In this document: one piece after another, positions 1 through 64,000 of the stretch
Layout: the number at the start of each line of letters is the position of its first letter
Numbering within the stretch: the stretch's first letter is position 1
From: Sulfurivermis fontis
GTDB lineage: Bacteria > Pseudomonadota > Gammaproteobacteria > Thiohalomonadales > Thiohalomonadaceae
DNA: 64,000 bases
Direction of reading: 5' to 3'
Assembly: GCF_004001245.1 (NCBI RefSeq)
Contig: NZ_AP018724.1
Coordinates: 1,418,501-1,482,500, forward strand
Notes under the pieces: generated by a model
What the model saw: only the letters and a program-made list of their open reading frames with translations
Told to the model about the DNA's origin: nothing
The model's database searches: none
Position numbers and translations under genes: made by a program

Positions 1-359
<359 letters not shown>

Positions 360-386
360 CAGACTGCGGTCGCGGCAGAAATGGCA

Positions 387-414
387 AAGCCGGTTCCCGC
401 AAAGGAACCGGCTT
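387..414 (+). terminator. Hairpin terminator after lysS
   Basis: The 11-bp arms AAGCCGGTTCC and GGAACCGGCTT are separated by 6 bases. A mixed T/G tract follows rather than a clean T run. Its position 27 bases after the lysS stop suggests a terminator. Confidence 0.6.
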
Positions 415-433
415 GTTGCTTTGGCCGGGTGAG

Positions 434-638
434 GGAAGCTCTGAATAAGTTCAGTCCTTCCGCGGCACAGGGATGTGCCGCCATTTTTCAACGACGATAA
501 GTCGTTGAAAAATGAAGCCAAGCGAAAATCACACTTTTCGCTTGGCGTGGTTTTGTGCACGGATGGACTTATGTCGCGCAGCCCATGGAGGGGCGAGAGC
601 GACCTGAGAAGTCCAGGATGGACTTATTCAGACCTTCC
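434..638. repeat. MITE-like palindromic repeat, copy A (205 bp, long form)
   Basis: One end reads GGAAGCTCTGAATAAGTTC and the other, on the reverse strand, GGAAGGTCTGAATAAGTCC, giving terminal inverted repeats of about 19 bases. The interior holds several nested hairpins: CAACGAC/GTCGTTG, GCCAAGCGAAAA/TTTTCGCTTGGC and GTCCAGGATGGAC. The same element, in the opposite orientation, occurs at 51528-51721 (long form), 27325-27477 and 36990-38459 (short forms). There is no coding capacity. It ends exactly where the stop codon of the converging HDOD gene begins. Confidence 0.85.
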
Positions 639-1478
639 TTAGATGTTCAGCAACTGCTGAGTTTCACGGATCGTATCACCGGTGCCTTCCATCTCGATGA
701 CGTTCACATCCGGACTGAGCCCCAGCTTGGCAAAAGCGGGGATCGTGCCCAGATCCTGTTCCGCCAGGGGATGGTTGCTGCCCAGATAACTCTGCAGGTT
801 GGCGACTATCACTACGTCGACGAAATCCACCGTCGCCGAGTTGTAGGTGAGGTTTTCATGCTGCTCCGCCACATCCACCAGTTCCGGCGGGAAGTTCCAG
901 GAACGCAGGATGGCGCCGCCCACGCGCGGATGCAGTTCGCGGATGACCCAGTCCAGGGCCTTTTCGTCCTGCAACAGTTCGGGGAAATCTTCGGCCTTGG
1001 TCAGGATGGGCATGGCACCGATGTCATGTACCAGACCGGCGAGAAGGGCCTGCTCCGGGTTCAGCTTGGTGAACTGACCGGCCAGGGCGTGGCAGATGGC
1101 CGCCACCTCGGTGCTGTGCTCCCACAACTGGCGCAGGCGCTGGTCGGTCACATCGGAGGTGGCCTGAAACATCTGCTGCATCACCATGCTGGTGGCAAGG
1201 TCACGCACGATGCGCATTCCCAGGCGGCTGACGGCGGCATCGACGCTTTCGATCTTGCGACCGGCGCGCATCAGCGGACTGTTGGCCACCTGGATCAGGC
1301 GGGCACTCAGCGCCGGGTCGCTGACAATAATCCTGACCAGATCGGCAATGGAAGAGTCCGGGTCGTCCACCACCTCACGCACCTTGAGGGCCACTTCGGG
1401 CAGGGTAGGCAGGACCAGGCGGTTGTGTTCCAGGTCGGCGAGCAGTTCGTCGTAAAACAGGCGGCTGATGTCAGTCAC
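639..1478 (-). CDS. HDOD-domain signalling protein
   Basis: A 279-residue protein made almost entirely of one HDOD domain, a catalytically degenerate relative of HD phosphohydrolases found in bacterial signalling proteins. The N-terminal stretch 'LPTLPEVALKVREVV' and 'IVSDPALSARLIQVANS' are diagnostic, and an HD pair is present near residue 151 ('GLVHDIGAM'). No GGDEF, EAL or receiver domain is attached. The start is GTG, preceded by an AAGGAA ribosome site. The TAA stop is followed immediately by the terminal repeat of MITE copy A. The target of the protein cannot be told from sequence. Confidence 0.85.
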   Translation of the reverse strand: MTDISRLFYDELLADLEHNRLVLPTLPEVALKVREVVDDPDSSIADLVRIIVSDPALSARLIQVANSPLMRAGRKIESVDAAVSRLGMRIVRDLATSMVMQQMFQATSDVTDQRLRQLWEHSTEVAAICHALAGQFTKLNPEQALLAGLVHDIGAMPILTKAEDFPELLQDEKALDWVIRELHPRVGGAILRSWNFPPELVDVAEQHENLTYNSATVDFVDVVIVANLQSYLGSNHPLAEQDLGTIPAFAKLGLSPDVNVIEMEGTGDTIRETQQLLNI

Positions 1479-1499
1479 TGTCGTTCCTTCATGTTACGG

Positions 1500-2561
1500 T
1501 TAGCTTCCAGTGTCCTGCGCCTCGGCCGGGAAGGCGTAGGGCGGGGATTTGAATGTGATACGGGCGCCGGCGGCATCGCCGATGCGTACCTCGTCGTTCA
1601 GCAACGATATCTGCACCACGGCCAGCAGGTCGACACCGCCCCCCGGGGCAGGTTGGGCATCGACCACCCGGCCGGCACCCTGACCGCTTTCGGAATTGCT
1701 GCAATACAGTTCGGTGCCGGGGGCCGGGACAGTTTCCCCATCGGTGTGTGCCAGGTACATGCGCCGCTTGAGGGTGCCGAGATACTGCATGCGCGCCACC
1801 ACCTCCTGGCCGGTATAGCAGCCCTTGCGAAAGCTGACGCCGTTGACCAGTTGCAGGTTGACCATCTGCGGTACGAAGGCCTCGACATTGGCCGGGAAGA
1901 TATTGGGCAGACCGGCATGGATATCGAGCAGGGCCCAGGCGGAGGCTCCGGCCGGTTTCGCCACAGTCGCCAGGTTCTGCCACAACGCCCGGATGCTCGC
2001 CGCCTCACCGTATACCTCGGCACGGGGATGGGGACCCGCGACGCGTACCACGGTGAGTCCCTTGCCATGGGCCACCTCGTCTGCGGTCTGCGGCATGTGG
2101 TCCAGTTCCTGGACCAGGCGGGCATAGGCATGGGGGCCGGATACACCGATGCGCAGCAGGCTGTCACCGGCATCACTCAGCGTGACCTTGGACATCAGTA
2201 CATACTTGCGCAGGCGCTCCAGCGCCGGCTGCACCAGCACCGCCGGCATGCGCAGGTAATAGGCGCCATCACGCTGGAACAGGCGGAAGACGTTGAGCAG
2301 TCGCCCCTTGGGACTGAGGTGCCCGCTGAGTTGGCTGTGATTGGCGTTTACTTGGCGTACATCGTTGGTGAACTGGCCCTGCATGAAGGTGAGGGCGTCG
2401 GGGCCTTCCACCCGTAACAGGCCAAAGTGGGAGAGATCGACGACGATATCGCCCTGCAGGGCGGCGGCGCGTTCCGCGACGGGGGCACCAAAATGCTCCA
2501 CTTGACCGGCCGTGAGGCTGGCGCCTGCCTGTTGGAGAAAAGCCTGCCAATCACTCAACAT
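1500..2561 (-). CDS. ygfZ: YgfZ/GcvT-fold folate-binding protein
   Basis: A 353-residue protein of the YgfZ family, a tetrahydrofolate-dependent factor that supports assembly or repair of iron-sulfur enzymes in the cytoplasm. The family signature K-G-C-Y-T-G-Q-E is at about residues 246-253, followed by the beta-barrel C-terminal part. GTG (2564) and ATG (2561) lie side by side; the ATG is taken, with GAGGAGA upstream. The gene is divergent from sdhC, whose product complex contains three Fe-S clusters, a sensible but unproven link. It lies 21 bases upstream of the HDOD gene on the same strand, so the two may be cotranscribed. Confidence 0.9.
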   Translation of the reverse strand: MLSDWQAFLQQAGASLTAGQVEHFGAPVAERAAALQGDIVVDLSHFGLLRVEGPDALTFMQGQFTNDVRQVNANHSQLSGHLSPKGRLLNVFRLFQRDGAYYLRMPAVLVQPALERLRKYVLMSKVTLSDAGDSLLRIGVSGPHAYARLVQELDHMPQTADEVAHGKGLTVVRVAGPHPRAEVYGEAASIRALWQNLATVAKPAGASAWALLDIHAGLPNIFPANVEAFVPQMVNLQLVNGVSFRKGCYTGQEVVARMQYLGTLKRRMYLAHTDGETVPAPGTELYCSNSESGQGAGRVVDAQPAPGGGVDLLAVVQISLLNDEVRIGDAAGARITFKSPPYAFPAEAQDTGS

Positions 2562-2680
2562 CACCGTCTCCTCATGTATCAGATATAGAGTTCATCATAG
2601 CCAAATAGCCCGGCCTTGGTAATACCGGAGTGAAACAACAAACATCTGCGTTATTGGGGCTCTGATATACTTCTCAAGCC

Positions 2681-3058
2681 ATGACGACTCCCCACCAACG
2701 CCCGGTTTTTTTTCATCTGCTGCAACTGCATCTGCCGCTGACGGCGCTGGTGTCCATAGTCCATCGCCTCACCGGACTGCTGCTGTTTCTCGCCCTGGCC
2801 CCGGCCATCTGGCTGCTGGAGCGCTCCTTGAGGGATGCCGCAGGTTATGTCCAAGTCCAGCAGCTGTTGCAGACCTGGCCGGCGCGCCTGCTCGGCGTCC
2901 TGCTGCTGTGGGCACTGGCCCACCATCTGCTGGCCGGCCTGCGTGTGTTGCTGATCGATGCCGGGTTCGGTGTGGAACGGGGCGCGGCGCGCCACTCCGC
3001 CCTCTGGGTCTTTGCCGCCGGGATGCTGGCCGTTATTGCGGGAGTGCTGTGGCCATGA
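2681..3058 (+). CDS. sdhC: Succinate dehydrogenase cytochrome b556 subunit
   Basis: A 125-residue membrane anchor of complex II with three predicted transmembrane helices. 'SIVHRLTGLLL' matches the SdhC signature, and the histidine pair in 'LAHHLLAGLR' supplies the probable haem b ligand. It begins the operon sdhCDAB-sdhE-ygfX. An extended -10-like TGATATACT at 2663-2671 lies only ten bases before the ATG, and no Shine-Dalgarno sequence is visible, so translation may be leaderless or the true promoter lies further up. The stop overlaps sdhD by ATGA. Confidence 0.92.
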   Translation: MTTPHQRPVFFHLLQLHLPLTALVSIVHRLTGLLLFLALAPAIWLLERSLRDAAGYVQVQQLLQTWPARLLGVLLLWALAHHLLAGLRVLLIDAGFGVERGAARHSALWVFAAGMLAVIAGVLWP

Positions 3059-3390
3059 GCCATCAGGTGACCGGTCTGCGCGCCTGGATGCTGCAGCGGC
3101 TCAGCGCTCTGTACCTGGCCGGTTATACCCTGTGGGCAACGGTGTATTTCCTGCTTTATCCGGTCGCCGATCACGCGGCGTGGCAGACGCTGTGGCGCGG
3201 CCCGATGATGAGTACCGGAGCGGCCCTGCTGTTCATTGCGCTGCTGGTGCATGCCTGGGTCGGTGTGCGTGATGTCCTGCTCGACTATGTGCGGCGGCCG
3301 CTGTTGCGTCTGGTTCTGCTGGCGCTGTTGTGGGCCTGGTTGCTGGTGTTGACGATCTGGCTGGTGCGCGTCCTGGTGGGGGTGATGTGA
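3055..3390 (+). CDS. sdhD: Succinate dehydrogenase hydrophobic membrane anchor subunit
   Basis: A 111-residue protein with three hydrophobic helices. The conserved segment 'LVHAWVGVRDVLLDYV' holds the histidine and the Asp-Tyr associated with haem and quinone sites in SdhD. The ATG at 3055 overlaps the sdhC stop; a longer open frame upstream is only the shadow of sdhC. The last base of the stop codon is the A of the sdhA start (TGATG), so the subunits are translationally coupled. Confidence 0.9.
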   Translation: MSHQVTGLRAWMLQRLSALYLAGYTLWATVYFLLYPVADHAAWQTLWRGPMMSTGAALLFIALLVHAWVGVRDVLLDYVRRPLLRLVLLALLWAWLLVLTIWLVRVLVGVM

Positions 3391-5153
3391 TGCCCGCGCT
3401 GGCTACACGCAAGTTCGATACCCTGGTGATCGGAGCCGGCGGCGGTGGTTTGCGCGCGGCCCTGCAACTGGCCCAGGCCGAGGCCAGCGTGGCGGTGGTG
3501 TCCAAGGTGTTTCCCATCCGCTCCCATACGGTGGCGGCGCAGGGCGGCATCAACGCGGCACTGGCCAACGTGCTGCCGGACAACTGGCACTGGCATATGT
3601 ACGACACCATCAAGGGCAGCGACTACCTGGGCGATCAGGATGCCATCGAATACATGTGCCGCGCCGCGGCCAATATTGTCGTGGAGCTGGAACATGCCGG
3701 CGTACCGTTCTCGCGTCTGCCCAACGGCCGCATTTACCAGCGCCGTTTCGGCGGCCAGAGCCAGAATTTCGGCGGCGCGCAGGCGGCGCGGGCCTGCGCG
3801 GCGGCGGACCGCACCGGTCACGCCATCCTGCACACGCTGTATCAGCAGAACATCCGTGCCCGCACCCACTTCTTCGACGAGTATTTTGCCGTCGACCTGA
3901 TCCGCGATGAGCAGGGCTATATCCTCGGCGCCCTCGCGCTGGAGATCGAAACCGGTGAACCGCTGCTCATCGAGGCCAAGACCACGCTCATCGCCACCGG
4001 CGGCGCCGGTCAGTTGTTCCGCACCAATACCAACGCACGCATCAATACCGGTGACGGCATGGCGATGGCGCTGCGCGCCGGCATTCCGTTACAGGACATG
4101 GAGTTCTTCCAGTTCCATCCCACCGGCATCGCCGGCAAGGGTATGCTGATCAGCGAGGCCGTGCGCGGCGAGGGCGGCTATCTGGTGAACAGGCACGGCG
4201 AGCGCTTCATGGAACGCTATGCGCCGCACGCCAGGGACCTCGCCAGCCGCGACGTGGTGAGCCGCGCCATCTACATGGAAGTAAAAGAAGGACGCGGCTG
4301 CGGCCCGCAGGGCGATCATGTGCTGCTCAGGATGGATCACCTGGGCGCAGAGGTCATCGCCGCGCGTCTGCCGGCGATCCGTGAGCTGGCGCAGACCTTT
4401 CTACACATCGACCCGGCAAGCACGCCGATCCCCGTCTATCCCACCGCCCACTACACCATGGGCGGCATCCCCACCGATCGCCACGGCCGCGTGGTGGTAC
4501 CGGCCGGGCAGGGTGAGGAGGTGGTACCCGGGCTGTATGCGGTGGGCGAGTGCGCCTGCGTGTCGGTACACGGCGCCAACCGCCTGGGCGGCAATTCGCT
4601 GCTCGACATCGTGGTGTTCGGCCGTGCCGCCGGCAATGACATCATCGAATTCCTGCGCGAGAACCGTTTCCACCGTCCGCCCAATCCGGCCAGCGTGGAG
4701 CAGGCGCTGGCGCGCCTGGCGCGCTGGGAACGGCGCGGTGAGGGCGAAAGTGTTGATGGCCTGCGCCGTGAACTGCAGCAGGTGATGGAGGACCATTGCG
4801 GCGTGTTCCGCAGCGCGGAGGTACTGTCGCAAGGTCTCGACAAGGTGTTGGCGTTGCAGCAGCGTTTGCAGGATGCCGTGCTGCGCGACCACAGCCGGGT
4901 GTTCAACACTGCGCGCATCGAGGCGCTGGAGCTGGAAAATCTGATGGAACTGGCAGTGGCCACCGTCACCTCGGCCCTGGGGCGTACCGAGAGCCGCGGT
5001 GCCCACAGCCGTGTCGACTATCCACAGCGCGATGATGAGCGCTGGTTGCGCCACTCCCTGTTCTTCCGCGACGGCCGTATGCTGGATTACAAGCCGGTGC
5101 GCATGAAACCGCTGACGGTGGACAGCTTTCCGCCGCAGGAAAGAACCTATTGA
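3390..5153 (+). CDS. sdhA: Succinate dehydrogenase flavoprotein subunit
   Basis: A 587-residue catalytic subunit that oxidises succinate to fumarate and passes electrons to SdhB. The dinucleotide fold 'VIGAGGGGLRAAL' is near the N-terminus. The covalent-FAD motif 'RSHTVAAQGGI' carries His46. 'FHPTGIAGKGMLISEAVRGE' and 'ASRDVVSRAI' form the substrate site, and 'VHGANRLGGNSLLD' is the second FAD motif. Length and the C-terminal 'TYKPVRMKPL'-like ending ('LDYKPVRMKPL') match proteobacterial SdhA. The start is the ATG overlapping the sdhD stop. Confidence 0.97.
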   Translation: MPALATRKFDTLVIGAGGGGLRAALQLAQAEASVAVVSKVFPIRSHTVAAQGGINAALANVLPDNWHWHMYDTIKGSDYLGDQDAIEYMCRAAANIVVELEHAGVPFSRLPNGRIYQRRFGGQSQNFGGAQAARACAAADRTGHAILHTLYQQNIRARTHFFDEYFAVDLIRDEQGYILGALALEIETGEPLLIEAKTTLIATGGAGQLFRTNTNARINTGDGMAMALRAGIPLQDMEFFQFHPTGIAGKGMLISEAVRGEGGYLVNRHGERFMERYAPHARDLASRDVVSRAIYMEVKEGRGCGPQGDHVLLRMDHLGAEVIAARLPAIRELAQTFLHIDPASTPIPVYPTAHYTMGGIPTDRHGRVVVPAGQGEEVVPGLYAVGECACVSVHGANRLGGNSLLDIVVFGRAAGNDIIEFLRENRFHRPPNPASVEQALARLARWERRGEGESVDGLRRELQQVMEDHCGVFRSAEVLSQGLDKVLALQQRLQDAVLRDHSRVFNTARIEALELENLMELAVATVTSALGRTESRGAHSRVDYPQRDDERWLRHSLFFRDGRMLDYKPVRMKPLTVDSFPPQERTY

Positions 5154-5166
5154 GCCGCGCGCCGCC

Positions 5167-5865
5167 ATGAAATTCAGCATACACCGCTACAACCCGGAGA
5201 CCGACAGCGCCCCGTACATGCAGACCTTCGAACTGCATGAGGTGCGGCCGGGGATGATGCTGCGTGACGCCCTGCTGGAACTGAAGGCGGCGCAGGATGA
5301 GAGCCTGACCTTCCGCCATTCCTGCGGCGAGGGGGTGTGCGGTTCCGATGGTCTCAATGTCAATGGCCGCAACGTGCTGGCCTGTGTCACGCCGCTGGCG
5401 GAGCTGCGTGAACCGGTGACGGTGCGTCCCTTGCCCAAGCTGCCGGTGGTGCGTGACCTGGTAGTGGATTTGAGCCAGTTCTATCACCACTACCGTGCCG
5501 TCAAACCCTATCTCATCGCCCACGACCCGGAGCCGGAGGTGGAGCGCCTGCAAACGCCTGAGCAGCGCGCTGAACTGGACGGGCTGTACGAATGTATCCT
5601 CTGTGCCTGCTGTACTACGTCCTGCCCGTCGTTCTGGTGGAATCCGGAACAGTTTCGTGGACCGGCGGCCCTGTTGCAGGCCTGGCGCTTTCTCGCCGAT
5701 AGCCGCGATCAGGCCAAGGCGCAGCGCCTGGCGGAACTGGACGGTCCCTATCGCCTGTTCCGCTGTCACACCATCATGAGCTGCGTCGATGTCTGTCCCA
5801 AGGGACTCAATCCGACACAGGCCATCGGCCGCATCAAGCAGCTGATGCTGACGCATCAGGTTTGA
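5167..5865 (+). CDS. sdhB: Succinate dehydrogenase iron-sulfur subunit
   Basis: A 232-residue electron-transfer subunit of complex II. The [2Fe-2S] ligands are in 'CGEGVCGSDG', the [4Fe-4S] ligands in 'CILCACCTTSCP', and the [3Fe-4S] ligands include 'CHTIMSCVDVCPKGLNP'. Ligand spacing is standard and the length is normal. It follows sdhA by 13 bases. Confidence 0.97.
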   Translation: MKFSIHRYNPETDSAPYMQTFELHEVRPGMMLRDALLELKAAQDESLTFRHSCGEGVCGSDGLNVNGRNVLACVTPLAELREPVTVRPLPKLPVVRDLVVDLSQFYHHYRAVKPYLIAHDPEPEVERLQTPEQRAELDGLYECILCACCTTSCPSFWWNPEQFRGPAALLQAWRFLADSRDQAKAQRLAELDGPYRLFRCHTIMSCVDVCPKGLNPTQAIGRIKQLMLTHQV

Positions 5866-5899
5866 CAAGCAGTTACAAGTGGCAAGTCACAAGATACAA

Positions 5900-6154
5900 G
5901 TGAAAGACAACAGCATAAGCTTGCGGAAACTGGCCTGGCGTTGCCGGCGCGGGATGCTGGAGCTGGATCTGCTGCTGGAGGGATTTTTGCGGCGCGGTTA
6001 TGGCGCGCTGGACGCGCGGCAACAGCGGGATTTCCAGCGCCTGCTGGAGTTGCCGGATCAGGAGTTGCTTGACTACCTGCTGGGATCGAAGCAGGCCAAG
6101 GATGGAGACCTCGCCCATGTCATCGCATGCATCCGTCACACCGCTGTACCTTGA
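5900..6154 (+). CDS. sdhE: Succinate dehydrogenase flavinylation factor SdhE
   Basis: An 84-residue protein that promotes covalent FAD attachment to SdhA. The family signature is 'RRGMLELDLLLEGFL'. The start is uncertain: a GTG at 5879 would add seven residues, but the GTG at 5900 gives a length and N-terminus ('KDNSISLRKLAWRCRRG') closer to the family. Neither has a good ribosome site. The interval after sdhB carries a degenerate repeat of the type ACAAGTNACAAG, also seen near 8441 and 27303. The 3' end overlaps ygfX. Confidence 0.85.
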   Translation: MKDNSISLRKLAWRCRRGMLELDLLLEGFLRRGYGALDARQQRDFQRLLELPDQELLDYLLGSKQAKDGDLAHVIACIRHTAVP

Positions 6155-6539
6155 GTCACAGCCCTCGCACCGTCTGCTGCGCCTATTGCTGTGGAGTCAT
6201 CTTGCCAGTGCCGGCCTGCTGATTGGGCTGGCGCTGCACTTCCTCTGGCCGGCACTTCTGCTGCCGCCGTTGTGGTTCAGCCACCAGTATTACCGCCGCC
6301 GCACCCTGCAACCGGTGCGGCTGGCGCGTGAAAGCGACGGCGGCTGGTTGTGGCACCGCGGCGACGACACGGTGGTTCCGGTGCGTATTTTGCCGGAAAC
6401 TCTGCTCACACCCTGGCTGGTGGTGCTGCACCTGCGCGAGGAAGGCGGCCGTCGTCATGCGGCCGTCCTGCTCGGCGACAGCCTGCCGCCGGGACAGTTC
6501 CGCGCCCTGCGCGTGGCGCTGCGGCTGGAACGGGTGTGA
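6117..6539 (+). CDS. YgfX-like membrane protein
   Basis: A 140-residue protein overlapping the end of sdhE, the usual position of ygfX (also called cptA) in gammaproteobacteria. Two adjacent hydrophobic helices ('LLLWSHLASAGLLIGLALHF' and 'WPALLLPPLWF') precede a soluble beta-rich tail ending 'LRVALRLERV', the normal YgfX architecture. ATG 6117 is chosen because upstream sequence in this frame is a shadow of sdhE. In E. coli the family has been reported as a toxin acting on cell shape, with SdhE as antidote; that role is disputed and not shown here. Confidence 0.7.
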   Translation: MSSHASVTPLYLESQPSHRLLRLLLWSHLASAGLLIGLALHFLWPALLLPPLWFSHQYYRRRTLQPVRLARESDGGWLWHRGDDTVVPVRILPETLLTPWLVVLHLREEGGRRHAAVLLGDSLPPGQFRALRVALRLERV

Positions 6540-6675
6540 AGAACACCGGGACGAGCGGCGAGGTACAAGATACGCGGAACGAACTCGCTACGCTCATGTA
6601 ACCCTCCATAAAACAATCGTGCGCGCCGCGCACACCGCTCTCATATCTCGCACCTTGACCCTCGTGCCTGTCCGC

Positions 6676-8292
6676 CTAATGCAGCGGCGAGTTGTCCGGA
6701 ACCAGAATGGTATCCTGCGGCTCACCCGCGGCGATGTGGGGATAATCCAGCGTATAGTGCAGGCCGCGGCTCTCCTTGCGTGCCATGGCGGAGCGGATGA
6801 TGAGATCGGCCACCTGCACCAGATTGCGCAGTTCGAGCAGATCGTTGGTGACGCGGAAGTTGCCGTAGTATTCGTGAATCTCGCTGCAAAGCAGGTCGAC
6901 ACGACGCTTGGCCCGTTGCAGGCGCTTGTCGGTGCGCACGATGCCGACGTAGTCCCACATGAAGCGGCGCAGCTCTTCCCAGTTGTGTGACACCACCACC
7001 TCCTCGTCGGAGTCGGTGACGCGGCTTTCGTCCCAGGCGGGCAGGGCGTCCACCGGCGGCAGGTCCGGCAGGCGCGCCGTGATGTCCAGCGCCGCGGCGC
7101 GCCCGAACACCAGGCACTCCAGCAGCGAATTGCTCGCCAGGCGGTTGGCGCCGTGCAGACCGGTGAAGGTCACCTCACCGGCGGCATACAGACCGGTGAT
7201 GTCGGTACGGCCGTTGAGGTCGACCATCACCCCGCCGCAGGTGTAGTGGGCGGCGGGCACCACCGGGATCGGTTCGCGGGTGATGTCGATGCCGAACTCC
7301 AGGCAACGGGCGTAGACGGTGGGGAAGTGGTTTTGAATGAACTCCGCCGGACGGTGGCTGATATCCAGGTACACGCATTCCACGCCCAGCCGCTTGATCT
7401 CGTGGTCGATGGCGCGGGCCACGATGTCACGCGGCGCCAGTTCGCCGCGGGGGTCGAAACGCTCCATGAACCGGCTGCCGTCGGGCAGAAGCAGCCGGCC
7501 GCCTTCACCACGGATCGCTTCGGTGATGAGGAAGGACTTGGCCTTGGGGTGGTAGAGACAGGTGGGATGGAATTGGTTGAACTCCATGTTGGCCACCCGG
7601 CAACCGGCGCGCCAGGCCATGGCGATGCCGTCGCCGGTGGAGATGTCCGGATTGGAGGTGTACAGGTAGACCTTGCTGGCGCCGCCGGTGGCCAGGACTA
7701 CGCTGCGGGCGCGTAGCACCTCAACCTTGCCGCGCTTGCGATCCAGTACATAGGCGCCGAGCACCCGGTTGTCGCCGCGCCCCAGTTTGGTGCTGGTGAT
7801 CAGGTCGATGGCGATGTGGTTGTCGTGCAGGGTGATGTTGCCGCGGGCACGGGCCCGGTCGAGCAGGGTGGTCTCGATGGCGCGGCCGGTGGCATCGGCG
7901 GCGTGGATCACCCGGCGGTGGCTGTGGCCGCCTTCGCGGGTGAGGTGATAGTCGTGGTGCTGTTCGTCACCCGGCTCGCCGGTGAAGGCGACGCCCTGCT
8001 CGATGAGCCACTGGATGGCCTCCCTGCTGTGTTCGACGGTGAAGCGCACGGCATCGGCGTGGCACAGTCCGGCGCCGGCGTTCAGGGTGTCGGCGATGTG
8101 GGACTCGACCGAGTCGTGGGCATCCAGTACCGCTGCCACGCCACCCTGAGCATAAAACGTGGAGCCTTCGGCACTGATGGCCTTGGCCAGTACGGCAACC
8201 CGGAGCGATGCGGGCAGGTTGAGGGCCACGGTCAGGCCGGCAGCGCCGCTGCCGATGACCAGGACGTCATAGTGCTGTTGTTCGCCGTGCAT
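6676..8292 (-). CDS. nadB: L-aspartate oxidase
   Basis: A 538-residue flavoenzyme making iminoaspartate, the first step of NAD synthesis. Visible are the FAD fold '[11 protein letters not shown]', '[10 protein letters not shown]', 'HRRVIHAAD', the active-site block '[20 protein letters not shown]' and '[18 protein letters not shown]'. These distinguish it from the related SdhA in this window. ATG 8292 is preferred over a TTG four codons upstream. It is divergent from rpoE, the same arrangement as in E. coli and Pseudomonas. The 136 bases between its stop and ygfX hold only degenerate ACAAG-type repeats. Confidence 0.96.
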
Positions 8293-8385
8293 GGAATCGC
8301 GCAAAGTGGCCTCGTAAGGAGCGCTGGCCTACTGAGGCCGGCTTGTTTATGATGCGCAACTATACGAAAAACGTCATGTTTTGGC

Positions 8386-8413
8386 GAACTCTTGGCAACA
8401 TTAGGCAGTCTAT
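8386..8413 (+). promoter_or_regulatory. Candidate sigma-E/AlgU-type promoter of rpoE
   Basis: GAACTC (8386-8391) is followed, after 17 bases, by TCTAT (8409-8413), close to the AlgU/RpoE consensus GAACTT-N16/17-TCTGA. It lies 55 bases before the rpoE start, as expected for an autoregulated extracytoplasmic sigma gene. It was found by eye only. Confidence 0.5.
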
Positions 8414-8467
8414 AGCCGGTGTCCAGCGGGTGGTCGCCTCAAGTACAAGATGAAAGGGTAGGCCCCC

Positions 8468-9049
8468 ATGGGCGTGCAGCATGTCGATCAAGAGCTCGTC
8501 GAGCGTGTCCAGCAGGGTGACAAGCGCGCGTTCGATCTCCTGGTCCAGAAATATCAGCACAAGATCGTCAAGCTGATTTCGCGCTATGTCCGGGATCCCG
8601 ATGAATCGCTCGACGTTGCCCAGGAAACCTTCATCAAGGCCTATCGCGCCCTGGCCAATTTCCGTGGCGAGAGCGCCTTCTACACCTGGCTCTACCGCAT
8701 CGCCATCAATACGGCGAAGAATCACCTCGTTGCCCTGGGGCGGCGCCCGCCCGATACCGACATCGACGCTGCCGACGCCGTGCAGTTGGACATGGAGTCG
8801 TCCGGTTCCCTGCGCGAGAGCGATACCCCGGAACACCTGGCACTCAAAGACGAAATCGAGCGCACTATTTTCCGTGCCATCGAAGACCTTCCCGAAGACC
8901 TGCGCACGGCCATTACCCTGCGCGAACTGGAGGGACTCAGCTATGAAGAGATCGCCGAGGCGATGAATTGTCCCATCGGCACGGTGCGATCGCGCATTTT
9001 TCGCGCGCGCGAGGCGATTGATACGAAACTCAAACCCCTGCTTGATTGA
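8468..9049 (+). CDS. rpoE: RNA polymerase sigma factor RpoE/AlgU
   Basis: A 193-residue ECF sigma factor directing the envelope-stress response. Region 2 is clear ('DVAQETFIKAYRALANFRG', 'AFYTWLYRIAINTAKN') and region 4 is an HTH ('SYEEIAEAMNCPIGTVRSRI'). The sequence resembles E. coli RpoE and Pseudomonas AlgU throughout. It heads the cluster rpoE-rseA-rseB-rseC-degP, so its inhibitors and its main periplasmic effector are encoded directly downstream. Confidence 0.96.
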   Translation: MGVQHVDQELVERVQQGDKRAFDLLVQKYQHKIVKLISRYVRDPDESLDVAQETFIKAYRALANFRGESAFYTWLYRIAINTAKNHLVALGRRPPDTDIDAADAVQLDMESSGSLRESDTPEHLALKDEIERTIFRAIEDLPEDLRTAITLRELEGLSYEEIAEAMNCPIGTVRSRIFRAREAIDTKLKPLLD

Positions 9050-9103
9050 CTAAGGGGTATACGGCAACAACCTGGATACGGCGAGAACCGAGGCGGTAGC
9101 ACG

Positions 9104-9676
9104 ATGGAAAACCAAACGAATGAACAGATTTCGGCCCTGGTAGATGATGAACTGCACGGTCCTGCCCTGCGTCAGGCACTGGAGCGGCTGCGACGGGATG
9201 CCGACCTGCAGGGCCGCTGGAGCCGCTATCACCTGATTAGTGATACCCTGCATGCCAACCTCGCCTCGGCCCGGGCGGCCCATCTGCACCAGCGGGTACG
9301 CGCCGCCCTGGAGCAGGAACCTACCCTGTTGGCACCGCGCCGCAAGCCGCGTCTGTCCTCGCTGGCCAAGCAGGTTGCCGGTGTTGCCATCGCCGCCTCG
9401 GTCGCCGCCGTGGCGATCCTGGCCGTACGCCAAAATGCCGTGGAGCCCACCGGCGTCGCACCGACCGCCATGCAACTGGCACAATCCCCCCGGTCGGCAC
9501 ACGAGCTGGTACAACTGGCCAGCACCGGTGCCCCGGCCACCGTGGTGGTGCCGCAGAGCGCCAACCGCGGTCGCCTCAATGCTTATCTGGTAAATCATAA
9601 CGAGTACTCGGCGTCTTCCGGCATGCAGGGGGTGTTACCCTACGTGCGGATTGTCAGCCACGAGACGGCCAAGTGA
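9104..9676 (+). CDS. rseA: Anti-sigma-E factor RseA/MucA
   Basis: A 190-residue single-pass inner-membrane anti-sigma factor. The N-terminal cytoplasmic domain contains 'NEQISALVDDEL' and 'RWSRYHLISDTL', the sigma-binding pattern of the RseA/MucA family. A transmembrane helix lies at about residues 88-108 ('QVAGVAIAASVAAVAILAV'), and the rest is periplasmic. Its stop overlaps the GTG start of rseB. Proteolysis of this protein should release RpoE. Confidence 0.9.
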   Translation: MENQTNEQISALVDDELHGPALRQALERLRRDADLQGRWSRYHLISDTLHANLASARAAHLHQRVRAALEQEPTLLAPRRKPRLSSLAKQVAGVAIAASVAAVAILAVRQNAVEPTGVAPTAMQLAQSPRSAHELVQLASTGAPATVVVPQSANRGRLNAYLVNHNEYSASSGMQGVLPYVRIVSHETAK

Positions 9677-10650
9677 CGCACACCATGCTTCATCCCCTGT
9701 TGGGCAGCGCCCTGTTGCTGGTATCCCTGGTGCCGCAGGTATTCGCTGCGGATGACGCACCGAGTCCCCGTCTGTGGCTGGAGCGCATGTCGCAGGCGGC
9801 ACACCGGCTCGATTATGACGGTATCTTCGTCTATTCCCACGATGGTCACATGCAGACCATGCGCATCGTGCACAGCAGCCGCGACGGCAGCGAGCGCGAG
9901 CGCCTGTTGAGCCTGAGCGGCCCCTCCCGCGAAGTGATTCGTGACAACGATCGCGTCACCTGCATACTGCCCGACGACAATACGGTGGTGGAGGAGAGCA
10001 CCGGCCCCGCCCGTCGCCTACCCATCGACCTGCCATCACGGCTGGAGACGCTGGAGCGCTATTACAATTTCACTGATGCCGGCAGCGAACGTATCGCCGG
10101 CCATGATACCCGCAAGATTCTTATCACTCCGCTGGACCGTTACCGTTACGGCCACGCCCTCTGGCTGCATCAGGACAAGGGCCTGCTGCTGCGTTCCGAG
10201 CTCTATAACGAGGAGGGCCGGGTGGTGGAGCAGTTGATGTATACCGCCCTGGAGTTTCACGACCAACTCCCTGCCGCCCTGCTGGAACCGGAAACCCGTG
10301 GCCGCGATGTGGTCTGGCAGCGCGCAGCGCCGCAGGCGGAATGGCACGATGGCGCGGAACGCTGGACGGTCGGCGAGCTGCCCCCGGGGTTTGTGCTGGA
10401 AAACCACCGCCAACATGCCATGGCCGGTGACGCGCAAGTGGAGCATCTGTTGTTCAGCGACGGGCTGGCCTCGGTTTCGGTATTCATCGAGCCGGCCAGC
10501 GAGCAGGGCGAAGGGCTGGTGGGCAGCCTGCGCTTGGGGGCGGTCAACACCTTCAGCCGCAACCTCCATGGCTATTCGATTACCGTCATGGGCGAGGTGC
10601 CGCTGCTCACGGCGCAGCGTATCGCCGAGTCCGTGAGCCTGCGGGATTGA
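9673..10650 (+). CDS. rseB: Sigma-E regulatory protein RseB/MucB
   Basis: A 325-residue periplasmic protein with a Sec signal peptide ('LLGSALLLVSLVPQVFAADD'). The body matches MucB/RseB: 'WLERMSQAAHRLDYDGIFVY' at the start, a lipid-binding LolA-like N-terminal domain and a C-terminal domain ending 'YSITVMGEVPLLTAQRIAES'. The family protects RseA from cleavage until off-pathway lipoproteins or LPS accumulate. The start is a GTG in the overlap GTGA with rseA; an internal ATG four codons later is possible. Confidence 0.92.
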   Translation: MTHTMLHPLLGSALLLVSLVPQVFAADDAPSPRLWLERMSQAAHRLDYDGIFVYSHDGHMQTMRIVHSSRDGSERERLLSLSGPSREVIRDNDRVTCILPDDNTVVEESTGPARRLPIDLPSRLETLERYYNFTDAGSERIAGHDTRKILITPLDRYRYGHALWLHQDKGLLLRSELYNEEGRVVEQLMYTALEFHDQLPAALLEPETRGRDVVWQRAAPQAEWHDGAERWTVGELPPGFVLENHRQHAMAGDAQVEHLLFSDGLASVSVFIEPASEQGEGLVGSLRLGAVNTFSRNLHGYSITVMGEVPLLTAQRIAESVSLRD

Positions 10651-10653
10651 ACA

Positions 10654-11148
10654 ATGATCGAAGAGAACGGCCGGGTGGTGCGTACAGCGGGTGAATCGGC
10701 CTGGGTGCAGACGGCCCGGCGCTCCAGCTGCGGTAGCTGCTCGGCTCGCAGCGGCTGCGGTACCGGCGCCCTGGCGGGCCTGTTCGGAGCACGTCTGCAT
10801 GAGGTGGAGGTGCTGAACCCCATCGGAGCACAACCGGGAGAAGACGTCATTGTAGGCATCAGTGAATCGTTGCTGGTGCGCGGTTCGGTCATGCTCTATC
10901 TGGTTCCCCTGCTGGCCCTTGTCGCCGGGGCGCTGCTCGCCGAGGCACTGGCATCGCAGCTTGACATGACAGGCAGCGAGCTTCCCGCCATCCTCGGTGG
11001 TATCGCCGGTCTGGCTGTCGGCTTCCTCTGGCTGCGCTGGCGCAATCGGCGCTGGAGCAGTGATCCGGCGCAGCGGGCGGTTATAGTACGACGGGCCGCA
11101 CAGCCGGTGACCGTCAATTTTCCTTCCGGTAAATCCAATGCGAATTAG
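10654..11148 (+). CDS. rseC: SoxR-reducing system protein RseC/MucC
   Basis: A 164-residue inner-membrane protein. The N-terminal half contains the cysteine cluster 'SSCGSCSARSGCGTG', typical of RseC, and two adjacent transmembrane helices follow ('LYLVPLLALVAGALLAEAL' and 'LPAILGGIAGLAVGFLWL'). It sits in its usual place between rseB and degP. Its 3' end overlaps the degP start by 11 bases. Confidence 0.9.
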   Translation: MIEENGRVVRTAGESAWVQTARRSSCGSCSARSGCGTGALAGLFGARLHEVEVLNPIGAQPGEDVIVGISESLLVRGSVMLYLVPLLALVAGALLAEALASQLDMTGSELPAILGGIAGLAVGFLWLRWRNRRWSSDPAQRAVIVRRAAQPVTVNFPSGKSNAN

Positions 11149-12586
11149 ACCCATGACATTATCCAGAATCTCTCTTTCCTGGCTCCTTCTCCTCCTTCTG
11201 GTGCTGAGCGGCAGCGCATTGGCGCGGGAACTGCCCGATTTCACCGTGTTGGTGGAAAAGTACGGTCCCGCCGTGGTGAATATCAGCACCAAACAGAAAT
11301 TGAAGTCGCACCCGGCGCTGCGCCTGCCACGGGGGATGCCGATGCCTGAGTTTCCGGAAGACGGTCCCTGGGGTGACCTGTTTCGCCACTTTTTCGGTAA
11401 TCCCGGCGAGATGCCGGACCCGCAGGACGAGGAGGATGCCCGTTCACTGGGATCGGGCTTCATCATCGACAGCGAGGGCTACATCCTGACCAACAACCAC
11501 GTAGTGGACGGAGCTGACGAAATCCTCGTGCGGCTCAACGATCGCCGTGAACTGGTGGCGAAGGTGATTGGTGCCGACAAGCGCAGCGACCTGGCCCTGC
11601 TCAAGGTGGAGGCCAGCGGCCTGCCGGTGGTCAAGTTCGGCCAAGGCGACCAGATCAAGGTGGGGGAATGGGTGATGGCCATCGGTTCGCCCTTCGGCTT
11701 TGACCATTCGGTATCCGTCGGCGTGGTCAGCGCCCTGGGACGCAGCCTGCCCAGCGAGAGCTATGTCCCCTTCATCCAGACCGACGTGGCCATCAATCCA
11801 GGCAATTCCGGCGGTCCGCTGTTCAACCTGGATGGCGAGGTGATCGGCATCAATTCGCAGATCTACAGCCGTACCGGCGGCTTCATGGGGCTTTCCTTTG
11901 CCATCCCGGTGGACGTGGCCTTGGATGTGGTGGCCCAGATCAAGGACAAGGGCTATGTCTCGCGCGGCTGGCTGGGGGTACTGATCCAGGATGTGACCCG
12001 TGAGCTGGCGGAGTCCTTCGGCATGAAGCGGCCGGCCGGCGCCCTGGTGGCCAAGGTACTCAAGGACGGTCCGGCGGCCAAGGCCGGTATCGCGGTGGGC
12101 GATGTGATCATAGAGTTCGGCGGCAAGAACATCGACGCCTCGTCAGACCTGCCGCCGGTGGTGGGACGCAGCCCGGTGGGGGCCGACTCCCGGGTCGTGG
12201 TGATCCGTGACGGCAAGCGCAAGACGCTCACCGTGCGGGTGGAGGAGTTGCCCAAAGACGAGGAATTGACCCTGGCCGAGGGCAAGCCGGGTCTGAGCAG
12301 CGACAACCGTCTCAATCTGACCGTCACCGACCTGACCGCAGAGCAGCGCAAGGAACTGGGGCTGGAGCAGCGTCACGGCGTGCTGGTACAGGGCGTGGAA
12401 CCCGGCCCGGCCCAGGAAGCGGGGGTCCGCCGTGGCGATGTCCTGCTGAAGCTGAACAACGTGGATGTGGACAACGTGGCCCATTTCAACAAGCTGGTGC
12501 GCGACCTGCCGGCCGGCAAGTCGATTCCGGTGCTGGTGCAGCGTCGCAGCGGTCCGATCTTCCTGGCCCTGCGGCTGCCGAAATGA
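11138..12586 (+). CDS. degP: Periplasmic serine protease of the Do/DegP (MucD) family
   Basis: A 482-residue HtrA protease and chaperone. A signal peptide is followed by the trypsin-like domain with His in 'LTNNHVVDGAD', Asp in 'DKRSDLALLKV' and the nucleophile in 'INPGNSGGPLFN'. Two PDZ domains follow, at about 285-370 and 395-475 ('RGWLGVLIQDV'; 'GVLVQGVEPGPAQEAGV'). Location at the end of the rpoE-rse cluster matches mucD of Pseudomonas. An ATG five codons downstream (11153) would also leave an intact signal peptide. The stop overlaps the next start (ATGA). Confidence 0.95.
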   Translation: MRIRPMTLSRISLSWLLLLLLVLSGSALARELPDFTVLVEKYGPAVVNISTKQKLKSHPALRLPRGMPMPEFPEDGPWGDLFRHFFGNPGEMPDPQDEEDARSLGSGFIIDSEGYILTNNHVVDGADEILVRLNDRRELVAKVIGADKRSDLALLKVEASGLPVVKFGQGDQIKVGEWVMAIGSPFGFDHSVSVGVVSALGRSLPSESYVPFIQTDVAINPGNSGGPLFNLDGEVIGINSQIYSRTGGFMGLSFAIPVDVALDVVAQIKDKGYVSRGWLGVLIQDVTRELAESFGMKRPAGALVAKVLKDGPAAKAGIAVGDVIIEFGGKNIDASSDLPPVVGRSPVGADSRVVVIRDGKRKTLTVRVEELPKDEELTLAEGKPGLSSDNRLNLTVTDLTAEQRKELGLEQRHGVLVQGVEPGPAQEAGVRRGDVLLKLNNVDVDNVAHFNKLVRDLPAGKSIPVLVQRRSGPIFLALRLPK

Positions 12587-12831
12587 AGACGCAGCCGGCG
12601 CTGACGTTATATCTGCGCTACGGCTGCTCGCTCTGCGACGAGATGCTGGCGGCACTGCGGCCGCTGCAGCAGGAGTTGGGTTTCTACCTCGATATCGTAG
12701 AAGTCGAGGAGGAACCGGCACTGGAGCAGCGCTACGGTACCCGGGTGCCGGTGCTGACCTCGCCGCAGGGGGAGTTGTGCCAGTATTTCCTGGATGAGGA
12801 ACGCGTTCGCCGCTATTTCGCAGCCCTCTGA
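12583..12831 (+). CDS. Glutaredoxin-family (DUF836-type) thiol protein
   Basis: An 82-residue thioredoxin-fold protein with a CxxC motif near the N-terminus ('[11 protein letters not shown]') and a cis-proline region 'GTRVPVLTS'. It belongs to the small glutaredoxin-like family often found between degP/mucD and lepA. It overlaps the degP stop by four bases, so expression is coupled to the stress operon. Substrate unknown. Confidence 0.85.
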
Positions 12832-12878
12832 TTTTCTGTACAATTTCGCCCACTTTGGCGCCCGCTGGGCGCCTCTTC

Positions 12879-12907
12879 GTTTTGTCCACGACTGGACTTA
12901 TGCCGCG
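12879..12907. repeat. Fragment of the MITE-like repeat upstream of lepA
   Basis: About 29 bases (GTTTTGTCCACGACTGGACT and following) match the interior of the long-form MITE (reverse strand of 51590-51620) at nearly every position. The similarity fades downstream. It may be an old truncated copy in the short gap before lepA. Confidence 0.5.
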
Positions 12908-12953
12908 GAGGCCACGGATGGCCGGGAGCGGCGCTTTTAGTGGAAACCCTTCA

Positions 12954-14759
12954 GTGAGCGACCTCGAGCACATCCGCAATTTTTCCATCATCGCCCATAT
13001 CGACCACGGCAAATCCACCATTGCCGACCGTTTCATCCAGGTCTGCGGTGGGCTGACCGAGCGCGAGATGGAGGCCCAGGTACTCGACTCCATGGACCTG
13101 GAGCGCGAGCGCGGTATCACCATCAAGGCCCAGAGCGTGTCGCTGGACTACAAGGCGCGCAACGGCGAGGTCTATCACCTCAACTTCATCGATACCCCCG
13201 GCCATGTCGACTTCTCCTACGAGGTTTCGCGTTCCCTGGCGGCCTGCGAAGGCGCGCTGCTGGTGGTGGATGCCTCCCAGGGCGTCGAGGCGCAGACCGT
13301 GGCCAACTGCTACACCGCCATCGATCAGGGACTCGAAGTGATGCCGGTGCTCAACAAGATCGACCTGCCGGCGGCGGACCCGCAGCGGGTGATCGCCGAG
13401 ATCGAGGAGATCATCGGCATCGAGGCCACGGATGCGGTCAAGGTCAGTGCCAAGACCGGCTTCGGTATCGAGGATCTGCTGGAGCAGTTGGTGGCGAAGA
13501 TTCCCGCCCCCAAGGGCGACCGTTCCGCCCCCTTGCAGGCGCTGATCATCGACTCCTGGTTCGACAACTACCTGGGCGTCGTGTCCCTGGTGCGCGTGAT
13601 GCAGGGTACCCTCAAGCCGAAGCAGAAGATCAACATCATGTCCACCGGCCGCAGCTACCAGGTGGACCGCGTCGGCGTGTTCACCCCCAAGATGAAGGAT
13701 ACGGCGGCGCTGGAGGCGGGTGAGGTGGGCTTCATCATCGCCGGTATCAAGGAGATTGACGGGGCGCCGGTGGGCGACACCATTACCCTGGCCGACAACC
13801 CGGCGCAGTCACCGCTGCCCGGTTTCCGCCCGGTACAGCCGCGCGTATTCGCCGGCCTGTTCCCGATCAGCGCCGAGGATTATGAGCACCTGCGCGAGGC
13901 GCTGGCCAAGTTGCGCCTCAACGACGCCGCGCTGTTCTACGAGCCGGAGACCTCGCAGGCGCTCGGTTTCGGTTTCCGCTGCGGCTTCCTCGGCATGCTG
14001 CACATGGAGATCATCCAGGAACGTCTGGAGCGCGAGTATGACCTCGACCTGATCACCACCGCGCCCACCGTGGTGTATGAGGTGGTCACCACCAAGGGCG
14101 AGATACTCAAGGTCGACAATCCGGCCAATCTGCCCGAGCCCAACTACATCGCCGAGATCCGCGAGCCGATCATCACCGCCAACATCCTGGTGCCGCAGGA
14201 TTACCTGGGCAACGTGCTGACCCTGTGCACGGAAAAGCGCGGTGTGCAGAAGAACATGCAGTTCGCCGGCAAGCAGGTGTCGGTCAATTACGAGCTGCCG
14301 CTCAACGAGGTGGTGCTCGATTTCTTCGACCGCCTGAAGTCGTGCAGCCGCGGCTTCGCCTCCATGGACTATCACTTCACGCGCTTCCAGGCGGCCAACC
14401 TGGTCAAGCTGGACATCTTGATCAATGGCGAGAAGGTCGATGCCCTGGCGGTTATCGTGCATCGCGATCAGGCGCAGGTGCGTGGACGTGAGCTGGCCGA
14501 GAAGATGCGGGAGCTGATTCCGCGCCAGATGTTCGATGTGGCGATCCAGGCGGCCATCGGCTCCCATATCATCGCCCGTACCAACGTCAAGGCCATGCGT
14601 AAGAACGTCTTGGCCAAGTGCTACGGTGGCGACATCACCCGCAAGCGCAAACTGCTGGAAAAGCAGAAGGCCGGCAAGAAGCGCATGAAGCAGGTCGGTA
14701 CAGTCGAAATCCCGCAGGAGGCCTTCTTCGCCGTCCTGCATGTAGGCAAAAAGGGTTAA
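12954..14759 (+). CDS. lepA: Elongation factor 4 (LepA)
   Basis: A 601-residue ribosomal GTPase. G motifs are present: 'AHIDHGKST', 'DTPGH', 'NKIDLP' and 'SAKTGFG'. The LepA-specific C-terminal domain follows and ends '[20 protein letters not shown]'. The GTG at 12954 gives the family N-terminus '[18 protein letters not shown]'; the frame is open 33 codons further up, but that stretch covers the MITE fragment and is not family-like. It is two bases upstream of lepB, the classic lepAB pair. Confidence 0.96.
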
Positions 14760-14761
14760 GC

Positions 14762-15571
14762 ATGGATTTCCCCCTGATATTGGTACTGGCCACGGCGATA
14801 ACCGGTGTCATCTGGTTGCTCGATGCTCTGCTGTGGGCACCGAAGCGGCGGGCGCACAGCGCAGCCGACGCTGTATCCGGCAGCGCCCTGCAGACCGAGA
14901 CGGAGAAGCCGCCCTATCTGGTCGAACTGTCCCGTTCCTTTTTCCCGGTGATCCTGGTTGTTTTGCTGATCCGCTCCTTTGTGGTCGAGCCGTTCCGTAT
15001 TCCTTCCGGCTCGATGATGCCCACCCTGCTGGTGGGGGACTTCATTCTGGTGAACAAGTTTGCCTATGGTCTGCGTCTGCCGGTGCTCAATACCCGGATC
15101 CTGGAGCTCGGAACGCCGCAGCGCGGCGACATCATCGTGTTCCGGTATCCGGAGGATCCGCGGGTCGATTACATCAAGCGCGTCATCGGCGTACCGGGCG
15201 ATACGGTGGCCTATCGCAACAAGGTGCTCTACATCAATGGACAGATCGCTCAGCAGCAACCGGAGGGGACCTATGTTGGTACTGGCTCCGGGGCGGTTAT
15301 GACTGGTGCCAGCGTGCGCCGGGAGAATCTGGCCGGTATCAGCCATCAGATCCTGGTATTACCGGAAGGGTTCGAGCATGGCTTTGAGTATACTGTGGGT
15401 CAAGGACAGTATTTCGTCATGGGCGACAATCGCGACAACAGCCGCGACAGCCGCTTCTGGGGCACGGTGCCGGAGGCGAACCTGGTAGGCAAGGCATTCT
15501 TCATCTGGATGAACTGGGATTCGGCAGCCGGCCACATCGACTGGAGCCGCATCGGTAATGGTATCGAATAG
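14762..15571 (+). CDS. lepB: Signal peptidase I
   Basis: A 269-residue membrane protease that removes Sec and Tat signal peptides in the periplasm. There are two N-terminal transmembrane helices. The catalytic serine is at about residue 84 in 'PSGSMMPTLLVGD' and the general-base lysine at about 139 in 'VDYIKRVIGVPGD'. The box E motif is 'GDNRDNSRDSR'. Start ATG two bases after lepA. Confidence 0.96.
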   Translation: MDFPLILVLATAITGVIWLLDALLWAPKRRAHSAADAVSGSALQTETEKPPYLVELSRSFFPVILVVLLIRSFVVEPFRIPSGSMMPTLLVGDFILVNKFAYGLRLPVLNTRILELGTPQRGDIIVFRYPEDPRVDYIKRVIGVPGDTVAYRNKVLYINGQIAQQQPEGTYVGTGSGAVMTGASVRRENLAGISHQILVLPEGFEHGFEYTVGQGQYFVMGDNRDNSRDSRFWGTVPEANLVGKAFFIWMNWDSAAGHIDWSRIGNGIE

Positions 15572-15592
15572 GGAACAGGAGGCGTGAGGAAG

Positions 15593-15970
15593 ATGACTCG
15601 GGTGAAGCAGCGTCAGGCGGGGCTGACTTTGGTGAGCTGGATGGTGATCTTTGTGATCGCCGGTATACTGGCCATGGGCTTCCTCAAGTTGTTCCCGGTG
15701 TACATGGAGCATCTCGGTGTGACCTCGTCTCTGGAGTCTCTTTCCACTAATCCCTCCCTGCGCGGCAGCAGTCCAGCGGAGATACGTGACGCCTTGATGA
15801 AGCGTATGGAAGTCAATGATGTCAACCGGGTGAAGCGAGATGACATTACCATCGAGCGTGACGGAGCCGTTTACAAAGTAACTGTTGCCTATGAAGTGGT
15901 CGTGCCGTTTGTGCACAACATCAGCTTTCTGGTCAGTTTCGAAGACGTCGCGGAGGTCGCAGCGCGTTGA
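15593..15970 (+). CDS. DUF4845 family protein
   Basis: A 125-residue protein with one N-terminal transmembrane helix following a short basic stretch ('[19 protein letters not shown]' region, pilin-like in appearance) and a small periplasmic domain. DUF4845 proteins are regularly found between lepB and rnc in gammaproteobacteria; function unknown. ATG 15593 is preferred over GTG 15584 because the AGGAGG at 15577-15582 is ten bases before the ATG. The TGA stop overlaps the rnc TTG start. Confidence 0.85.
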
Positions 15971-16638
15971 ACCTGGATAGGCTCTGCCGCAGTCTCGGCT
16001 ATACGTTTCGTGATACGAGTCTGCTGGAAACGGCGCTTACCCACCGCAGTGTCGGCAGCCGCAACAACGAGCGTCTGGAGTTTCTTGGCGATGCTGTGCT
16101 CAGCTTTGCCATTTCCGCCGAGTTGTACCGGCGTTTTCCCGCCGTCAACGAGGGTACGCTGAGCCGTCTGCGCGCCTCGCTGGTGAAGGGGGACACCCTG
16201 GCCCGTATTGCCCTTGACCTCGAGATCGGGGAGTATCTCCACCTCGGTTCCGGTGAGATGAAGAGCGGCGGATTCCGCCGTGAGTCGATCCTGGCAGACG
16301 CGCTGGAGGCGATCTTCGGCGCGGTCTATCTCGACAGCGACATCGAACGGGCCCGGCAAGTGATCCTGGCGTTGTATGATGATCGTATCGAGGCCGTACA
16401 GCCGGCGGCCAATCTCAAAGACCCCAAGACCCGCCTGCAGGAGTATCTGCAGGCCCGCCGTCTGCCTCTGCCGACCTACAACGTCATTGCGATGGATGGC
16501 GAGGCGCACGAGCAGACCTTTACCGTCACCTGCGCTGTCGAAGGACTGGCAGAACCCACCGTCGCCTCCGCCGCGAGCCGCCGCAAGGCCGAGCAGGCGG
16601 CGGCAGACCTTGCCTTGCGAGCCCTCGAACATGACTGA
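15967..16638 (+). CDS. rnc: Ribonuclease III
   Basis: A 223-residue dsRNA endonuclease processing rRNA and other transcripts. The signature '[13 protein letters not shown]' is near residue 37 and the metal-binding '[14 protein letters not shown]' further on. A double-stranded RNA-binding domain occupies the C-terminal 70 residues, ending '[20 protein letters not shown]'. The start is a TTG in the overlap TTGA with the previous gene, which probably keeps expression low. The end overlaps era by eight bases. Confidence 0.96.
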
Positions 16639-17533
16639 AACCGAAGCCTTCCGTTGCGGTTACGTCGCCCTGGTCGGCCGGCCCAATGTCGGTAAATCGA
16701 CGCTGATGAACCACCTCATCGGCCAGAAGATCAGCATCACCTCCAGCAAGCCGCAGACCACGCGCCATCGCATCATCGGTATCAAGACCGAGGCGGATTA
16801 TCAGGCCGTCTTCGTCGACACGCCGGGGTTGCACCGGCATGCCAAAAAGGCGGTCAACCGCTACATGAACCGCACGGCCAAGAGCACGCTGGCGGATGTC
16901 GATCTGATCATCTTCGTGGTGGAGGCCGGACGCTGGACCGAGGATGACGAGAATGTCCTGCGCCAGCTCCGTACCGTCGCGGTGCCGGTGGTGTTGGCGG
17001 TGAACAAGATCGATCACATCAAGGACAAGACCGAGCTGTTGCCGCTGTTGCAGAATCTGGGGCGCAAGATGGATTTTGCCGCGCTGGTGCCGGTGTCGGC
17101 CCTGCGCCGCAACAATCTGGAAGAACTGGAAAAGGTGGTGGCCGCGCACCTGCCGGAGAACCCGCCGTTCTATGCCGAAGATCAGATCACCGATCGCAGC
17201 TCACGCTTTCTTGCCGCCGAGATCGTGCGCGAGAAACTGATGCGTACCCTGGGTCAGGAGCTGCCGTATGAGCTGACCGTGGAGATCGAGCAGTTCAAGG
17301 AGGAGGATGGCCTGCTGAATATCGCTGCCGTGATCTGGATCGAGCGCGACAGCCAGAAGCCCATCGTCATCGGCAAGGGTGGCAGCGTGCTGAAGAAGGT
17401 CGGCCAGTTGGCACGCACCGACATGGAGAAGCTGTTCGAGAGCAAGGTGTATCTGCAGTTGTGGGTCAAGGTGAAGGAGGGCTGGTCGGACGACGAGCGC
17501 GCCCTCTCCAGCCTGGGCTATACGGAAGATTGA
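16631..17533 (+). CDS. era: GTPase Era
   Basis: A 300-residue GTPase involved in 16S rRNA maturation and 30S assembly. G1 is '[16 protein letters not shown]', followed by 'DTPGLH', 'NKIDHI' and a C-terminal KH domain with '[13 protein letters not shown]'. The ATG lies within the 3' end of rnc; upstream open frame is a shadow of rnc. The rnc-era-recO order is conserved in proteobacteria. Confidence 0.97.
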
Positions 17534-17545
17534 CGGTACGCAGCC

Positions 17546-18292
17546 ATGCGGGCCGAGCTGCGCCCTGCCTATGTCCTGCATCGCCAGCCCTACCGCGAAA
17601 GCAGCCTGTTGCTGGAGGCCTTCAGCCTCGATGTGGGTCGCGTCGGCCTGGTGGCGCGCGGTGCGCGTAGCGGCAAGGGTGGCAAGGCCGGCCTGTTGCA
17701 ACCATTCGTGCCCTTGCTCCTGTCCTGGTCGGGACGCGGCGAGCTGGCCACGCTGACCGGTGCGGAGGGCCGTGGCGGTCTGGCGCCCTTGACCGGCACT
17801 GCCCTGATCAGCGCCTTCTATCTCAACGAACTGCTGCTGCGTCTGCTGCAACGCCACGATCCACACGAAGAGTTGTTTCATGCCTACGAACTGGCCCTGC
17901 AGCGTCTGGCCGCCGTGCCACAGCAGCCGGAGTGGACGTTGCGCCTGTTCGAGAAGGCCTTGCTGCAGGAGCTGGGCTATGGCCTGCTGCTGGAGCACGA
18001 GGCGCATAGTGGCAGTGCGATTCAACCGGAACGGCGCTATTGCTACCATGTGCAGCAGGGGCCGTTGCCCGCCGACGCTGCGATGCAAGCAGGACCTGTG
18101 CTGCACGGTGCCACCCTGTTGGCGCTGGCGGCAGAGCAGGGGGCCGATGAGCGCGTGCTGGTCGAGGCCAAGACCCTGATGCGCACCATTCTGGCCCAGT
18201 ATCTGGGCGCGCGGCCGCTGCGCAGTCGTGAACTTTTTCGCCAGACCTATGCCGGCCGGGCCACGCCGCCCGCGGCAGACCACGAGGACTAG
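17546..18292 (+). CDS. recO: DNA repair protein RecO
   Basis: A 248-residue recombination mediator that loads RecA with RecR. The N-terminal OB-fold begins '[20 protein letters not shown]', followed by the typical '[19 protein letters not shown]' and a helical C-terminal half with '[20 protein letters not shown]'. Four-cysteine zinc finger residues are not present, as in other gammaproteobacterial RecO. Confidence 0.95.
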
Positions 18293-18296
18293 AGCC

Positions 18297-19064
18297 GTGA
18301 ATCCGTTGCATGAAATCCTGCTCGGCGTGAATATCGACCACGTCGCCACCCTGCGCCAGCAGCGCGGCACCCGTTATCCCGATCCCATCCAGGCCGCCAT
18401 CGAGGCCGAGCAGGCCGGTGCCGACAGCATCACCCTGCACCTGCGCGAGGATCGCCGCCATATCCAGGACCGCGACGTGGAGATGCTGGCCGGCATTCTG
18501 CAGACGCGCATGAATCTGGAGATGGCGGTGACCGAGGAAATGCTCGCCATCGCCGAGCGCATCAAGCCGGCAGACTGCTGCCTGGTGCCGGAGCGCCGCG
18601 AGGAGCTGACCACCGAGGGCGGTCTCGATGTCGCCGGACAGAAGGAGCGCATCCGCGAGGCCTGCCAGCGCCTGGCCGATGCCGGAGTGCGCGTATCGCT
18701 GTTCATCGACGCCGATCCGCGCCAGGTGGAAGCCGCCGCTGCCTGTGGTGCGCCGTGCATCGAAATCCATACCGGCCACTATGCCGATCTGAGCGAGCGC
18801 GATGCCGTGGCGGCCGAATTGGCGCGCATCGAGCGTGCCGTGGCCATCGGCCAGCAGGTCGGCCTGCGCGTCAATGCGGGCCACGGCCTGCACTACCACA
18901 ACGTCGCGCCCATCGCCCGCATGACCGGCATCCATGAACTCAACATCGGCCACGCCATCGTGGCCCGCGCCCTGTTCACCGGCTTCCAGGGCGCGGTGGC
19001 CGAGATGAAACGGCTGATGGTGGAGGAGCGCCGGCAGGCGCTGGCCGCGGCATTGCGCGGATGA
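18297..19064 (+). CDS. pdxJ: Pyridoxine 5'-phosphate synthase
   Basis: A 255-residue TIM-barrel enzyme for the last step of de novo vitamin B6 synthesis. Motifs: '[17 protein letters not shown]', '[12 protein letters not shown]', '[18 protein letters not shown]', 'IEIHTGHYA' and '[11 protein letters not shown]'. The start is GTG 18297, five bases after the recO stop. The end overlaps acpS (ATGA). Confidence 0.96.
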
Positions 19065-19441
19065 TCTACGGCATCGGCACCGATATCGTCGCGGTGGCGC
19101 GCATGGGCCGCGCCCTGCAGCGTCATGGCGCGCGCTTTGCCGAGCGTATCCTGGGCGCGGCGGAGCTGGCTGATTTTCAGGTCGCCGTTCATCCGGCCCG
19201 TTTCCTCGCCAAGCGGTTTGCCGCCAAGGAGGCCGCCTCCAAGGCCCTGGGAACCGGTTTCAGCCAGGGATTGTCGCTGCACGACATCTGTGTGGCCCAC
19301 GATGCCGCAGGCAAGCCCATGCTGCACTTCAGCGGCCGCGCCCTCGACTTGCTCGAAGCCCGCGGCATCGGCGAACACTTTCTCAGCCTGGCCGATGAGC
19401 ATGATTACGCCATCGCCTATGTCACCTTGTTGCGGCGCTAG
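19061..19441 (+). CDS. acpS: Holo-[acyl-carrier-protein] synthase
   Basis: A 126-residue phosphopantetheinyl transferase that activates ACP for fatty acid synthesis. '[14 protein letters not shown]' holds the magnesium-binding aspartate, and '[19 protein letters not shown]' the catalytic Glu-Lys block. It overlaps the pdxJ stop, the usual pdxJ-acpS pair. Confidence 0.96.
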
Positions 19442-19468
19442 GTCCGCGCAAGACAGGAGCAACATTCC

Positions 19469-19888
19469 ATGCTGGAGTACGTCTTTTTCGACACCGGGGT
19501 ACGTGAGCGCTTCGTGGAGTTTCTGCGCGGTCATGGCGTCGAGGCCGAACTGTCCGAAGCCGATGGCTTCATCGCGGCGATCCCGGAAGACATCGACGAT
19601 GAACTGTCGGATCGCATCGATGAGGTGTATGACCGCCTGCTGCAGGACGACGCGGATTTGCTGGAGAGCAGCGAGGGCGGCCTGGAGAAACACGCTGCCG
19701 GTGTACGCGTGCTGCTTTCCGACGGCACGCCCTGCATGGTGCGCCTGGCTCCGGAGTTGTTGGCGCGGCTGCTAGGCTGCATCACCCTGGAGGAACTGCG
19801 CGACATGGTGCAGGAGATTGCGCTGCAGGTGGAGGACCCGGACGATCTGCCGGTGTGTCACACCCGCGAACGCAAGACCGGCCAGTGA
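19469..19888 (+). CDS. Conserved hypothetical protein
   Basis: A 139-residue acidic soluble protein beginning 'MLEYVFFDTGVRERFVEFLR', preceded by a good ribosome site (GGAGC). It has no signal peptide or membrane helix, and no motif I can assign. Proteins of this kind occur near acpS or Fe-alcohol dehydrogenase genes in sulfur-oxidising gammaproteobacteria, as far as I recall. It ends four bases before the dehydrogenase start and is likely cotranscribed with it. Confidence 0.7.
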   Translation: MLEYVFFDTGVRERFVEFLRGHGVEAELSEADGFIAAIPEDIDDELSDRIDEVYDRLLQDDADLLESSEGGLEKHAAGVRVLLSDGTPCMVRLAPELLARLLGCITLEELRDMVQEIALQVEDPDDLPVCHTRERKTGQ

Positions 19889-19892
19889 CGCC

Positions 19893-21089
19893 ATGAACCT
19901 GTCCGCCTTCAGCATCACCGCCTTGCCGCGTCTGGTCTTCGGTGCCGGCCGCCTGGCGGAGTTGCCGCAGTTGATCAGTGAATTCGGACAGCATGTGCTG
20001 CTGGTCACCGGGGGCCGCTCGTTCCGCCAGTCCGTGCGCTGGACGGCGTTGGTGCAGGCGCTGGAGCAGCGCGCCATCACACATGACAGCTTTGTCGTCG
20101 CTGGCGAGCCGTCGCCGGAAATGGTGGATGCCGCGGTGCGCCAGTTCCACGGCGCCGGTATCGCGGTACTGATCGGCATCGGCGGCGGCAGCGTGCTCGA
20201 TGCGGCCAAGGCCATCGCCGGGCTGCTGCCAAGCGGCAACTCCGTGCTCGATCATCTGGAGGATGTCGGGCGCGGCATCCCGTACACCGGCCCTTCGCTG
20301 CCGTTCATCGCCGTGCCCACCACGGCCGGCACCGGCAGCGAGGCGACCAAGAATGCCGTGCTCAGCCGTCGTGGCCCCGACGGCTTCAAGAAGTCCTTTC
20401 GTCATGACACGCTGATGGCGCGGGTCGCGCTTGTTGATCCGGAACTGCTGGCCGGCTGTCCGCGCCATCTGATGGCGGCGCAGGGGATGGACGCCTTCAC
20501 CCAGTTGCTGGAGTCCTATGTTTCCCTGCGCGCCAATCCCTACACCGACGCATTGGCGTGGAGCGGGCTGGAGGCGGTGGCCGGCGGTTTTTGGGCGGCG
20601 GTGGAGGGCGGGGATGCCGAGGAGGCCGCCGCGGGGCGCGCCGCCATGGCCTATGCCGCCCTGCTGTCCGGCATCACCCTGGCCCAGGTAGGCCTCGGTT
20701 CGGTGCACGGTCTGGCGCAGCCGCTCGGCTCGCTGTTCCCGGTGCCGCATGGCGTCGCCTGCGGCACCATGGTGGCTGACGCCACCGCCATCAACGTGCA
20801 GGCTCTGGGCGAACGCGCGCCGCAGTCGCCGGCCCTGGCCAAATACGCCCGTGTCGGGCGCTTGCTGAGCGGGGAGGCGGGATTGTCCGATGTCGCGGCG
20901 CGGCAGGCCCTGGTGGTGACGCTGAAATCCTGGTGTGCGCGCCTGGAGTTGCCGCGCCTCGGCCACTTCGGCATTACCGCAGACGACATTCCGGCCATCG
21001 TCGCCGCCTCGCGCAACAACAGCATGAAGAGCAATCCGATCGTGCTGACGGATGAGGAGATCGCCGCCATCGTGCGGCAGCGGCTGTAG
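19893..21089 (+). CDS. Iron-containing alcohol dehydrogenase family protein
   Basis: A 398-residue group III dehydrogenase. The NAD-binding 'GIGGGSVLDAAKAIAG' and 'VPTTAGTGSEATKNAV' are standard. Metal-site histidines are visible in 'GSVHGLAQPLGSLFPVPHG', but the first family histidine (normally in GMDALTH) is glutamine here: 'GMDAFTQLLESYVS'. This may mean a different metal or an altered site. The substrate cannot be inferred. The next gene converges three bases beyond the stop. Confidence 0.88.
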   Translation: MNLSAFSITALPRLVFGAGRLAELPQLISEFGQHVLLVTGGRSFRQSVRWTALVQALEQRAITHDSFVVAGEPSPEMVDAAVRQFHGAGIAVLIGIGGGSVLDAAKAIAGLLPSGNSVLDHLEDVGRGIPYTGPSLPFIAVPTTAGTGSEATKNAVLSRRGPDGFKKSFRHDTLMARVALVDPELLAGCPRHLMAAQGMDAFTQLLESYVSLRANPYTDALAWSGLEAVAGGFWAAVEGGDAEEAAAGRAAMAYAALLSGITLAQVGLGSVHGLAQPLGSLFPVPHGVACGTMVADATAINVQALGERAPQSPALAKYARVGRLLSGEAGLSDVAARQALVVTLKSWCARLELPRLGHFGITADDIPAIVAASRNNSMKSNPIVLTDEEIAAIVRQRL

Positions 21090-21092
21090 CGG

Positions 21093-21662
21093 CTAGTCCT
21101 GGCGGAAATAGAAATACTGCCAGTCGAATCCGCTGACCTGGCGCAGTGCGGTCAGCAACTCCTCCGACGGCACCGCCTCGCCCTCGAACACACCCCAGAT
21201 GCGCAGGAAGAAGCGGCCGAACCCCGCGCACTGACGCCAGCGCAGTCGCGGTATCGCATACTCCATGCCGCACAGCGGGCAGTGCCATGACTGCTCCGGT
21301 TGTGCCTGCCACTGCTGTACCAGCGTTGTCCAGCTTTCCACCCGAAAGCCGCAGCCGGGGCAGCGCGGCGCCTTCACATTGCTGCCGCCGACGAAGTGCG
21401 CCGCCTCATAGGGGCCTTCCAGCTGCATATGGCAGAACTCGTCGCCGGTTACACCCGGCTCCCCCAATGCCACCACCGGCGAGCAGCCGAGAAAGGTCAG
21501 CAACTGCAGGAAGCGTGTGCCGGGCCGGTAGTGCTGCTGCCCGTTGAAGGAGAGTGGCGCGCCGATGAAATCCATCTGCTCCAGACGATAGAGCAGGTCG
21601 CGCTTGCTGGCAGGGCTGTCGCCCGCTTGTGCTGGCAGCAGGATGAGCTGATTGTCGGCCAT
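21093..21662 (-). CDS. Zinc-ribbon hypothetical protein
   Basis: A 189-residue soluble protein with two CxxC knuckles ('APRCPGCGFRV' and 'HCPLCGMEYA') about 35 residues apart, forming a probable zinc ribbon. The flanking sequence ('FLQLLTFLGCSPVVALGEPG' before, 'FLRIWGVFEGEAVPSEELL' after) is conserved-looking but I cannot name the family. ATG 21662 is chosen; an earlier in-frame start would add 23 residues of non-conserved sequence. It converges on the dehydrogenase gene. Confidence 0.7.
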   Translation of the reverse strand: MADNQLILLPAQAGDSPASKRDLLYRLEQMDFIGAPLSFNGQQHYRPGTRFLQLLTFLGCSPVVALGEPGVTGDEFCHMQLEGPYEAAHFVGGSNVKAPRCPGCGFRVESWTTLVQQWQAQPEQSWHCPLCGMEYAIPRLRWRQCAGFGRFFLRIWGVFEGEAVPSEELLTALRQVSGFDWQYFYFRQD

Positions 21663-21857
21663 GGGATAGTGGGTTGTTCCGGTGCGGCTGCTGAGTATAG
21701 CTATAACAGGGGATAAATTGAGATAACGCAATTTAACCAGCGGTTCGACGCCGTTTGGTGCCGAGTTGCTTGCATCGTATTCCGTGAGCCGTTAGATAGG
21801 TCTATGCCGACACCACACGGCATAGCGACCATATACAAAAATACGGAGGAGTTCACC

Positions 21858-22379
21858 ATGTTCAAACGCACGACGGCGCTCGCCGGCGGCATCTTCTGCC
21901 TGTTGGGCCTGGCCTACACCGGCATGGCGGCAGCGTGGAGCGACCAGCTCGACGACGCCAAAATGACCACCACCTGCGAACCCGTGCCGCATGCCCAGTG
22001 TTCATGGGCACGCATGCACGGTGCCAAATGGGCGGGCCGCGACATCAGCGACGGTGCCATGCAGGCGATCCGCCTCGATGGCGCCGACTTGAGCCGGGCC
22101 AATCTGGCGCGTGCCAATTTTCAGGTGGCCAATCTGTCACAGGCCAACCTGATGATGGCCAATCTGGAAGATGCCCACATGCACGCCACCAACCTGCAGC
22201 AGGCCAACCTGATGCTGGCGAACCTGGCCGGGGTGAATCTGCTGGACGCCGATCTGCGCGGCGCCAACCTGCGCGGTGCCAAGCTGCAGAACGCAATCCT
22301 GATCGCCGCCAAGCTGGACGGCGCGACCTGGGTGGATGGCCGGGTGTGCGCGGCCGGTTCGGTCGGGGAGTGTCGTTGA
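21858..22379 (+). CDS. Secreted pentapeptide-repeat protein
   Basis: A 173-residue protein with a signal peptide ('TTALAGGIFCLLGLAYTGMA') and a right-handed quadrilateral beta-helix formed by A(N/D)LxxAN repeats. At least 16 five-residue units run from 'LDGADLSRANLARANF' to 'GANLRGAKLQNAILIAAKLD'. Cysteines flank the coil (one pair before, two after), possibly capping it. CGGAGGA lies ahead of the ATG. The gene is followed at once by a strong symmetrical hairpin. Function unknown. Confidence 0.88.
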   Translation: MFKRTTALAGGIFCLLGLAYTGMAAAWSDQLDDAKMTTTCEPVPHAQCSWARMHGAKWAGRDISDGAMQAIRLDGADLSRANLARANFQVANLSQANLMMANLEDAHMHATNLQQANLMLANLAGVNLLDADLRGANLRGAKLQNAILIAAKLDGATWVDGRVCAAGSVGECR

Positions 22380-22384
22380 CCTCT

Positions 22385-22416
22385 GCCTGCCATCACCCGT
22401 TCGGGTGATGGCAGGC
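22385..22416. terminator. Bidirectional terminator hairpin
   Basis: A perfect 14-bp stem (GCCTGCCATCACCC / GGGTGATGGCAGGC) with a GTTC loop lies between the convergent pentapeptide and MCP genes, six bases from either stop. Confidence 0.8.
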
Positions 22417-22421
22417 GAGGG

Positions 22422-24119
22422 CTAATGTGCGGTCACGACGCGCTGTTCCAGGGCGTCGAGCAGGCCGACGATCTGTTGTGACAGCGTGTCGATACGCAGC
22501 GACAGCTGTCTGGCTTCGTCCATGCGGCCTTCCTGCTTGAGGCGAACGATGTCGCGTATGGTGCCATGCAGTTCCGCATGGGGCTGCTCGATGGTGCGGA
22601 ACTCGGCCAGGCTGCCGTATTTCTCGCGCCCCGGGCCGTAGTACCACTTGCCCAGCAGACAGTCCTGGTGGGACACCGCCTGGCTTTGCGTCAGGACCGC
22701 CTTGCCAGCGAGGAAGTCAGCGACGCGGACTTTCCAGGCCAGATGGGCCTGACGCGCGGCATCGAAGTCGAAACCTCGTGTCGACGCGCTCTGGAAGCGT
22801 CCCACCGATTGGCGCAGCCCCTCGGCAAGTCGGACCAGTTCGCGGCCGTATTCGGCGGTCTGATTTGCCGCTTCCGCTGTCCTCTCGGACGCGGTGTTCA
22901 CCGTTGCCAGGTTCTGGCTCATGGTCTCGGCCACCGTGCTCTGCTGTTCGGTGGCCACGGCGATCTGCGCCGTCATGTCGCGGATTTCCGCAACTGCCGC
23001 TGTGACCGTGCCAATCGCGGTCTGCGCCTGCTCGGCCGATGCGACGTTCTGGTTCATGTCCCTGCGGCTGTCACGCATGATGGCGGCGACCTCGCGGGCG
23101 CCCTGCTGCAGTTGTTCGATAATCGTCTGGATTTCCCGGGTCGAATCCTGGGTGCGTTGTGCCAACACTCGCACCTCGTCGGCGACGACGGCGAAGCCGC
23201 GTCCCTGTTCACCTGCACGCGCCGCCTCGATGGCGGCATTGAGGGCGAGCAGGTTGGTCTGACCGGCGATACCGCCGATGACGTCGAGCACCACACCGAC
23301 GTTATTGCTCTCCTGCTCCAGCCGCGCCATGACCGTGGCGGCGCGCTCGATGGTGGCGGCCAGATTGCGGCTGGATTCCAGATTGTGCTGCATCATGCGT
23401 TGTCCCGTGGCTGCCGCCTCATCTGCCAGTTGGGCGGACTCCGCGGTGCGGTGGGCATTACCGGCCACCTCCTGGATCGACATCGCCATCTGGTGCATGG
23501 CGGTGGCGATCTGATCGATTTCGCGCTGCTGCACCTGAATATGGCCGGAGCTTTCGTCAATGACGGTCGCGAGCTGGCGCGTTTCCGCCTCCATCCTGGC
23601 GCTGACGTGCACCACCTCATCCACCACCGACTGCATCTTGTCGGCAAAGCGGTTGTAGCTGTCGGCGGCCTGGGCGGCTTCGTTGTTGCCGCGCGCAGGA
23701 ATGCGGAGCGACAGATCGCCGTCGCCGCTGCCGACACGCTGCAGGGCATTCACCACTGAATGGACCGGCGTACTGACGGCACGGCTGATCAGTGCGATGA
23801 GTACCAGCGTAAACAGCCCGGCGGCCGCCAGTACCACCAGCAGGGTGGCGGCAGCCGCATCTACCCGGTTATCGATCACCTGGCGCATTTGGGTGGCGAT
23901 GCTCTGCGCCTGCTGTCTGAGCTGCGGCTCCGGTTGCGCAGCGAGTACGGTTGGCAGTCCCTCGAATTGTTGCAGCAGTATTTCCTGTTGCTGGTCGGCA
24001 AGGTGCTGCTTCAGACGGTTCGTGACGTCCGCCCCGGCCAGTAGCACGAGGATGGCGAGCGCCAGGGCGCTCCCCATCTGGAGATAGTACTTTTGCTTGA
24101 TCGTCAGATTGGTAATCAT
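22422..24119 (-). CDS. Methyl-accepting chemotaxis protein with C-terminal CZB domain
   Basis: A 565-residue chemoreceptor. An N-terminal helix and a second one near residues 85-115 bracket a very short periplasmic domain. A HAMP segment ('[19 protein letters not shown]') is followed by the signalling domain with hairpin tip '[20 protein letters not shown]'. The C-terminal 110 residues are a CZB zinc-sensing domain with the His...Cys...His...His pattern ('QAHLAWK', '[11 protein letters not shown]', 'PHAELH'). CZB receptors respond to zinc or oxidants such as hypochlorous acid in other bacteria. Two small ORFs precede it on the same strand. Confidence 0.93.
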
Positions 24120-24143
24120 GGCGGCGGGCCCCGGTGCGGACGA

Positions 24144-24263
24144 TCAGACTTCGCTGCGGCCGATGCGGACATAGGCGTACAGACCGATGGCGCTGGAGAG
24201 CAGCAGAACGGAAAGCACCACGGACAATACGGGCGAGAATTCGATGGCGAACAGCATGTTCAT
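24144..24263 (-). CDS. 39-residue small membrane protein upstream of the MCP
   Basis: The frame encodes 39 residues: a short N-terminus, one hydrophobic helix ('VLSVVLSVLLLSSAIGLYAY') and a basic end 'VRIGRSEV'. A strong ribosome site (GGAGGAATAATC before ATG) supports translation. It ends 24 bases before the MCP start, suggesting cotranscription. The family is not recognised. It could be a receptor-associated small protein, but position is the only argument. Confidence 0.6.
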   Translation of the reverse strand: MNMLFAIEFSPVLSVVLSVLLLSSAIGLYAYVRIGRSEV

Positions 24264-24301
24264 GATTATTCCTCCGTGAAACTGAGATTACAGTGGGAAC
24301 G

Positions 24302-24436
24302 TTACGGCAATCTTTCCGCCGGTGTGTCTGGCGGCACCTGGGGTGGGACAGGCGGAAGATCGCATCGTGCGCGTGCCGGCGACAGGTCACGCGGCAGCGC
24401 TGAAGACAGGGAAGCGGGCCGTGGTCCGTGCGACAT
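24302..24436 (-). CDS. 44-residue proline-rich small ORF
   Basis: The frame begins 'MSHGPRPASL' and ends 'PPDTPAERLP'. It has ten prolines and no membrane segment. AGGAG lies eight bases before the ATG. It is 38 bases upstream of the small membrane protein and on the same strand as the MCP. Because it is short and compositionally biased, translation is plausible but unproven; it may act as a leader peptide. Confidence 0.4.
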   Translation of the reverse strand: MSHGPRPASLSSALPRDLSPARARCDLPPVPPQVPPDTPAERLP

Positions 24437-24461
24437 GGTGCAAATCTCCTGAGACGGGGGG

Positions 24462-24495
24462 CTGAGAAGTCCAGGATGGACTGATTAAAACCTTA
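24462..24495. repeat. Truncated end of the MITE-like repeat
   Basis: CTGAGAAGTCCAGGATGGAC followed by a degenerate TGATTAAAACCTTA matches the last ~35 bases of copy A (604-641). The rest of the element is absent. Confidence 0.6.
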
Positions 24496-24516
24496 TAGAA
24501 TGCGCGTCTATTTCTG

Positions 24517-26331
24517 TCAAGCGAAGTGCGATTGGCTCAGCCAGGCATCACGTCGCTGCTGCTGGGCTGCATCGGGCGCCTCCCTGTCCAGCAGATAGCA
24601 GGTGTCGGCCGGTGCCGGCTGCAACACGACTGTGAATTCCATCAGTTCATCGCGGCGGAAGGCGTGCAACTGCACGGTTTCATCATTGCCGTAACTGGCA
24701 ATGACCTTGTCCAGGCTGTCGGCGCTCACGCGCAGGCCGTTGACCGCAATGACGATATCGCCGGCGGCAAGCCCCGCCTGCTGGGCGGCGCCGCCGTCGT
24801 ACACGTTGAGCAGTTTGGCGCCCAGCGCATCGTCGCCGCTGCGTACGCCGAGTACGCTGCGCGGCGTTGCGTTCCTGCTGCCGGGCTTGCCGCCCTTGTC
24901 AGCGCTGCCTTCGGCCGGGCGCAGGTGGTAGTCGATGCCGCAGGTGGCGAGCAGATCGGCCAGCGGGAGATCGTCGGTGCCGCGCAGTGCCTGCTGGAAG
25001 AATTCCGACAGATCGACACCGGCGACCTCAGCGATCAACTGCTCCAGCCCTTCCGCCGTCACACCCTGCACGCCAAGGCGCTGCCACAAGGTACGCATCA
25101 CGTCGTCCAGGGAGATGCTGCCGTCGCCTATGTTGCGCAGGGTGAGGTCCAGCGCCAGTGCGACGAGGCTGCCCTTGGTGTAGTAGCTCACCACCGCGTT
25201 GGGGGCGTTTTCGTCCTGCTTGTAGAACTTGGTCCAGGCGTCGAAGCTGGAATCGGCCACCGACTGCTTGAGGCGGCCGCTGCCGCGCAGCACGCGGGTA
25301 ACGGTCTGGCCGAGCAGTTCGAGATAACTGTCGCGGGCTATGAGTCCGGTGCGCACCAGGGCGAGGTCATCGTAATAGGAGGTGACGCCCTCGAAGAACC
25401 ACAGCAGCGGCGTGTGCACCTCGCGGCTGAGGTCGTAGGGTTGGAACACCACCGGCTTGATGCGCTTGACGTTCCAGGTGTGGAAATATTCGTGGCTGCA
25501 CAGGCCGAGGAAGCTGCGGTAGCCCTCGCTCATTTCGTCCTGTCCTGCACGCGGCAGGTCGTCGCGGCTGCACAGCAGGCTGGTGGAGCTGCGGTGTTCC
25601 AGGCCGCCGTAGCCGTCGCCGGTGATCATCACCTGGAACAGGTAGCGCGACATCGGTGCCGGCTCGCCGAACAGGCGGATGTGATATTCGCATACCGTCT
25701 TCAGGTCGCGCGCCAGGCGTTCGGTATCGGCACGGTGGCGCCCGGTGAGGGTCATGGCATGGGGCACGCCGCAGGCCTCGAACTCGATGACATCGAAGCG
25801 GCCCATCTCCACCGGATGATCGATCAGCTCGTCGTAGTCGGCCGCCTGATAGCCGCCGAAGCCCCACAGCGCCGCATCGGCCGGGGGCAGGGTGGTGGCG
25901 ACGCGCCAGTCACGGTACGCGCTACCCGCAGGGGGCAGGATATCCACGCTGCACGGCTGTTCATCCTGGCCATGCACGCGCAGGAACACGCTGGTGCCGT
26001 TGAAATAGCCATGGGTGGTGTCGAGGTGCGCGCTGCGCACCGACAGGTCCCAGGCATACACCTCGTAGCGGACCTCCAGCGGGCCGGCGCACGGTGCGCA
26101 GCGCCAGGTCTGCTTGTCCAGCTTGGTCAGCGCGATGTCCGCACCGTTGCAGCGCGCCTTGATCCAGACGATGTTCCTGGCGAAGTCGCGGATCATGTAG
26201 CTGCCGGGGATCCAGGCCGGCAGCGACAGCACCTGACCGTCGGCAGCGGGTTGCTGCACGGTGAGGGTGATCTCGAACAGATGGGCCTCGGGCGAGGCGG
26301 GCGTGATGCGGTAGTGGATGGCGTGGCTCAT
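24517..26331 (-). CDS. M61 family metallopeptidase with PDZ domain
   Basis: A 604-residue glycyl-aminopeptidase-like protein. The N-terminal beta domain ('HYRITPASPEAHLFEITLTV', 'LPAWIPGSYMIRDFARNIV') precedes the thermolysin-like catalytic domain with zinc motif HExxH in 'LCSHEYFHTWNVKRIKP' and a downstream glutamate in 'FEGVTSYYDDL'. A PDZ domain occupies about residues 490-590 ('GGAAQQAGLAAGDIVIAVNG'). No signal peptide is obvious, so it is probably cytoplasmic. ATG 26331 is used; the frame extends 81 codons upstream but runs through the REP-like inverted repeat and is not family sequence. Confidence 0.92.
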   Translation of the reverse strand: MSHAIHYRITPASPEAHLFEITLTVQQPAADGQVLSLPAWIPGSYMIRDFARNIVWIKARCNGADIALTKLDKQTWRCAPCAGPLEVRYEVYAWDLSVRSAHLDTTHGYFNGTSVFLRVHGQDEQPCSVDILPPAGSAYRDWRVATTLPPADAALWGFGGYQAADYDELIDHPVEMGRFDVIEFEACGVPHAMTLTGRHRADTERLARDLKTVCEYHIRLFGEPAPMSRYLFQVMITGDGYGGLEHRSSTSLLCSRDDLPRAGQDEMSEGYRSFLGLCSHEYFHTWNVKRIKPVVFQPYDLSREVHTPLLWFFEGVTSYYDDLALVRTGLIARDSYLELLGQTVTRVLRGSGRLKQSVADSSFDAWTKFYKQDENAPNAVVSYYTKGSLVALALDLTLRNIGDGSISLDDVMRTLWQRLGVQGVTAEGLEQLIAEVAGVDLSEFFQQALRGTDDLPLADLLATCGIDYHLRPAEGSADKGGKPGSRNATPRSVLGVRSGDDALGAKLLNVYDGGAAQQAGLAAGDIVIAVNGLRVSADSLDKVIASYGNDETVQLHAFRRDELMEFTVVLQPAPADTCYLLDREAPDAAQQQRRDAWLSQSHFA

Positions 26332-26357
26332 GTGCGGATTCGATGGCGGTTTTGTGC

Positions 26358-26428
26358 AGGAGCGAATCGCATTCGCGACCGGGTGCGGTCCGCGGGCGGG
26401 TACATCATCGCGAATGCGATTCGCTCCT
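26358..26428. repeat. REP-like inverted repeat
   Basis: A 21-base inverted repeat (arms at 26358-26378 and 26408-26428, beginning AGGAGCGAATCGCATTCGCG) with a 29-base GC-rich spacer. This resembles the repetitive extragenic palindromes built on GGAGCGAAT...ATTCGC known from pseudomonads. It lies between two minus-strand genes. Confidence 0.7.
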
Positions 26429-26440
26429 ACGGGTGGAATG

Positions 26441-27250
26441 TCATTCGACAGTATCGATACGGATATAGGTGCGCAGGCGCTGCACGTCGCGCTCTTTGGT
26501 GGAATGGGTGATGCCGCGGCTGCTGCCTTCGCGCTCCTCGACCACTCCGCCCAGCTCGATCCATTCGCCGACACGACCGCTGACGGTGGTGATCAGGCTG
26601 GCGGTTTCGATGGCGCCGCCGCCAGTGGCGGCGGGGCGGGCGCGGAAGGGACGCACATCGATGGTGACGCGCTCGCCGCTCAGGCGCGGCCGCACCTCGA
26701 AGCCGCTGGAGACAGCGCGATACTCGATGCTTTCCTGCACCACCACGCCGCCGCCGGACGGCGTCACGCTGCGCTGCGGCACCGGCATGTCCAGGCCGCT
26801 CTGGATGCGTGCCCACTGGCCCTCCAGCACACGCAGGCGCTGATCGCCGCTGCCGTCGTTGCGTCGATCGGTGCCGTAGAGGCGCACGCGCGGCGGGCCG
26901 TCGTCGCCGACCACTACCTTGCCGCTGTCGCCGCCGACGGCACCGCGCGCCGCGATGCCCCGACGTTCCTGCTCGGTCAGCTCGCCGCGCCGCACTGTGA
27001 TCAGCAGGTTGCGCAGCGCCGCATCCAGCTCCCCCACCAGCTGCGCGATCTCCTGCAGGTTCTCCGGGGTGCTACGCACGATCAGCGTGTAGCCGGTGCC
27101 ACTGATGCCGCCACGCGGGTCCACCATCGGGCGCAGGATGGTGATCATCTCCGCCGCTTCGCGGTTGTGCAGCTGGAAGGTGCGCACCTCCGTCTGCGCA
27201 AAGGCGGTGGAGGCGAACAACAGCGCGAGCAACAAGACAAGAAAGCGCAT
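26441..27250 (-). CDS. Secretin N-domain-like periplasmic protein
   Basis: A 269-residue protein with a signal peptide ('MRFLVLLLALLFASTAFAQ'). Residues about 22-95 resemble the N1-type domain of secretins ('VRTFQLHNREAAEMITILRP', 'IVRSTPENLQEIAQLVGELD'), which in type II secretion and type IV pilus secretins forms ring subunits. The remainder is beta-rich and not a secretin pore. It may be an accessory pilus or secretion protein; no partner genes are adjacent. ATG 27250 is preferred to a start five codons earlier. Confidence 0.65.
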   Translation of the reverse strand: MRFLVLLLALLFASTAFAQTEVRTFQLHNREAAEMITILRPMVDPRGGISGTGYTLIVRSTPENLQEIAQLVGELDAALRNLLITVRRGELTEQERRGIAARGAVGGDSGKVVVGDDGPPRVRLYGTDRRNDGSGDQRLRVLEGQWARIQSGLDMPVPQRSVTPSGGGVVVQESIEYRAVSSGFEVRPRLSGERVTIDVRPFRARPAATGGGAIETASLITTVSGRVGEWIELGGVVEEREGSSRGITHSTKERDVQRLRTYIRIDTVE

Positions 27251-27324
27251 GCCATAGGTACTCATGGTTCTTACTGCGAGGTTGTCCCTGTTCAGTAACG
27301 TGTAGCTTGCAACTTGTGACTTGT

Positions 27325-27477
27325 GGAAGGTCTGAATAAGTCCATCCTGGACTTCTCAGACCACGCCAAGCGAAAAGTGTGATTTTCGCTTGGCTTCATT
27401 TTTCAACGACTTATCGTCGTTGAAAAATGGCGGCACATCCCTGTGCCGCGGAAGCTCTGAACTTATTCAGAGCTTCC
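27325..27477. repeat. MITE-like palindromic repeat, copy B (153 bp, short form)
   Basis: It begins GGAAGGTCTGAATAAGTCC and ends in the reverse complement of GGAAGCTCTGAATAAGTTC. Relative to the long form it lacks about 52 internal bases, between the 'GGACTTCTCAG' end hairpin and the 'CCACGCCAAGCG' hairpin. It is followed seven bases later by the stop codon of the gene at 27485. Confidence 0.85.
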
Positions 27478-27484
27478 TTGTAAC

Positions 27485-27997
27485 TCATAAATGCAGCCGG
27501 CGCAGCTGCGAATCCTGCTGGCTGCGCTCCCACACCTCGTTGAAGAAGCCCGCCAGGTCGCGTGCCGTCAGGCGGTCGTAGAAATTGGCCACGCCCTCAT
27601 AGCGGTCGGCCTGCTGGCGGCTGATGTAGCCGGTCTCGTCGGCGACAAAGAAGGCGCGGTTGATGACGGCGTATTCATCCATCGGTTTGCGGATCTCGAT
27701 GCGGCTGCTCAGGCGCTGGGCCAGCGCGATCAGGCGGTGGCCGCTGCGCATGGCACCGGACGAGTCCTGCACCAGGATCTGGATGCGTGCGTACTGGCTG
27801 CGACGTGCCAGTTGCGAGGCAGCCTCCTCGAATTCGGGATTGTCGAACAGGGCTTGGTCCAGGTCACGGCTGAAGATGTGCAGTGTGCGCGTCGCCTGCT
27901 GCGTCATTGCCAGAGCCACCGCGCGATGATCACTCGCGGTTTCCAGCGCCAGCAGTTCATTGGTCTCGCCGAGCCTGTGATTCTGGATATCCTGCAT
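27485..27997 (-). CDS. DUF7931-type hypothetical protein
   Basis: A 170-residue soluble protein: 'TASDHRAVALAMTQQATRTL', 'FSRDLDQALFDNPEFEEAAS', 'RRSQYARIQILVQDS' and 'DEYAVINRAFFVADETGYI'. The pattern suggests a phospholipase-D-like fold without a clear HKD motif, and such proteins are commonly encoded next to a GNAT gene in gammaproteobacteria, as here. The family name is from memory and should be verified. ATG 27997 is used; 18 additional codons upstream are non-conserved. Confidence 0.65.
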   Translation of the reverse strand: MQDIQNHRLGETNELLALETASDHRAVALAMTQQATRTLHIFSRDLDQALFDNPEFEEAASQLARRSQYARIQILVQDSSGAMRSGHRLIALAQRLSSRIEIRKPMDEYAVINRAFFVADETGYISRQQADRYEGVANFYDRLTARDLAGFFNEVWERSQQDSQLRRLHL

Positions 27998-28090
27998 GGT
28001 GCTCTCCGTGCCGTGGGGATTGGGTCTCATCATAGCCCAAGGCGGCGGCAATTAAGAATGCCTGGCGGCCGCTGCGGCGGAGAACTGCCG

Positions 28091-28522
28091 TTACAACAGC
28101 AGGCGCATGTTGCGGTGGGGGATGCCGGCGTCCATGAATTCGGCACCGGTCGGCTCGAAGCCGAAGCGCCGGTAGAACGTGAGGGCGTGAGTCTGGGCCG
28201 CCAGTTCGACGCTTGTGAAGCCCGCGGCACGGGCGGCGGCGAGGACATGGCGCATCAGCGCCGTGCCGACCCCGCGGCGGCGCCAGAACTGCAGCACGGC
28301 CATGCGGCCGATGTGACCGTCGGGCAGCAGGCGGGCGGTGGCGATGGGATGTCCCTGTGCGTCTTCGGCGAGAAAGTGACGCGACTGTGTGTCCCATTCA
28401 TCCCATTCCAGTGCCGCAGGGACGCCCTGTTCCTGCATGAACACCACGCGGCGAACATGCGACAGCGCCAGGCGGTCGGCGATCCAGTCGGCATCACGTA
28501 TGGAGTAGGCAGGCTTGGACAT
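28091..28522 (-). CDS. GNAT family N-acetyltransferase
   Basis: A 143-residue acetyl-CoA-dependent acyltransferase. The acetyl-CoA pyrophosphate loop is 'WRRRGVGTALMRHVL' (Q/RxxGxG/A-type), preceded by 'IGRMAVLQ' and followed by 'AQTHALTFYRRFGFEPTGAE'. The compact single-domain form resembles ElaA/YjdJ-like members. Substrate unknown. It is 93 bases upstream of the DUF7931-type gene on the same strand. Confidence 0.85.
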   Translation of the reverse strand: MSKPAYSIRDADWIADRLALSHVRRVVFMQEQGVPAALEWDEWDTQSRHFLAEDAQGHPIATARLLPDGHIGRMAVLQFWRRRGVGTALMRHVLAAARAAGFTSVELAAQTHALTFYRRFGFEPTGAEFMDAGIPHRNMRLLL

Positions 28523-28602
28523 GGGAACAAAGCATGGACCAGTGTGGCGGGTTTGGCCACTCGCCCCCTCTCGGCCTCCCCCGAAACAGGGGAGGAGAGG
28601 CT

Positions 28603-29778
28603 CTAGTCCTCCGGGAAATACAGCGCCCCGAGGTTGTACAGGTCGGTGAGCAGCTCCAGCAGGTCCTTGTCGTCCAGGTAGGGCAGCAGCTCCTTGTAGC
28701 GGAACACGCGCTGGCCGGCGAGCATCTGCGCCACCTTGGGGCCGTCGCCGTACATTTCGTATTCCTCGCCGGCCACATACAGGCGCGTCACGCCGGCGGC
28801 ATCCGTAAAGTGGGCGTAGCGGGTGTATTCGCTGCGCCACAGTTCGCCGTGTTTCTTGAACAGATCCTTGAACTTCTTCGGCCGCAGTTCCTCTTCCGGC
28901 TCCGGCACGTAGTGGCCGGGGCGCACGTCGGTGATGTAGGAGGCGAACCAGCGGTCGATGCTGTCGTCGTCCATGGGAATGGAGCGGATCAGCGCGCGGA
29001 AGGATTCGCGTGCATCCAGCGCAATCTCGCCCGGCCATTGCTGCGGCTTGAGGTCGGGGTCGCGGTAAAAGGCATCGACATCGAACTTGGTGAGCACATC
29101 GTTGCAGTAGCCGGAGATGATGCCGCCCACGGTGGGGGCGCGATAGCCGACGGAGATGGTGATGCAGTCGTTGTCCAAGGCCACGCCATGGTGTGCCACG
29201 CCTGGCGGCAGGTAGAGCATGTCGCCCGGCTCCAGCACCCATTCCTCTTCCGCCACGAAGTTCTTCATGATCTTGAGCGGCAGGTCCGGCAGCAGGTCGT
29301 CGTCGGTGGGCTCCTGGCGGTTGATCTGCCAGCGGCGGTGACCGGCGCCCTGGATCAGGAACACGTCGTAATTGTCGGCGTGGGGGCCGACCGTACCGTG
29401 CTCCGGCGCATAGCTGACCATCACGTCATCCAGGCGCCAGTTGGGCAGGAAGTTGAAACGTTCCTGCAACAGGGCGAATTCCGGCACGTGTTTGTTGATT
29501 TCCTGCACCAGCACCGTCCAGTGCGTGGCCGGCAGGGTGGTGAAGCGTTCCTCGGCGAACGGGCCGTGCTCCAGCTGCCAGGGTTTCTCGCCGCCCTGTT
29601 CCATGATCAGGCGCGATTCCACGTCTTCCTCGCAGGCGAGACCGGCCAGCTCCTCCGGCGTCACCGGGCACTGGTAGCCGGGCAGCGCCTGGCGGATCAG
29701 CAGCGGCTCCTTCTGCCAGTACTTGTCCAGGAACTCTTCTACCGAAAGGCCGCCGAGCAGAGTCTTGATGTCGTGCAT
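28603..29778 (-). CDS. roxA: Ribosomal protein L16 arginine hydroxylase RoxA (JmjC/cupin-like)
   Basis: A 391-residue 2-oxoglutarate/Fe(II) oxygenase of the YcfD/RoxA family, which hydroxylates an arginine of ribosomal protein L16. The JmjC core holds the HxD iron ligands in 'VGPHADNYDVFLIQ' and the distal histidine in 'PPGVAHHGVALD'. The N-terminal 'EEFLDKYWQKEPLLIRQALP' is typical and a winged-helix C-terminal part follows. ATG 29778 is used; a start six codons earlier is possible. Upstream lie AACGCAAAG-type repeats and a REP hairpin. Confidence 0.9.
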   Translation of the reverse strand: MHDIKTLLGGLSVEEFLDKYWQKEPLLIRQALPGYQCPVTPEELAGLACEEDVESRLIMEQGGEKPWQLEHGPFAEERFTTLPATHWTVLVQEINKHVPEFALLQERFNFLPNWRLDDVMVSYAPEHGTVGPHADNYDVFLIQGAGHRRWQINRQEPTDDDLLPDLPLKIMKNFVAEEEWVLEPGDMLYLPPGVAHHGVALDNDCITISVGYRAPTVGGIISGYCNDVLTKFDVDAFYRDPDLKPQQWPGEIALDARESFRALIRSIPMDDDSIDRWFASYITDVRPGHYVPEPEEELRPKKFKDLFKKHGELWRSEYTRYAHFTDAAGVTRLYVAGEEYEMYGDGPKVAQMLAGQRVFRYKELLPYLDDKDLLELLTDLYNLGALYFPED

Positions 29779-29836
29779 GGTGTGTATCCCATACAAAAAG
29801 CGTTGAACGCAAAGAACGCAAAAGGCCGCAAAGTGA

Positions 29837-29910
29837 TGTGGGAGCCCGATTTATCGGGCGATTACGGCGCGGGCCAAGCCGCTTTCGCCCGGCATGGCCA
29901 GACTCCCACA
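29837..29910. repeat. REP-like hairpin repeat
   Basis: Outer arms TGTGGGAG and CTCCCACA enclose GCCCGATTTATCGGGC and GCGGGCCAAGCCGC..., a composite hairpin of the type scattered through gammaproteobacterial genomes. It is flanked by degenerate AACGCAAAG/CTTTGC repeats (29801-29830 and 29941-29962). Confidence 0.65.
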
Positions 29911-29974
29911 GAGGCAGTAGCCGCTTGACTCAATAATCGTTGCGCCCTTTGCACCTTTGCCTTGAAGGGGTTAA

Positions 29975-30002
29975 GGAAGCTCTGAATAAGTTCAGAGCTT
30001 CC
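29975..30002. repeat. Solitary MITE terminal palindrome serving as purB terminator
   Basis: GGAAGCTCTGAA and TTCAGAGCTTCC form a 12-bp stem with a four-base loop. This is the terminal inverted repeat of the MITE family without any interior. It begins immediately after the purB TAA stop (purB reads leftward), and TTAA flanks both sides. As a hairpin right behind a stop codon it could act as a terminator. Confidence 0.75.
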
Positions 30003-31698
<1,696 letters not shown>

Positions 31699-34257
31699 AT
31701 GCTTAAAGAATATAGAGAACACGTCGAACAGCGCGCGGCCCAGGGCCTGCCCCCCTTGCCCCTGGATGCCAAGCAGGTCGCCGCCCTGGTGGAGCTGCTG
31801 AAGAACCCGCCCAAGGGCGAGGAGCAATTCCTGGCCGATCTGCTGACCCACCGCGTGCCGCCCGGCGTGGACGACGCCGCCTACGTCAAGGCCGGCTTCC
31901 TCACCGCCCTGGCCAAGGGCGAGGCCAAGTCCCCGGTCATCGATCGCAAGCGCGCCACCGAACTGCTCGGCACCATGCTGGGCGGCTACAACGTGCGCGC
32001 CCTCATCGAGCTGCTGGACGACGAAGACATGGCGCCCATCGCCGCCCAGGGCCTGGCCAAGACCCTGCTGATCTTCGACGCCTACCACGATGTCATCCAC
32101 AAGGCCAAGACCAACAACTGGGCCAAGCAGGTGGTCGATGCCTGGGCCGCGGCCGAGTGGTTCACCAGCAAGCCGAAGCTGGCCGAGTCCATCACCCTGA
32201 CCGTGTTCAAGGTCCCCGGCGAGACCAACACCGACGACTTCTCCCCGGCCTCCGAGGCCTGGAGCCGCCCGGACATCCCGCTGCACGCCCAGGCGATGCT
32301 GGTCAGCAAGATGCCCGATGCCCTCGCCACCATCGGGAAACTGAAGAAGGAGGGCCGCCCGCTGGCCTTCGTCGGCGACGTGGTCGGCACCGGCTCCTCG
32401 CGCAAGTCCGCCATCAACTCGGTGCTGTGGCACATGGGCGAGGACATCCCCTACGTGCCCAACAAGCGCCAGGGCGGCGTGATCCTCGGCGGCAAGATCG
32501 CCCCCATCTTCTTCAACACCGCCGAAGACTCCGGCGCGCTGCCCATCGAGTGCGACGTTTCCAAGCTCAACACCGGCGATGTCATCACCATCAAGCCTTT
32601 CGAGGGCAAGATCGTGAACGCCCAGGGCGAGGTGCTCGCTACCTTTGAGCTCAAGCCCACCACCATCGCCGACGAGGTGCGCGCCGGCGGCCGCATCCCG
32701 CTCATCATCGGCCGCTCGCTCACCGACAAGACCCGCGAGGCGCTGGGCCTCAAGGCATCGGACCTGTTCACCCGCCCGGTGGCCCCGAAAGACACCGGCA
32801 AGGGCTACACCCTGGCGCAGAAGATGGTCGGCAAGGCCTGCGGCGTACAGGGCATCCGCCCCGGCACCTACTGCGAACCGCGCATGACCACCGTCGGCTC
32901 GCAAGACACCACCGGCGCCATGACCCGCGACGAGTTGAAGGAACTGGCCTGCCTCGGCTTCTCCGCCGATCTGGTGATGCAGTCCTTCTGCCACACCGCC
33001 GCCTACCCCAAGCCGGTGGACATCAAGCTGCACCACACGCTGCCCGAGTTCATCACCACCCGCGGCGGCGTCTCGCTGCGCCCCGGCGACGGCGTGATCC
33101 ACTCCTGGCTCAACCGTATGCTGCTGCCCGACACCGTCGGCACCGGCGGCGACTCCCACACCCGTTTCCCCATCGGCATTTCCTTCCCGGCCGGTTCCGG
33201 TTTGGTGGCCTTCGCCGCCGCCCTCGGCGTGATGCCGCTCGACATGCCCGAGTCGGTGCTGGTGCGCTTCAAGGGCCAGATGCAGCCCGGCGTCACCCTG
33301 CGCGACCTGGTCAACGCCATTCCCTACGTGGCCATCCAGCAGGGCCTGATGACGGTGGCGAAGGAGGGCAAGAAGAACGTCTTCAACGGCCGCATCCTCG
33401 AGATCGAAGGCCTGCCCGACCTGAAGGTGGAGCAGGCGTTCGAACTGTCCGACGCCAGCGCCGAGCGCTCCGCCGCCGCCTGCACCGTGCGCCTCAACAA
33501 GGAACCGATCATCGAATACCTGCAGAGCAACATCACCCTGCTCAAGTGGATGATCGCCAACGGTTACGAAGATAAGCGCACCCTGAGCCGCCGCATCGAG
33601 GCGATGGAGGCGTGGATCGCCGACCCGCAACTGCTGGAGCCGGACGCCGACGCCGAATACGCCGCGGTGATCGAGATCGACCTCAACGAGATCAAGGAAC
33701 CGATCCTGGCCTGTCCCAACGACCCGGACGACGTCAAGCTGCTGTCCGAAGTCGCCGGCACCCAGATCGACGAGGTGTTCATCGGCAGCTGCATGACCAA
33801 CATCGGCCACTACCGCGCCGCCGGCAAGGTGCTGGAGAAGGTCGCCAACGTCCCCACCAAATTGTGGATCGCCCCACCCACCCGCATGGACCAGCGCCAG
33901 CTGACCGAGGAGGGCTACTACGCCATCTTCGGCAAGGCCGGCGCGCGTACCGAGATGCCGGGCTGCTCGCTCTGCATGGGCAACCAGGCCCGCGTCGCCG
34001 ACAACGCCACCGTGATCTCCACCTCCACCCGCAACTTCCCCAATCGCCTGGGCAAGGGGGCGAATGTGTATCTGTCGTCGGCGGAACTGGCGGCGGTGGC
34101 GGCGATGATTGGGCGGATTCCGACCGTGGCCGAGTATATGGAGGCGGTGAAGGGGTTGGAGCCGATGGCGGGGGATATCTACCGCTACCTGAACTTCAAC
34201 CAGATTGCCGAGTACGAGGATGTGGCGAAGAAGGTCATTCCGATCAGGGCGGCGTAG
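31699..34257 (+). CDS. acnB: Aconitate hydratase B
   Basis: An 852-residue bifunctional aconitase / 2-methylisocitrate dehydratase of the TCA cycle. The AcnB-specific HEAT-like N-terminal domain begins '[20 protein letters not shown]'. The swivel domain follows ('[20 protein letters not shown]'). The catalytic core has '[20 protein letters not shown]', and the cluster cysteines are in '[16 protein letters not shown]' and '[12 protein letters not shown]'. ATG 31699 gives the family N-terminus; the long open frame before it is untranslated leader. Methylcitrate activity would fit the prpE gene at 49.5 kb. Confidence 0.97.
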
Positions 34258-34271
34258 TCTCGGACTCATCG

Positions 34272-34326
34272 CTCACCCTCTCCCCAGCTTATATTCCCTC
34301 TCCCTCAGGGAGAGGGCTAGGGTGAG
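34272..34326. repeat. Palindromic intergenic repeat / terminator after acnB
   Basis: Outer arms CTCACCCT and AGGGTGAG surround a strong inner hairpin (34296-34316, CCCTCTCCCT-C-AGGGAGAGGG). Repeats of this 'ccctctccc...gggagaggg' type are common in GC-rich gammaproteobacteria. Placed 14 bases after the acnB stop, it may terminate transcription. Confidence 0.65.
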
Positions 34327-34467
34327 GGGATAAATGGGCCCAAAAACCGCTTGTTCCCAAAGGACAACCTACCGCTATAATCGCCCCATCAGCCATAAAC
34401 AATTCATTGCCGAATTGAGGCGGGATAGCCTCATACCGGATTGAGTGGAAGAGATCGGGAGGACTTC

Positions 34468-34646
34468 ATGCAACACGCCAAACAGGACGCACTGGAGACC
34501 ATCGAAAAGCTCCCGATGATGCCGACATGGACGAAATCATGTACCGGCTCTATGTGCTGGATAAAATCCGCAAGGGTCAGGAGGCGGTAGAACAGGGCCG
34601 CACCACCATCAGCGAGGCGCTGAAGCGCGAGATCGAGTCGTGGTGA
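34468..34646 (+). pseudogene. Frameshifted antitoxin gene (ParD-like/RHH-type remnant)
   Basis: Frame one reads 'MQHAKQDALETIEKLP' and then breaks. The next frame continues 'DADMDEIMYRLYVLDKIRKG' and 'GRTTISEALKREIESW', giving a 59-residue protein of the kind paired with ParE/RelE toxins if one base is restored near 34514-34520. A ribosome site (GGGAGGA) precedes the ATG. The loss of a base explains the break. A truncated toxin frame follows directly. Confidence 0.65.
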
Positions 34647-34705
34647 TCTGGTCGGATCCGGCCAAGGCCGATCTGCGTTCAATTAAGGACATGCAATCGC
34701 TATAA
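34643..34705 (+). pseudogene. Truncated ParE/RelE-like toxin remnant
   Basis: GTG overlaps the antitoxin stop (GTGGTGA) and the frame reads 'VIWSDPAKADLRSIKDM' before a stop. 'WSDPAKADLRSI' is the standard N-terminus of ParE-family toxins, which normally run about 95 residues; only 20 remain. The stop falls in the -10 box (TATAAT, 34701-34706) of the next operon, so a deletion probably joined the two loci. Confidence 0.6.
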
Positions 34706-34743
34706 TCGGCCTATTCAAGGATTTCGGAGAACACCGGAACGTC

Positions 34744-35055
34744 ATGCACCCCCTAGTCGCCAGCCACCGCAAGGAAATCGCCGACCTCTGCCGGCGCTAT
34801 CGCGTCCGTCGGCTGGAGGTGTTCGGTTCCGCGGCGCGCGGCGACGACTTCGAACCGACCCGTTCGGACGTAGATTTTCTCGTCGAGTTCGAACCCGAAG
34901 GCCATCAAATTTCCCTCGCCGAGTATTTCGAGTTGCGCGATTCGCTCGCCAAAGTCACCGGGCGTCCGGTTGATCTGGTCATGGCCGGCGCGATTCGAAA
35001 CCCATACATCCTGGCGGACATCAACAAGAGCAGGGAGCTTGTTTATGGGTCGTGA
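34744..35055 (+). CDS. mntA: MntA-like minimal nucleotidyltransferase antitoxin
   Basis: A 103-residue minimal nucleotidyltransferase. The polymerase-beta motif 'VFGSAARGDDF...SDVDFLVEF' (GSxxRG then SDxDF) is intact. In type VII toxin-antitoxin systems this enzyme AMPylates and silences the HepT RNase encoded beside it. A perfect TATAAT (34701-34706) lies 38 bases upstream of the ATG. The end overlaps hepT by 11 bases. Confidence 0.85.
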   Translation: MHPLVASHRKEIADLCRRYRVRRLEVFGSAARGDDFEPTRSDVDFLVEFEPEGHQISLAEYFELRDSLAKVTGRPVDLVMAGAIRNPYILADINKSRELVYGS

Positions 35056-35395
35056 CCCGCGCGCCTTCTTGTGGGACGTGCTGGAAAACGCCGACGCCAT
35101 CGCGCAGTTTGTGCGTGGCCGCGAGCAGAAAGACTATTTGTCAGATGGAATGCTGCGTGCGGCCGTTGAACGGAAGTTGGAAATCATCGGCGAGGCGCTA
35201 AATCAGCTGAGCAAGGTTGCTCCTGAACTGGCGGCGCGTGTTCCGGAAGCGGCGCAGGCAATCGGACTGCGGAATGTATTGATTCACGGCTACACGCTTA
35301 CCGACAACAACATTGTGTGGCGGACAATCCAGACCGATATCCCTAGGCTTAGAACCAACGTCGATGGGCTGCTGGATGAGCTTGGTAAAGCGTAA
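35045..35395 (+). CDS. hepT: HepT-like ribonuclease toxin (DUF86)
   Basis: A 116-residue all-helical HEPN protein. The catalytic R-x4-H-x-Y motif is intact in 'LRNVLIHGYTLTD', the tyrosine being the AMPylation target in characterised pairs. 'ERKLEIIGEALNQLSKVAPE' matches the family core. The pairing with mntA and overlapping frames support a functional type VII toxin-antitoxin module. Confidence 0.85.
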   Translation: MGRDPRAFLWDVLENADAIAQFVRGREQKDYLSDGMLRAAVERKLEIIGEALNQLSKVAPELAARVPEAAQAIGLRNVLIHGYTLTDNNIVWRTIQTDIPRLRTNVDGLLDELGKA

Positions 35396-35429
35396 TGATG
35401 GAACCCGCGAATCAATGACAAGGTCTGGG

Positions 35430-35624
35430 ATGACGCCTAAGCCGAACACCCTTACCCAGCCATTCAACGACACGGTACGTAAGCGTTTTCTGCGCGATGA
35501 ATTGTTTCGCGAGGCGTTGATCGCTGAGGCGTTCAAGGAGATTGAGTCGGGCGAGAGGGCGGTTGGGCTTGCGATATTGAACGATTGCATCTTGTCGGCG
35601 TATCGCGGAGTGGAGCGGGGATAG
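35430..35624 (+). CDS. Short antidote-like protein (possible truncated HTH antitoxin)
   Basis: A 64-residue frame: 'QPFNDTVRKRFLRDELFREA' and 'AFKEIESGERAVGLAILNDC'. It resembles the N-terminal helix region of the small 'addiction module antidote' HTH regulators (pattern: FxxTVxxRxxxDxxFxxALxxEA), but the usual HTH that follows is missing and the end 'AYRGVERG' looks improvised. It is probably a remnant; translation is uncertain because no ribosome site is evident. Confidence 0.45.
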   Translation: MTPKPNTLTQPFNDTVRKRFLRDELFREALIAEAFKEIESGERAVGLAILNDCILSAYRGVERG

Positions 35625-35727
35625 TGAAATGGGGTATGGGTCATATCTACCAGGGGGAAGTCACCCCTGTGTCAAGATAGTTGCCGCCTCAATAGCTCTG
35701 TAACCTAAGGGGGCTGAGAGGTGAGAA

Positions 35728-35847
35728 ATGGCACGATACGGACGAGCATTCAAAGAGCGGGCGGTGGCGGGTAGTTCGGGGTCAGGGGTAGTTCGGGGTC
35801 AGAGTAAAAACTCCACCCTCATTCGTAGTTCGGGGTCAGAAACGTAG
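35728..35847 (+). pseudogene. Truncated IS transposase OrfA remnant
   Basis: The frame starts 'MARYGRAFKERAVA' after GAGAGGTGAG, a typical IS3-type OrfA N-terminus, but after 14 codons it runs into GTAGTTCGGGGTCAG repeats and stops. TGTCAAGATAGTTGCCGCC about 55 bases upstream could be the old terminal repeat. The family assignment is tentative. Confidence 0.5.
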
Positions 35848-35881
35848 TTCGGGGTCAGAGTAAAAACTCCACCCTCATTCG
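35771..35881. repeat. Four tandem GTAGTTCGGGGTCAG repeats
   Basis: Copies start at 35771, 35788, 35825 and 35844. Copies 2 and 4 extend identically through AGTAAAAACTCCACCCTCATTC; copies 1 and 3 are truncated. This motif resembles the REP sequences found near Y1-type REP-associated transposases, but no such gene is in the window. Confidence 0.75.
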
Positions 35882-35987
35882 GCAACCGGCGACACCCCCC
35901 CCGGCTATCCGACTCGGCTTTGACCTGAACAATGTGGTGAGAAACAACAGCTAGCGGTGTGCGGCATCCATGCCGCCCCTCGACTTC

Positions 35988-36872
35988 TTAACCCGCCAGT
36001 TTGTTTTTGAACTTCTGAAACAGATGCACAGCCCCGATGACGACGGTGCCCACCGCGAGACCGGCGAGCAGTTCGCTGGCCATGGCGGGGAGGGCGTCGA
36101 GCAGGTGGTGTACGGCGGTGATGTTGTGGACATACATGCCGCCGCCGACCAGCAGCATGGCGATGGTGCCGACCACGCCGAGCAGGCGGATCACCCGGGG
36201 CAGGGCGGCGACGAGAAGCTGGCCGAGGGCCTTCAGGCTGCGGGCACCCAGGCCGGTGTTCGTGCCGGCCCGAATGATGAGATGAAGGCCGGCATCATCC
36301 ATGCGCACCAGCAGGGCGACCAGGCCGTAGACGCCGACGGTGGCGAGGAGGGCGATGAAGCTGACCACCATGATCTGCGTCGGCATCGATTTTTCCACCA
36401 CGGTGCCGAGGGCGATGACGATGATCTCGATAGAGAGGATGAAGTCGGTGCGTATCGCCGCCTTGATCTTGGCGGCCTCGCGCTGCAGCAGGTCCTGTCG
36501 GTTGTCGGTCTCGCGCGCGGCGACGGTCTTGTCGTGATGGCCGGCAAACATTTCGTAGACCTTCTCGACGCCCTCGTAACAGAGATAGGCGCCGCCGATG
36601 AGCAGAATCGGCACGATGAGCCCGGGCAGGTAGGCACTGAGCAGGAGGGCGATGGGCAGGATGATCAGCTTGTTGATGAAAGAGCCCTTGGTGATAGCCC
36701 AGATCACCGGCAGTTCGCGACTGGCGTGAAATCCGGTCGCCTTTTCGGCATTTACCGCCAGATCATCGCCCAGGATGCCAGCGGTCTTTTTCGCCGCCAG
36801 CTTGCTCATCATTGCGGCGTCGTCAAGGAGCATCGCCACATCGTCCAGGATTGCAAAGATTCCACCGGCCAT
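35988..36872 (-). CDS. DUF808 (YedI-like) integral membrane protein
   Basis: A 294-residue inner-membrane protein. The N-terminus 'AGGIFAILDDVAMLLDDAAM' and 'VLGDDLAVNAEKATGF'-type segment ('GILGDDLAVNAEKATGFHAS') are diagnostic of DUF808, followed by about seven hydrophobic helices such as 'LIILPIALLLSAYLPGLIV' and 'VVGTIAMLLVGGGMYVHNI'. Function unknown. Its upstream side is bordered by MITE copy C. Confidence 0.88.
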   Translation of the reverse strand: MAGGIFAILDDVAMLLDDAAMMSKLAAKKTAGILGDDLAVNAEKATGFHASRELPVIWAITKGSFINKLIILPIALLLSAYLPGLIVPILLIGGAYLCYEGVEKVYEMFAGHHDKTVAARETDNRQDLLQREAAKIKAAIRTDFILSIEIIVIALGTVVEKSMPTQIMVVSFIALLATVGVYGLVALLVRMDDAGLHLIIRAGTNTGLGARSLKALGQLLVAALPRVIRLLGVVGTIAMLLVGGGMYVHNITAVHHLLDALPAMASELLAGLAVGTVVIGAVHLFQKFKNKLAG

Positions 36873-37069
36873 TGTTTCGTACCTTCTGGTTCAAGGTCCG
36901 ATTATAGGCCATCGCGATACGTGTATCCGCAAGGAAATGCAGTTGCCCCTGCACTCCCGGGCACAGTATCTGTTGCTGCGCAGTATTATGGAAGGTCTGA
37001 ATAAGTCCATCCTGGACTTCTCAGACCACGCCAAGCGAAAAGTGTGATTTTCGCTTGGCTTCATTTTTC

Positions 37070-38378
37070 GGGTCATCACCTGATCGAGTGGGTTGAATCA
37101 CCGATTTCTCATCTGAGCGGGGTATAGGTCAAGGCCGCCGAGATGGAAGTAGATGGCAGTACGGAAACGCTCCCGATTGCGGAACCCCCGCGCCCGGCTC
37201 TTCATGTGCTGGATGCGGCTGTTGATGCTTTCGGCATGGCCATTGTGTACCTTCAACACCACGGCATTGATGATGCCCCACAGGTGCTTCTTGATCGTTG
37301 CGGCGGTTTTCTTCACCGGCTCCAGTCGGCTGCGTACAGCCCAAGACAGCCAGCGCGTCCAGCCCTTGGCCGCCCAGGTGCGGCTGTCGTAGTGCCACAG
37401 GCCCATGGCGAATTCCTTGATGGCCCAGGCCCGCGCCGTTTTCAGGCTGCCATCGCGCAGTGCACGAAAGCGGTTCTGCTGCGCACGCGTCATGTTGGCC
37501 GGGTTGGTGAGCCAGTCATATTTGCTGCCCTTGAGGCAGTCCTCGCCCACGGCCAACAGGGAGCGATGCTCCTGTCGCCGTACCTTGTCCACCGCATCAT
37601 TCAGGTACTTGGCGACATGAAACTTGTCGAAGGCGATTTTCTCCCGCGCCTGTGGGATGTGCGCCTCCGTGGCGCTGATATAGGCCGGCCACATGTCCAT
37701 CGCCACCGCCTTGATGTTGGCCTTCTGCTCATCACTCAGCCCGGCATAGTAGGCCGACAGGCTCTCCGTCTTGCGGTCGTCCGCCACGTGCAGCACGACG
37801 CCACGTTCCTGGTCAGTCACCACGGTCACGTACTCGTGGCGCCGGGCGAAGGCGGTCTCGTCCACGCTCAAGTATTCCGGCGCTTGGCTCTCACGTCGGG
37901 ACAGCCCGCGCTTCACCGCGCGCTGCATCACTCTGTCGATGGCGCCCCAACTCAGCTTCAATTGTCGCGCCACCGCCTGCGTGCTCGCCTCCTTCAGCCA
38001 GTCAATGAGCAGCGCCTCGAACAGCGCCGTGAAACCCGAACCCGGTTCTGCCCACGGGACCGCCACCGTGACCACCCCGTGCTCTGCACATTGCACCCGC
38101 GGCACGTCCGCTTCCAGCACCGTCTTGTACTGGCAGGTGTCCAGATGGCGCCATTGCCGACGCCTGCTGTCGTAGCCGGGGCTGGGGCGTCCACAGTGCG
38201 GACAGCTCCACGTCACTCCCGGCTCCGGGACCACGTGAATCCGAACCTCCTCGGCATCACGCAGCAACTGCACATCGGCCACCTTCCACGGCGACCGTAA
38301 GCCAAGAATCTGGGCGTATAGGTCTATGTCTCTCATGACTCAACAGGGTAAGCTACCCACTCGATACGGGGAAGAGCC
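37070..38378. mobile_element. ISL3-family insertion sequence, complete (1,309 bp)
   Basis: It is bounded by the 8-base direct repeat CATTTTTC (37062-37069 and 38379-38386), the target-duplication length of ISL3. The ends are imperfect inverted repeats: left GGGTCATCACCTGATCGAGT, right (reverse strand) GGCTCTTCCCCGTATCGAGT, sharing ATCGAGTGGGT. One intact transposase gene fills it. It looks recent, since the duplication is perfect. Confidence 0.92.
37098..38336 (-). CDS. ISL3-family transposase
   Basis: A 412-residue DDE transposase. An N-terminal zinc finger ('SCPHCGRPSPGYDSRRRQWR', 'VPRVQCAEHG') precedes an HTH ('STQAVARQLKLSWGAIDRVM'). DDE residues are in 'LSVDETAFARRHEY', 'AVAMDMWPAYISA' and 'NGHAESINSRIQHMKSRARG'. 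The frame is complete, with no frameshift. Confidence 0.93.
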   Translation of the reverse strand: MRDIDLYAQILGLRSPWKVADVQLLRDAEEVRIHVVPEPGVTWSCPHCGRPSPGYDSRRRQWRHLDTCQYKTVLEADVPRVQCAEHGVVTVAVPWAEPGSGFTALFEALLIDWLKEASTQAVARQLKLSWGAIDRVMQRAVKRGLSRRESQAPEYLSVDETAFARRHEYVTVVTDQERGVVLHVADDRKTESLSAYYAGLSDEQKANIKAVAMDMWPAYISATEAHIPQAREKIAFDKFHVAKYLNDAVDKVRRQEHRSLLAVGEDCLKGSKYDWLTNPANMTRAQQNRFRALRDGSLKTARAWAIKEFAMGLWHYDSRTWAAKGWTRWLSWAVRSRLEPVKKTAATIKKHLWGIINAVVLKVHNGHAESINSRIQHMKSRARGFRNRERFRTAIYFHLGGLDLYPAQMRNR

Positions 38379-38496
38379 CATTTTTCAACGACTTATCGTC
38401 GTTGAAAAATGGCGGCACATCCCTGTGCCGCGGAAGCTCTGAACTTATTCAGAGCTTCCTTAGAATCCTCTGCTATTCCATCAGGAAGGACTACCC

Positions 38497-38977
38497 ATGT
38501 CGCCGCAGACACCAGCCTACGAACGTGCAGTCGCTCTCATCGATGCCGCCAATGCCGAGGATCCCAATACCGAGGAAGTCGCCGCGCAGCGACTATCCCA
38601 TGGATCGCAACGGCTATCTGCAATGGCGTACCCATCTCTACAAGTTCCATGCGGAAACTGCTGCGGCATTGATGGCGCAGGCAGGTTGCGCTGCGGAGGA
38701 TATCGAGCGGGTGAAACAGGCGGTGGGCAAGCGGGCGCTGAAGGTCAACCGCGACACCCAGCTGCTGGAGGACGTGGCGGCGCTGACCTTCATCGAGCAC
38801 TACATGCTGGACTTCGCCGGCAAGCACCCGGAATACGACGAGGCCAAGTGGATCGATATCGTCCGCAAGACGTGGAAGAAGATGTCGGAGCGTGCGCACC
38901 AGTTCGTGCTGTCCGGTGGCATCACCCTGCCGGAACCGCTGCGGCCGCTGATTCAGAAGGCGCTGGCGGAGAACTGA
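38497..38977 (+). pseudogene. Broken DUF4202 gene
   Basis: The N-terminus 'YERAVALIDAANAEDPNTEE' is in one frame from 38497. The rest, 'RSDYPMDRNGYLQWRTHLYK' through 'IVRKTWKKMSERAHQFVL', is in another frame. The segment that normally links them in DUF4202 proteins (about 40-50 residues, including '...RMSEWL...AARAQHIRRW...IPR' from memory) is missing, so an internal deletion of about 38575-38590 has shifted the frame. This is more than a sequencing slip. The function of DUF4202 is unknown. The gene starts 37 bases after MITE copy C. Confidence 0.7.
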
Positions 38978-39045
38978 CGGCGGAGAACACGGTCACCTGA
39001 AGCCGGCCCCACGCCACGGACGGTGTGTCGCCTGTCAGGCCGGCA

Positions 39046-39711
39046 TCATTCCTTGAGCGTCAGCCGCAGCTCGCCGTCCCTCACTTCCATCGCCGCCACG
39101 CCGGCGGCAAAGGCCTGCCAGAAGCCCTGGTCGTTGCCGAATTCCCGCACCAGATCGACATTCTTCAGATTGCCGAGCCAGGCATTGGGCAGCGGCACGC
39201 CCCACACGCTGACACCCTGAAGACGCATCACCGGGCGGCCGTCGGCGTAGCGTATCTCCATGCCGGCGGTGAGCTTGACGGTCTTGCCGCCGAGCAGGGG
39301 AAACTCCGGGTCGAGGGGGACCAGCAGCTTGGCACTGGCGAGATTGTCGGACAGGTCGATGACGAGACGCTGGGCGAGGTCGGGGTCGCGGGCGAGCAGG
39401 GCATTGAGCTCCCTTTCGCTGAGGGCGATCTCGCGGCGGGCGCCAACCTCCGAGTAGCGCTCCGGTGTGAGCGCAGACGGCCTGGCCGGCGGCGTATGTC
39501 GTGTGGTGTCGAGGCGCGCCAGCTTCTGTTCCAGCACCTGCTTTTCCTGCGGATTCAGTGTCACCGGGCTGAACGCGGCGGGAAACACCATGGCATACAC
39601 CAGCCACAGTGTCAGGACCACGGTCAGGATGATGGTGAGCAGGACGATGGCGGTGATCTTCCTGCCGGAGCCAGTCCTGGCCGGTGCGCTGGCGTGCGGT
39701 TCGGCAGTCAT
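39046..39711 (-). CDS. Membrane-anchored hypothetical protein
   Basis: A 221-residue protein with one transmembrane helix near the N-terminus ('ITAIVLLTIILTVVLTLWLV') and a periplasmic domain: 'ALSERELNALLARDPDLAQR', 'LVPLDPEFPLLGGKTVKLTA'. The layout suggests a lipid-binding or barrel-like periplasmic domain, but I do not recognise the family. The next gene on the same strand lies 43 bases upstream. Confidence 0.65.
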   Translation of the reverse strand: MTAEPHASAPARTGSGRKITAIVLLTIILTVVLTLWLVYAMVFPAAFSPVTLNPQEKQVLEQKLARLDTTRHTPPARPSALTPERYSEVGARREIALSERELNALLARDPDLAQRLVIDLSDNLASAKLLVPLDPEFPLLGGKTVKLTAGMEIRYADGRPVMRLQGVSVWGVPLPNAWLGNLKNVDLVREFGNDQGFWQAFAAGVAAMEVRDGELRLTLKE

Positions 39712-39754
39712 GAATCTTCCCGTGTCGTGGCGGCAGGTCTGTCGGCGACGGTTG

Positions 39755-40315
39755 TTAGAAACTCAGCGTCAGGCCGGTGCTGAGCGCGGAGAAATCCTCG
39801 TCCTGTTTGACACCATCCGCTGCCGTGTAGTCGTCGATGCTGCCGCGGGCGTAGTTGATATACCAGTGGGTCTCCGTGCCGGCATAGCGGAAAACCTCAT
39901 AGCCCAGGCCAACCTCATAGGCAGAGCCACTGCCGTCGGCTGCGGCCGCCGCGTTGTTCCAGTGTGTGACACGCCCGCCGGCGAGTTTGAAAAACAGTTT
40001 CGACTCGGCGCCGGGCCAGATTCGCGCCACCGCGAAGAGGCTGGACAGCCCCTCACCATCCGATGGATCCCAGATGTTGCCGGACCTGATGCTCCAGCCG
40101 CCGGCGGCGATGCCCAGTTGCAGTTGTGGATGCAGCGTATAGCCGCCGGCGAGGGCGAGATTCAGACGCGTGGTGTCGCGCTCGGCAGCCACCTGCGGGT
40201 CCAGGCTCACTCGGCCGACACCGACGTCGATGGCACCCCAGAAGCCGTGGCGCGGGGCATCCGCTGCAACAGCGTTACCGCAAAGAATGCACAGCAGGGG
40301 GATCAGGTAGCGCAT
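39755..40315 (-). CDS. Outer-membrane beta-barrel-like protein
   Basis: A 186-residue protein with a signal peptide ('YLIPLLCILCGNAVAADA') and alternating hydrophobic strands ending 'DFSALSTGLTLSF', with a C-terminal phenylalanine typical of outer-membrane barrels. The predicted eight-strand size matches OmpW/OmpX-like small barrels. Ligand unknown. ATG 40315 chosen because of the signal peptide; upstream frame is unsupported. Confidence 0.7.
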   Translation of the reverse strand: MRYLIPLLCILCGNAVAADAPRHGFWGAIDVGVGRVSLDPQVAAERDTTRLNLALAGGYTLHPQLQLGIAAGGWSIRSGNIWDPSDGEGLSSLFAVARIWPGAESKLFFKLAGGRVTHWNNAAAAADGSGSAYEVGLGYEVFRYAGTETHWYINYARGSIDDYTAADGVKQDEDFSALSTGLTLSF

Positions 40316-40406
40316 GGGGTTGTCCTGTTGGCGATTTGTGCCCGCAGGACAACTATAGCAGGGCGCGGGCACCGTCCGCTGCCAGCAGGCAGGGACGGTA
40401 CCGGGT

Positions 40407-40691
40407 TCAGGCATCTGCTTCGGCTGCCGGCTTTTTGGGCTGGCTCTGGCGCGGTTTCTTGCCTGTCACCACCTCCAGCAGGCGCGGACCGTGGTTCTCC
40501 ACCAGGGCCGTGGCGAGCTGGTGGGCGCTCTCGGTGGCCAGGGTGACGCCGGCGTCGCGGGCGGCCAGTTCCAGCAGCTCGGCCAGATTTTCCTGCTGCT
40601 CCAGACGGGCATCGTAGGCCTCGGCCTCGGCGCGGTTATCAAACATGGTGGTGGGGTCCTTGTCGCTTGCGTATCTGACGATTACAGCCAT
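40407..40691 (-). CDS. yebG: YebG family SOS-associated protein
   Basis: A 94-residue protein: 'AVIVRYASDKDPTTMFDNRA' and 'AEAYDARLEQQENLAELLEL' match YebG, a small DNA-damage-inducible protein of unknown mechanism. A lysine- and alanine-rich tail follows ('GKKPRQSQPKKPAAEADA'). A LexA-like box 75 bases upstream supports SOS control. Earlier in-frame starts would cross that box and are rejected. Confidence 0.88.
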   Translation of the reverse strand: MAVIVRYASDKDPTTMFDNRAEAEAYDARLEQQENLAELLELAARDAGVTLATESAHQLATALVENHGPRLLEVVTGKKPRQSQPKKPAAEADA

Positions 40692-40765
40692 GGTCGGAGG
40701 GTTCCTCACTGGTAGTTGCCTTTCGATTCCGCCCCTGGGAGCGGAAAACAGGGATGCGACGCGCA

Positions 40766-40781
40766 CTGTATACATATACAC
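40766..40781 (-). promoter_or_regulatory. LexA (SOS) box of yebG
   Basis: CTGTATACATATACAC matches the E. coli-type LexA consensus CTGTATATATATACAG at 14 of 16 positions. It lies about 75 bases ahead of the yebG start. Confidence 0.75.
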
Positions 40782-40868
40782 GTCATGCCGCAAGCGGGAG
40801 CGGCGCAGCGATGGGGCGTCGTATATGGCCGGCGCATTGCCGGCCGGGTCATGCCGCAAACGGCGCGG

Positions 40869-41549
40869 TCAGAAGCCCTTGCGCAGCAGCGGCAGCATCT
40901 TGCCGAGCACGTCGTCCACGCCCATGCCGACCAGGTGGGTGAGCGAGACGTAGGATTGCAGGGCGTTGATGCTGGCATCCTCCTTCGAGGCGGTGCGCAG
41001 GCGTTTCATGAAGTGGATGTTGACGGTCTTCAGTTCGGCGTAGAGCTGCTCCAGCCCCTTCAACTCCCAGTCCGGTTGGGCATCGCCTGTGCGCAGGCCG
41101 AGATATTGTTTGACCAGGTAGGCGCCGACCAGGCGGTGGAAGGTCTCTTCCAGGTTGGCGAAGGGGAGATGGAAGTAGGCCAGCGGCTTGAGGCGGGCGA
41201 GGATCGGACAGGCGCTGGAGGCCATGATCACGCCGAAGATGGAGTTGAGAAAGGTCTGCGAGTCGGTGTTCTTGAAATAGCTGCGCTGGCGCGTGTGCAC
41301 CCAGACATCGGCGCGCTGGATGGACAGCGTCTGCACGAACTGTTCAGCAATCTCCTCGATGTCTACCGCGGCAGGGCAGAAACAGGTCTGCGCGGGGTCG
41401 AGGGGACAGTTGGCACAGCGGTTGTTTTCCAGTTGCGTCCACGCGGCGTGGCTGCCGGTGAGCGAGCTTTCGGCCTGGCGATCGATGTCGATCTCGAAGG
41501 CATAGGAGCGCCCGTCTTCCAGCTTCAGTTGGTAGGTGATGACGTTCAT
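40869..41549 (-). CDS. Conserved hypothetical protein with CxxC...CFC cysteines
   Basis: A 226-residue soluble protein. A cysteine cluster near residue 44 ('NNRCANCPLDPAQTCFCPAA') could bind metal. The C-terminal two-thirds is helical ('LEETFHRLVGAYLVKQYLGL', 'LVGMGVDDVLGKMLPLLRKG'). I believe it belongs to the DUF6901 group, but that is from memory. No catalytic motif is evident. Start at ATG 41549; longer frames upstream are shadows. Confidence 0.65.
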   Translation of the reverse strand: MNVITYQLKLEDGRSYAFEIDIDRQAESSLTGSHAAWTQLENNRCANCPLDPAQTCFCPAAVDIEEIAEQFVQTLSIQRADVWVHTRQRSYFKNTDSQTFLNSIFGVIMASSACPILARLKPLAYFHLPFANLEETFHRLVGAYLVKQYLGLRTGDAQPDWELKGLEQLYAELKTVNIHFMKRLRTASKEDASINALQSYVSLTHLVGMGVDDVLGKMLPLLRKGF

Positions 41550-41677
41550 GGAGTGACGGCCCCGCAGCGTGATGACAGCGGCCAGCATAGCGCGTGGTCG
41601 TGGCAGTCGCCTAGGGGTGGGCAGGATTGTTCCGTGACAGCCCGGCACGGTCACGGAAAAGATGACATAGGCCGTGC

Positions 41678-43345
41678 TCAGTAGGTCTCGCCGAACAGCG
41701 GCAGGCCGTGCCCGGCGATCTGCGCGCGCAGCGCGTCGTTGAGATAGAAGGCCGGCACCGGCAGTTCGGTGGCACGGCAATGGCGGGCGACCACGGCCAT
41801 GGCCTCGTCGCGGCTCTGGAAGCGGGCGCGGGTCTGGAACTTGCCCTGACCGTCGGCCACCCGCCACTTGTCCTGACGCCGCTCCATGTTGAGCCACGGT
41901 TCGCGTGTGGCGATCAGGGTGGTTTCCACCCTGCAGCGGAACGGCCGGCCGAGACGGTTGATGGCCTGGGGAATTTCGCGGTCGTAATGCTGCTTGATGG
42001 GCGTCAGCTCACGCATGTAGCGCAGTTCCTGGATGTCACCCGGCGGCCAGGCGATGCCAGCGTAGCCGTTCTCGCTGGCGTGGATCAGCATCAGCTTGGC
42101 GGCCAGTGCCGCCCATTCCTTCTTGAACGGCGCATCGGCCACCTGGCCCCACCAGCTGGTGTCGTAGCCGTCGCGGCGGCCGCTCTGGTGCCAGTCGCTC
42201 TGCACCTCCTCGATGAACAGCAGCTTGCGCCCGGCGCTGTCGCTGCGGGTGGTGGTGCGGATGTGCACCAGCACGTTGTGATCGTAGAAATGACCGCCGA
42301 AAAAGATGCGCTGGTGGTCGGGCAGCGTCACCAGCCATTCGCGGTAGTCGTGGCCGCCGAACAGGGTGAGATGGTCATAGCGGGTGTGGTTGCTGGCGCC
42401 GCTGCGGATGTCGAAGTGTTCGCGCGCGTGGCGATCGGCGGCAAGCTTGGCGTCGAGGCTGCTGTCGAAGAACAGGCGGCAGGCGGCGTCCTCCGCCGCC
42501 TCCGGGTTGGGCACGGCGCGGCCGTAGGGGTCGAGGGCGAACCAGTATTTGTTCAGCGCCATGGGGTGGCCGTTGTGCAGCGTCTTCACCACGCCGACGC
42601 GGTAGTTGTAGCAGGAGTCCACGTAGCGCTGCACGCACAGACAGTGGGCGTCGAGCCTGAGCGCGGCGCGGTACACCGCCTGATGCGGCATGCGCCGTGC
42701 CACCTCGCGGAAGTTGAGGCCGCCGTTGGCGCCCCAGATCTGCTCGGTGCTGAGTTCCAGGCGGATGTGGCGGAACTGCAGGCGCTGCAGCAGCTCACTC
42801 TTGTCCAGCATGCGCTCCGCCGGCTGATCCCGCAGAAACTCCGGCAGGCCCGACCAGTGCAGTTCCTCGGCACGCACGCCGTGCTGCGTCATGTTGGCGA
42901 GGGTGGCACGCCACTGCGCGGCGCTGGCCCGCGGCTGGGGCAGGGCGGCGAGGCGCCGGCGTAGCAGGGAATAGAGGTGGCGCGGCGCGGAATAGACCTT
43001 GGCCGACAGCTGCGGCTGACTGTCGATGAGGCGGCGGCGCGCGGTTTCGATGTGACGGCGCTGGGGTTCCTGGCGTACCCAGCGATCCAGTGCCGCCTTG
43101 TCCTCGTCACTCCAGTCATCGGCCTGACGCACACTGTCCAGGGTGTAGCCGGAGAACGCGTAGTCGTACTCGGTCCAGCCCGCACGCGGTGTACCGTCCG
43201 CGCCGCGATAGCGATAAACCACATCCACCAGGGCATAGAGCGCCTGGTGCTCTGAGTTTGGCCCGACGCCGGGCTGGCGCAAGGCATGGTATTTGGACCG
43301 TTCCGTGGACAGGTCGATGACTCTTCCGCCAGGCAGTTCCAGCAT
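41678..43345 (-). CDS. Large hypothetical protein with phage-type 'EVQSDWHQ' domain
   Basis: A 555-residue protein of unknown function. The C-terminal part contains 'LLFIEEVQSDWHQSGRRDGY', 'DAPFKKEWAALAAKLMLIHA' and 'ENGYAGIAWPPGDIQELRY'. This combination recurs, as I remember, in large polyvalent proteins of phages and conjugative plasmids, where its role is unknown. Here it sits on the chromosome without phage genes. The N-terminal half is helical with no signal peptide. GGAGG ten bases before ATG 43345 fixes the start. It is divergent from the phospholipase-GDPD gene. Confidence 0.65.
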   Translation of the reverse strand: MLELPGGRVIDLSTERSKYHALRQPGVGPNSEHQALYALVDVVYRYRGADGTPRAGWTEYDYAFSGYTLDSVRQADDWSDEDKAALDRWVRQEPQRRHIETARRRLIDSQPQLSAKVYSAPRHLYSLLRRRLAALPQPRASAAQWRATLANMTQHGVRAEELHWSGLPEFLRDQPAERMLDKSELLQRLQFRHIRLELSTEQIWGANGGLNFREVARRMPHQAVYRAALRLDAHCLCVQRYVDSCYNYRVGVVKTLHNGHPMALNKYWFALDPYGRAVPNPEAAEDAACRLFFDSSLDAKLAADRHAREHFDIRSGASNHTRYDHLTLFGGHDYREWLVTLPDHQRIFFGGHFYDHNVLVHIRTTTRSDSAGRKLLFIEEVQSDWHQSGRRDGYDTSWWGQVADAPFKKEWAALAAKLMLIHASENGYAGIAWPPGDIQELRYMRELTPIKQHYDREIPQAINRLGRPFRCRVETTLIATREPWLNMERRQDKWRVADGQGKFQTRARFQSRDEAMAVVARHCRATELPVPAFYLNDALRAQIAGHGLPLFGETY

Positions 43346-43494
43346 GGGCCACGTTCCTCCGTACGGTGCTGATACCGCGTAATTGATTAGTAAATTACTC
43401 ATGTATTGCCGCGCATTCAACCCGATGAACATTCCGGTTATTGCGGCAACGGGGTAAGGTAGCGGGCGGAAAAGGACAGCGAAGGAGGCGGCAC

Positions 43495-45654
43495 ATGTCA
43501 CAGACGACAACAGGGACGCCGGCCGGGGCGACCGCCATTCTGGTGGTGCACGGCATCGGCCAGCACGACAAATACGCAACCCTGGCGGCCTTCGCCGCCG
43601 GCCTTACGCAGTCGCTGGCGGACGAGCCGCGGATGCAGCGGCGGCTGGTGGCGCTGGGCGACGGCGTGGAAAGCGCGCTGTCACTCGAGGCGGGCGGACG
43701 CCAGGTGGATCTGTTCGAGTACTACTACCAGCCGCAGTTGCAGCGCAGTGTCGCCGCCAGCGATGTGGCGGGCTTCGTGTTTCACACCATCCGGCGCGTG
43801 CGCGCATTGTACCGGGTTTATGACTTCGACAGCAGGCAACGGGAACTGCGGCGGCGCCAGGCGGCGAAAGAGCCGGCCGATGCGGAACTGATCGCCTGGG
43901 ACTACATGCTGCGCCATCGCAATACCCGGCTGTCGGCGCTGCTGGCCCTGCCGCTGATCGGCCTGTATCGCTTGTGGAGCATCGCCCCCGGTTTCATACA
44001 GCGCCCCCTGCAATGGCTCGGTGCACGTCTGTTGCAAAAGTATGTGCTGGAGGTGTTCGGCGACCTGGTGGCCTATCTGGCCATCGATCCCAAGGCGCGC
44101 CTCAACAGCAAACGGGCGGAGATCCTCGCCGGTTGCACGGCACGCATCAAGCAGCTGCTGTCCGCCGGCTACGGGCGGGTGATCGTGGCGGGTCATTCCC
44201 TCGGCAGCGTGGTGGCCTATGACGCGCTCAGCCGGGTGGCGCGCGATGCCGCCTGCGGGTTGTTCGACGAGCGGCAGTGCGACCGCCTCAAGGGCTTCGT
44301 GACCTTCGGCTCGCCCCTCGACAAGGTGGCCTTCGTGTTCTGGCCGACGGCCACGGCGGAAAGCCGGGGCAGCGCCTGGGATGTGCGCTGTGCGCAGGTT
44401 TACGCCGGCATGCTGCCGCACTTCTACGGCATGCGCAGCGCCACGGTACAGCAGCAGCTGAAGTCGCCGGTCGTGCAACCGGCGGCGACGGTGTTCGACG
44501 ACGTGCGCTGGCTGAATTATCACTGCGATCGCGACCTCGTCTCCGGCCATCTGGATGCCTACGACGGCGTCGACAACCGCCGGATCGGCACGACGGATGC
44601 GGACATCGATCTGTTCAAGGCGTTTTCCGATCACAGCATGTACTGGGCGAGCCGCGAAATGTTCGACGGCGTGGCGGCGGAGTTCCTGCCCGACATTCCC
44701 GCGGCACCTGCCGTCGGCGCCGTGTCCCCGGAGGCCAACCGCTTTTTCGGGGAGCGGACGCGTCCGCTGATCCTCGGCCACCGCGGCGTGCCGCTGCTGC
44801 ATCAGGAAAACACGCTCTCCGGTTTGCGCCGCGCACTGGAGCTGGGCATCGACGGCGTGGAGTTCGACGTGTTCAAGACCCGCGACGGCAAGATCGTCGT
44901 GTTCCATGACGAGGACACCGAACGCCTGACCGGCGTGAAGGGCAACATCACGCAGATGACCTGGGATGAGGTGGCGCGCCTGCGCATCCGCCGCCGCATC
45001 GACATGGGCGGCGGCCGCGTCGTCGAGTACCCGACGGAGGAGCGTATCCCGCTGCTGGAGGAGGTGCTGGACGAATTCAAGGGCCGGCTGCTGATGAACA
45101 TCGAAATGAAGGCCTACGCGCCCGACTGGGCGCGGCGCCACACCGGCACCGAAGTGGCACGCGTCATCCGCCGCTGCGCTGCCGCCGATTCGGTGGTCAT
45201 CACCTCCTTCGATTTCTTCATGCTGTACTATCTGGAGCAGGAACTGCCCGGCCTGCACTCCGGCTTCGCCTACGACGACGGCATGATGGCCAATGCGGCG
45301 GGGGAGTGGCTGCAGCGCTTTCCGGAACTGGCCACCGAGCTGGCCCGCGCCCCCGGCAACCAGAACGACCTCAGCTTCCTCAATTTCGTGCTGGAGGCCA
45401 ACGCCGTGGGCAAGGCCATCGGCTCGACCCTGGTGGATGCCGAATACACCCTGCTCGACAGCGACACGGTGGCGCGTTTCCATGACAGAAACATGCTGGT
45501 GGGGGCCTATACGGCCTTTCCGCTCGATACGCGCTATGTGCGCTATCCCGACGAGGATCAGGACGCGGTGGTGCAGCGGCTGGTGCAGTTGGGCGTGGAC
45601 TGGATCGAGACCGATGATCCGGGGCGGGTGCAGGAACTGTATGCGCGGCTGTAG
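43495..45654 (+). CDS. Fusion of alpha/beta-hydrolase (lipase-like) and glycerophosphodiester phosphodiesterase
   Basis: A 719-residue two-domain protein. Residues about 10-420 are an alpha/beta-hydrolase with the opening strand 'AILVVHGIGQHDKYATLAAF' and nucleophile elbow GHSLG at about 232 ('VIVAGHSLGSVVAYDA'). Residues about 424-719 are a GDPD TIM barrel: 'LGHRGVPLLHQENTLSGLRR' with the catalytic HRG, 'GVEFDVFKTRDGKIVVFHDE' and 'NIEMK'. A hydrophobic stretch near 150-180 may touch the membrane. Together the domains could deacylate a phospholipid and then hydrolyse the glycerophosphodiester; this is inference. GAAGGAGG precedes the start. Confidence 0.85.
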   Translation: MSQTTTGTPAGATAILVVHGIGQHDKYATLAAFAAGLTQSLADEPRMQRRLVALGDGVESALSLEAGGRQVDLFEYYYQPQLQRSVAASDVAGFVFHTIRRVRALYRVYDFDSRQRELRRRQAAKEPADAELIAWDYMLRHRNTRLSALLALPLIGLYRLWSIAPGFIQRPLQWLGARLLQKYVLEVFGDLVAYLAIDPKARLNSKRAEILAGCTARIKQLLSAGYGRVIVAGHSLGSVVAYDALSRVARDAACGLFDERQCDRLKGFVTFGSPLDKVAFVFWPTATAESRGSAWDVRCAQVYAGMLPHFYGMRSATVQQQLKSPVVQPAATVFDDVRWLNYHCDRDLVSGHLDAYDGVDNRRIGTTDADIDLFKAFSDHSMYWASREMFDGVAAEFLPDIPAAPAVGAVSPEANRFFGERTRPLILGHRGVPLLHQENTLSGLRRALELGIDGVEFDVFKTRDGKIVVFHDEDTERLTGVKGNITQMTWDEVARLRIRRRIDMGGGRVVEYPTEERIPLLEEVLDEFKGRLLMNIEMKAYAPDWARRHTGTEVARVIRRCAAADSVVITSFDFFMLYYLEQELPGLHSGFAYDDGMMANAAGEWLQRFPELATELARAPGNQNDLSFLNFVLEANAVGKAIGSTLVDAEYTLLDSDTVARFHDRNMLVGAYTAFPLDTRYVRYPDEDQDAVVQRLVQLGVDWIETDDPGRVQELYARL

Positions 45655-45660
45655 GCGCGT

Positions 45661-47979
<2,319 letters not shown>

Positions 47980-48180
47980 CCCCTCGTCTTGCCCTCCCTT
48001 GTCACTCAAGCCGCGTCAGGATTTGTTGTGCCTCTGGCTACGGGGTAGTATCCGGTCCATGGCAGCGGGATTATACGGCGGATTGCGACCAAGGCGAGTG
48101 TGGATTTTGACGGTGTCGGTATTGGGACTTACCCTTATCCGCACGATTCCGACCGTCGCAGATGCAGACGAGGCAAACCG

Positions 48181-48831
48181 ATGAGCAACACGACATTTGC
48201 AGTGATTTTTTCCGGCCAGCTGGTCGAGGGCGCCAGGGTCGAGCAGGTGCAGGCCAACTTTTCCCAGCTGTTCAAGGTGGAGCTGGCCCGTATCACGCCG
48301 ATGTTCTGCGGCAAGCCGGTGACCATCAAGAAGGGCATCGACGAGGCGACGGCGAAGAAGTACCAGCAGGCCTTGTTGCAGGCGGGGGCGATCTGTCAGG
48401 TGGTCGACCTGGCTGCTGCGGCTCCCGCGGCTGCACAACAGGCCCCCGCCGCGCCGGCAGCCGGCACGGCTCCGGCAGCGGCACCCGTGGCCGCCGCACC
48501 GGCTGGCGGTTTGAACGCCACCCTGGCCGAACCGGGGGTGATCATCAAGGAGCCGGAAGAGGTGCCGCCGCTGCAGGTGGATATCTCCCATCTCAGCATG
48601 GGGGCGCTGGGCGAGACCATCATCCAGCCCGCAGCGACCGCCGAACTCAAGGTCGATGTCAGCGCCCTGTCCTTGGCCGAGCCCGGCGTGCTGCTGGTGC
48701 CGCCCAGCGAGGTGGAGGCATTGCAGGTGGACGTCAGCGCGTTGAGCATGGCCGAACCGGGCGTCATCCTCAAAGAGCCGGAAGAGGTGGCTCCGGCACA
48801 GATCGACACCAGCAAGATCAGTCTGGCCTAG
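48181..48831 (+). CDS. Hypothetical protein with four 25-residue repeats
   Basis: A 216-residue protein. An N-terminal domain of about 75 residues ('TFAVIFSGQLVEGARVEQVQ', 'MFCGKPVTIKKGIDEATAKK') is joined by an alanine/proline linker to four tandem repeats of about 25 residues with the core 'VSALSMAEPGVILKEPEEV'. Repeats 1, 3 and 4 are close; repeat 2 is diverged ('ISHLSMGALGETIIQP'). The N-terminal domain resembles small conserved proteins of unknown function in sulfur oxidisers. No signal peptide. It converges with the lytic transglycosylase gene, overlapping by four bases. Confidence 0.75.
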   Translation: MSNTTFAVIFSGQLVEGARVEQVQANFSQLFKVELARITPMFCGKPVTIKKGIDEATAKKYQQALLQAGAICQVVDLAAAAPAAAQQAPAAPAAGTAPAAAPVAAAPAGGLNATLAEPGVIIKEPEEVPPLQVDISHLSMGALGETIIQPAATAELKVDVSALSLAEPGVLLVPPSEVEALQVDVSALSMAEPGVILKEPEEVAPAQIDTSKISLA

Positions 48832-49475
48832 AGAACGTCCTTGTAGCGGGCGTAGAGCTGGGTGACGCGACGCACGTAGTTGCGCGTCTCGGGGTAGGGC
48901 GGGATGCCGCGATAACGCTCCACCGCGTCGGGGCCCGCGTTGTAGGCCGCCGCGGCGAGACGGATGTCGTTGCGGTAGCGGGCCAGCAGTTCTTTCAGCA
49001 GGCGGGTGCCGCCGTCCAGATTTTCATGCACATCGAACGGGTCGCGCACGCCGAGCTTGAGCTGGGTCTTGGGCATGAGCTGCATCAGCCCCTGCGCGCC
49101 GGCACGGGAAACCGCCCGGTGATTGAAGTTGGACTCTGCATGCACCACGGCACGGATCAGGGCCGGCTCCAGGCCGTGACGCTCAGCCACCTGGCGGATC
49201 GGTTGCTGGTAGTCGCGGTGATTGAGCGGGATGCGGCTCCAGTCGGCGCGTGACAGTGTGCAGCCGAGGTAGCTGAACAGGCAGTCCGGCTCCAGCTTCT
49301 CGTAGTGCACCGAGCGCGGCTTGTCCTGGCTGTAGGTGACGGTGCCATCGGGGGCGGTGTACTTGTAGATCTCGCTGGCCGTCGCCGGCAGCGCGGCGAG
49401 CAGCAACACGGCCAGCCAGCGCGACGTGCGCCGCGGCTGGAATCGCTGTTGTGGCCCAACCCTGTCGTACTGCAT
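48828..49475 (-). CDS. Soluble lytic murein transglycosylase (SLT/GEWL fold)
   Basis: A 215-residue periplasmic peptidoglycan lyase. An N-terminal signal sequence ('SRWLAVLLLAALPATASE') precedes a DUF4124-like strand ('IYKYTAPDGTVTYSQDKPR') and the SLT domain. The catalytic glutamate is in 'RAVVHAESNFNHRAVS', with 'GAQGLMQLMPKT' and 'AAAYNAGPDAVERY' completing the fold. ATG 49475 with GAGGG upstream is preferred over the GTG six codons earlier. Confidence 0.9.
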   Translation of the reverse strand: MQYDRVGPQQRFQPRRTSRWLAVLLLAALPATASEIYKYTAPDGTVTYSQDKPRSVHYEKLEPDCLFSYLGCTLSRADWSRIPLNHRDYQQPIRQVAERHGLEPALIRAVVHAESNFNHRAVSRAGAQGLMQLMPKTQLKLGVRDPFDVHENLDGGTRLLKELLARYRNDIRLAAAAYNAGPDAVERYRGIPPYPETRNYVRRVTQLYARYKDVL

Positions 49476-49552
49476 CACCGCGCCCTCAGTCACGCTCGCT
49501 TCAGCCGGTAGCCAACATTCTTATCGGCCATGACCTTGATAGTTTAAACCGT

Positions 49553-51439
49553 TCAGCCTGCCGCCGGCACGCGCAGCGCCGCCTGGATATCGTTGAGGAT
49601 CGCCGGGTCGTCGATGGTGGCGGGCATGTCATAGGGCTGATGGTCGGCGATCTTGCGCATCACGCCGCGCAGGATCTTGCCGGAGCGGGTCTTGGGCAGA
49701 CGCTTGACCACCACGGCATGACGGAAGCAGGCCACCGGCCCGATGCGCTCGCGCACCAGGGCCACCAGTTCCTGTTCGATCTGCCGCGGCTCACGCTGCA
49801 CGCCGGCCTTGAGCACCACCAGCCCGAGCGGCAGCTCGCCCTTGAGGTCATTGGCCGTGCCGATCACCGCGCATTCGGCGACGTCGGGATGGGCGGCGAG
49901 CACCTCTTCCATGGCGCCGGTGGAGAGGCGGTGGCCGGCGACATTGATGATGTCGTCGATGCGGCTCATGATCCACAGATAGCCGTCCTCGTCCTTGTAG
50001 CCGGCGTCGCCGGTGAGGTAGTAGCCGGGGGCGGCGGAGAGATAGGCCTGGATGAAGCGCTGGTCGTTGCCCCACAACGTGAGCAGGCCGCTGGGCGGCA
50101 GCGGCAGTTTGATCATGATGCGGCCGATGGCGCCGGCGGGCAGCGGCTGATTGTCGTCGCCCAGCACCTGCACGTCGTAACCCGGCACGGCGCGGGAAGG
50201 CGACCCCGGCTTCACCGGCAACGGTTCGATGCCCATGCAGTTGGCGGCGATGGCCCAGCCGGTCTCCGTCTGCCACCAATGGTCGATCACCGGTACCTGG
50301 AGTTTTTCCTGCGCCCATTGCAGGGTAGGCGGATCACAGCGTTCACCGGCGAGGAACAAGGTGCGGAAGCCCGACAGGTCGTAGCGGGCCAGATGTGTCG
50401 CCTCGGGGTCTTCGCGCTTGATGGCGCGGAAGGCGGTGGGGGCGGTGAACATCACGTCGACGCCGTGTTCGGCGATGACGCGCCAGAAGGCGCCGGGGTC
50501 CGGGGTGCCCACCGGCTTGCCTTCGAAGAGTATCGTGGTGCAGCCCTGCAGCAGCGGGCCGTAGCAGATGTAGGAGTGGCCCACCACCCAGCCCACGTCG
50601 GAGGCGGCCCAGAACACCTCGCCGGGCTTTACGCCGTAGACGTTGGCCATGCTCCACTGCATCGCCACCGCATGGCCGCCGGTGTCGCGCACCACGCCCT
50701 TGGGCTGGCCGGTGGTGCCCGAGGTATAGAGGATGTAGAGCGGGTGCGATGATTCCACCGGCACGCAGTCCGCCGGCTCGGCCGTGTCGACCACGCTGTG
50801 CCATTCCACGTCGCGGCCGGCGCTGAGGGTGCCCGGCTCCTGCGGCCGTTGCAGGATGATGCAGTGTTCCGGCTTGTGACAGGCCTGTTCGATGGCGGCG
50901 TCCAGCAGCGGCTTGTAGTGCACGATGCGGTTCGGCTCGATGCCGCAGGAGCCGGCGACGATGACCTTGGGTTGCGCATCGTCGATGCGGGTGGCCAGCT
51001 CGCGCGCCGAGAAGCCGCCGAACACCACCGAATGGATGGCACCGATGCGCGCGCAGCCGAGCATGGCGACGAGTGTCTCGGGCACCATCGGCATGTAGAT
51101 GATGACGCGGTCGCCCGTCTCGACGCCGAGCTTGCGCAATGCACCGGCGAACTGCGCCACGCGCTGCTGCAACTGGCGGTAACTGATCGTCTCTTTGGTG
51201 CCGGTCACCGGGCTGTCGTAAATGATCGCCGCCTGCCCGCCGCGGCCGTTCTCCACATGCCGGTCCACGGCGTTGTAGCAGGTATTGAGCCGGCCGCCGG
51301 CGAACCAGCGGTAGAAGGGCGGATTGGATCGGTCCAGCACCTGCCGCCATGGATGGTCCCAATGCAGCGCCACCGCCGCCTCGGCCCAGAACCCCTCCGG
51401 GTCCTGCATCGAACGCTGATATTCCTGCTGATGACCCAT
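49553..51439 (-). CDS. prpE: Propionyl-CoA synthetase (acyl-CoA synthetase family)
   Basis: A 628-residue AMP-forming ligase that activates propionate. The ACS family start 'YQRSMQDPEGFWAEAA', AMP-binding motif 'YILYTSGTTGQPKGVV', 'WWQTETGWAI', and the C-terminal catalytic lysine in 'RLPKTRSGKILRGVMRKI' are present. PrpE rather than Acs is favoured by 'GSPSRAVPGYDVQVLGD' and the shorter length. It stands alone here; AcnB in this window could supply methylcitrate-cycle activity. The start is preceded by TAGGGGGCAGC. Confidence 0.88.
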   Translation of the reverse strand: MGHQQEYQRSMQDPEGFWAEAAVALHWDHPWRQVLDRSNPPFYRWFAGGRLNTCYNAVDRHVENGRGGQAAIIYDSPVTGTKETISYRQLQQRVAQFAGALRKLGVETGDRVIIYMPMVPETLVAMLGCARIGAIHSVVFGGFSARELATRIDDAQPKVIVAGSCGIEPNRIVHYKPLLDAAIEQACHKPEHCIILQRPQEPGTLSAGRDVEWHSVVDTAEPADCVPVESSHPLYILYTSGTTGQPKGVVRDTGGHAVAMQWSMANVYGVKPGEVFWAASDVGWVVGHSYICYGPLLQGCTTILFEGKPVGTPDPGAFWRVIAEHGVDVMFTAPTAFRAIKREDPEATHLARYDLSGFRTLFLAGERCDPPTLQWAQEKLQVPVIDHWWQTETGWAIAANCMGIEPLPVKPGSPSRAVPGYDVQVLGDDNQPLPAGAIGRIMIKLPLPPSGLLTLWGNDQRFIQAYLSAAPGYYLTGDAGYKDEDGYLWIMSRIDDIINVAGHRLSTGAMEEVLAAHPDVAECAVIGTANDLKGELPLGLVVLKAGVQREPRQIEQELVALVRERIGPVACFRHAVVVKRLPKTRSGKILRGVMRKIADHQPYDMPATIDDPAILNDIQAALRVPAAG

Positions 51440-51527
51440 GCTGCCCCCTACGTCGCAGAATTGTTGTTTTGACGGTGCCCGGCCAATTCGGGTCGGAACG
51501 CAAGGCTTGATGAGCCAGGACTCCTAA

Positions 51528-51721
51528 GGAAGGTCTGAATAAGTCCATCCTGGACTTTTCAGGTCACTCCCGCCCCTCCCTGGGCTGCGCGACATAAGTC
51601 CATCCGTGGACAAAACCACGCCAAGCGAAAAGTGTGATTTTCGCTTGGCTTCATTTTTCAACGACTTATCGTCGTTGAAAAATGGCGGCACATCCCTGTG
51701 CCGCGGAAGCTCAGAGCTTCC
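51528..51721. repeat. MITE-like palindromic repeat, copy D (194 bp, long form)
   Basis: It is the reverse orientation of copy A, with the same internal segment (CACTCCCGCCCCTCCCTGGG and on). It is 11 bases shorter because the right terminal palindrome lacks TGAACTTATTC. It ends exactly at the stop codon of the lipoprotein gene that reads into it. Confidence 0.85.
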
Positions 51722-52228
51722 CTAATTCGCATGGCTCTGCAAGCGGAAATAGTCTCCGACGACCAGATCGATCTCCTCCAGCGACAGCGGCGACTCATAG
51801 GCGGCATTGCCGGTCTTGTAGCAAACGAAGGCGTAGGGTGCCGGATCGCCACCGCTCAAGCGCCACTGGGTACGAAATTCCGAGGTATCCATCATCACGT
51901 AGGTGACATCCCACTCCACCTTGTCCATGCGGAACTGCCGCGGTGTCAATTCCAGAGCGGCTGCAGCTTTCTGCCGCAGTTCCAGCGCACAATAGGCCCG
52001 ATAGCGATTGACGCCAAGGAAACCAAGTATCCCGGCGTTTTGATACAGCTTTCCATCCTGGAAATATACCCGCAGGCTGCCTGCGGTAAACTGCACCGGC
52101 CGCTCCAGGGAGAGCAGGGTACCTCCGGGAACCTGATGCAAGAAGCGCGGTGTCGCCGCCCGATTCCCAGGCACGGCACAGCCGGCCAGCAAGAGCACGA
52201 CGGACAAACACAGTGGCCAGATACGCAT
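51722..52228 (-). CDS. Putative outer-membrane lipoprotein
   Basis: A 168-residue protein with a lipoprotein signal: 'IWPLCLSVVLLLAGCAVPG' (lipobox LAGC). The mature part is beta-rich ('GGTLLSLERPVQFTAGSLRV', 'MDKVEWDVTYVMMDTSEF') and of unknown function. The stop TAG is joined directly to the end of MITE copy D, and the preceding residues 'RLQSHAN' appear native. Confidence 0.78.
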   Translation of the reverse strand: MRIWPLCLSVVLLLAGCAVPGNRAATPRFLHQVPGGTLLSLERPVQFTAGSLRVYFQDGKLYQNAGILGFLGVNRYRAYCALELRQKAAAALELTPRQFRMDKVEWDVTYVMMDTSEFRTQWRLSGGDPAPYAFVCYKTGNAAYESPLSLEEIDLVVGDYFRLQSHAN

Positions 52229-52323
52229 GCAGAAATTGCTCCATGGTGAGACGGCAGGATTATACCGCGCCTACCGGGCACGGCGGTTGGCAAGGGCCGC
52301 GCATTGCCGGTATCCTGCTGCCC

Positions 52324-53070
52324 ATGCCAAGCCATAGGGAGTGCGCAGTCTTGGAATTTACCGATACCAGCCGGCAAGAACAAACGCTGATTCAGTCCAT
52401 CGTCAACGCCGAGCTCATCTTCCAGCGCCATCAGCCATCCGCCGGCAGCCTCCCGCCGGTAGTGACGCTGTCCCGCGATCACGGCGCCGGCGGTGAAGAG
52501 ATCGCGCAAATGCTCGCCGAGCGACTGCAGGTGGAACTCTTCGACCGGCAGATTCTCGAGCGGGTTTCGCAAGAAGCCCATGTCGATGCCGAGCAGCTGT
52601 CCTCCATGGACGACAAATCCGGCGTCGACCGGATCACCACCTGGATCCACGGCCTGTTCAGCAGCAACACCGCCTATCCGGAATCCTACCGCTACCACCT
52701 GGTCAACGTGATTCTCGGGATTTGTCACAGCGGCGGCATCATCATGGGGCGCGGTGCGCACATCATTCTGAGTTCCCGTCCTGCATTTAGAGTGCGTATC
52801 GTCGGCAGCATCGAAAACTGCGCCGAACGTATCGCGCCACGTGAAGGCATCAGCATGGAGGAGGCCCGGGCCAGGGTCAGGAAGGTGAATGGTGAGCGTG
52901 ACGCCTACCTGTTCAACATGTTCCATCGTCATCTGCACGACGCCAGTCTATTCGATCTGGTGATCAACACCGACAAGTTCCGGGATATGCAGACGGTCGT
53001 GGACCTGATCCTGATGGCGATGGTGCAGTGCGGCCACACGCTGCCGCCGCAGACGGGGGCCGCCCAGTGA
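52324..53070 (+). CDS. Cytidylate kinase-like family protein
   Basis: A 248-residue protein of the Cytidylate_kin2 type. A P-loop-like start 'VVTLSRDHGAGGEEIAQMLA' is followed by 'VELFDRQILERVSQEAHVD', then 'GGIIMGRGAHIILSSRPAFR' and 'EEARARVRKVNGERDAYLF'. Such proteins are often linked to transport or respiratory genes; the substrate is not established. The start is uncertain: ATG 52324 lacks a ribosome site and TTG 52351 has GGGA upstream. It overlaps the next gene by GTGA. Confidence 0.8.
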   Translation: MPSHRECAVLEFTDTSRQEQTLIQSIVNAELIFQRHQPSAGSLPPVVTLSRDHGAGGEEIAQMLAERLQVELFDRQILERVSQEAHVDAEQLSSMDDKSGVDRITTWIHGLFSSNTAYPESYRYHLVNVILGICHSGGIIMGRGAHIILSSRPAFRVRIVGSIENCAERIAPREGISMEEARARVRKVNGERDAYLFNMFHRHLHDASLFDLVINTDKFRDMQTVVDLILMAMVQCGHTLPPQTGAAQ

Positions 53071-53507
53071 TCAACACTGACAAGACCTTCCTGCTGAACA
53101 TTGCCAGTCCGGAGCGGGCGATCTATTCTGGCCCGGCGCACATGGTCTCGGTGCTGTCCGTCAACGGCGAGCTCGGCATCCTGCCGCGCCATTCGCCCTT
53201 GCTGGCCGATCTGCTACCGGGAGAGGTACGCATCAGCACCGCCGACGGCACGGAGGAATATGTCTACATCTCCGGTGGCTACATCGAGGTGCTCCCGCAT
53301 GTAGTCACCATCCTCGCCGATACCGCCTTGCGTGGCGAGGACGTCGACGAAGCCGCAGCCCTGGAAGCCAAGAAGCGCGCCGAACGCACCATCCGTACCA
53401 GCCCGCTGTACAGCGACCGCGATCAGGCCCAGCTGGAGCTGATCAAGGCCCTGGCCCAGCTCAAGGCGCTGGAACACGCGCGGCGTGGCAAGAAGCGGGG
53501 GATGTGA
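53067..53507 (+). CDS. Orphan F1F0-ATP synthase epsilon subunit-like protein
   Basis: A 146-residue protein with the complete AtpC layout: a beta-sandwich domain ('FLLNIASPERAIYSGPAHMV', 'NGELGILPRHSPLLADLLPG', 'YVYISGGYIEVLPHVVTILA') and a helical hairpin ('EEAKKRAERTI'-like, here 'EAKKRAERTIRTSPLYSDRD'). No other ATP synthase gene is near; it is coupled to the cytidylate-kinase-like gene through GTGA. It may be a paralogue that modifies or replaces the normal epsilon, or belong to a scattered alternative ATPase. The GTG start gives the family N-terminus. Confidence 0.82.
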   Translation: MINTDKTFLLNIASPERAIYSGPAHMVSVLSVNGELGILPRHSPLLADLLPGEVRISTADGTEEYVYISGGYIEVLPHVVTILADTALRGEDVDEAAALEAKKRAERTIRTSPLYSDRDQAQLELIKALAQLKALEHARRGKKRGM

Positions 53508-53619
53508 ACAAGGGAAGTGACAGTGGGGCAAACCAAGGTCAAGACCATTGCTGGCGACCCTCGGCAGATGGAGGCTTGAACCCGAAAAGTTCCTTAGGCG
53601 AGGCGCCCTCGCTCGATCC

Positions 53620-53699
53620 TTGAATTCACAAGGAATTTTCCTCAGTCGGCAATACGGCTCGGTAGTGCGCTCCTGCGGACATATTCCTTGTGAATCCAA
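53620..53699. repeat. Inverted repeat upstream of the lexA-like gene
   Basis: TTGAATTCACAAGGAAT (53620-53636) and ATTCCTTGTGAATCCAA (53683-53699) are inverted copies differing at one position, with a 46-base spacer. It lies in the 289-base gap between the epsilon gene and the lexA-like gene, where no ORF is convincing. It might be a structured leader, a regulatory pair of sites or element ends. Confidence 0.6.
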
Positions 53700-53757
53700 T
53701 TCCCGTCGCGATCATCACGCCGCCTAATGGACTTTCCGGCTTGAAGGTTTTCAAAAT

Positions 53758-53790
53758 GTTCCCTATGCTAAACGGGAACCTTGCGAGAAC
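53758..53790 (+). promoter_or_regulatory. Candidate operator of the lexA-like cassette
   Basis: GAAC-N7-GAAC (53776-53790; equivalently GTTC-N7-GTTC on the other strand) ends six bases before the lexA-like start. It also overlaps the palindrome GTTCCC-N10-GGGAAC (53758-53779). GTTC-N7-GTTC is the LexA motif of Alphaproteobacteria and differs from the CTGT-type box at yebG, so the cassette may be self-regulated by its own repressor. Confidence 0.5.
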
Positions 53791-53796
53791 CTTTTT

Positions 53797-54387
53797 ATGA
53801 CCCCCCAGCAGCGAAATACCTTCAATTTCATACAGGATTACCTCCAGAGCCACGGTCATGCCCCGACGCTGGAGGAGATTGGCGCGGCCGTGGGTGTCCG
53901 CTCCAAGGGGGCGGTGCACCGCCTGGTGCAGGCCCTGGTGGACAAGGGGCATCTGCAACGGGAGGCCGGGAGCTGGCGTGGCTTGCGCCTGACCGGGAAC
54001 GCTGCTGCCCCGGTACTACCCCTGGTCGGACGCATCGCCGCCGGCCGGCCCATCGAGGCCATCCCCGGTGAGGACACCCTCAACTTGTCCGACCTCCTGC
54101 TCGGCCCCCGGCGCTATGCCCTGCGCGTACTGGGCGACTCCATGGTGGGGGCCGGTATCCTCAATGGTGACACGGTGGTGGTGGAGCAGGCCGATACCGC
54201 CCGCGACGGCGAGATCGTGGTCGCCCTCATCGACGACCAGGAAGCCACCCTCAAGCGCCTCAAGCACCGCAAGGACGGTGCCATCGAACTCATCCCCGAG
54301 AACCCCACCATGGCGCCAATGATCTACCCCGCCCAGCGGGTGCGTATCCAAGGCGTGGTGATCGGCCAGCTGCGCAGCTATCGCTGA
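53797..54387 (+). CDS. LexA-like / UmuD-like autocleaving repressor
   Basis: A 196-residue protein. The N-terminal winged HTH reads 'PQQRNTFNFIQDYLQSHGHA' and 'TLEEIGAAVGVRSKGAVHRL'. A cleavage Ala-Gly is present in 'PLVGRIAAGRPIEA'. The S24 protease domain has its serine in 'RVLGDSMVGAGILNGDTVVV' and lysine in 'EATLKRLKHR'. It is slightly shorter than housekeeping LexA and lies eight bases upstream of a Y-family polymerase, so it probably combines repressor and UmuD-like roles in an SOS mutagenesis cassette. Confidence 0.85.
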   Translation: MTPQQRNTFNFIQDYLQSHGHAPTLEEIGAAVGVRSKGAVHRLVQALVDKGHLQREAGSWRGLRLTGNAAAPVLPLVGRIAAGRPIEAIPGEDTLNLSDLLLGPRRYALRVLGDSMVGAGILNGDTVVVEQADTARDGEIVVALIDDQEATLKRLKHRKDGAIELIPENPTMAPMIYPAQRVRIQGVVIGQLRSYR

Positions 54388-54395
54388 GGTGCCCC

Positions 54396-55625
54396 ATGCC
54401 GGCCTTGTGGGAACGCGCCATCATCCTGGTGGACATGAATGCATTCTTCGCCTCCATCGAGCAGATGGACCATCCGGAGCTGCAGGGCCGCGCCATCGGC
54501 ATCACCAACGGCGCCACCGGAACCTGCATCATCACCTGCTCCTATGAAGCCCGTGCCTGGGGCATCAAGACCGGCATGCGCGTGCGGGAAGCGCGGCAGA
54601 TGTGCCCCGACTTCATCCAGGTGCCCGCGCGCCCGGAACGTTATGCCGCGGTTTCCACCGCCATCATGGACGCCCTCACCACCATCACGCCGGATGTCGA
54701 AATCTTCTCGGTGGATGAGGCCTTTCTCGATGTCACCCGCTGCCAGACTCTACTCGGCACACCGGAGCAGATTGCGCGACAGGTGAAGCGCACGGTATAC
54801 GAGGCCTCCGGTGTGCTCTGTTCGGTGGGTGTCTCCGGCGACAAGACCACCGCCAAGTGGGCCGCCAAGCTGAACAAGCCTGATGGCCTCACCGTGGTGC
54901 CGCCGTGGGAGGCCGCCGAGCGTCTGCGGACAGTCCCCGTCACCGAACTGTGCGGCATTGCCGGCGGCATCGGTCGCTTCCTGGCCACGCGTGGTGTGCA
55001 CACCTGCGGTGACATGGCGAGGCTACCGGTGAGTGAACTCGGCCGCCGCTTCGGCAATGTCGGTCGGCGCATCTGGCTGATGGCGCAGGGCCTCGACCCC
55101 GCTCCGGTGGAGACCCGCATCGCCCCGCCCAAGAGCATCGGTCACGGCAAGGTGATGCCACCCAACACGACCGCGCAGGAGGTCATCCTCACCTATCTGG
55201 AACACATGAGCTTCAAGGTCGGTACGCGGCTGCGTCGACATGCGATGGTGGCGCAGAGTTTCTGCATTGGCCTGCGGGCGGACTTCGGTTGGCTGGGTGG
55301 CACCTATCACGCGGCCACACCGACAGATGACAGCGCCCCCCTGATGGCGCTGTGTCGGCGCATGCTGAATGAACAGTGGTCAGGGGAGGGGGTGAGCCAA
55401 GTTCAGGTCACCGCCCTCGACCCGCGCCCATCTGGCGGGCAAATGGAACTCTTTGCCGAACAGCAACAGACCGACAAGAAGGGCAAGGCGAACGCCGTGA
55501 TGGATGCCATCAACCGGCGCTATGGCGAATTCGCCCTGGCCCCGGCGCGACTGCTGGGCCGCTCCGACATGCCCAACGTCATCGCCCCGGCCTGGAAGCC
55601 GCACGGCCATCGCCAGACCATCTGA
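54396..55625 (+). CDS. Y-family translesion DNA polymerase (DinB/UmuC-like)
   Basis: A 409-residue polymerase for lesion bypass. The catalytic motifs are 'ILVDMNAFFASIEQMDHPEL' (first aspartate), 'SYEARAWGIKTGMRVREA' and 'FSVDEAFLDVT' (Asp-Glu pair). A helix-hairpin segment ('LCGIAGGIGRFLATRGVHTC') and little-finger domain follow. The end 'GGQMELFAEQQQTDKKGKAN' holds a QMELF clamp-binding-type peptide. The gene lies between the LexA-like and SRAP genes. Confidence 0.92.
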   Translation: MPALWERAIILVDMNAFFASIEQMDHPELQGRAIGITNGATGTCIITCSYEARAWGIKTGMRVREARQMCPDFIQVPARPERYAAVSTAIMDALTTITPDVEIFSVDEAFLDVTRCQTLLGTPEQIARQVKRTVYEASGVLCSVGVSGDKTTAKWAAKLNKPDGLTVVPPWEAAERLRTVPVTELCGIAGGIGRFLATRGVHTCGDMARLPVSELGRRFGNVGRRIWLMAQGLDPAPVETRIAPPKSIGHGKVMPPNTTAQEVILTYLEHMSFKVGTRLRRHAMVAQSFCIGLRADFGWLGGTYHAATPTDDSAPLMALCRRMLNEQWSGEGVSQVQVTALDPRPSGGQMELFAEQQQTDKKGKANAVMDAINRRYGEFALAPARLLGRSDMPNVIAPAWKPHGHRQTI

Positions 55626-55627
55626 CC

Positions 55628-55939
55628 ATGTGCGGCGGCGTCTACTTCAGCCACAACGGGGAGGACCAGCGCGTTTACTTCCCCAACCCCAAGGCCGTGC
55701 TGCCGGTACGGCGCAAGGATGGCAGTGTCATCCTGCTGCCGTGGGGGCGGCGCAAGACCCAGTCCGGTGTATTGCCCATGGGCGGTTGGGCACGGCTCGA
55801 CGCCATCCACGCCGGCCGCTGGGACAAGTGGTTTCCGGTGCCGGTGAAGCTGCCCATCAAAAGCTTCATGGAGAAGGACATCGAGGGCAACTCACACTGG
55901 TATGACCTGACCAATCGCGTGAACATATATTTAACATAA
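55628..55939 (+). CDS. SRAP-domain (HMCES/YedK-like) protein, truncated at dif
   Basis: A 103-residue frame beginning 'MCGGVYFSHNGEDQRVYFPN'. After removal of Met, Cys2 is the residue that crosslinks to abasic DNA in SRAP proteins. 'PVRRKDGSVILLPWGRRKTQ' and 'PVKLPIKSFMEKDIEGNSHW' follow. Typical members linked to polymerase cassettes run much longer (C-terminal His/Glu region). Here the frame ends 'YDLTNRVNIYLT', its last codons and TAA being the XerD arm of dif, so the C-terminal half is lost. Confidence 0.75.
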   Translation: MCGGVYFSHNGEDQRVYFPNPKAVLPVRRKDGSVILLPWGRRKTQSGVLPMGGWARLDAIHAGRWDKWFPVPVKLPIKSFMEKDIEGNSHWYDLTNRVNIYLT

Positions 55940-55956
55940 TATACATTATGCGCATT
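55929..55956. other. Chromosome dimer resolution site dif (left junction of the element array)
   Basis: XerD arm ATTTAACATAA (55929-55939), central TATACA (55940-55945) and XerC arm TTATGCGCATT (55946-55956) match the reverse complement of E. coli dif, as I remember it, at 26 of 28 positions; only the outer CC of the XerC arm differs (TT). Both arms are present, so this copy should support XerCD recombination. Confidence 0.93.
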
Positions 55957-55974
55957 TCGTGCCCGTCACGAAAT
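55954..55974. repeat. Hairpin overlapping the XerC arm in copy 1
   Basis: ATTTCGTG (55954-55961) and CACGAAAT (55967-55974) form a perfect 8-bp stem with loop CCCGT. The left arm shares ATT with the XerC arm of dif. The same hairpin occurs at 57536-57556 but not at the right chromosomal junction (59141 on), so it belongs to the element. Confidence 0.7.
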
Positions 55975-55993
55975 CGGCGGGAGGCCAGCTCTG

Positions 55994-56395
55994 ATGCGGT
56001 CTTCAAGCGAATTGCTGCATCAAGGCTGGACGGGCAATTTGACCGCCCTGCGCGAGTTGCAACTGTTCGCCGGGCTCAGCAACGAGGACGCCGCCCGGCT
56101 GTGTCTGGTGTCGCCGGAAACCTACCGGCGCTGGCGCCGCGACCGCTCACCGAATCCCACTGCAGTGCGCCTGCTGGCCGTGCTGGCCGGGTACGTGCCT
56201 TGGCGCGGCTGGGATGGCTGGGAGGTCCACAGCGGGTTGCTGTTCCCTCCGGGGTACTCTCGGCACGGGGTTGCCCCGGCCGACATTCTGGCCTTGCCGT
56301 TCACCTTGCAGCTGCTGGCCGAGGTGCAGCGACAGGCCAAAATCACCCGCTCGGAACCGGCCGAGGTGCTGCCAGTCAAGGGGCGGTCCCTGTAA
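55994..56395 (+). CDS. HTH phage-type protein (DUF3653-like), copy 1
   Basis: A 133-residue protein. An HTH-like segment ('LSNEDAARLCLVSPETYRRW', 'DRSPNPTAVRLLAVLAGYVP') is followed by 'RGWDGWEVHSGLLFPPGYS' and 'GVAPADILALPFTLQLLAEV'. The WxGWxVxxGxLxxPxG pattern resembles DUF3653 proteins of filamentous phages such as those of Xanthomonas, from memory. A regulator of the element is the likely role. GGAGG lies nine bases before the ATG; the gene starts 38 bases inside the XerC arm. Identical to the copy at 57576. Confidence 0.75.
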   Translation: MRSSSELLHQGWTGNLTALRELQLFAGLSNEDAARLCLVSPETYRRWRRDRSPNPTAVRLLAVLAGYVPWRGWDGWEVHSGLLFPPGYSRHGVAPADILALPFTLQLLAEVQRQAKITRSEPAEVLPVKGRSL

Positions 56396-56406
56396 CACCG
56401 CCCCTT
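56378..56406. terminator. Hairpin across the stop of the HTH gene, copy 1
   Basis: AAGGGGCGG and CCGCCCCTT form a 9-bp stem with an 11-base loop containing the TAA stop codon. It may limit transcription into the second ORF. The same structure lies at 57960-57988 in copy 2. Confidence 0.55.
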
Positions 56407-56464
56407 AGTGCCATGGGTAGCAGTCGCCATACGCTTTGCAGGGTTATTGGGCAGGGGGTGCGTC

Positions 56465-57124
56465 ATGGCTGATGCGGTCCTGAAAGTGGGCTTTCTGGAG
56501 TCCCTCGAAGCCGTCGCCCCAACCCCCGACGCGGGGCGGCAAGCGTTCCTCACCTGGTCGCTGGTGCAGTCCTTCGGCTGGGCTGAGGCGCGGCGTCGGG
56601 TGCCGTGCAGGACTTGGTATCGCCATTTGCGGCTGCTGGCCGCTGCGGGCCTCCCTGTGCCCCCTGGGCGGGCCATCACCGCCGAGGGGCCCTCTCGGGA
56701 CGGCTCGGGGTGGTTCGGGGCGTCTACGCACGCTGAGGCCGCTCAACTGGTCGCTGTCTCTCCGGGCCGCCTGCTGGAACTCACTGGCCGGCGCTTCCGG
56801 GTGGTGATTCCGGAGGATGGGGCGGACGGGGCGGAAGCGACGACGGCGCCGCAGGCGGGGCCGTCGCTTCGCCTCGTCCGCCCTCGCCCTGCTCTGCCTT
56901 GGAAAAACCGCGGGCCGTTGCGTGTACCCAAGCCGGGGCATGTGATGGATCTGTGGCCTGCGGGAACGACCGGCGTCGTGGTGTCGGTGCTGTTCGATGG
57001 GGCTTGGCTGGTCGAGCTGGAGCACGACGACTGGCAGAAGTGCGAAGACTTGGAAGACCGCTATCCCCGTGTCGATGTAGCCGACTTCCTGCGTTGCACG
57101 TGGCCGCTGGAGGTGTCGGCATGA
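56465..57124 (+). CDS. Element ORF2, intact copy (possible gpII-derived protein)
   Basis: A 219-residue protein. Residues about 22-60 ('GRQAFLTWSLVQSFGWAEAR', 'VPCRTWYRHLRLLAAAGLPV') resemble the end of filamentous-phage replication initiators (gene II / RstA type: W...G.D....l...TfYRhrr.L...Gi). The catalytic part of such enzymes is absent. A middle region is proline/glycine-rich, and the last 65 residues ('PGHVMDLWPAGTTGVVVSVL', 'DGAWLVELEHDDWQKCEDLE') form a separate small beta domain, SH3-like in appearance. I cannot name a family. ATG 56465 follows AGGGGG. Confidence 0.65.
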   Translation: MADAVLKVGFLESLEAVAPTPDAGRQAFLTWSLVQSFGWAEARRRVPCRTWYRHLRLLAAAGLPVPPGRAITAEGPSRDGSGWFGASTHAEAAQLVAVSPGRLLELTGRRFRVVIPEDGADGAEATTAPQAGPSLRLVRPRPALPWKNRGPLRVPKPGHVMDLWPAGTTGVVVSVLFDGAWLVELEHDDWQKCEDLEDRYPRVDVADFLRCTWPLEVSA

Positions 57125-57510
57125 GCGGGTTGCCACCCCACAGCGGGAAAGCTGGCTGCATGTCTCATGGCCGCCCCGCGTCTGGATCACCTCGGAGGGT
57201 TTTCCCCGTAGTCCACAGCCCCGAAGCCCCGCGCGGGCCGATGAAATCGTGCCCAGAGCGCGGGGGCCGCGTGCAACGCGGCGGGCTTGTGGGCCCACGG
57301 GGGAAACCCGGTGCTTGCAAGGGCTCGATCTGCACGAGTCTTCACAACGTCTTTTTTTTGCTGGAGGATGGGCAAAATGACCAACCCGATTACCCTACTT
57401 ACCCCCCCTTGTTTCGAGGGGTCGCATTTGCCCCTGCTGCGCACATTGCAGGGCATGTATTTTCATACAGCAAAACAAGCAAAACCCCTGAAAATAACAG
57501 CGTTTCTCGC
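57125..57510. other. Hairpin-rich intergenic region of copy 1, possible replication origin
   Basis: No convincing complete gene. It contains the hairpin GCCGCGT-GCA-ACGCGGC (57266-57282), the palindrome GTGGGCCCAC (57289-57298), a run of eight T (57352-57359) and a GGAGG-ATG start at 57377. GC-rich hairpins near an attachment site resemble the single-strand origins of filamentous phages; this is inference. Confidence 0.45.
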
Positions 57511-58054
57511 CCTTACGAGTCTATACATTATGCGCATTTCGTGCCCGTCACGAAATCGGCGGGAGGCCAGCTCTGATGCGGTCTTCAAGCGAATTGCTGC
57601 ATCAAGGCTGGACGGGCAATTTGACCGCCCTGCGCGAGTTGCAACTGTTCGCCGGGCTCAGCAACGAGGACGCCGCCCGGCTGTGTCTGGTGTCGCCGGA
57701 AACCTACCGGCGCTGGCGCCGCGACCGCTCACCGAATCCCACTGCAGTGCGCCTGCTGGCCGTGCTGGCCGGGTACGTGCCTTGGCGCGGCTGGGATGGC
57801 TGGGAGGTCCACAGCGGGTTGCTGTTCCCTCCGGGGTACTCTCGGCACGGGGTTGCCCCGGCCGACATTCTGGCCTTGCCGTTCACCTTGCAGCTGCTGG
57901 CCGAGGTGCAGCGACAGGCCAAAATCACCCGCTCGGAACCGGCCGAGGTGCTGCCAGTCAAGGGGCGGTCCCTGTAACACCGCCCCTTAGTGCCATGGGT
58001 AGCAGTCGCCATACGCTTTGCAGGGTTATTGGGCAGGGGGTGCGTCATGGCTGA
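57377..58054 (+). CDS. Junction-spanning ORF (dubious)
   Basis: The frame starts 'MTNPITLLTPPCFEGSHLPL' with GGAGG nine bases upstream, runs through the internal dif-like site, and continues for 170 codons in the wrong frame of the HTH gene. At the right chromosomal junction the equivalent frame (58982-59170) stops after about 63 residues. The start region is plausible, the long tail is probably not. In a circular element the gene would cross the attachment site. Confidence 0.25.
   Translation: MTNPITLLTPPCFEGSHLPLLRTLQGMYFHTAKQAKPLKITAFLALTSLYIMRISCPSRNRREASSDAVFKRIAASRLDGQFDRPARVATVRRAQQRGRRPAVSGVAGNLPALAPRPLTESHCSAPAGRAGRVRALARLGWLGGPQRVAVPSGVLSARGCPGRHSGLAVHLAAAGRGAATGQNHPLGTGRGAASQGAVPVTPPLSAMGSSRHTLCRVIGQGVRHG
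57511..57538. other. Internal dif-like attachment site between the two copies
   Basis: Element arm CCTTACGAGTC (57511-57521), central TATACA (57522-57527) and XerC arm TTATGCGCATT (57528-57538). The centre and XerC arm are identical to dif; the XerD arm is not conserved. This is the form expected for the attP of the circular element. Confidence 0.88.
57576..57977 (+). CDS. HTH phage-type protein (DUF3653-like), copy 2
   Basis: Same 133-residue product as at 55994-56395, with identical protein sequence as far as I can see. It has the same GGAGG ribosome site and the same hairpin over the stop codon. Conservation of this gene while ORF2 decays in the same unit suggests this is the gene under selection, perhaps for immunity or regulation. 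Confidence 0.75.
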   Translation: MRSSSELLHQGWTGNLTALRELQLFAGLSNEDAARLCLVSPETYRRWRRDRSPNPTAVRLLAVLAGYVPWRGWDGWEVHSGLLFPPGYSRHGVAPADILALPFTLQLLAEVQRQAKITRSEPAEVLPVKGRSL

Positions 58055-58705
58055 TGCGGTCCTGAAAGTGGGCTTTCTGGAGTCCCTCGAAGCCGTCGCC
58101 CCAACCCCCGACGCGGGGCGGCAAGCGTTCCTCACCTGGTCGCTGGTGCAGTCCTTCGGCTGGGCTGAGGCGCGGCGTCGGGTGCCGTGCAGGACTTGGT
58201 ATCGCCATTTGCGGCTGCTGGCCGCTGCGGGCCTCCCTGTGCCCCTGGGCGGGCCATCACCGCCGAGGGGCCCTCTCGGGACGGCTCGGGGTGGTTCGGG
58301 GCGTCTACGCACGCTGAGGCCGCTCAACTGGTCGCTGTCTCTCCGGGCCGCCTGCTGGAACTCACTGGCCGGCGCTTCCGGGTGGTGATTCCGGAGGATG
58401 GGGCGGACGGGGCGGAAGCGACGACGGCGCCGCAGGCGGGGCCGTCGCTTCGCCTCGTCCGCCCTCGCCCTGCTCTGCCTTGGAAAAACCGCGGGCCGTT
58501 GCGTGTACCCAAGCCGGGGCATGTGATGGATCTGTGGCCTGCGGGAACGACCGGCGTCGTGGTGTCGGTGCTGTTCGATGGGGCTTGGCTGGTCGAGCTG
58601 GAGCACGACGACTGGCAGAAGTGCGAAGACTTGGAAGACCGCTATCCCCGTGTCGATGTAGCCGACTTCCTGCGTTGCACGTGGCCGCTGGAGGTGTCGG
58701 CATGA
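58047..58705 (+). pseudogene. Element ORF2, frameshifted copy
   Basis: It is identical to the copy-1 ORF2 until a C is missing near 58242-58245 (GTGCCCCTGGG versus GTGCCCCCTGGG). The first frame then stops at 58388. The remainder ('GRAITAEGPSRDGSGWFGAS' to 'DVADFLRCTWPLEVSA') continues in the next frame to 58705. Only copy 1 can make full-length product. Confidence 0.8.
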
Positions 58706-59115
58706 TCGGGCTGCCACCCCACAGCGGACGAGCGGCGGCGAGGGGGCGGGAGGCAGCGAAGCGCCCGCCCCCGCGCCGCCTTGTGTCTGGATCACCTCGG
58801 AGGGTTTTCCCCGTAGTCCACAGCCCCGAAGCCCCGCGCGGGCCGATGCAATCGTGCCCAGAGCGCGGGGGCCGCGTGCAACGCGGCGGGCTTGTGGGCC
58901 CACGGGGGAAACCCGGTGCTTGCAAGGGCTCGATCTGCACGAGTCTTCACAACGTCTTTTTTTTGCTGGAGGATGGGCAAAATGACCAACCCGATTACCC
59001 TACTTACCCCCCCTTGTTTCGAGGGGTCGCATTTGCCCCTGCTGCGCACATTGCAGGGCATGTATTTTCATACAGCAAAACAAGCAAAACCCCTGAAAAT
59101 AACAGCGTTTCGCTC
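58706..59115. other. Intergenic region of copy 2
   Basis: Counterpart of 57125-57510. It begins with a divergent patch (58728-58785) rich in GGCGGCGAGGGGGCGGG-type sequence instead of the copy-1 sequence, then becomes nearly identical, with the same hairpins and T8 run (58971-58978). Confidence 0.5.
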
Positions 59116-59143
59116 CCTTACGAGTCTATACATTATGCGCATT
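59116..59143. other. Right dif-like junction of the element array
   Basis: Element arm CCTTACGAGTC (59116-59126), central TATACA (59127-59132), XerC arm TTATGCGCATT (59133-59143), then chromosomal TCATATGAG. Joining the left XerD arm (55929) to this chromosomal side rebuilds the uninterrupted dif. Confidence 0.88.
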
Positions 59144-59240
59144 TCATATGAGCGCGGCGGGCGAGCATAACGGTCACCTCGATGCCTCAGCCCGGTACAT
59201 CTGGCTGAATCAGAAAGGAATTTCACTCCGGCGTTAATGG

Positions 59241-59269
59241 TTAGCATTGGTGCGTAATTTCTCTATAAT
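59241..59269 (+). promoter_or_regulatory. Sigma-70-type promoter of the cNMP-binding/rhodanese gene
   Basis: TTAGCA (59241-59246), a 17-base spacer and a perfect TATAAT (59264-59269). The 5' leader would be about 98 bases. The interval 59144-59240 between the element array and this promoter shows nothing recognisable. Confidence 0.55.
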
Positions 59270-59374
59270 GCCACCTTCATACTTGGCGTCGCCTGTGTCT
59301 GCAAGGGCTAGGCATTTGTTGAATGCCGGCCTGAGATTGACTTCAACCTGCCCGGAATATCCTGTAGCAACGAC

Positions 59375-60445
59375 ATGGCTGAAACCAGAACACGGGTCGA
59401 ACCCCAATACCTTCGGAATTACGTACCACTTTCCGAACTGACCCAGGACAATCTGCAGGAACTCTCACGCAGCACCTTCGTGGAGAAGCTTCCGGCCGGC
59501 CGCACGCTGTTCACGAAAGGTGATGCGGACAACCGCTCCTATTACATTCTGGGTGGCGAAATCGAGCTCGATACCGGCGACGGCACGCCGCCACGCGTAG
59601 TGGCCGGAGCAACGCCGGCCTCCCGTTTTCCACTCGACCATCACCGGCCACGCCAGGCCACCGCCAAGGCACGTACCCAGGTGTTTTACTTTCAGGTCGA
59701 TAACAACCATCTTGACCTGCTGCTGACCTGGGGACAGAACGCCGGTTACATGGTCACCGAAATCGACAACGGTGGCACAGATGTGGACGACGGCGACTGG
59801 ATGACGCACATGCTGCGTTCCAGCATCTTCCACCGCATCCCGGCCTCGAACATTCAGGCGGTATTCATGAAGATGGAGGCCCATCCAGTGAGAGCCGGTG
59901 ACGTGGTCATCAGGCAGGGCGATGAGGGTGATTACTACTATTACATCAAGCAGGGCCGTGCCGTGGTGACCCGCCTGACCAAGACCGGACAGACCATCAA
60001 GCTGGCGGAGCTGGAAGCGGGCAGCAGCTTTGGCGAGGAAGCCCTGATCTCGGATACCAAGCGCAATGCCAATGTCACCATGCTAACCGATGGCGTGCTG
60101 ATGCGACTGGCAAAGGCGGATTTCGCCTCGCTGCTCAAGGAGCCGGTACTGGAAAGCCTCAGCTACGAAGAGGCACAGAAACAGGTCGAGTCCGGTGCCG
60201 CGATCTGGCTGGATGTGCGCCTGGAGAGTGAACACAAGAATGCGGCCCTACCCGGCAGCATCAATATACCGTTGTTCATGTTGCGCCTGAAAACAGCCAG
60301 CCTCGATCGCAACAAGAAGTATATCGTCTACTGCGATACCGGCCGACGCAGTTCATCGGCTGTCTTTTTGCTCACCGAGCGCGGTTTCGATGCCTATCTG
60401 CTCAAGGGTGGCCTGATGGCCATCAAGCAGGGCATGCAGCGTTAA
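59375..60445 (+). CDS. Cyclic-nucleotide-binding and rhodanese domain protein
   Basis: A 356-residue protein. Residues about 15-105 are a degenerate cNMP-binding-like barrel ('LPAGRTLFTKGDADNRSYYI'). Residues about 145-250 are a second, better one with the phosphate-binding cassette 'FGEEALISDTKRNANV'. A rhodanese domain occupies about 260-355: 'AIWLDVRLESEHKNAALPGS' and active-site Cys in 'IVYCDTGRRSSSAVFLL'. No HTH, so it is not a Crp-type regulator. It may be a sulfur-transfer protein gated by cyclic nucleotide. An adenylate cyclase gene converges 11 bases downstream. Confidence 0.88.
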   Translation: MAETRTRVEPQYLRNYVPLSELTQDNLQELSRSTFVEKLPAGRTLFTKGDADNRSYYILGGEIELDTGDGTPPRVVAGATPASRFPLDHHRPRQATAKARTQVFYFQVDNNHLDLLLTWGQNAGYMVTEIDNGGTDVDDGDWMTHMLRSSIFHRIPASNIQAVFMKMEAHPVRAGDVVIRQGDEGDYYYYIKQGRAVVTRLTKTGQTIKLAELEAGSSFGEEALISDTKRNANVTMLTDGVLMRLAKADFASLLKEPVLESLSYEEAQKQVESGAAIWLDVRLESEHKNAALPGSINIPLFMLRLKTASLDRNKKYIVYCDTGRRSSSAVFLLTERGFDAYLLKGGLMAIKQGMQR

Positions 60446-60456
60446 CTGCCCCTCCC

Positions 60457-62679
60457 CTACTTCTCCGTGCGTTCGTAAACCCCATCCCACTCCGCCGCAG
60501 GCGGTGCGTTGCGCAGTGCTTCAATACGTTCCAGATAAAGCGCATAAACCTGGACGGCAGGATGCGCGGCATGAAGTTGTTGCCACAGACTGGCCGCATG
60601 ATCCCAGTCCTGACCGCGATAACTGGCCAGCGCCTCGTCATGCAACTGCAGTTCTGCAAGCAGTTCGCTGGATGCTTGGGCCTTGGCGCAGATGGGCTCG
60701 AAAATGTGAATTGCCTCGGCCTTGCCTTTGACACGGATCAGGTCCAGTTCGCGGAAGACATAGTTATCTGCAGCCAGGTGTCGCGTTGTCTCACCCACCA
60801 CCAGGCCGACATGATAGTACTTGGTGGTCCCTTCCAGACGTGAGGCCAGATTCACCGCGTCACCCAGCACAGTGTAGGCGCGGCGATATTCCGAGCCCAT
60901 GTCGCCGACATTCATGACACCGCTGTTGATGCCGATACCGATCTGTATTATGGGAAAGCCCGCCGCCTGGAACTCCGGCTTGAGCCGCTCCACCTCGCGC
61001 AACATCGCCAGCGCGGCGCTGATGGCATGCACGGCGTGCTGCGTGTCTTCCAGCGGCGCCCCCCAGAAGGCCATCACCATGTCGCCGACGTATTTGTCGA
61101 TGGTGCCTCGGTTGTCGAAGATGATACGCGTCATCGGTGTGAAGAAACGGTTCAGCATGGCCTTCAGTTCGTTGGCCGACAGCACCTCAGAGATGGTGGT
61201 GAAGGAACGGATGTCGGCAAACAGCACGGTCATCTCCCGACTTTCACCCTCGAAACTGTACTGCTCCGGGTTTTCACTCATTTCCTGCACCAGCTGCGGC
61301 GGTACGTACTGGCCGAACATGCCTTGCAACTGCCGCTTGCTGCGGAATTCACCGAAGAAACCATAGGCCATATTGAACATGGCGAGCACGATCACCAGCA
61401 GTAACTGCGGCGCCAGCGCGAGGATCAGTCCACCGCTGGCCCAGATCCAGAAGTTGAAGGCAACGGCTGCCGCCAGCACCGCCAGTGAAACAATGACCAG
61501 CGGCAACGGAGCCAGACGTGGGAACAGTAGCGCCAGTACGAGGCCGATGATCAGGGTCAGCAGGAAGTCAGCCCCGGTGGCCCAGGCCGGCTCCATGGGG
61601 AAAGTGTTGTCGAGGATGGCGGCGATGGTGTTGGCGTGTACCTCGACACCGGGATACACCGCTTGGATCGGTGTCGCACGCAGGTCGAACAAGCCCTGCG
61701 CCGTAGTGCCGATAAGTACGATGGCATTTTCCAGGGTCGCCGCGTTCACACGTCCGTGCAGCACATCGGTGGCGGAGACATAGGGATAGCTACCCCACAG
61801 ACCACGATAGGGAATGATCACGCGGCCTTCGCTATCGGTGGGAATGACTGTCTGTCCCAGGTGGATGGCCTCGAGAATTTCCTCACTGCCGACCATTGCG
61901 GTCTGCAGTTCCACCTCGTCGACCATCAGATATAGCCGTGCCACCTCCATACCGAGCGAGGGATAAAGGTAATCGCCATATCGTACCACGACCGGGGCGC
62001 GGCGGATGATGCCATCGGGGTCCGGTTCCAGACTGAAGAAACCGCCATGACGTGCCGCCTGCTGCAGCACATCGATGTTGCCGGTGTAACTGGCCGCAGT
62101 CGACATGGCCAGGCGCGCCACAATCTCGTGCGGCATGATGTTGAGTGGTTGAGGCAGTGTGCCGACGGCCTCCTCGCCGCGATTGTGGAAGATATAACCG
62201 AGTACCACCTCCCGGTCGGCCAGTTTCTCGGCGAAGGCAAGATTGTTGTCGAACAGCGGCAGGTAATCGCGCAACCCGCGCACCAGGGCATCGCCCTGTC
62301 CCCGCACCTCACCCAGGCGCTGCAGGACCACCTCGCCGCTGTTGCGTTCCGGTTCGGCGAAGATGATGTCGAAGCCAACCACCGCCACACCCTGTGCATA
62401 CAAGTTGTCGAGCAGTTGTCCCAGCTTGCTGCGTGGCCAGGGCCACTGCCCTTCCTGCTGCAGGCTTTTCTCGTCGATATCGACGATGACGATGCGCGGA
62501 TCGACATGGCGTCCGGGCAGCATGGCGCGCAGGCGCAGGTCGTAAACCAGGGAGTCGAGCCGCTGCATGGTCTGTTGCATCAGCGGCATATCGCTGAACT
62601 GCAGCCACAGCATGAGAAAAACCAGCAGCAGCCCGGTGACCGTGGGATAGAGTTTCTTGCGGAAGCCGCCCCGGGCCAT
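60457..62679 (-). CDS. Adenylate/guanylate cyclase with CHASE2 sensor
   Basis: A 740-residue membrane cyclase. After an N-terminal helix, a large periplasmic CHASE2 domain (about 40-335; 'PRIVIVDIDEKSLQQEGQWP') is followed by three transmembrane helices (about 345-440) and a class III cyclase domain (about 470-650). Metal-binding Asp is in 'MTVLFADIRSFTTISE' and the second in 'KYVGDMVMAFWGAPL'. The C-terminal 70 residues look TPR-like ('DEALASYRGQDWDHAASLWQ'). Substrate (ATP or GTP) is probably ATP. Confidence 0.92.
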   Translation of the reverse strand: MARGGFRKKLYPTVTGLLLVFLMLWLQFSDMPLMQQTMQRLDSLVYDLRLRAMLPGRHVDPRIVIVDIDEKSLQQEGQWPWPRSKLGQLLDNLYAQGVAVVGFDIIFAEPERNSGEVVLQRLGEVRGQGDALVRGLRDYLPLFDNNLAFAEKLADREVVLGYIFHNRGEEAVGTLPQPLNIMPHEIVARLAMSTAASYTGNIDVLQQAARHGGFFSLEPDPDGIIRRAPVVVRYGDYLYPSLGMEVARLYLMVDEVELQTAMVGSEEILEAIHLGQTVIPTDSEGRVIIPYRGLWGSYPYVSATDVLHGRVNAATLENAIVLIGTTAQGLFDLRATPIQAVYPGVEVHANTIAAILDNTFPMEPAWATGADFLLTLIIGLVLALLFPRLAPLPLVIVSLAVLAAAVAFNFWIWASGGLILALAPQLLLVIVLAMFNMAYGFFGEFRSKRQLQGMFGQYVPPQLVQEMSENPEQYSFEGESREMTVLFADIRSFTTISEVLSANELKAMLNRFFTPMTRIIFDNRGTIDKYVGDMVMAFWGAPLEDTQHAVHAISAALAMLREVERLKPEFQAAGFPIIQIGIGINSGVMNVGDMGSEYRRAYTVLGDAVNLASRLEGTTKYYHVGLVVGETTRHLAADNYVFRELDLIRVKGKAEAIHIFEPICAKAQASSELLAELQLHDEALASYRGQDWDHAASLWQQLHAAHPAVQVYALYLERIEALRNAPPAAEWDGVYERTEK

Positions 62680-62685
62680 GTTGCG

Positions 62686-63468
62686 TCAGGCCAGCCGGAA
62701 CAGGCGCCGGAAATTGGCGCTGGTCAGTTCGGCAATCTCATCCAGCGTGGTGCCACGCACGCTGGCGAGCCGTTCGGCGACATGGCGCACATAGGCCGGA
62801 TAATTGGGCTTGCCGCGATGCGGCATCGGTGCCAGATAGGGCGCATCCGTCTCCACCAGCAGGCGGTCGGACGGAACGCGTGCCGCCACCTCGCGCACCT
62901 GCACCGCATTGTTGAAGGTGATGATGCCAGAGAAAGAGATGTAAAAGCCCAGCTCCAGGGCCTGTTGTGCAGTACGCCAGTCGTCGACGAAGCAATGCAT
63001 GATGCCGCCCACCATATCCGCTCCCTCTTCCCGCAACAGACGTATGGTGTCGTCCTGGGCATCGCGGCTATGGACGATGAGCGGTTTCCCTACGGCACGG
63101 GCCGCCTGAATATGGCGGCGGAAACGGTCGTGCTGCCAGGTCAGGTCACCCTCGCTGCGGAAATAGTCGAGGCCGGTTTCACCGATACCGAGCACCTTGG
63201 GCTGCTTGGCCGCGGCCACCAACTCCTCGATGGTAGGCTCATGCCCCTCGTGATCGTTGGGATGCACGCCAACTGTGGCATAGACATGTTCGTGCTGTTG
63301 GGCCAGCGCCAGCACGGCGGGAAAGTTTTCCCAATTGATACACACGCACAGCACGTCGCTGACGCCCTGCACCGCTGCCTGCTCCAGCACATCGTTGATA
63401 CCGTCGGCATAGGGCGCGAGATCGAGGCGATCGAGATGGCAATGGGAGTCGATGAGCCGCGTGGACAT
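62686..63468 (-). CDS. tatD: TatD family metal-dependent hydrolase
   Basis: A 260-residue TIM-barrel hydrolase with DNase activity in characterised members. Metal ligands are in 'RLIDSHCHLDRLDL', 'GIGETGLDYF', 'IVHSRDAQDDTIRLL', 'GIMHCFVDD' and 'LVETDAPYLAPMPHRGK'. ATG 63468 is used; the frame extends 16 codons upstream. It follows holB and pilZ on the same strand, the standard holB-pilZ-tatD order. Confidence 0.93.
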   Translation of the reverse strand: MSTRLIDSHCHLDRLDLAPYADGINDVLEQAAVQGVSDVLCVCINWENFPAVLALAQQHEHVYATVGVHPNDHEGHEPTIEELVAAAKQPKVLGIGETGLDYFRSEGDLTWQHDRFRRHIQAARAVGKPLIVHSRDAQDDTIRLLREEGADMVGGIMHCFVDDWRTAQQALELGFYISFSGIITFNNAVQVREVAARVPSDRLLVETDAPYLAPMPHRGKPNYPAYVRHVAERLASVRGTTLDEIAELTSANFRRLFRLA

Positions 63469-63519
63469 GAAGACGTTATCGTGCTTGTAAACGTACCCCG
63501 CTGTGGCGGGGCACATCGC

Positions 63520-63879
63520 TTACATGGTGTGGGTCTGGCGATCGGATTTGAGGGCGCCGGCCAGATAGGTTTCGATTTTGTTGCGCACGTTGCCGCCGTC
63601 CTGTTCGCTGAATTGAACGCCGATGCCGGCGGCGCGGTTGCCCTGTGCACCCTTGGGGGTGATCCAGACGATCTTGCCGGCGACCGGCAGCTTTTCCTTT
63701 TCTTCCATCAAGGTAAGCAACATGAAAACCTCATCCCCCAGCGCATAATCCTTATTGGTGGGGATGAATAGGCCGCCGTTCTTGACGAACGGCATGTAGG
63801 CGGCGTACAGAGCGCTCTTGTCCTTGATGGTCAGAGACAATATGCCCTGCTTGGCTATCGGGGGTGCCTTCTGCTCCAT
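63520..63879 (-). CDS. pilZ: Type IV pilus PilZ protein
   Basis: A 119-residue protein: 'ILSLTIKDKSALYAAYMPFV', 'NGGLFIPTNKDYALGDEVFM', 'GKIVWITPKGAQGNRAAGIG'. It matches the founding PilZ of Pseudomonas/Xanthomonas pili, which is needed for pilus assembly through FimX/PilB and lacks the RxxxR c-di-GMP-binding start. It lies between holB and tatD, as in those genera. Confidence 0.92.
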   Translation of the reverse strand: MEQKAPPIAKQGILSLTIKDKSALYAAYMPFVKNGGLFIPTNKDYALGDEVFMLLTLMEEKEKLPVAGKIVWITPKGAQGNRAAGIGVQFSEQDGGNVRNKIETYLAGALKSDRQTHTM

Positions 63880-63886
63880 GGTGACC

Positions 63887-64000
63887 TTATCTCGTTGGTG
63901 CGGCGCGCTGCGCCACCGTTGCGCCCATGCCGCTCCAGCCGAGCAGCATTTCCTCCAGCAGCAACTGCACATTGGGATGGCCGCGCGCCAGACGCATGGC
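63887..64000 (-). CDS. holB: DNA polymerase III delta-prime subunit, C-terminal end (cut by window end)
   Basis: The last 37 codons of a protein ending 'MRLARGHPNVQLLLEEMLLG'. 'ANPQLLLE'-type endings are characteristic of HolB, and the position directly upstream of pilZ (seven bases) supports it. Only the clamp-loader C-terminal helix is visible. Confidence 0.75.
   Translation of the reverse strand, partial: AMRLARGHPNVQLLLEEMLLGWSGMGATVAQRAAPTR

What the first reader, a model, noticed from the sequence alone, without database searches (positions are those of the whole stretch)
55929..59143. Two tandem 1.6-kb mini-elements integrated at the chromosomal dif site
A near-perfect dif (26/28 to the E. 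coli site as I remember it) is followed by two almost identical units, each closed by a site that keeps the hexamer TATACA and the XerC arm TTATGCGCATT. There is no integrase or transposase. Known Xer-exploiting elements (CTX, VGJ, TLC and Xanthomonas filamentous phages) are 6-8 kb or depend on a helper. This one encodes only two small proteins. It looks like an autonomous-looking but minimal satellite family.
Basis: partly seen in the sequence, partly recalled or inferred. Interest (0 to 1): 0.93.

Follow-up and report, generated by a model that had tools for sequence, protein, structure and literature searches.

The report
Miniature TLC-type elements at dif
Next to the site where this bacterium untangles its finished chromosomes sit two copies of a 1.6-kb stowaway that probably moves with the host's own recombination enzymes; it is a stripped-down relative of a known cholera-bacterium satellite phage and belongs to a wider family that appears not to have been described.

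Summary
55929-55956 is the only dif found in this closed 3.25-Mb genome and lies where GC skew changes sign. Two units follow (55940-57521, 57522-59126; 97% identical), each closed by a site that keeps the central hexamer and XerC arm but not the XerD arm. Three congeners carry an empty dif beside the same right-hand gene. In an ORF1 search that ignored position, all 18 gammaproteobacterial loci had dif beside ORF1 or upstream of it. ORF1 is remotely homologous to a TLC satellite-phage protein with a DUF3653 domain, and the degenerate XerD arm is the published attP-TLC anatomy. ORF2's first ~60 residues match the C-terminal domain of G2P-type replication proteins of larger relatives; the catalytic domain is gone. 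A covarying, origin-like double hairpin is shared by the mini-units and by relatives with those proteins. No Zot (inovirus marker) and neither replication-protein family was found in this genome. Best reading: non-autonomous, miniaturised TLC-type Xer-exploiting elements, integrated by host XerC/XerD with ORF1 as presumed XafT-like activator, replicated in trans by an absent helper. Mobility and both protein functions are inferred.

The parts
55929..55956 (+). Chromosomal dif: XerD arm 55929-55939, centre TATACA 55940-55945, XerC arm 55946-55956
   Evidence: Only complete site found in the genome; GC skew sign change; intact dif at the same place in three congeners
55940..57521 (+). Unit 1 (1582 bp), dif-proximal copy, both ORFs intact
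57522..59126 (+). Unit 2 (1605 bp), dif-distal copy, 97.2% identical, ORF2 frameshifted
57511..57538 (+). Internal att site: degenerate XerD arm CCTTACGAGTC, centre TATACA, XerC arm
59116..59143 (+). Right-hand att site, same sequence, junction with host DNA
55994..56395 (+). ORF1, unit 1: 133 aa, XRE-type helix-turn-helix plus DUF3653-like C-terminal part; presumed XafT-like Xer activator
   Evidence: Pfam HTH_3 6.4e-05; hhalign of family to TLC-Kn1 protein 97.8% probability, E 7.8e-13; AlphaFold mean pLDDT 80
57576..57977 (+). ORF1, unit 2, identical
56465..57124 (+). ORF2, unit 1: 219 aa; N-terminal ~60 aa homologous to the C-terminal domain of G2P-type Rep; separate conserved C-terminal domain of unknown function
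   Evidence: HMM hit to L054 Rep C-terminus i-E 2.9e-13 and to L046 C-terminal domain 2.9e-19; alignment z 22
58047..58705 (+). ORF2, unit 2: broken by a 1-nt deletion near 58241
56380..56423 (+). Double hairpin at the ORF1 stop, unit 1; candidate rolling-circle origin
   Evidence: Conserved and covarying in 10 sequences
57962..58005 (+). Double hairpin, unit 2
57197..57309 (+). Long hairpin after ORF2, unit 1; candidate packaging or minus-strand signal
   Evidence: Fold z -6.2; same arm sequence TCCCCGTAGTCCAC in L047 (z -4.6) and L031/L048
58802..58914 (+). Long hairpin, unit 2
   Evidence: Fold z -6.3
59375..60445 (+). Host flank gene (cyclic-nucleotide-binding plus rhodanese domains), conserved next to the empty dif in congeners

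Best explanation
The units are miniature, non-autonomous members of the TLC-type class of integrative mobile elements exploiting Xer (IMEX). SHOWN: they sit at dif; each att keeps the centre and XerC arm but lacks the XerD arm; relatives of ORF1 lie at dif wherever found; ORF1 is remotely homologous to a DUF3653 protein of TLC satellite phage; ORF2 contains the C-terminal domain of a G2P-type Rep without its catalytic part; a covarying double hairpin is shared with Rep-bearing relatives. INFERRED: host XerC/XerD recombine a circular unit with dif; ORF1 replaces FtsK as activator of XerD, as reported for XafT; each integration rebuilds a full dif on the left, so new copies enter at the dif-proximal side and older copies are pushed to the right and decay; the circle is copied by a Rep supplied in trans acting on the double hairpin, with ORF2 binding that origin or damping Rep much as gpX does in Ff phages; transfer needs a helper filamentous phage that is not in this genome now.
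For: att anatomy equals published attP-TLC: XerC arm and centre nearly identical to dif, XerD arm degenerate (PMC4246890). Empty dif in three congeners. 18 of 18 gammaproteobacterial ORF1 relatives found without using position have dif upstream, 65-183 bp away in 17 and 1.6 kb in L061. Distal sites at 0.93-5.7 kb in eleven further loci. ORF1 family to TLC-Kn1 protein E 7.8e-13, which carries DUF3653 at 3.8e-24. Genomes with DUF3653 hits in a 369-genome sample have dif or a dif-like site beside them. ORF2 to Rep C-terminus 2.9e-13, z 22. Double-hairpin covariation score 0.51 against 0.16 in shuffles and 0.09-0.16 when slid. Second copies or remnants lie downstream in several loci, mostly truncated or broken while the dif-proximal copy is intact.
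Against: No excised circle or transfer can be seen from sequence. The genome has no Zot, Phage_CRI or REP_ORF2-G2P protein, so no resident helper. Homology to the TLC protein is remote, window ORF1 has no significant DUF3653 hit of its own, and I could not confirm that this TLC protein is XafT. The candidate origin has no tested nick site.
Confidence: 0.7

Rival explanations
1. Immobile relics: two fossil copies of a larger TLC-type element that lost its Rep by deletion and is now decaying at dif.
For: ORF2 of unit 2 is frameshifted; no helper genes in the genome; several relatives have truncated second copies.
Against: The same two-gene layout with ORF2 and a conserved hairpin occurs in two other lineages (L047, L048) with ORF1 and ORF2 kept at 35-56% protein identity, and a third (L046) keeps ORF1 plus the ORF2 C-terminal domain; ORF1 is intact in both window copies.
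Confidence: 0.17
2. Small rolling-circle plasmids with a dif-like site that are captured at dif, with no phage helper in their life cycle.
For: No structural phage genes in any member read; a replication domain and an origin-like structure are present.
Against: No match of a family ORF1 (L058) in 72,556 plasmid records; mini-units lack a complete Rep; homology is to a satellite phage.
Confidence: 0.08
3. A host-serving regulator cassette at dif, for example one that modulates dimer resolution, fixed rather than mobile.
For: ORF1 is a DNA-binding protein located beside dif in many genomes.
Against: Absent from the dif of all four same-genus genomes tested with ORF1, patchy across the class (13 of 369 genomes), tandem copies, variable cargo in relatives.
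Confidence: 0.05

Closest known systems
TLC satellite phage of Vibrio cholerae
   Same: Integrates at dif by host XerC/XerD; attP keeps XerC arm and centre but has a degenerate XerD arm (PMC4246890); no morphogenesis genes; a homologue of ORF1 lies next to the XerC arm
   Different: TLC has its own replication module (PMC4246890); the window units have only a Rep C-terminal domain and are 1.6 kb; the TLC gene ends at the XerC arm while ORF1 starts there; no helper in this genome
XafT-encoding IMEX (Midonet et al. 2019 PNAS, cited in PMC9765430; paper itself not held)
   Same: Presumed Xer activation factor carried by the element, no recombinase of its own
   Different: Whether ORF1 is functionally XafT is untested; I do not know whether mini-units of this size were in that survey
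VGJ and CTX filamentous phages
   Same: Use of dif and host Xer recombinases, tandem copies
   Different: Different attP types (VGJ centre mismatched on the XerD side, CTX folded single strand; PMC4246890); full phages
RS1-type satellites of CTX (from memory)
   Same: Small satellite in tandem arrays at dif, replicated and packaged by a helper
   Different: RS1 encodes its own replication protein and is larger
Rep-bearing dif elements of Chromatiaceae found here (L049-L058)
   Same: Same ORF1 family, same dif location, same att type; some share the double hairpin and the Rep C-terminal domain
   Different: 2.8-5.7 kb where both ends are seen, with Rep of Phage_CRI or REP_ORF2-G2P type and often a reverse XRE repressor

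Membership tests
Integrative mobile elements exploiting Xer (IMEX) | Inserted at the chromosomal dif, dif restored on one side | tested here: met
Integrative mobile elements exploiting Xer (IMEX) | No recombinase of its own | tested here: met
   only helix-turn-helix hits in ORF1, none in ORF2
Integrative mobile elements exploiting Xer (IMEX) | Observed integration or excision by XerC/XerD | not testable with these tools
   Needs reads or bench work
TLC-type satellite phages | attP with XerC arm and centre matching dif, XerD arm degenerate | tested here: met
   anatomy from PMC4246890
TLC-type satellite phages | XafT-type or DUF3653 protein beside att | tested here: inconclusive
   Family profile matches the TLC DUF3653 protein at E 7.8e-13, but ORF1 alone gives no DUF3653 hit and identity of that TLC protein with XafT was not confirmed
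TLC-type satellite phages | Own replication module | tested here: not met
   ORF2 has only the Rep C-terminal domain
TLC-type satellite phages | No morphogenesis genes | tested here: met
TLC-type satellite phages | Packaged by a helper filamentous phage | not testable with these tools
   No Zot in this genome
Autonomous inovirus or rolling-circle replicon | Complete HUH or G2P replication initiator | tested here: not met
   No Phage_CRI or REP_ORF2-G2P match in the unit or genome

The most novel reading that the evidence does not exclude
The units are the smallest Xer-exploiting mobile elements known: satellites of satellites that keep only an Xer activator, a Rep-derived origin-binding domain and the origin/packaging hairpins, and are moved in trans by larger TLC-type elements. 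In their Chromatiaceae relatives the att site interrupts the activator gene, so integration into dif cuts off its start codon and places a stop before it, giving an integration-gated activator.
Probability: 0.3. Interest if true: 0.8.

Novelty: new variant of a known kind. Interest (0 to 1): 0.62.

Why it matters
If true, it lowers the known size of Xer-exploiting elements to about 0.9-1.6 kb and shows what is minimally kept: att, a presumed XerD activator and replication signals. It offers many XafT-like proteins for study of how XerD can be switched on without FtsK, and gives a covarying candidate origin for G2P-type replication proteins of dif elements. The att-in-gene layout in Chromatiaceae relatives would explain how such an element could lock itself in after integration.

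Tried and rejected
Single-sequence searches of ORF1 and ORF2 in IMG/VR and in phage records found nothing; the ORF1 alignment gave one weak IMG/VR hit without dif (L065). A plasmid and a phage search with L058 ORF1 found nothing. The TWTCCCCGTAGTCCACRG motif has no IMG/VR match. No Rfam family matches. Fold search of ORF1 gave only generic XRE-type helix-turn-helix proteins with no E below 0.001; the ORF2 model is poor (pLDDT 67) and its matches are meaningless. The ORF1 tree is unresolved: no starred set holds the window and long branches meet at TLC, so I draw no transfer history from it. The promoter scan gave two chance-level sites. L057-type Rep C-termini do not match ORF2. Clostridia hit L064 and viral hit L065 have no dif and were left out. 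Considered and rejected: transposon (no other copies, no transposase).
Full report
What is there. The window lies at 1418501-1482500 of a closed 3,246,214-bp genome. At 55929-55956 stands ATTTAACATAA TATACA TTATGCGCATT, a complete dif. Two units follow, 55940-57521 and 57522-59126, each ending where TATACA plus the XerC arm recurs, preceded by CCTTACGAGTC instead of a XerD arm. Nothing else in the genome matches hexamer plus XerC arm with up to two mismatches, and the unit has no other copy. Samples of 16-20 kb show positive GC skew up to the window and negative skew after it, so this is the terminus site.

Insertion. In three congeners (G017, G016, G014) the gene to the right of the units, with cyclic-nucleotide-binding and rhodanese domains, has a single intact dif about 255 bp upstream and no unit; blastn shows the right flank continuing at about 79% identity up to dif. 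ORF1 was absent from all four same-genus genomes searched.

The family. A scan of 84,980 species genomes with an ORF1 alignment, which used no information on position, gave 18 gammaproteobacterial loci and one weak Clostridia hit. All 18 have a dif of 21-27 of 28 matching bases upstream of ORF1: 65-183 bp in 17, 1.6 kb in L061, where Rep comes first. They include Thiocystis, Allochromatium, Thiorhodococcus, Thiobaca, Thiohalocapsa, Lamprocystis and unnamed MAGs. In a separate sample of 369 Gammaproteobacteria 13 genomes matched ORF1 and the closer ones also lie at dif. Several of these sit at contig ends, as expected of tandem copies. Distal att sites give sizes of 930 bp (G168), 1213 (L047), 1330 (L046), 1417 and 1507 (G126), 2099 (L061), 2823 (L049), 2934 (L052), 3728 (L055), 4077 (L057, altered centre), 4242 (L053) and 5722 (L058).

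ORF1. It is a 133-aa protein with an XRE-type helix-turn-helix (Pfam HTH_3 6.4e-05; model pLDDT 80). A G007 relative at dif hits a protein of Vibrio phage TLC-Kn1, and the profile of seven family members aligns to that protein with probability 97.8% and E 7.8e-13 over 75 columns. The TLC protein has DUF3653 at 3.8e-24. In the 369 genomes DUF3653 was found in four, with dif or a dif-like site beside it in each, although G126 has a diverged XerC arm and only one of G061's two loci has a clear dif. The literature reports that a V. cholerae IMEX encodes a XerD-activating factor, XafT (PMC9765430, citing Midonet et al. 2019, not held); the attP-TLC anatomy is from PMC4246890. That ORF1 acts like XafT is inference; that the TLC protein matched here is XafT is not confirmed.

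ORF2. No library recognises it. An HMM of three ORF2 proteins hits the C-terminus of the Phage_CRI replication protein of an uncultured Lamprocystis element (L054, residues 411-462, i-E 2.9e-13) and the single-domain ORF2 of L046 (2.9e-19) among 91 element ORFs. The window sequence scores 123 against 25 +/- 4.4 for shuffled L054 Rep C-terminus and 104 for that of L058, but no more than chance for L057. So ORF2 joins a Rep C-terminal DNA-binding domain to a second conserved domain, without a catalytic domain. It was found in 3 of 369 genomes, each time in an element at dif. A role like gpX of Ff phages is analogy from general knowledge.

Non-coding signals. A double hairpin lies at the end of ORF1: an 8-bp stem with loop containing GTA, spacer, then a 6-bp stem with a 4-nt loop. 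A blind scan finds it just after ORF1 in L046, L047, L048, L050, L057, L058 and L059, against 16 hits in 800,000 strand-bases of host DNA; L060 and L062 hits on the other strand look like background; the window copies miss the threshold because the second stem pairs 4 of 6. On ten sequences (nine distinct) 88% of cells pair and the covariation score is 0.51 against 0.16 +/- 0.04 in shuffles and 0.09-0.16 when slid. Most sequences were chosen by a search for this structure, so the percentage paired is biased; the two-sided changes and the conserved loop and spacer are the stronger evidence. It occurs in mini-units and in Phage_CRI-type relatives, not in the REP_ORF2-G2P elements examined. A rolling-circle origin is the likeliest role; an RNA structure controlling the next gene is possible. 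A second, long hairpin follows ORF2 (z -6.2 and -6.3), with the same arm in L047 (z -4.6) and the left arm in L048 at its contig end; L046 has a different strong hairpin there.

Polarity. Because each insertion leaves the complete dif on the left, new copies should enter there. Downstream of the first distal site, second copies or remnants of 126 bp or more are seen in L047, L049, L052, L053, L057, G168, G126 and the window; most are truncated or broken while the proximal copy is intact. In the window the broken ORF2 is in the distal unit. This fits the model but does not prove it; the block difference after ORF2 suggests separate arrivals or recombination, not simple duplication.

A feature of relatives. 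In five Chromatiaceae elements with an intact distal site (L049, L052, L053, L055, L058) the ORF1 frame is open across att and its likely start, M/V-G/A-Q-T/P-A, lies in the right end of the element, before att. In the integrated form the XerD arm of dif puts TAA in frame directly before that frame; L052, L056 and L060 then have no ATG/GTG/TTG before the helix-turn-helix. Integration would thus disconnect the activator gene from its start. The window units do not share this: their ORF1 start lies 38 bp inside the unit.

Helper. No Zot, Phage_CRI or REP_ORF2-G2P protein was found in this genome at the thresholds used, so if the units move, the helper comes from outside or is of another type.

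Verdict. The finding is real. It works, most likely, like TLC satellite phage at the integration step. As a member of the TLC type it fails one defining feature, an own replication module, so I file it as a miniature, non-autonomous variant.

Noticed in passing
window 53797-55939: A lexA-like, Y-family polymerase and small ORF module fills the XerD side of dif. The small ORF is 103 aa and its end is dif sequence, while the plasmid homologue in Methylophaga is annotated as a 441-bp gene. In congener G017 the homologue of window 53028-53507 lies directly left of dif, so the module is a separate insertion apparently cut at dif.
   Followed up: partly
L036 (G126, reverse strand) 6317-9268: Independent tandem array at a dif with a diverged XerC arm: units of 1417 and 1507 bp, each with a DUF3653 protein (277/300 aa) and a 121-124 aa ORF.
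   Followed up: partly
L049, L052, L053, L055, L058 around att: att lies inside the ORF1 reading frame; integration removes the start codon and puts a stop in front.
   Followed up: partly
L010 8659-9051, L032, L033: ORF1/DUF3653-like genes on the XerD side of dif, reading away from it; in L010 and L033 a holin-like membrane protein gene (my reading of the sequence) lies nearby.
   Followed up: no
G007 C49:11208 and C27:51828: Two dif-like sites in one draft genome; the second lies near the cyclic-nucleotide/rhodanese gene that flanks dif in the window.
   Followed up: no
window 57366-57387, L046 and L047 right ends: A ribosome-site-like GGGCAAWATGACC motif recurs near the right end of three mini-units; reading runs across att out of frame with ORF1.
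   Followed up: no
L059 8910-9626: A dif element carrying ORF1, the double hairpin, an XRE-type gene and what looks like a phospholipase-D-like protein, with no Rep seen: possible cargo-bearing non-autonomous member.
   Followed up: no
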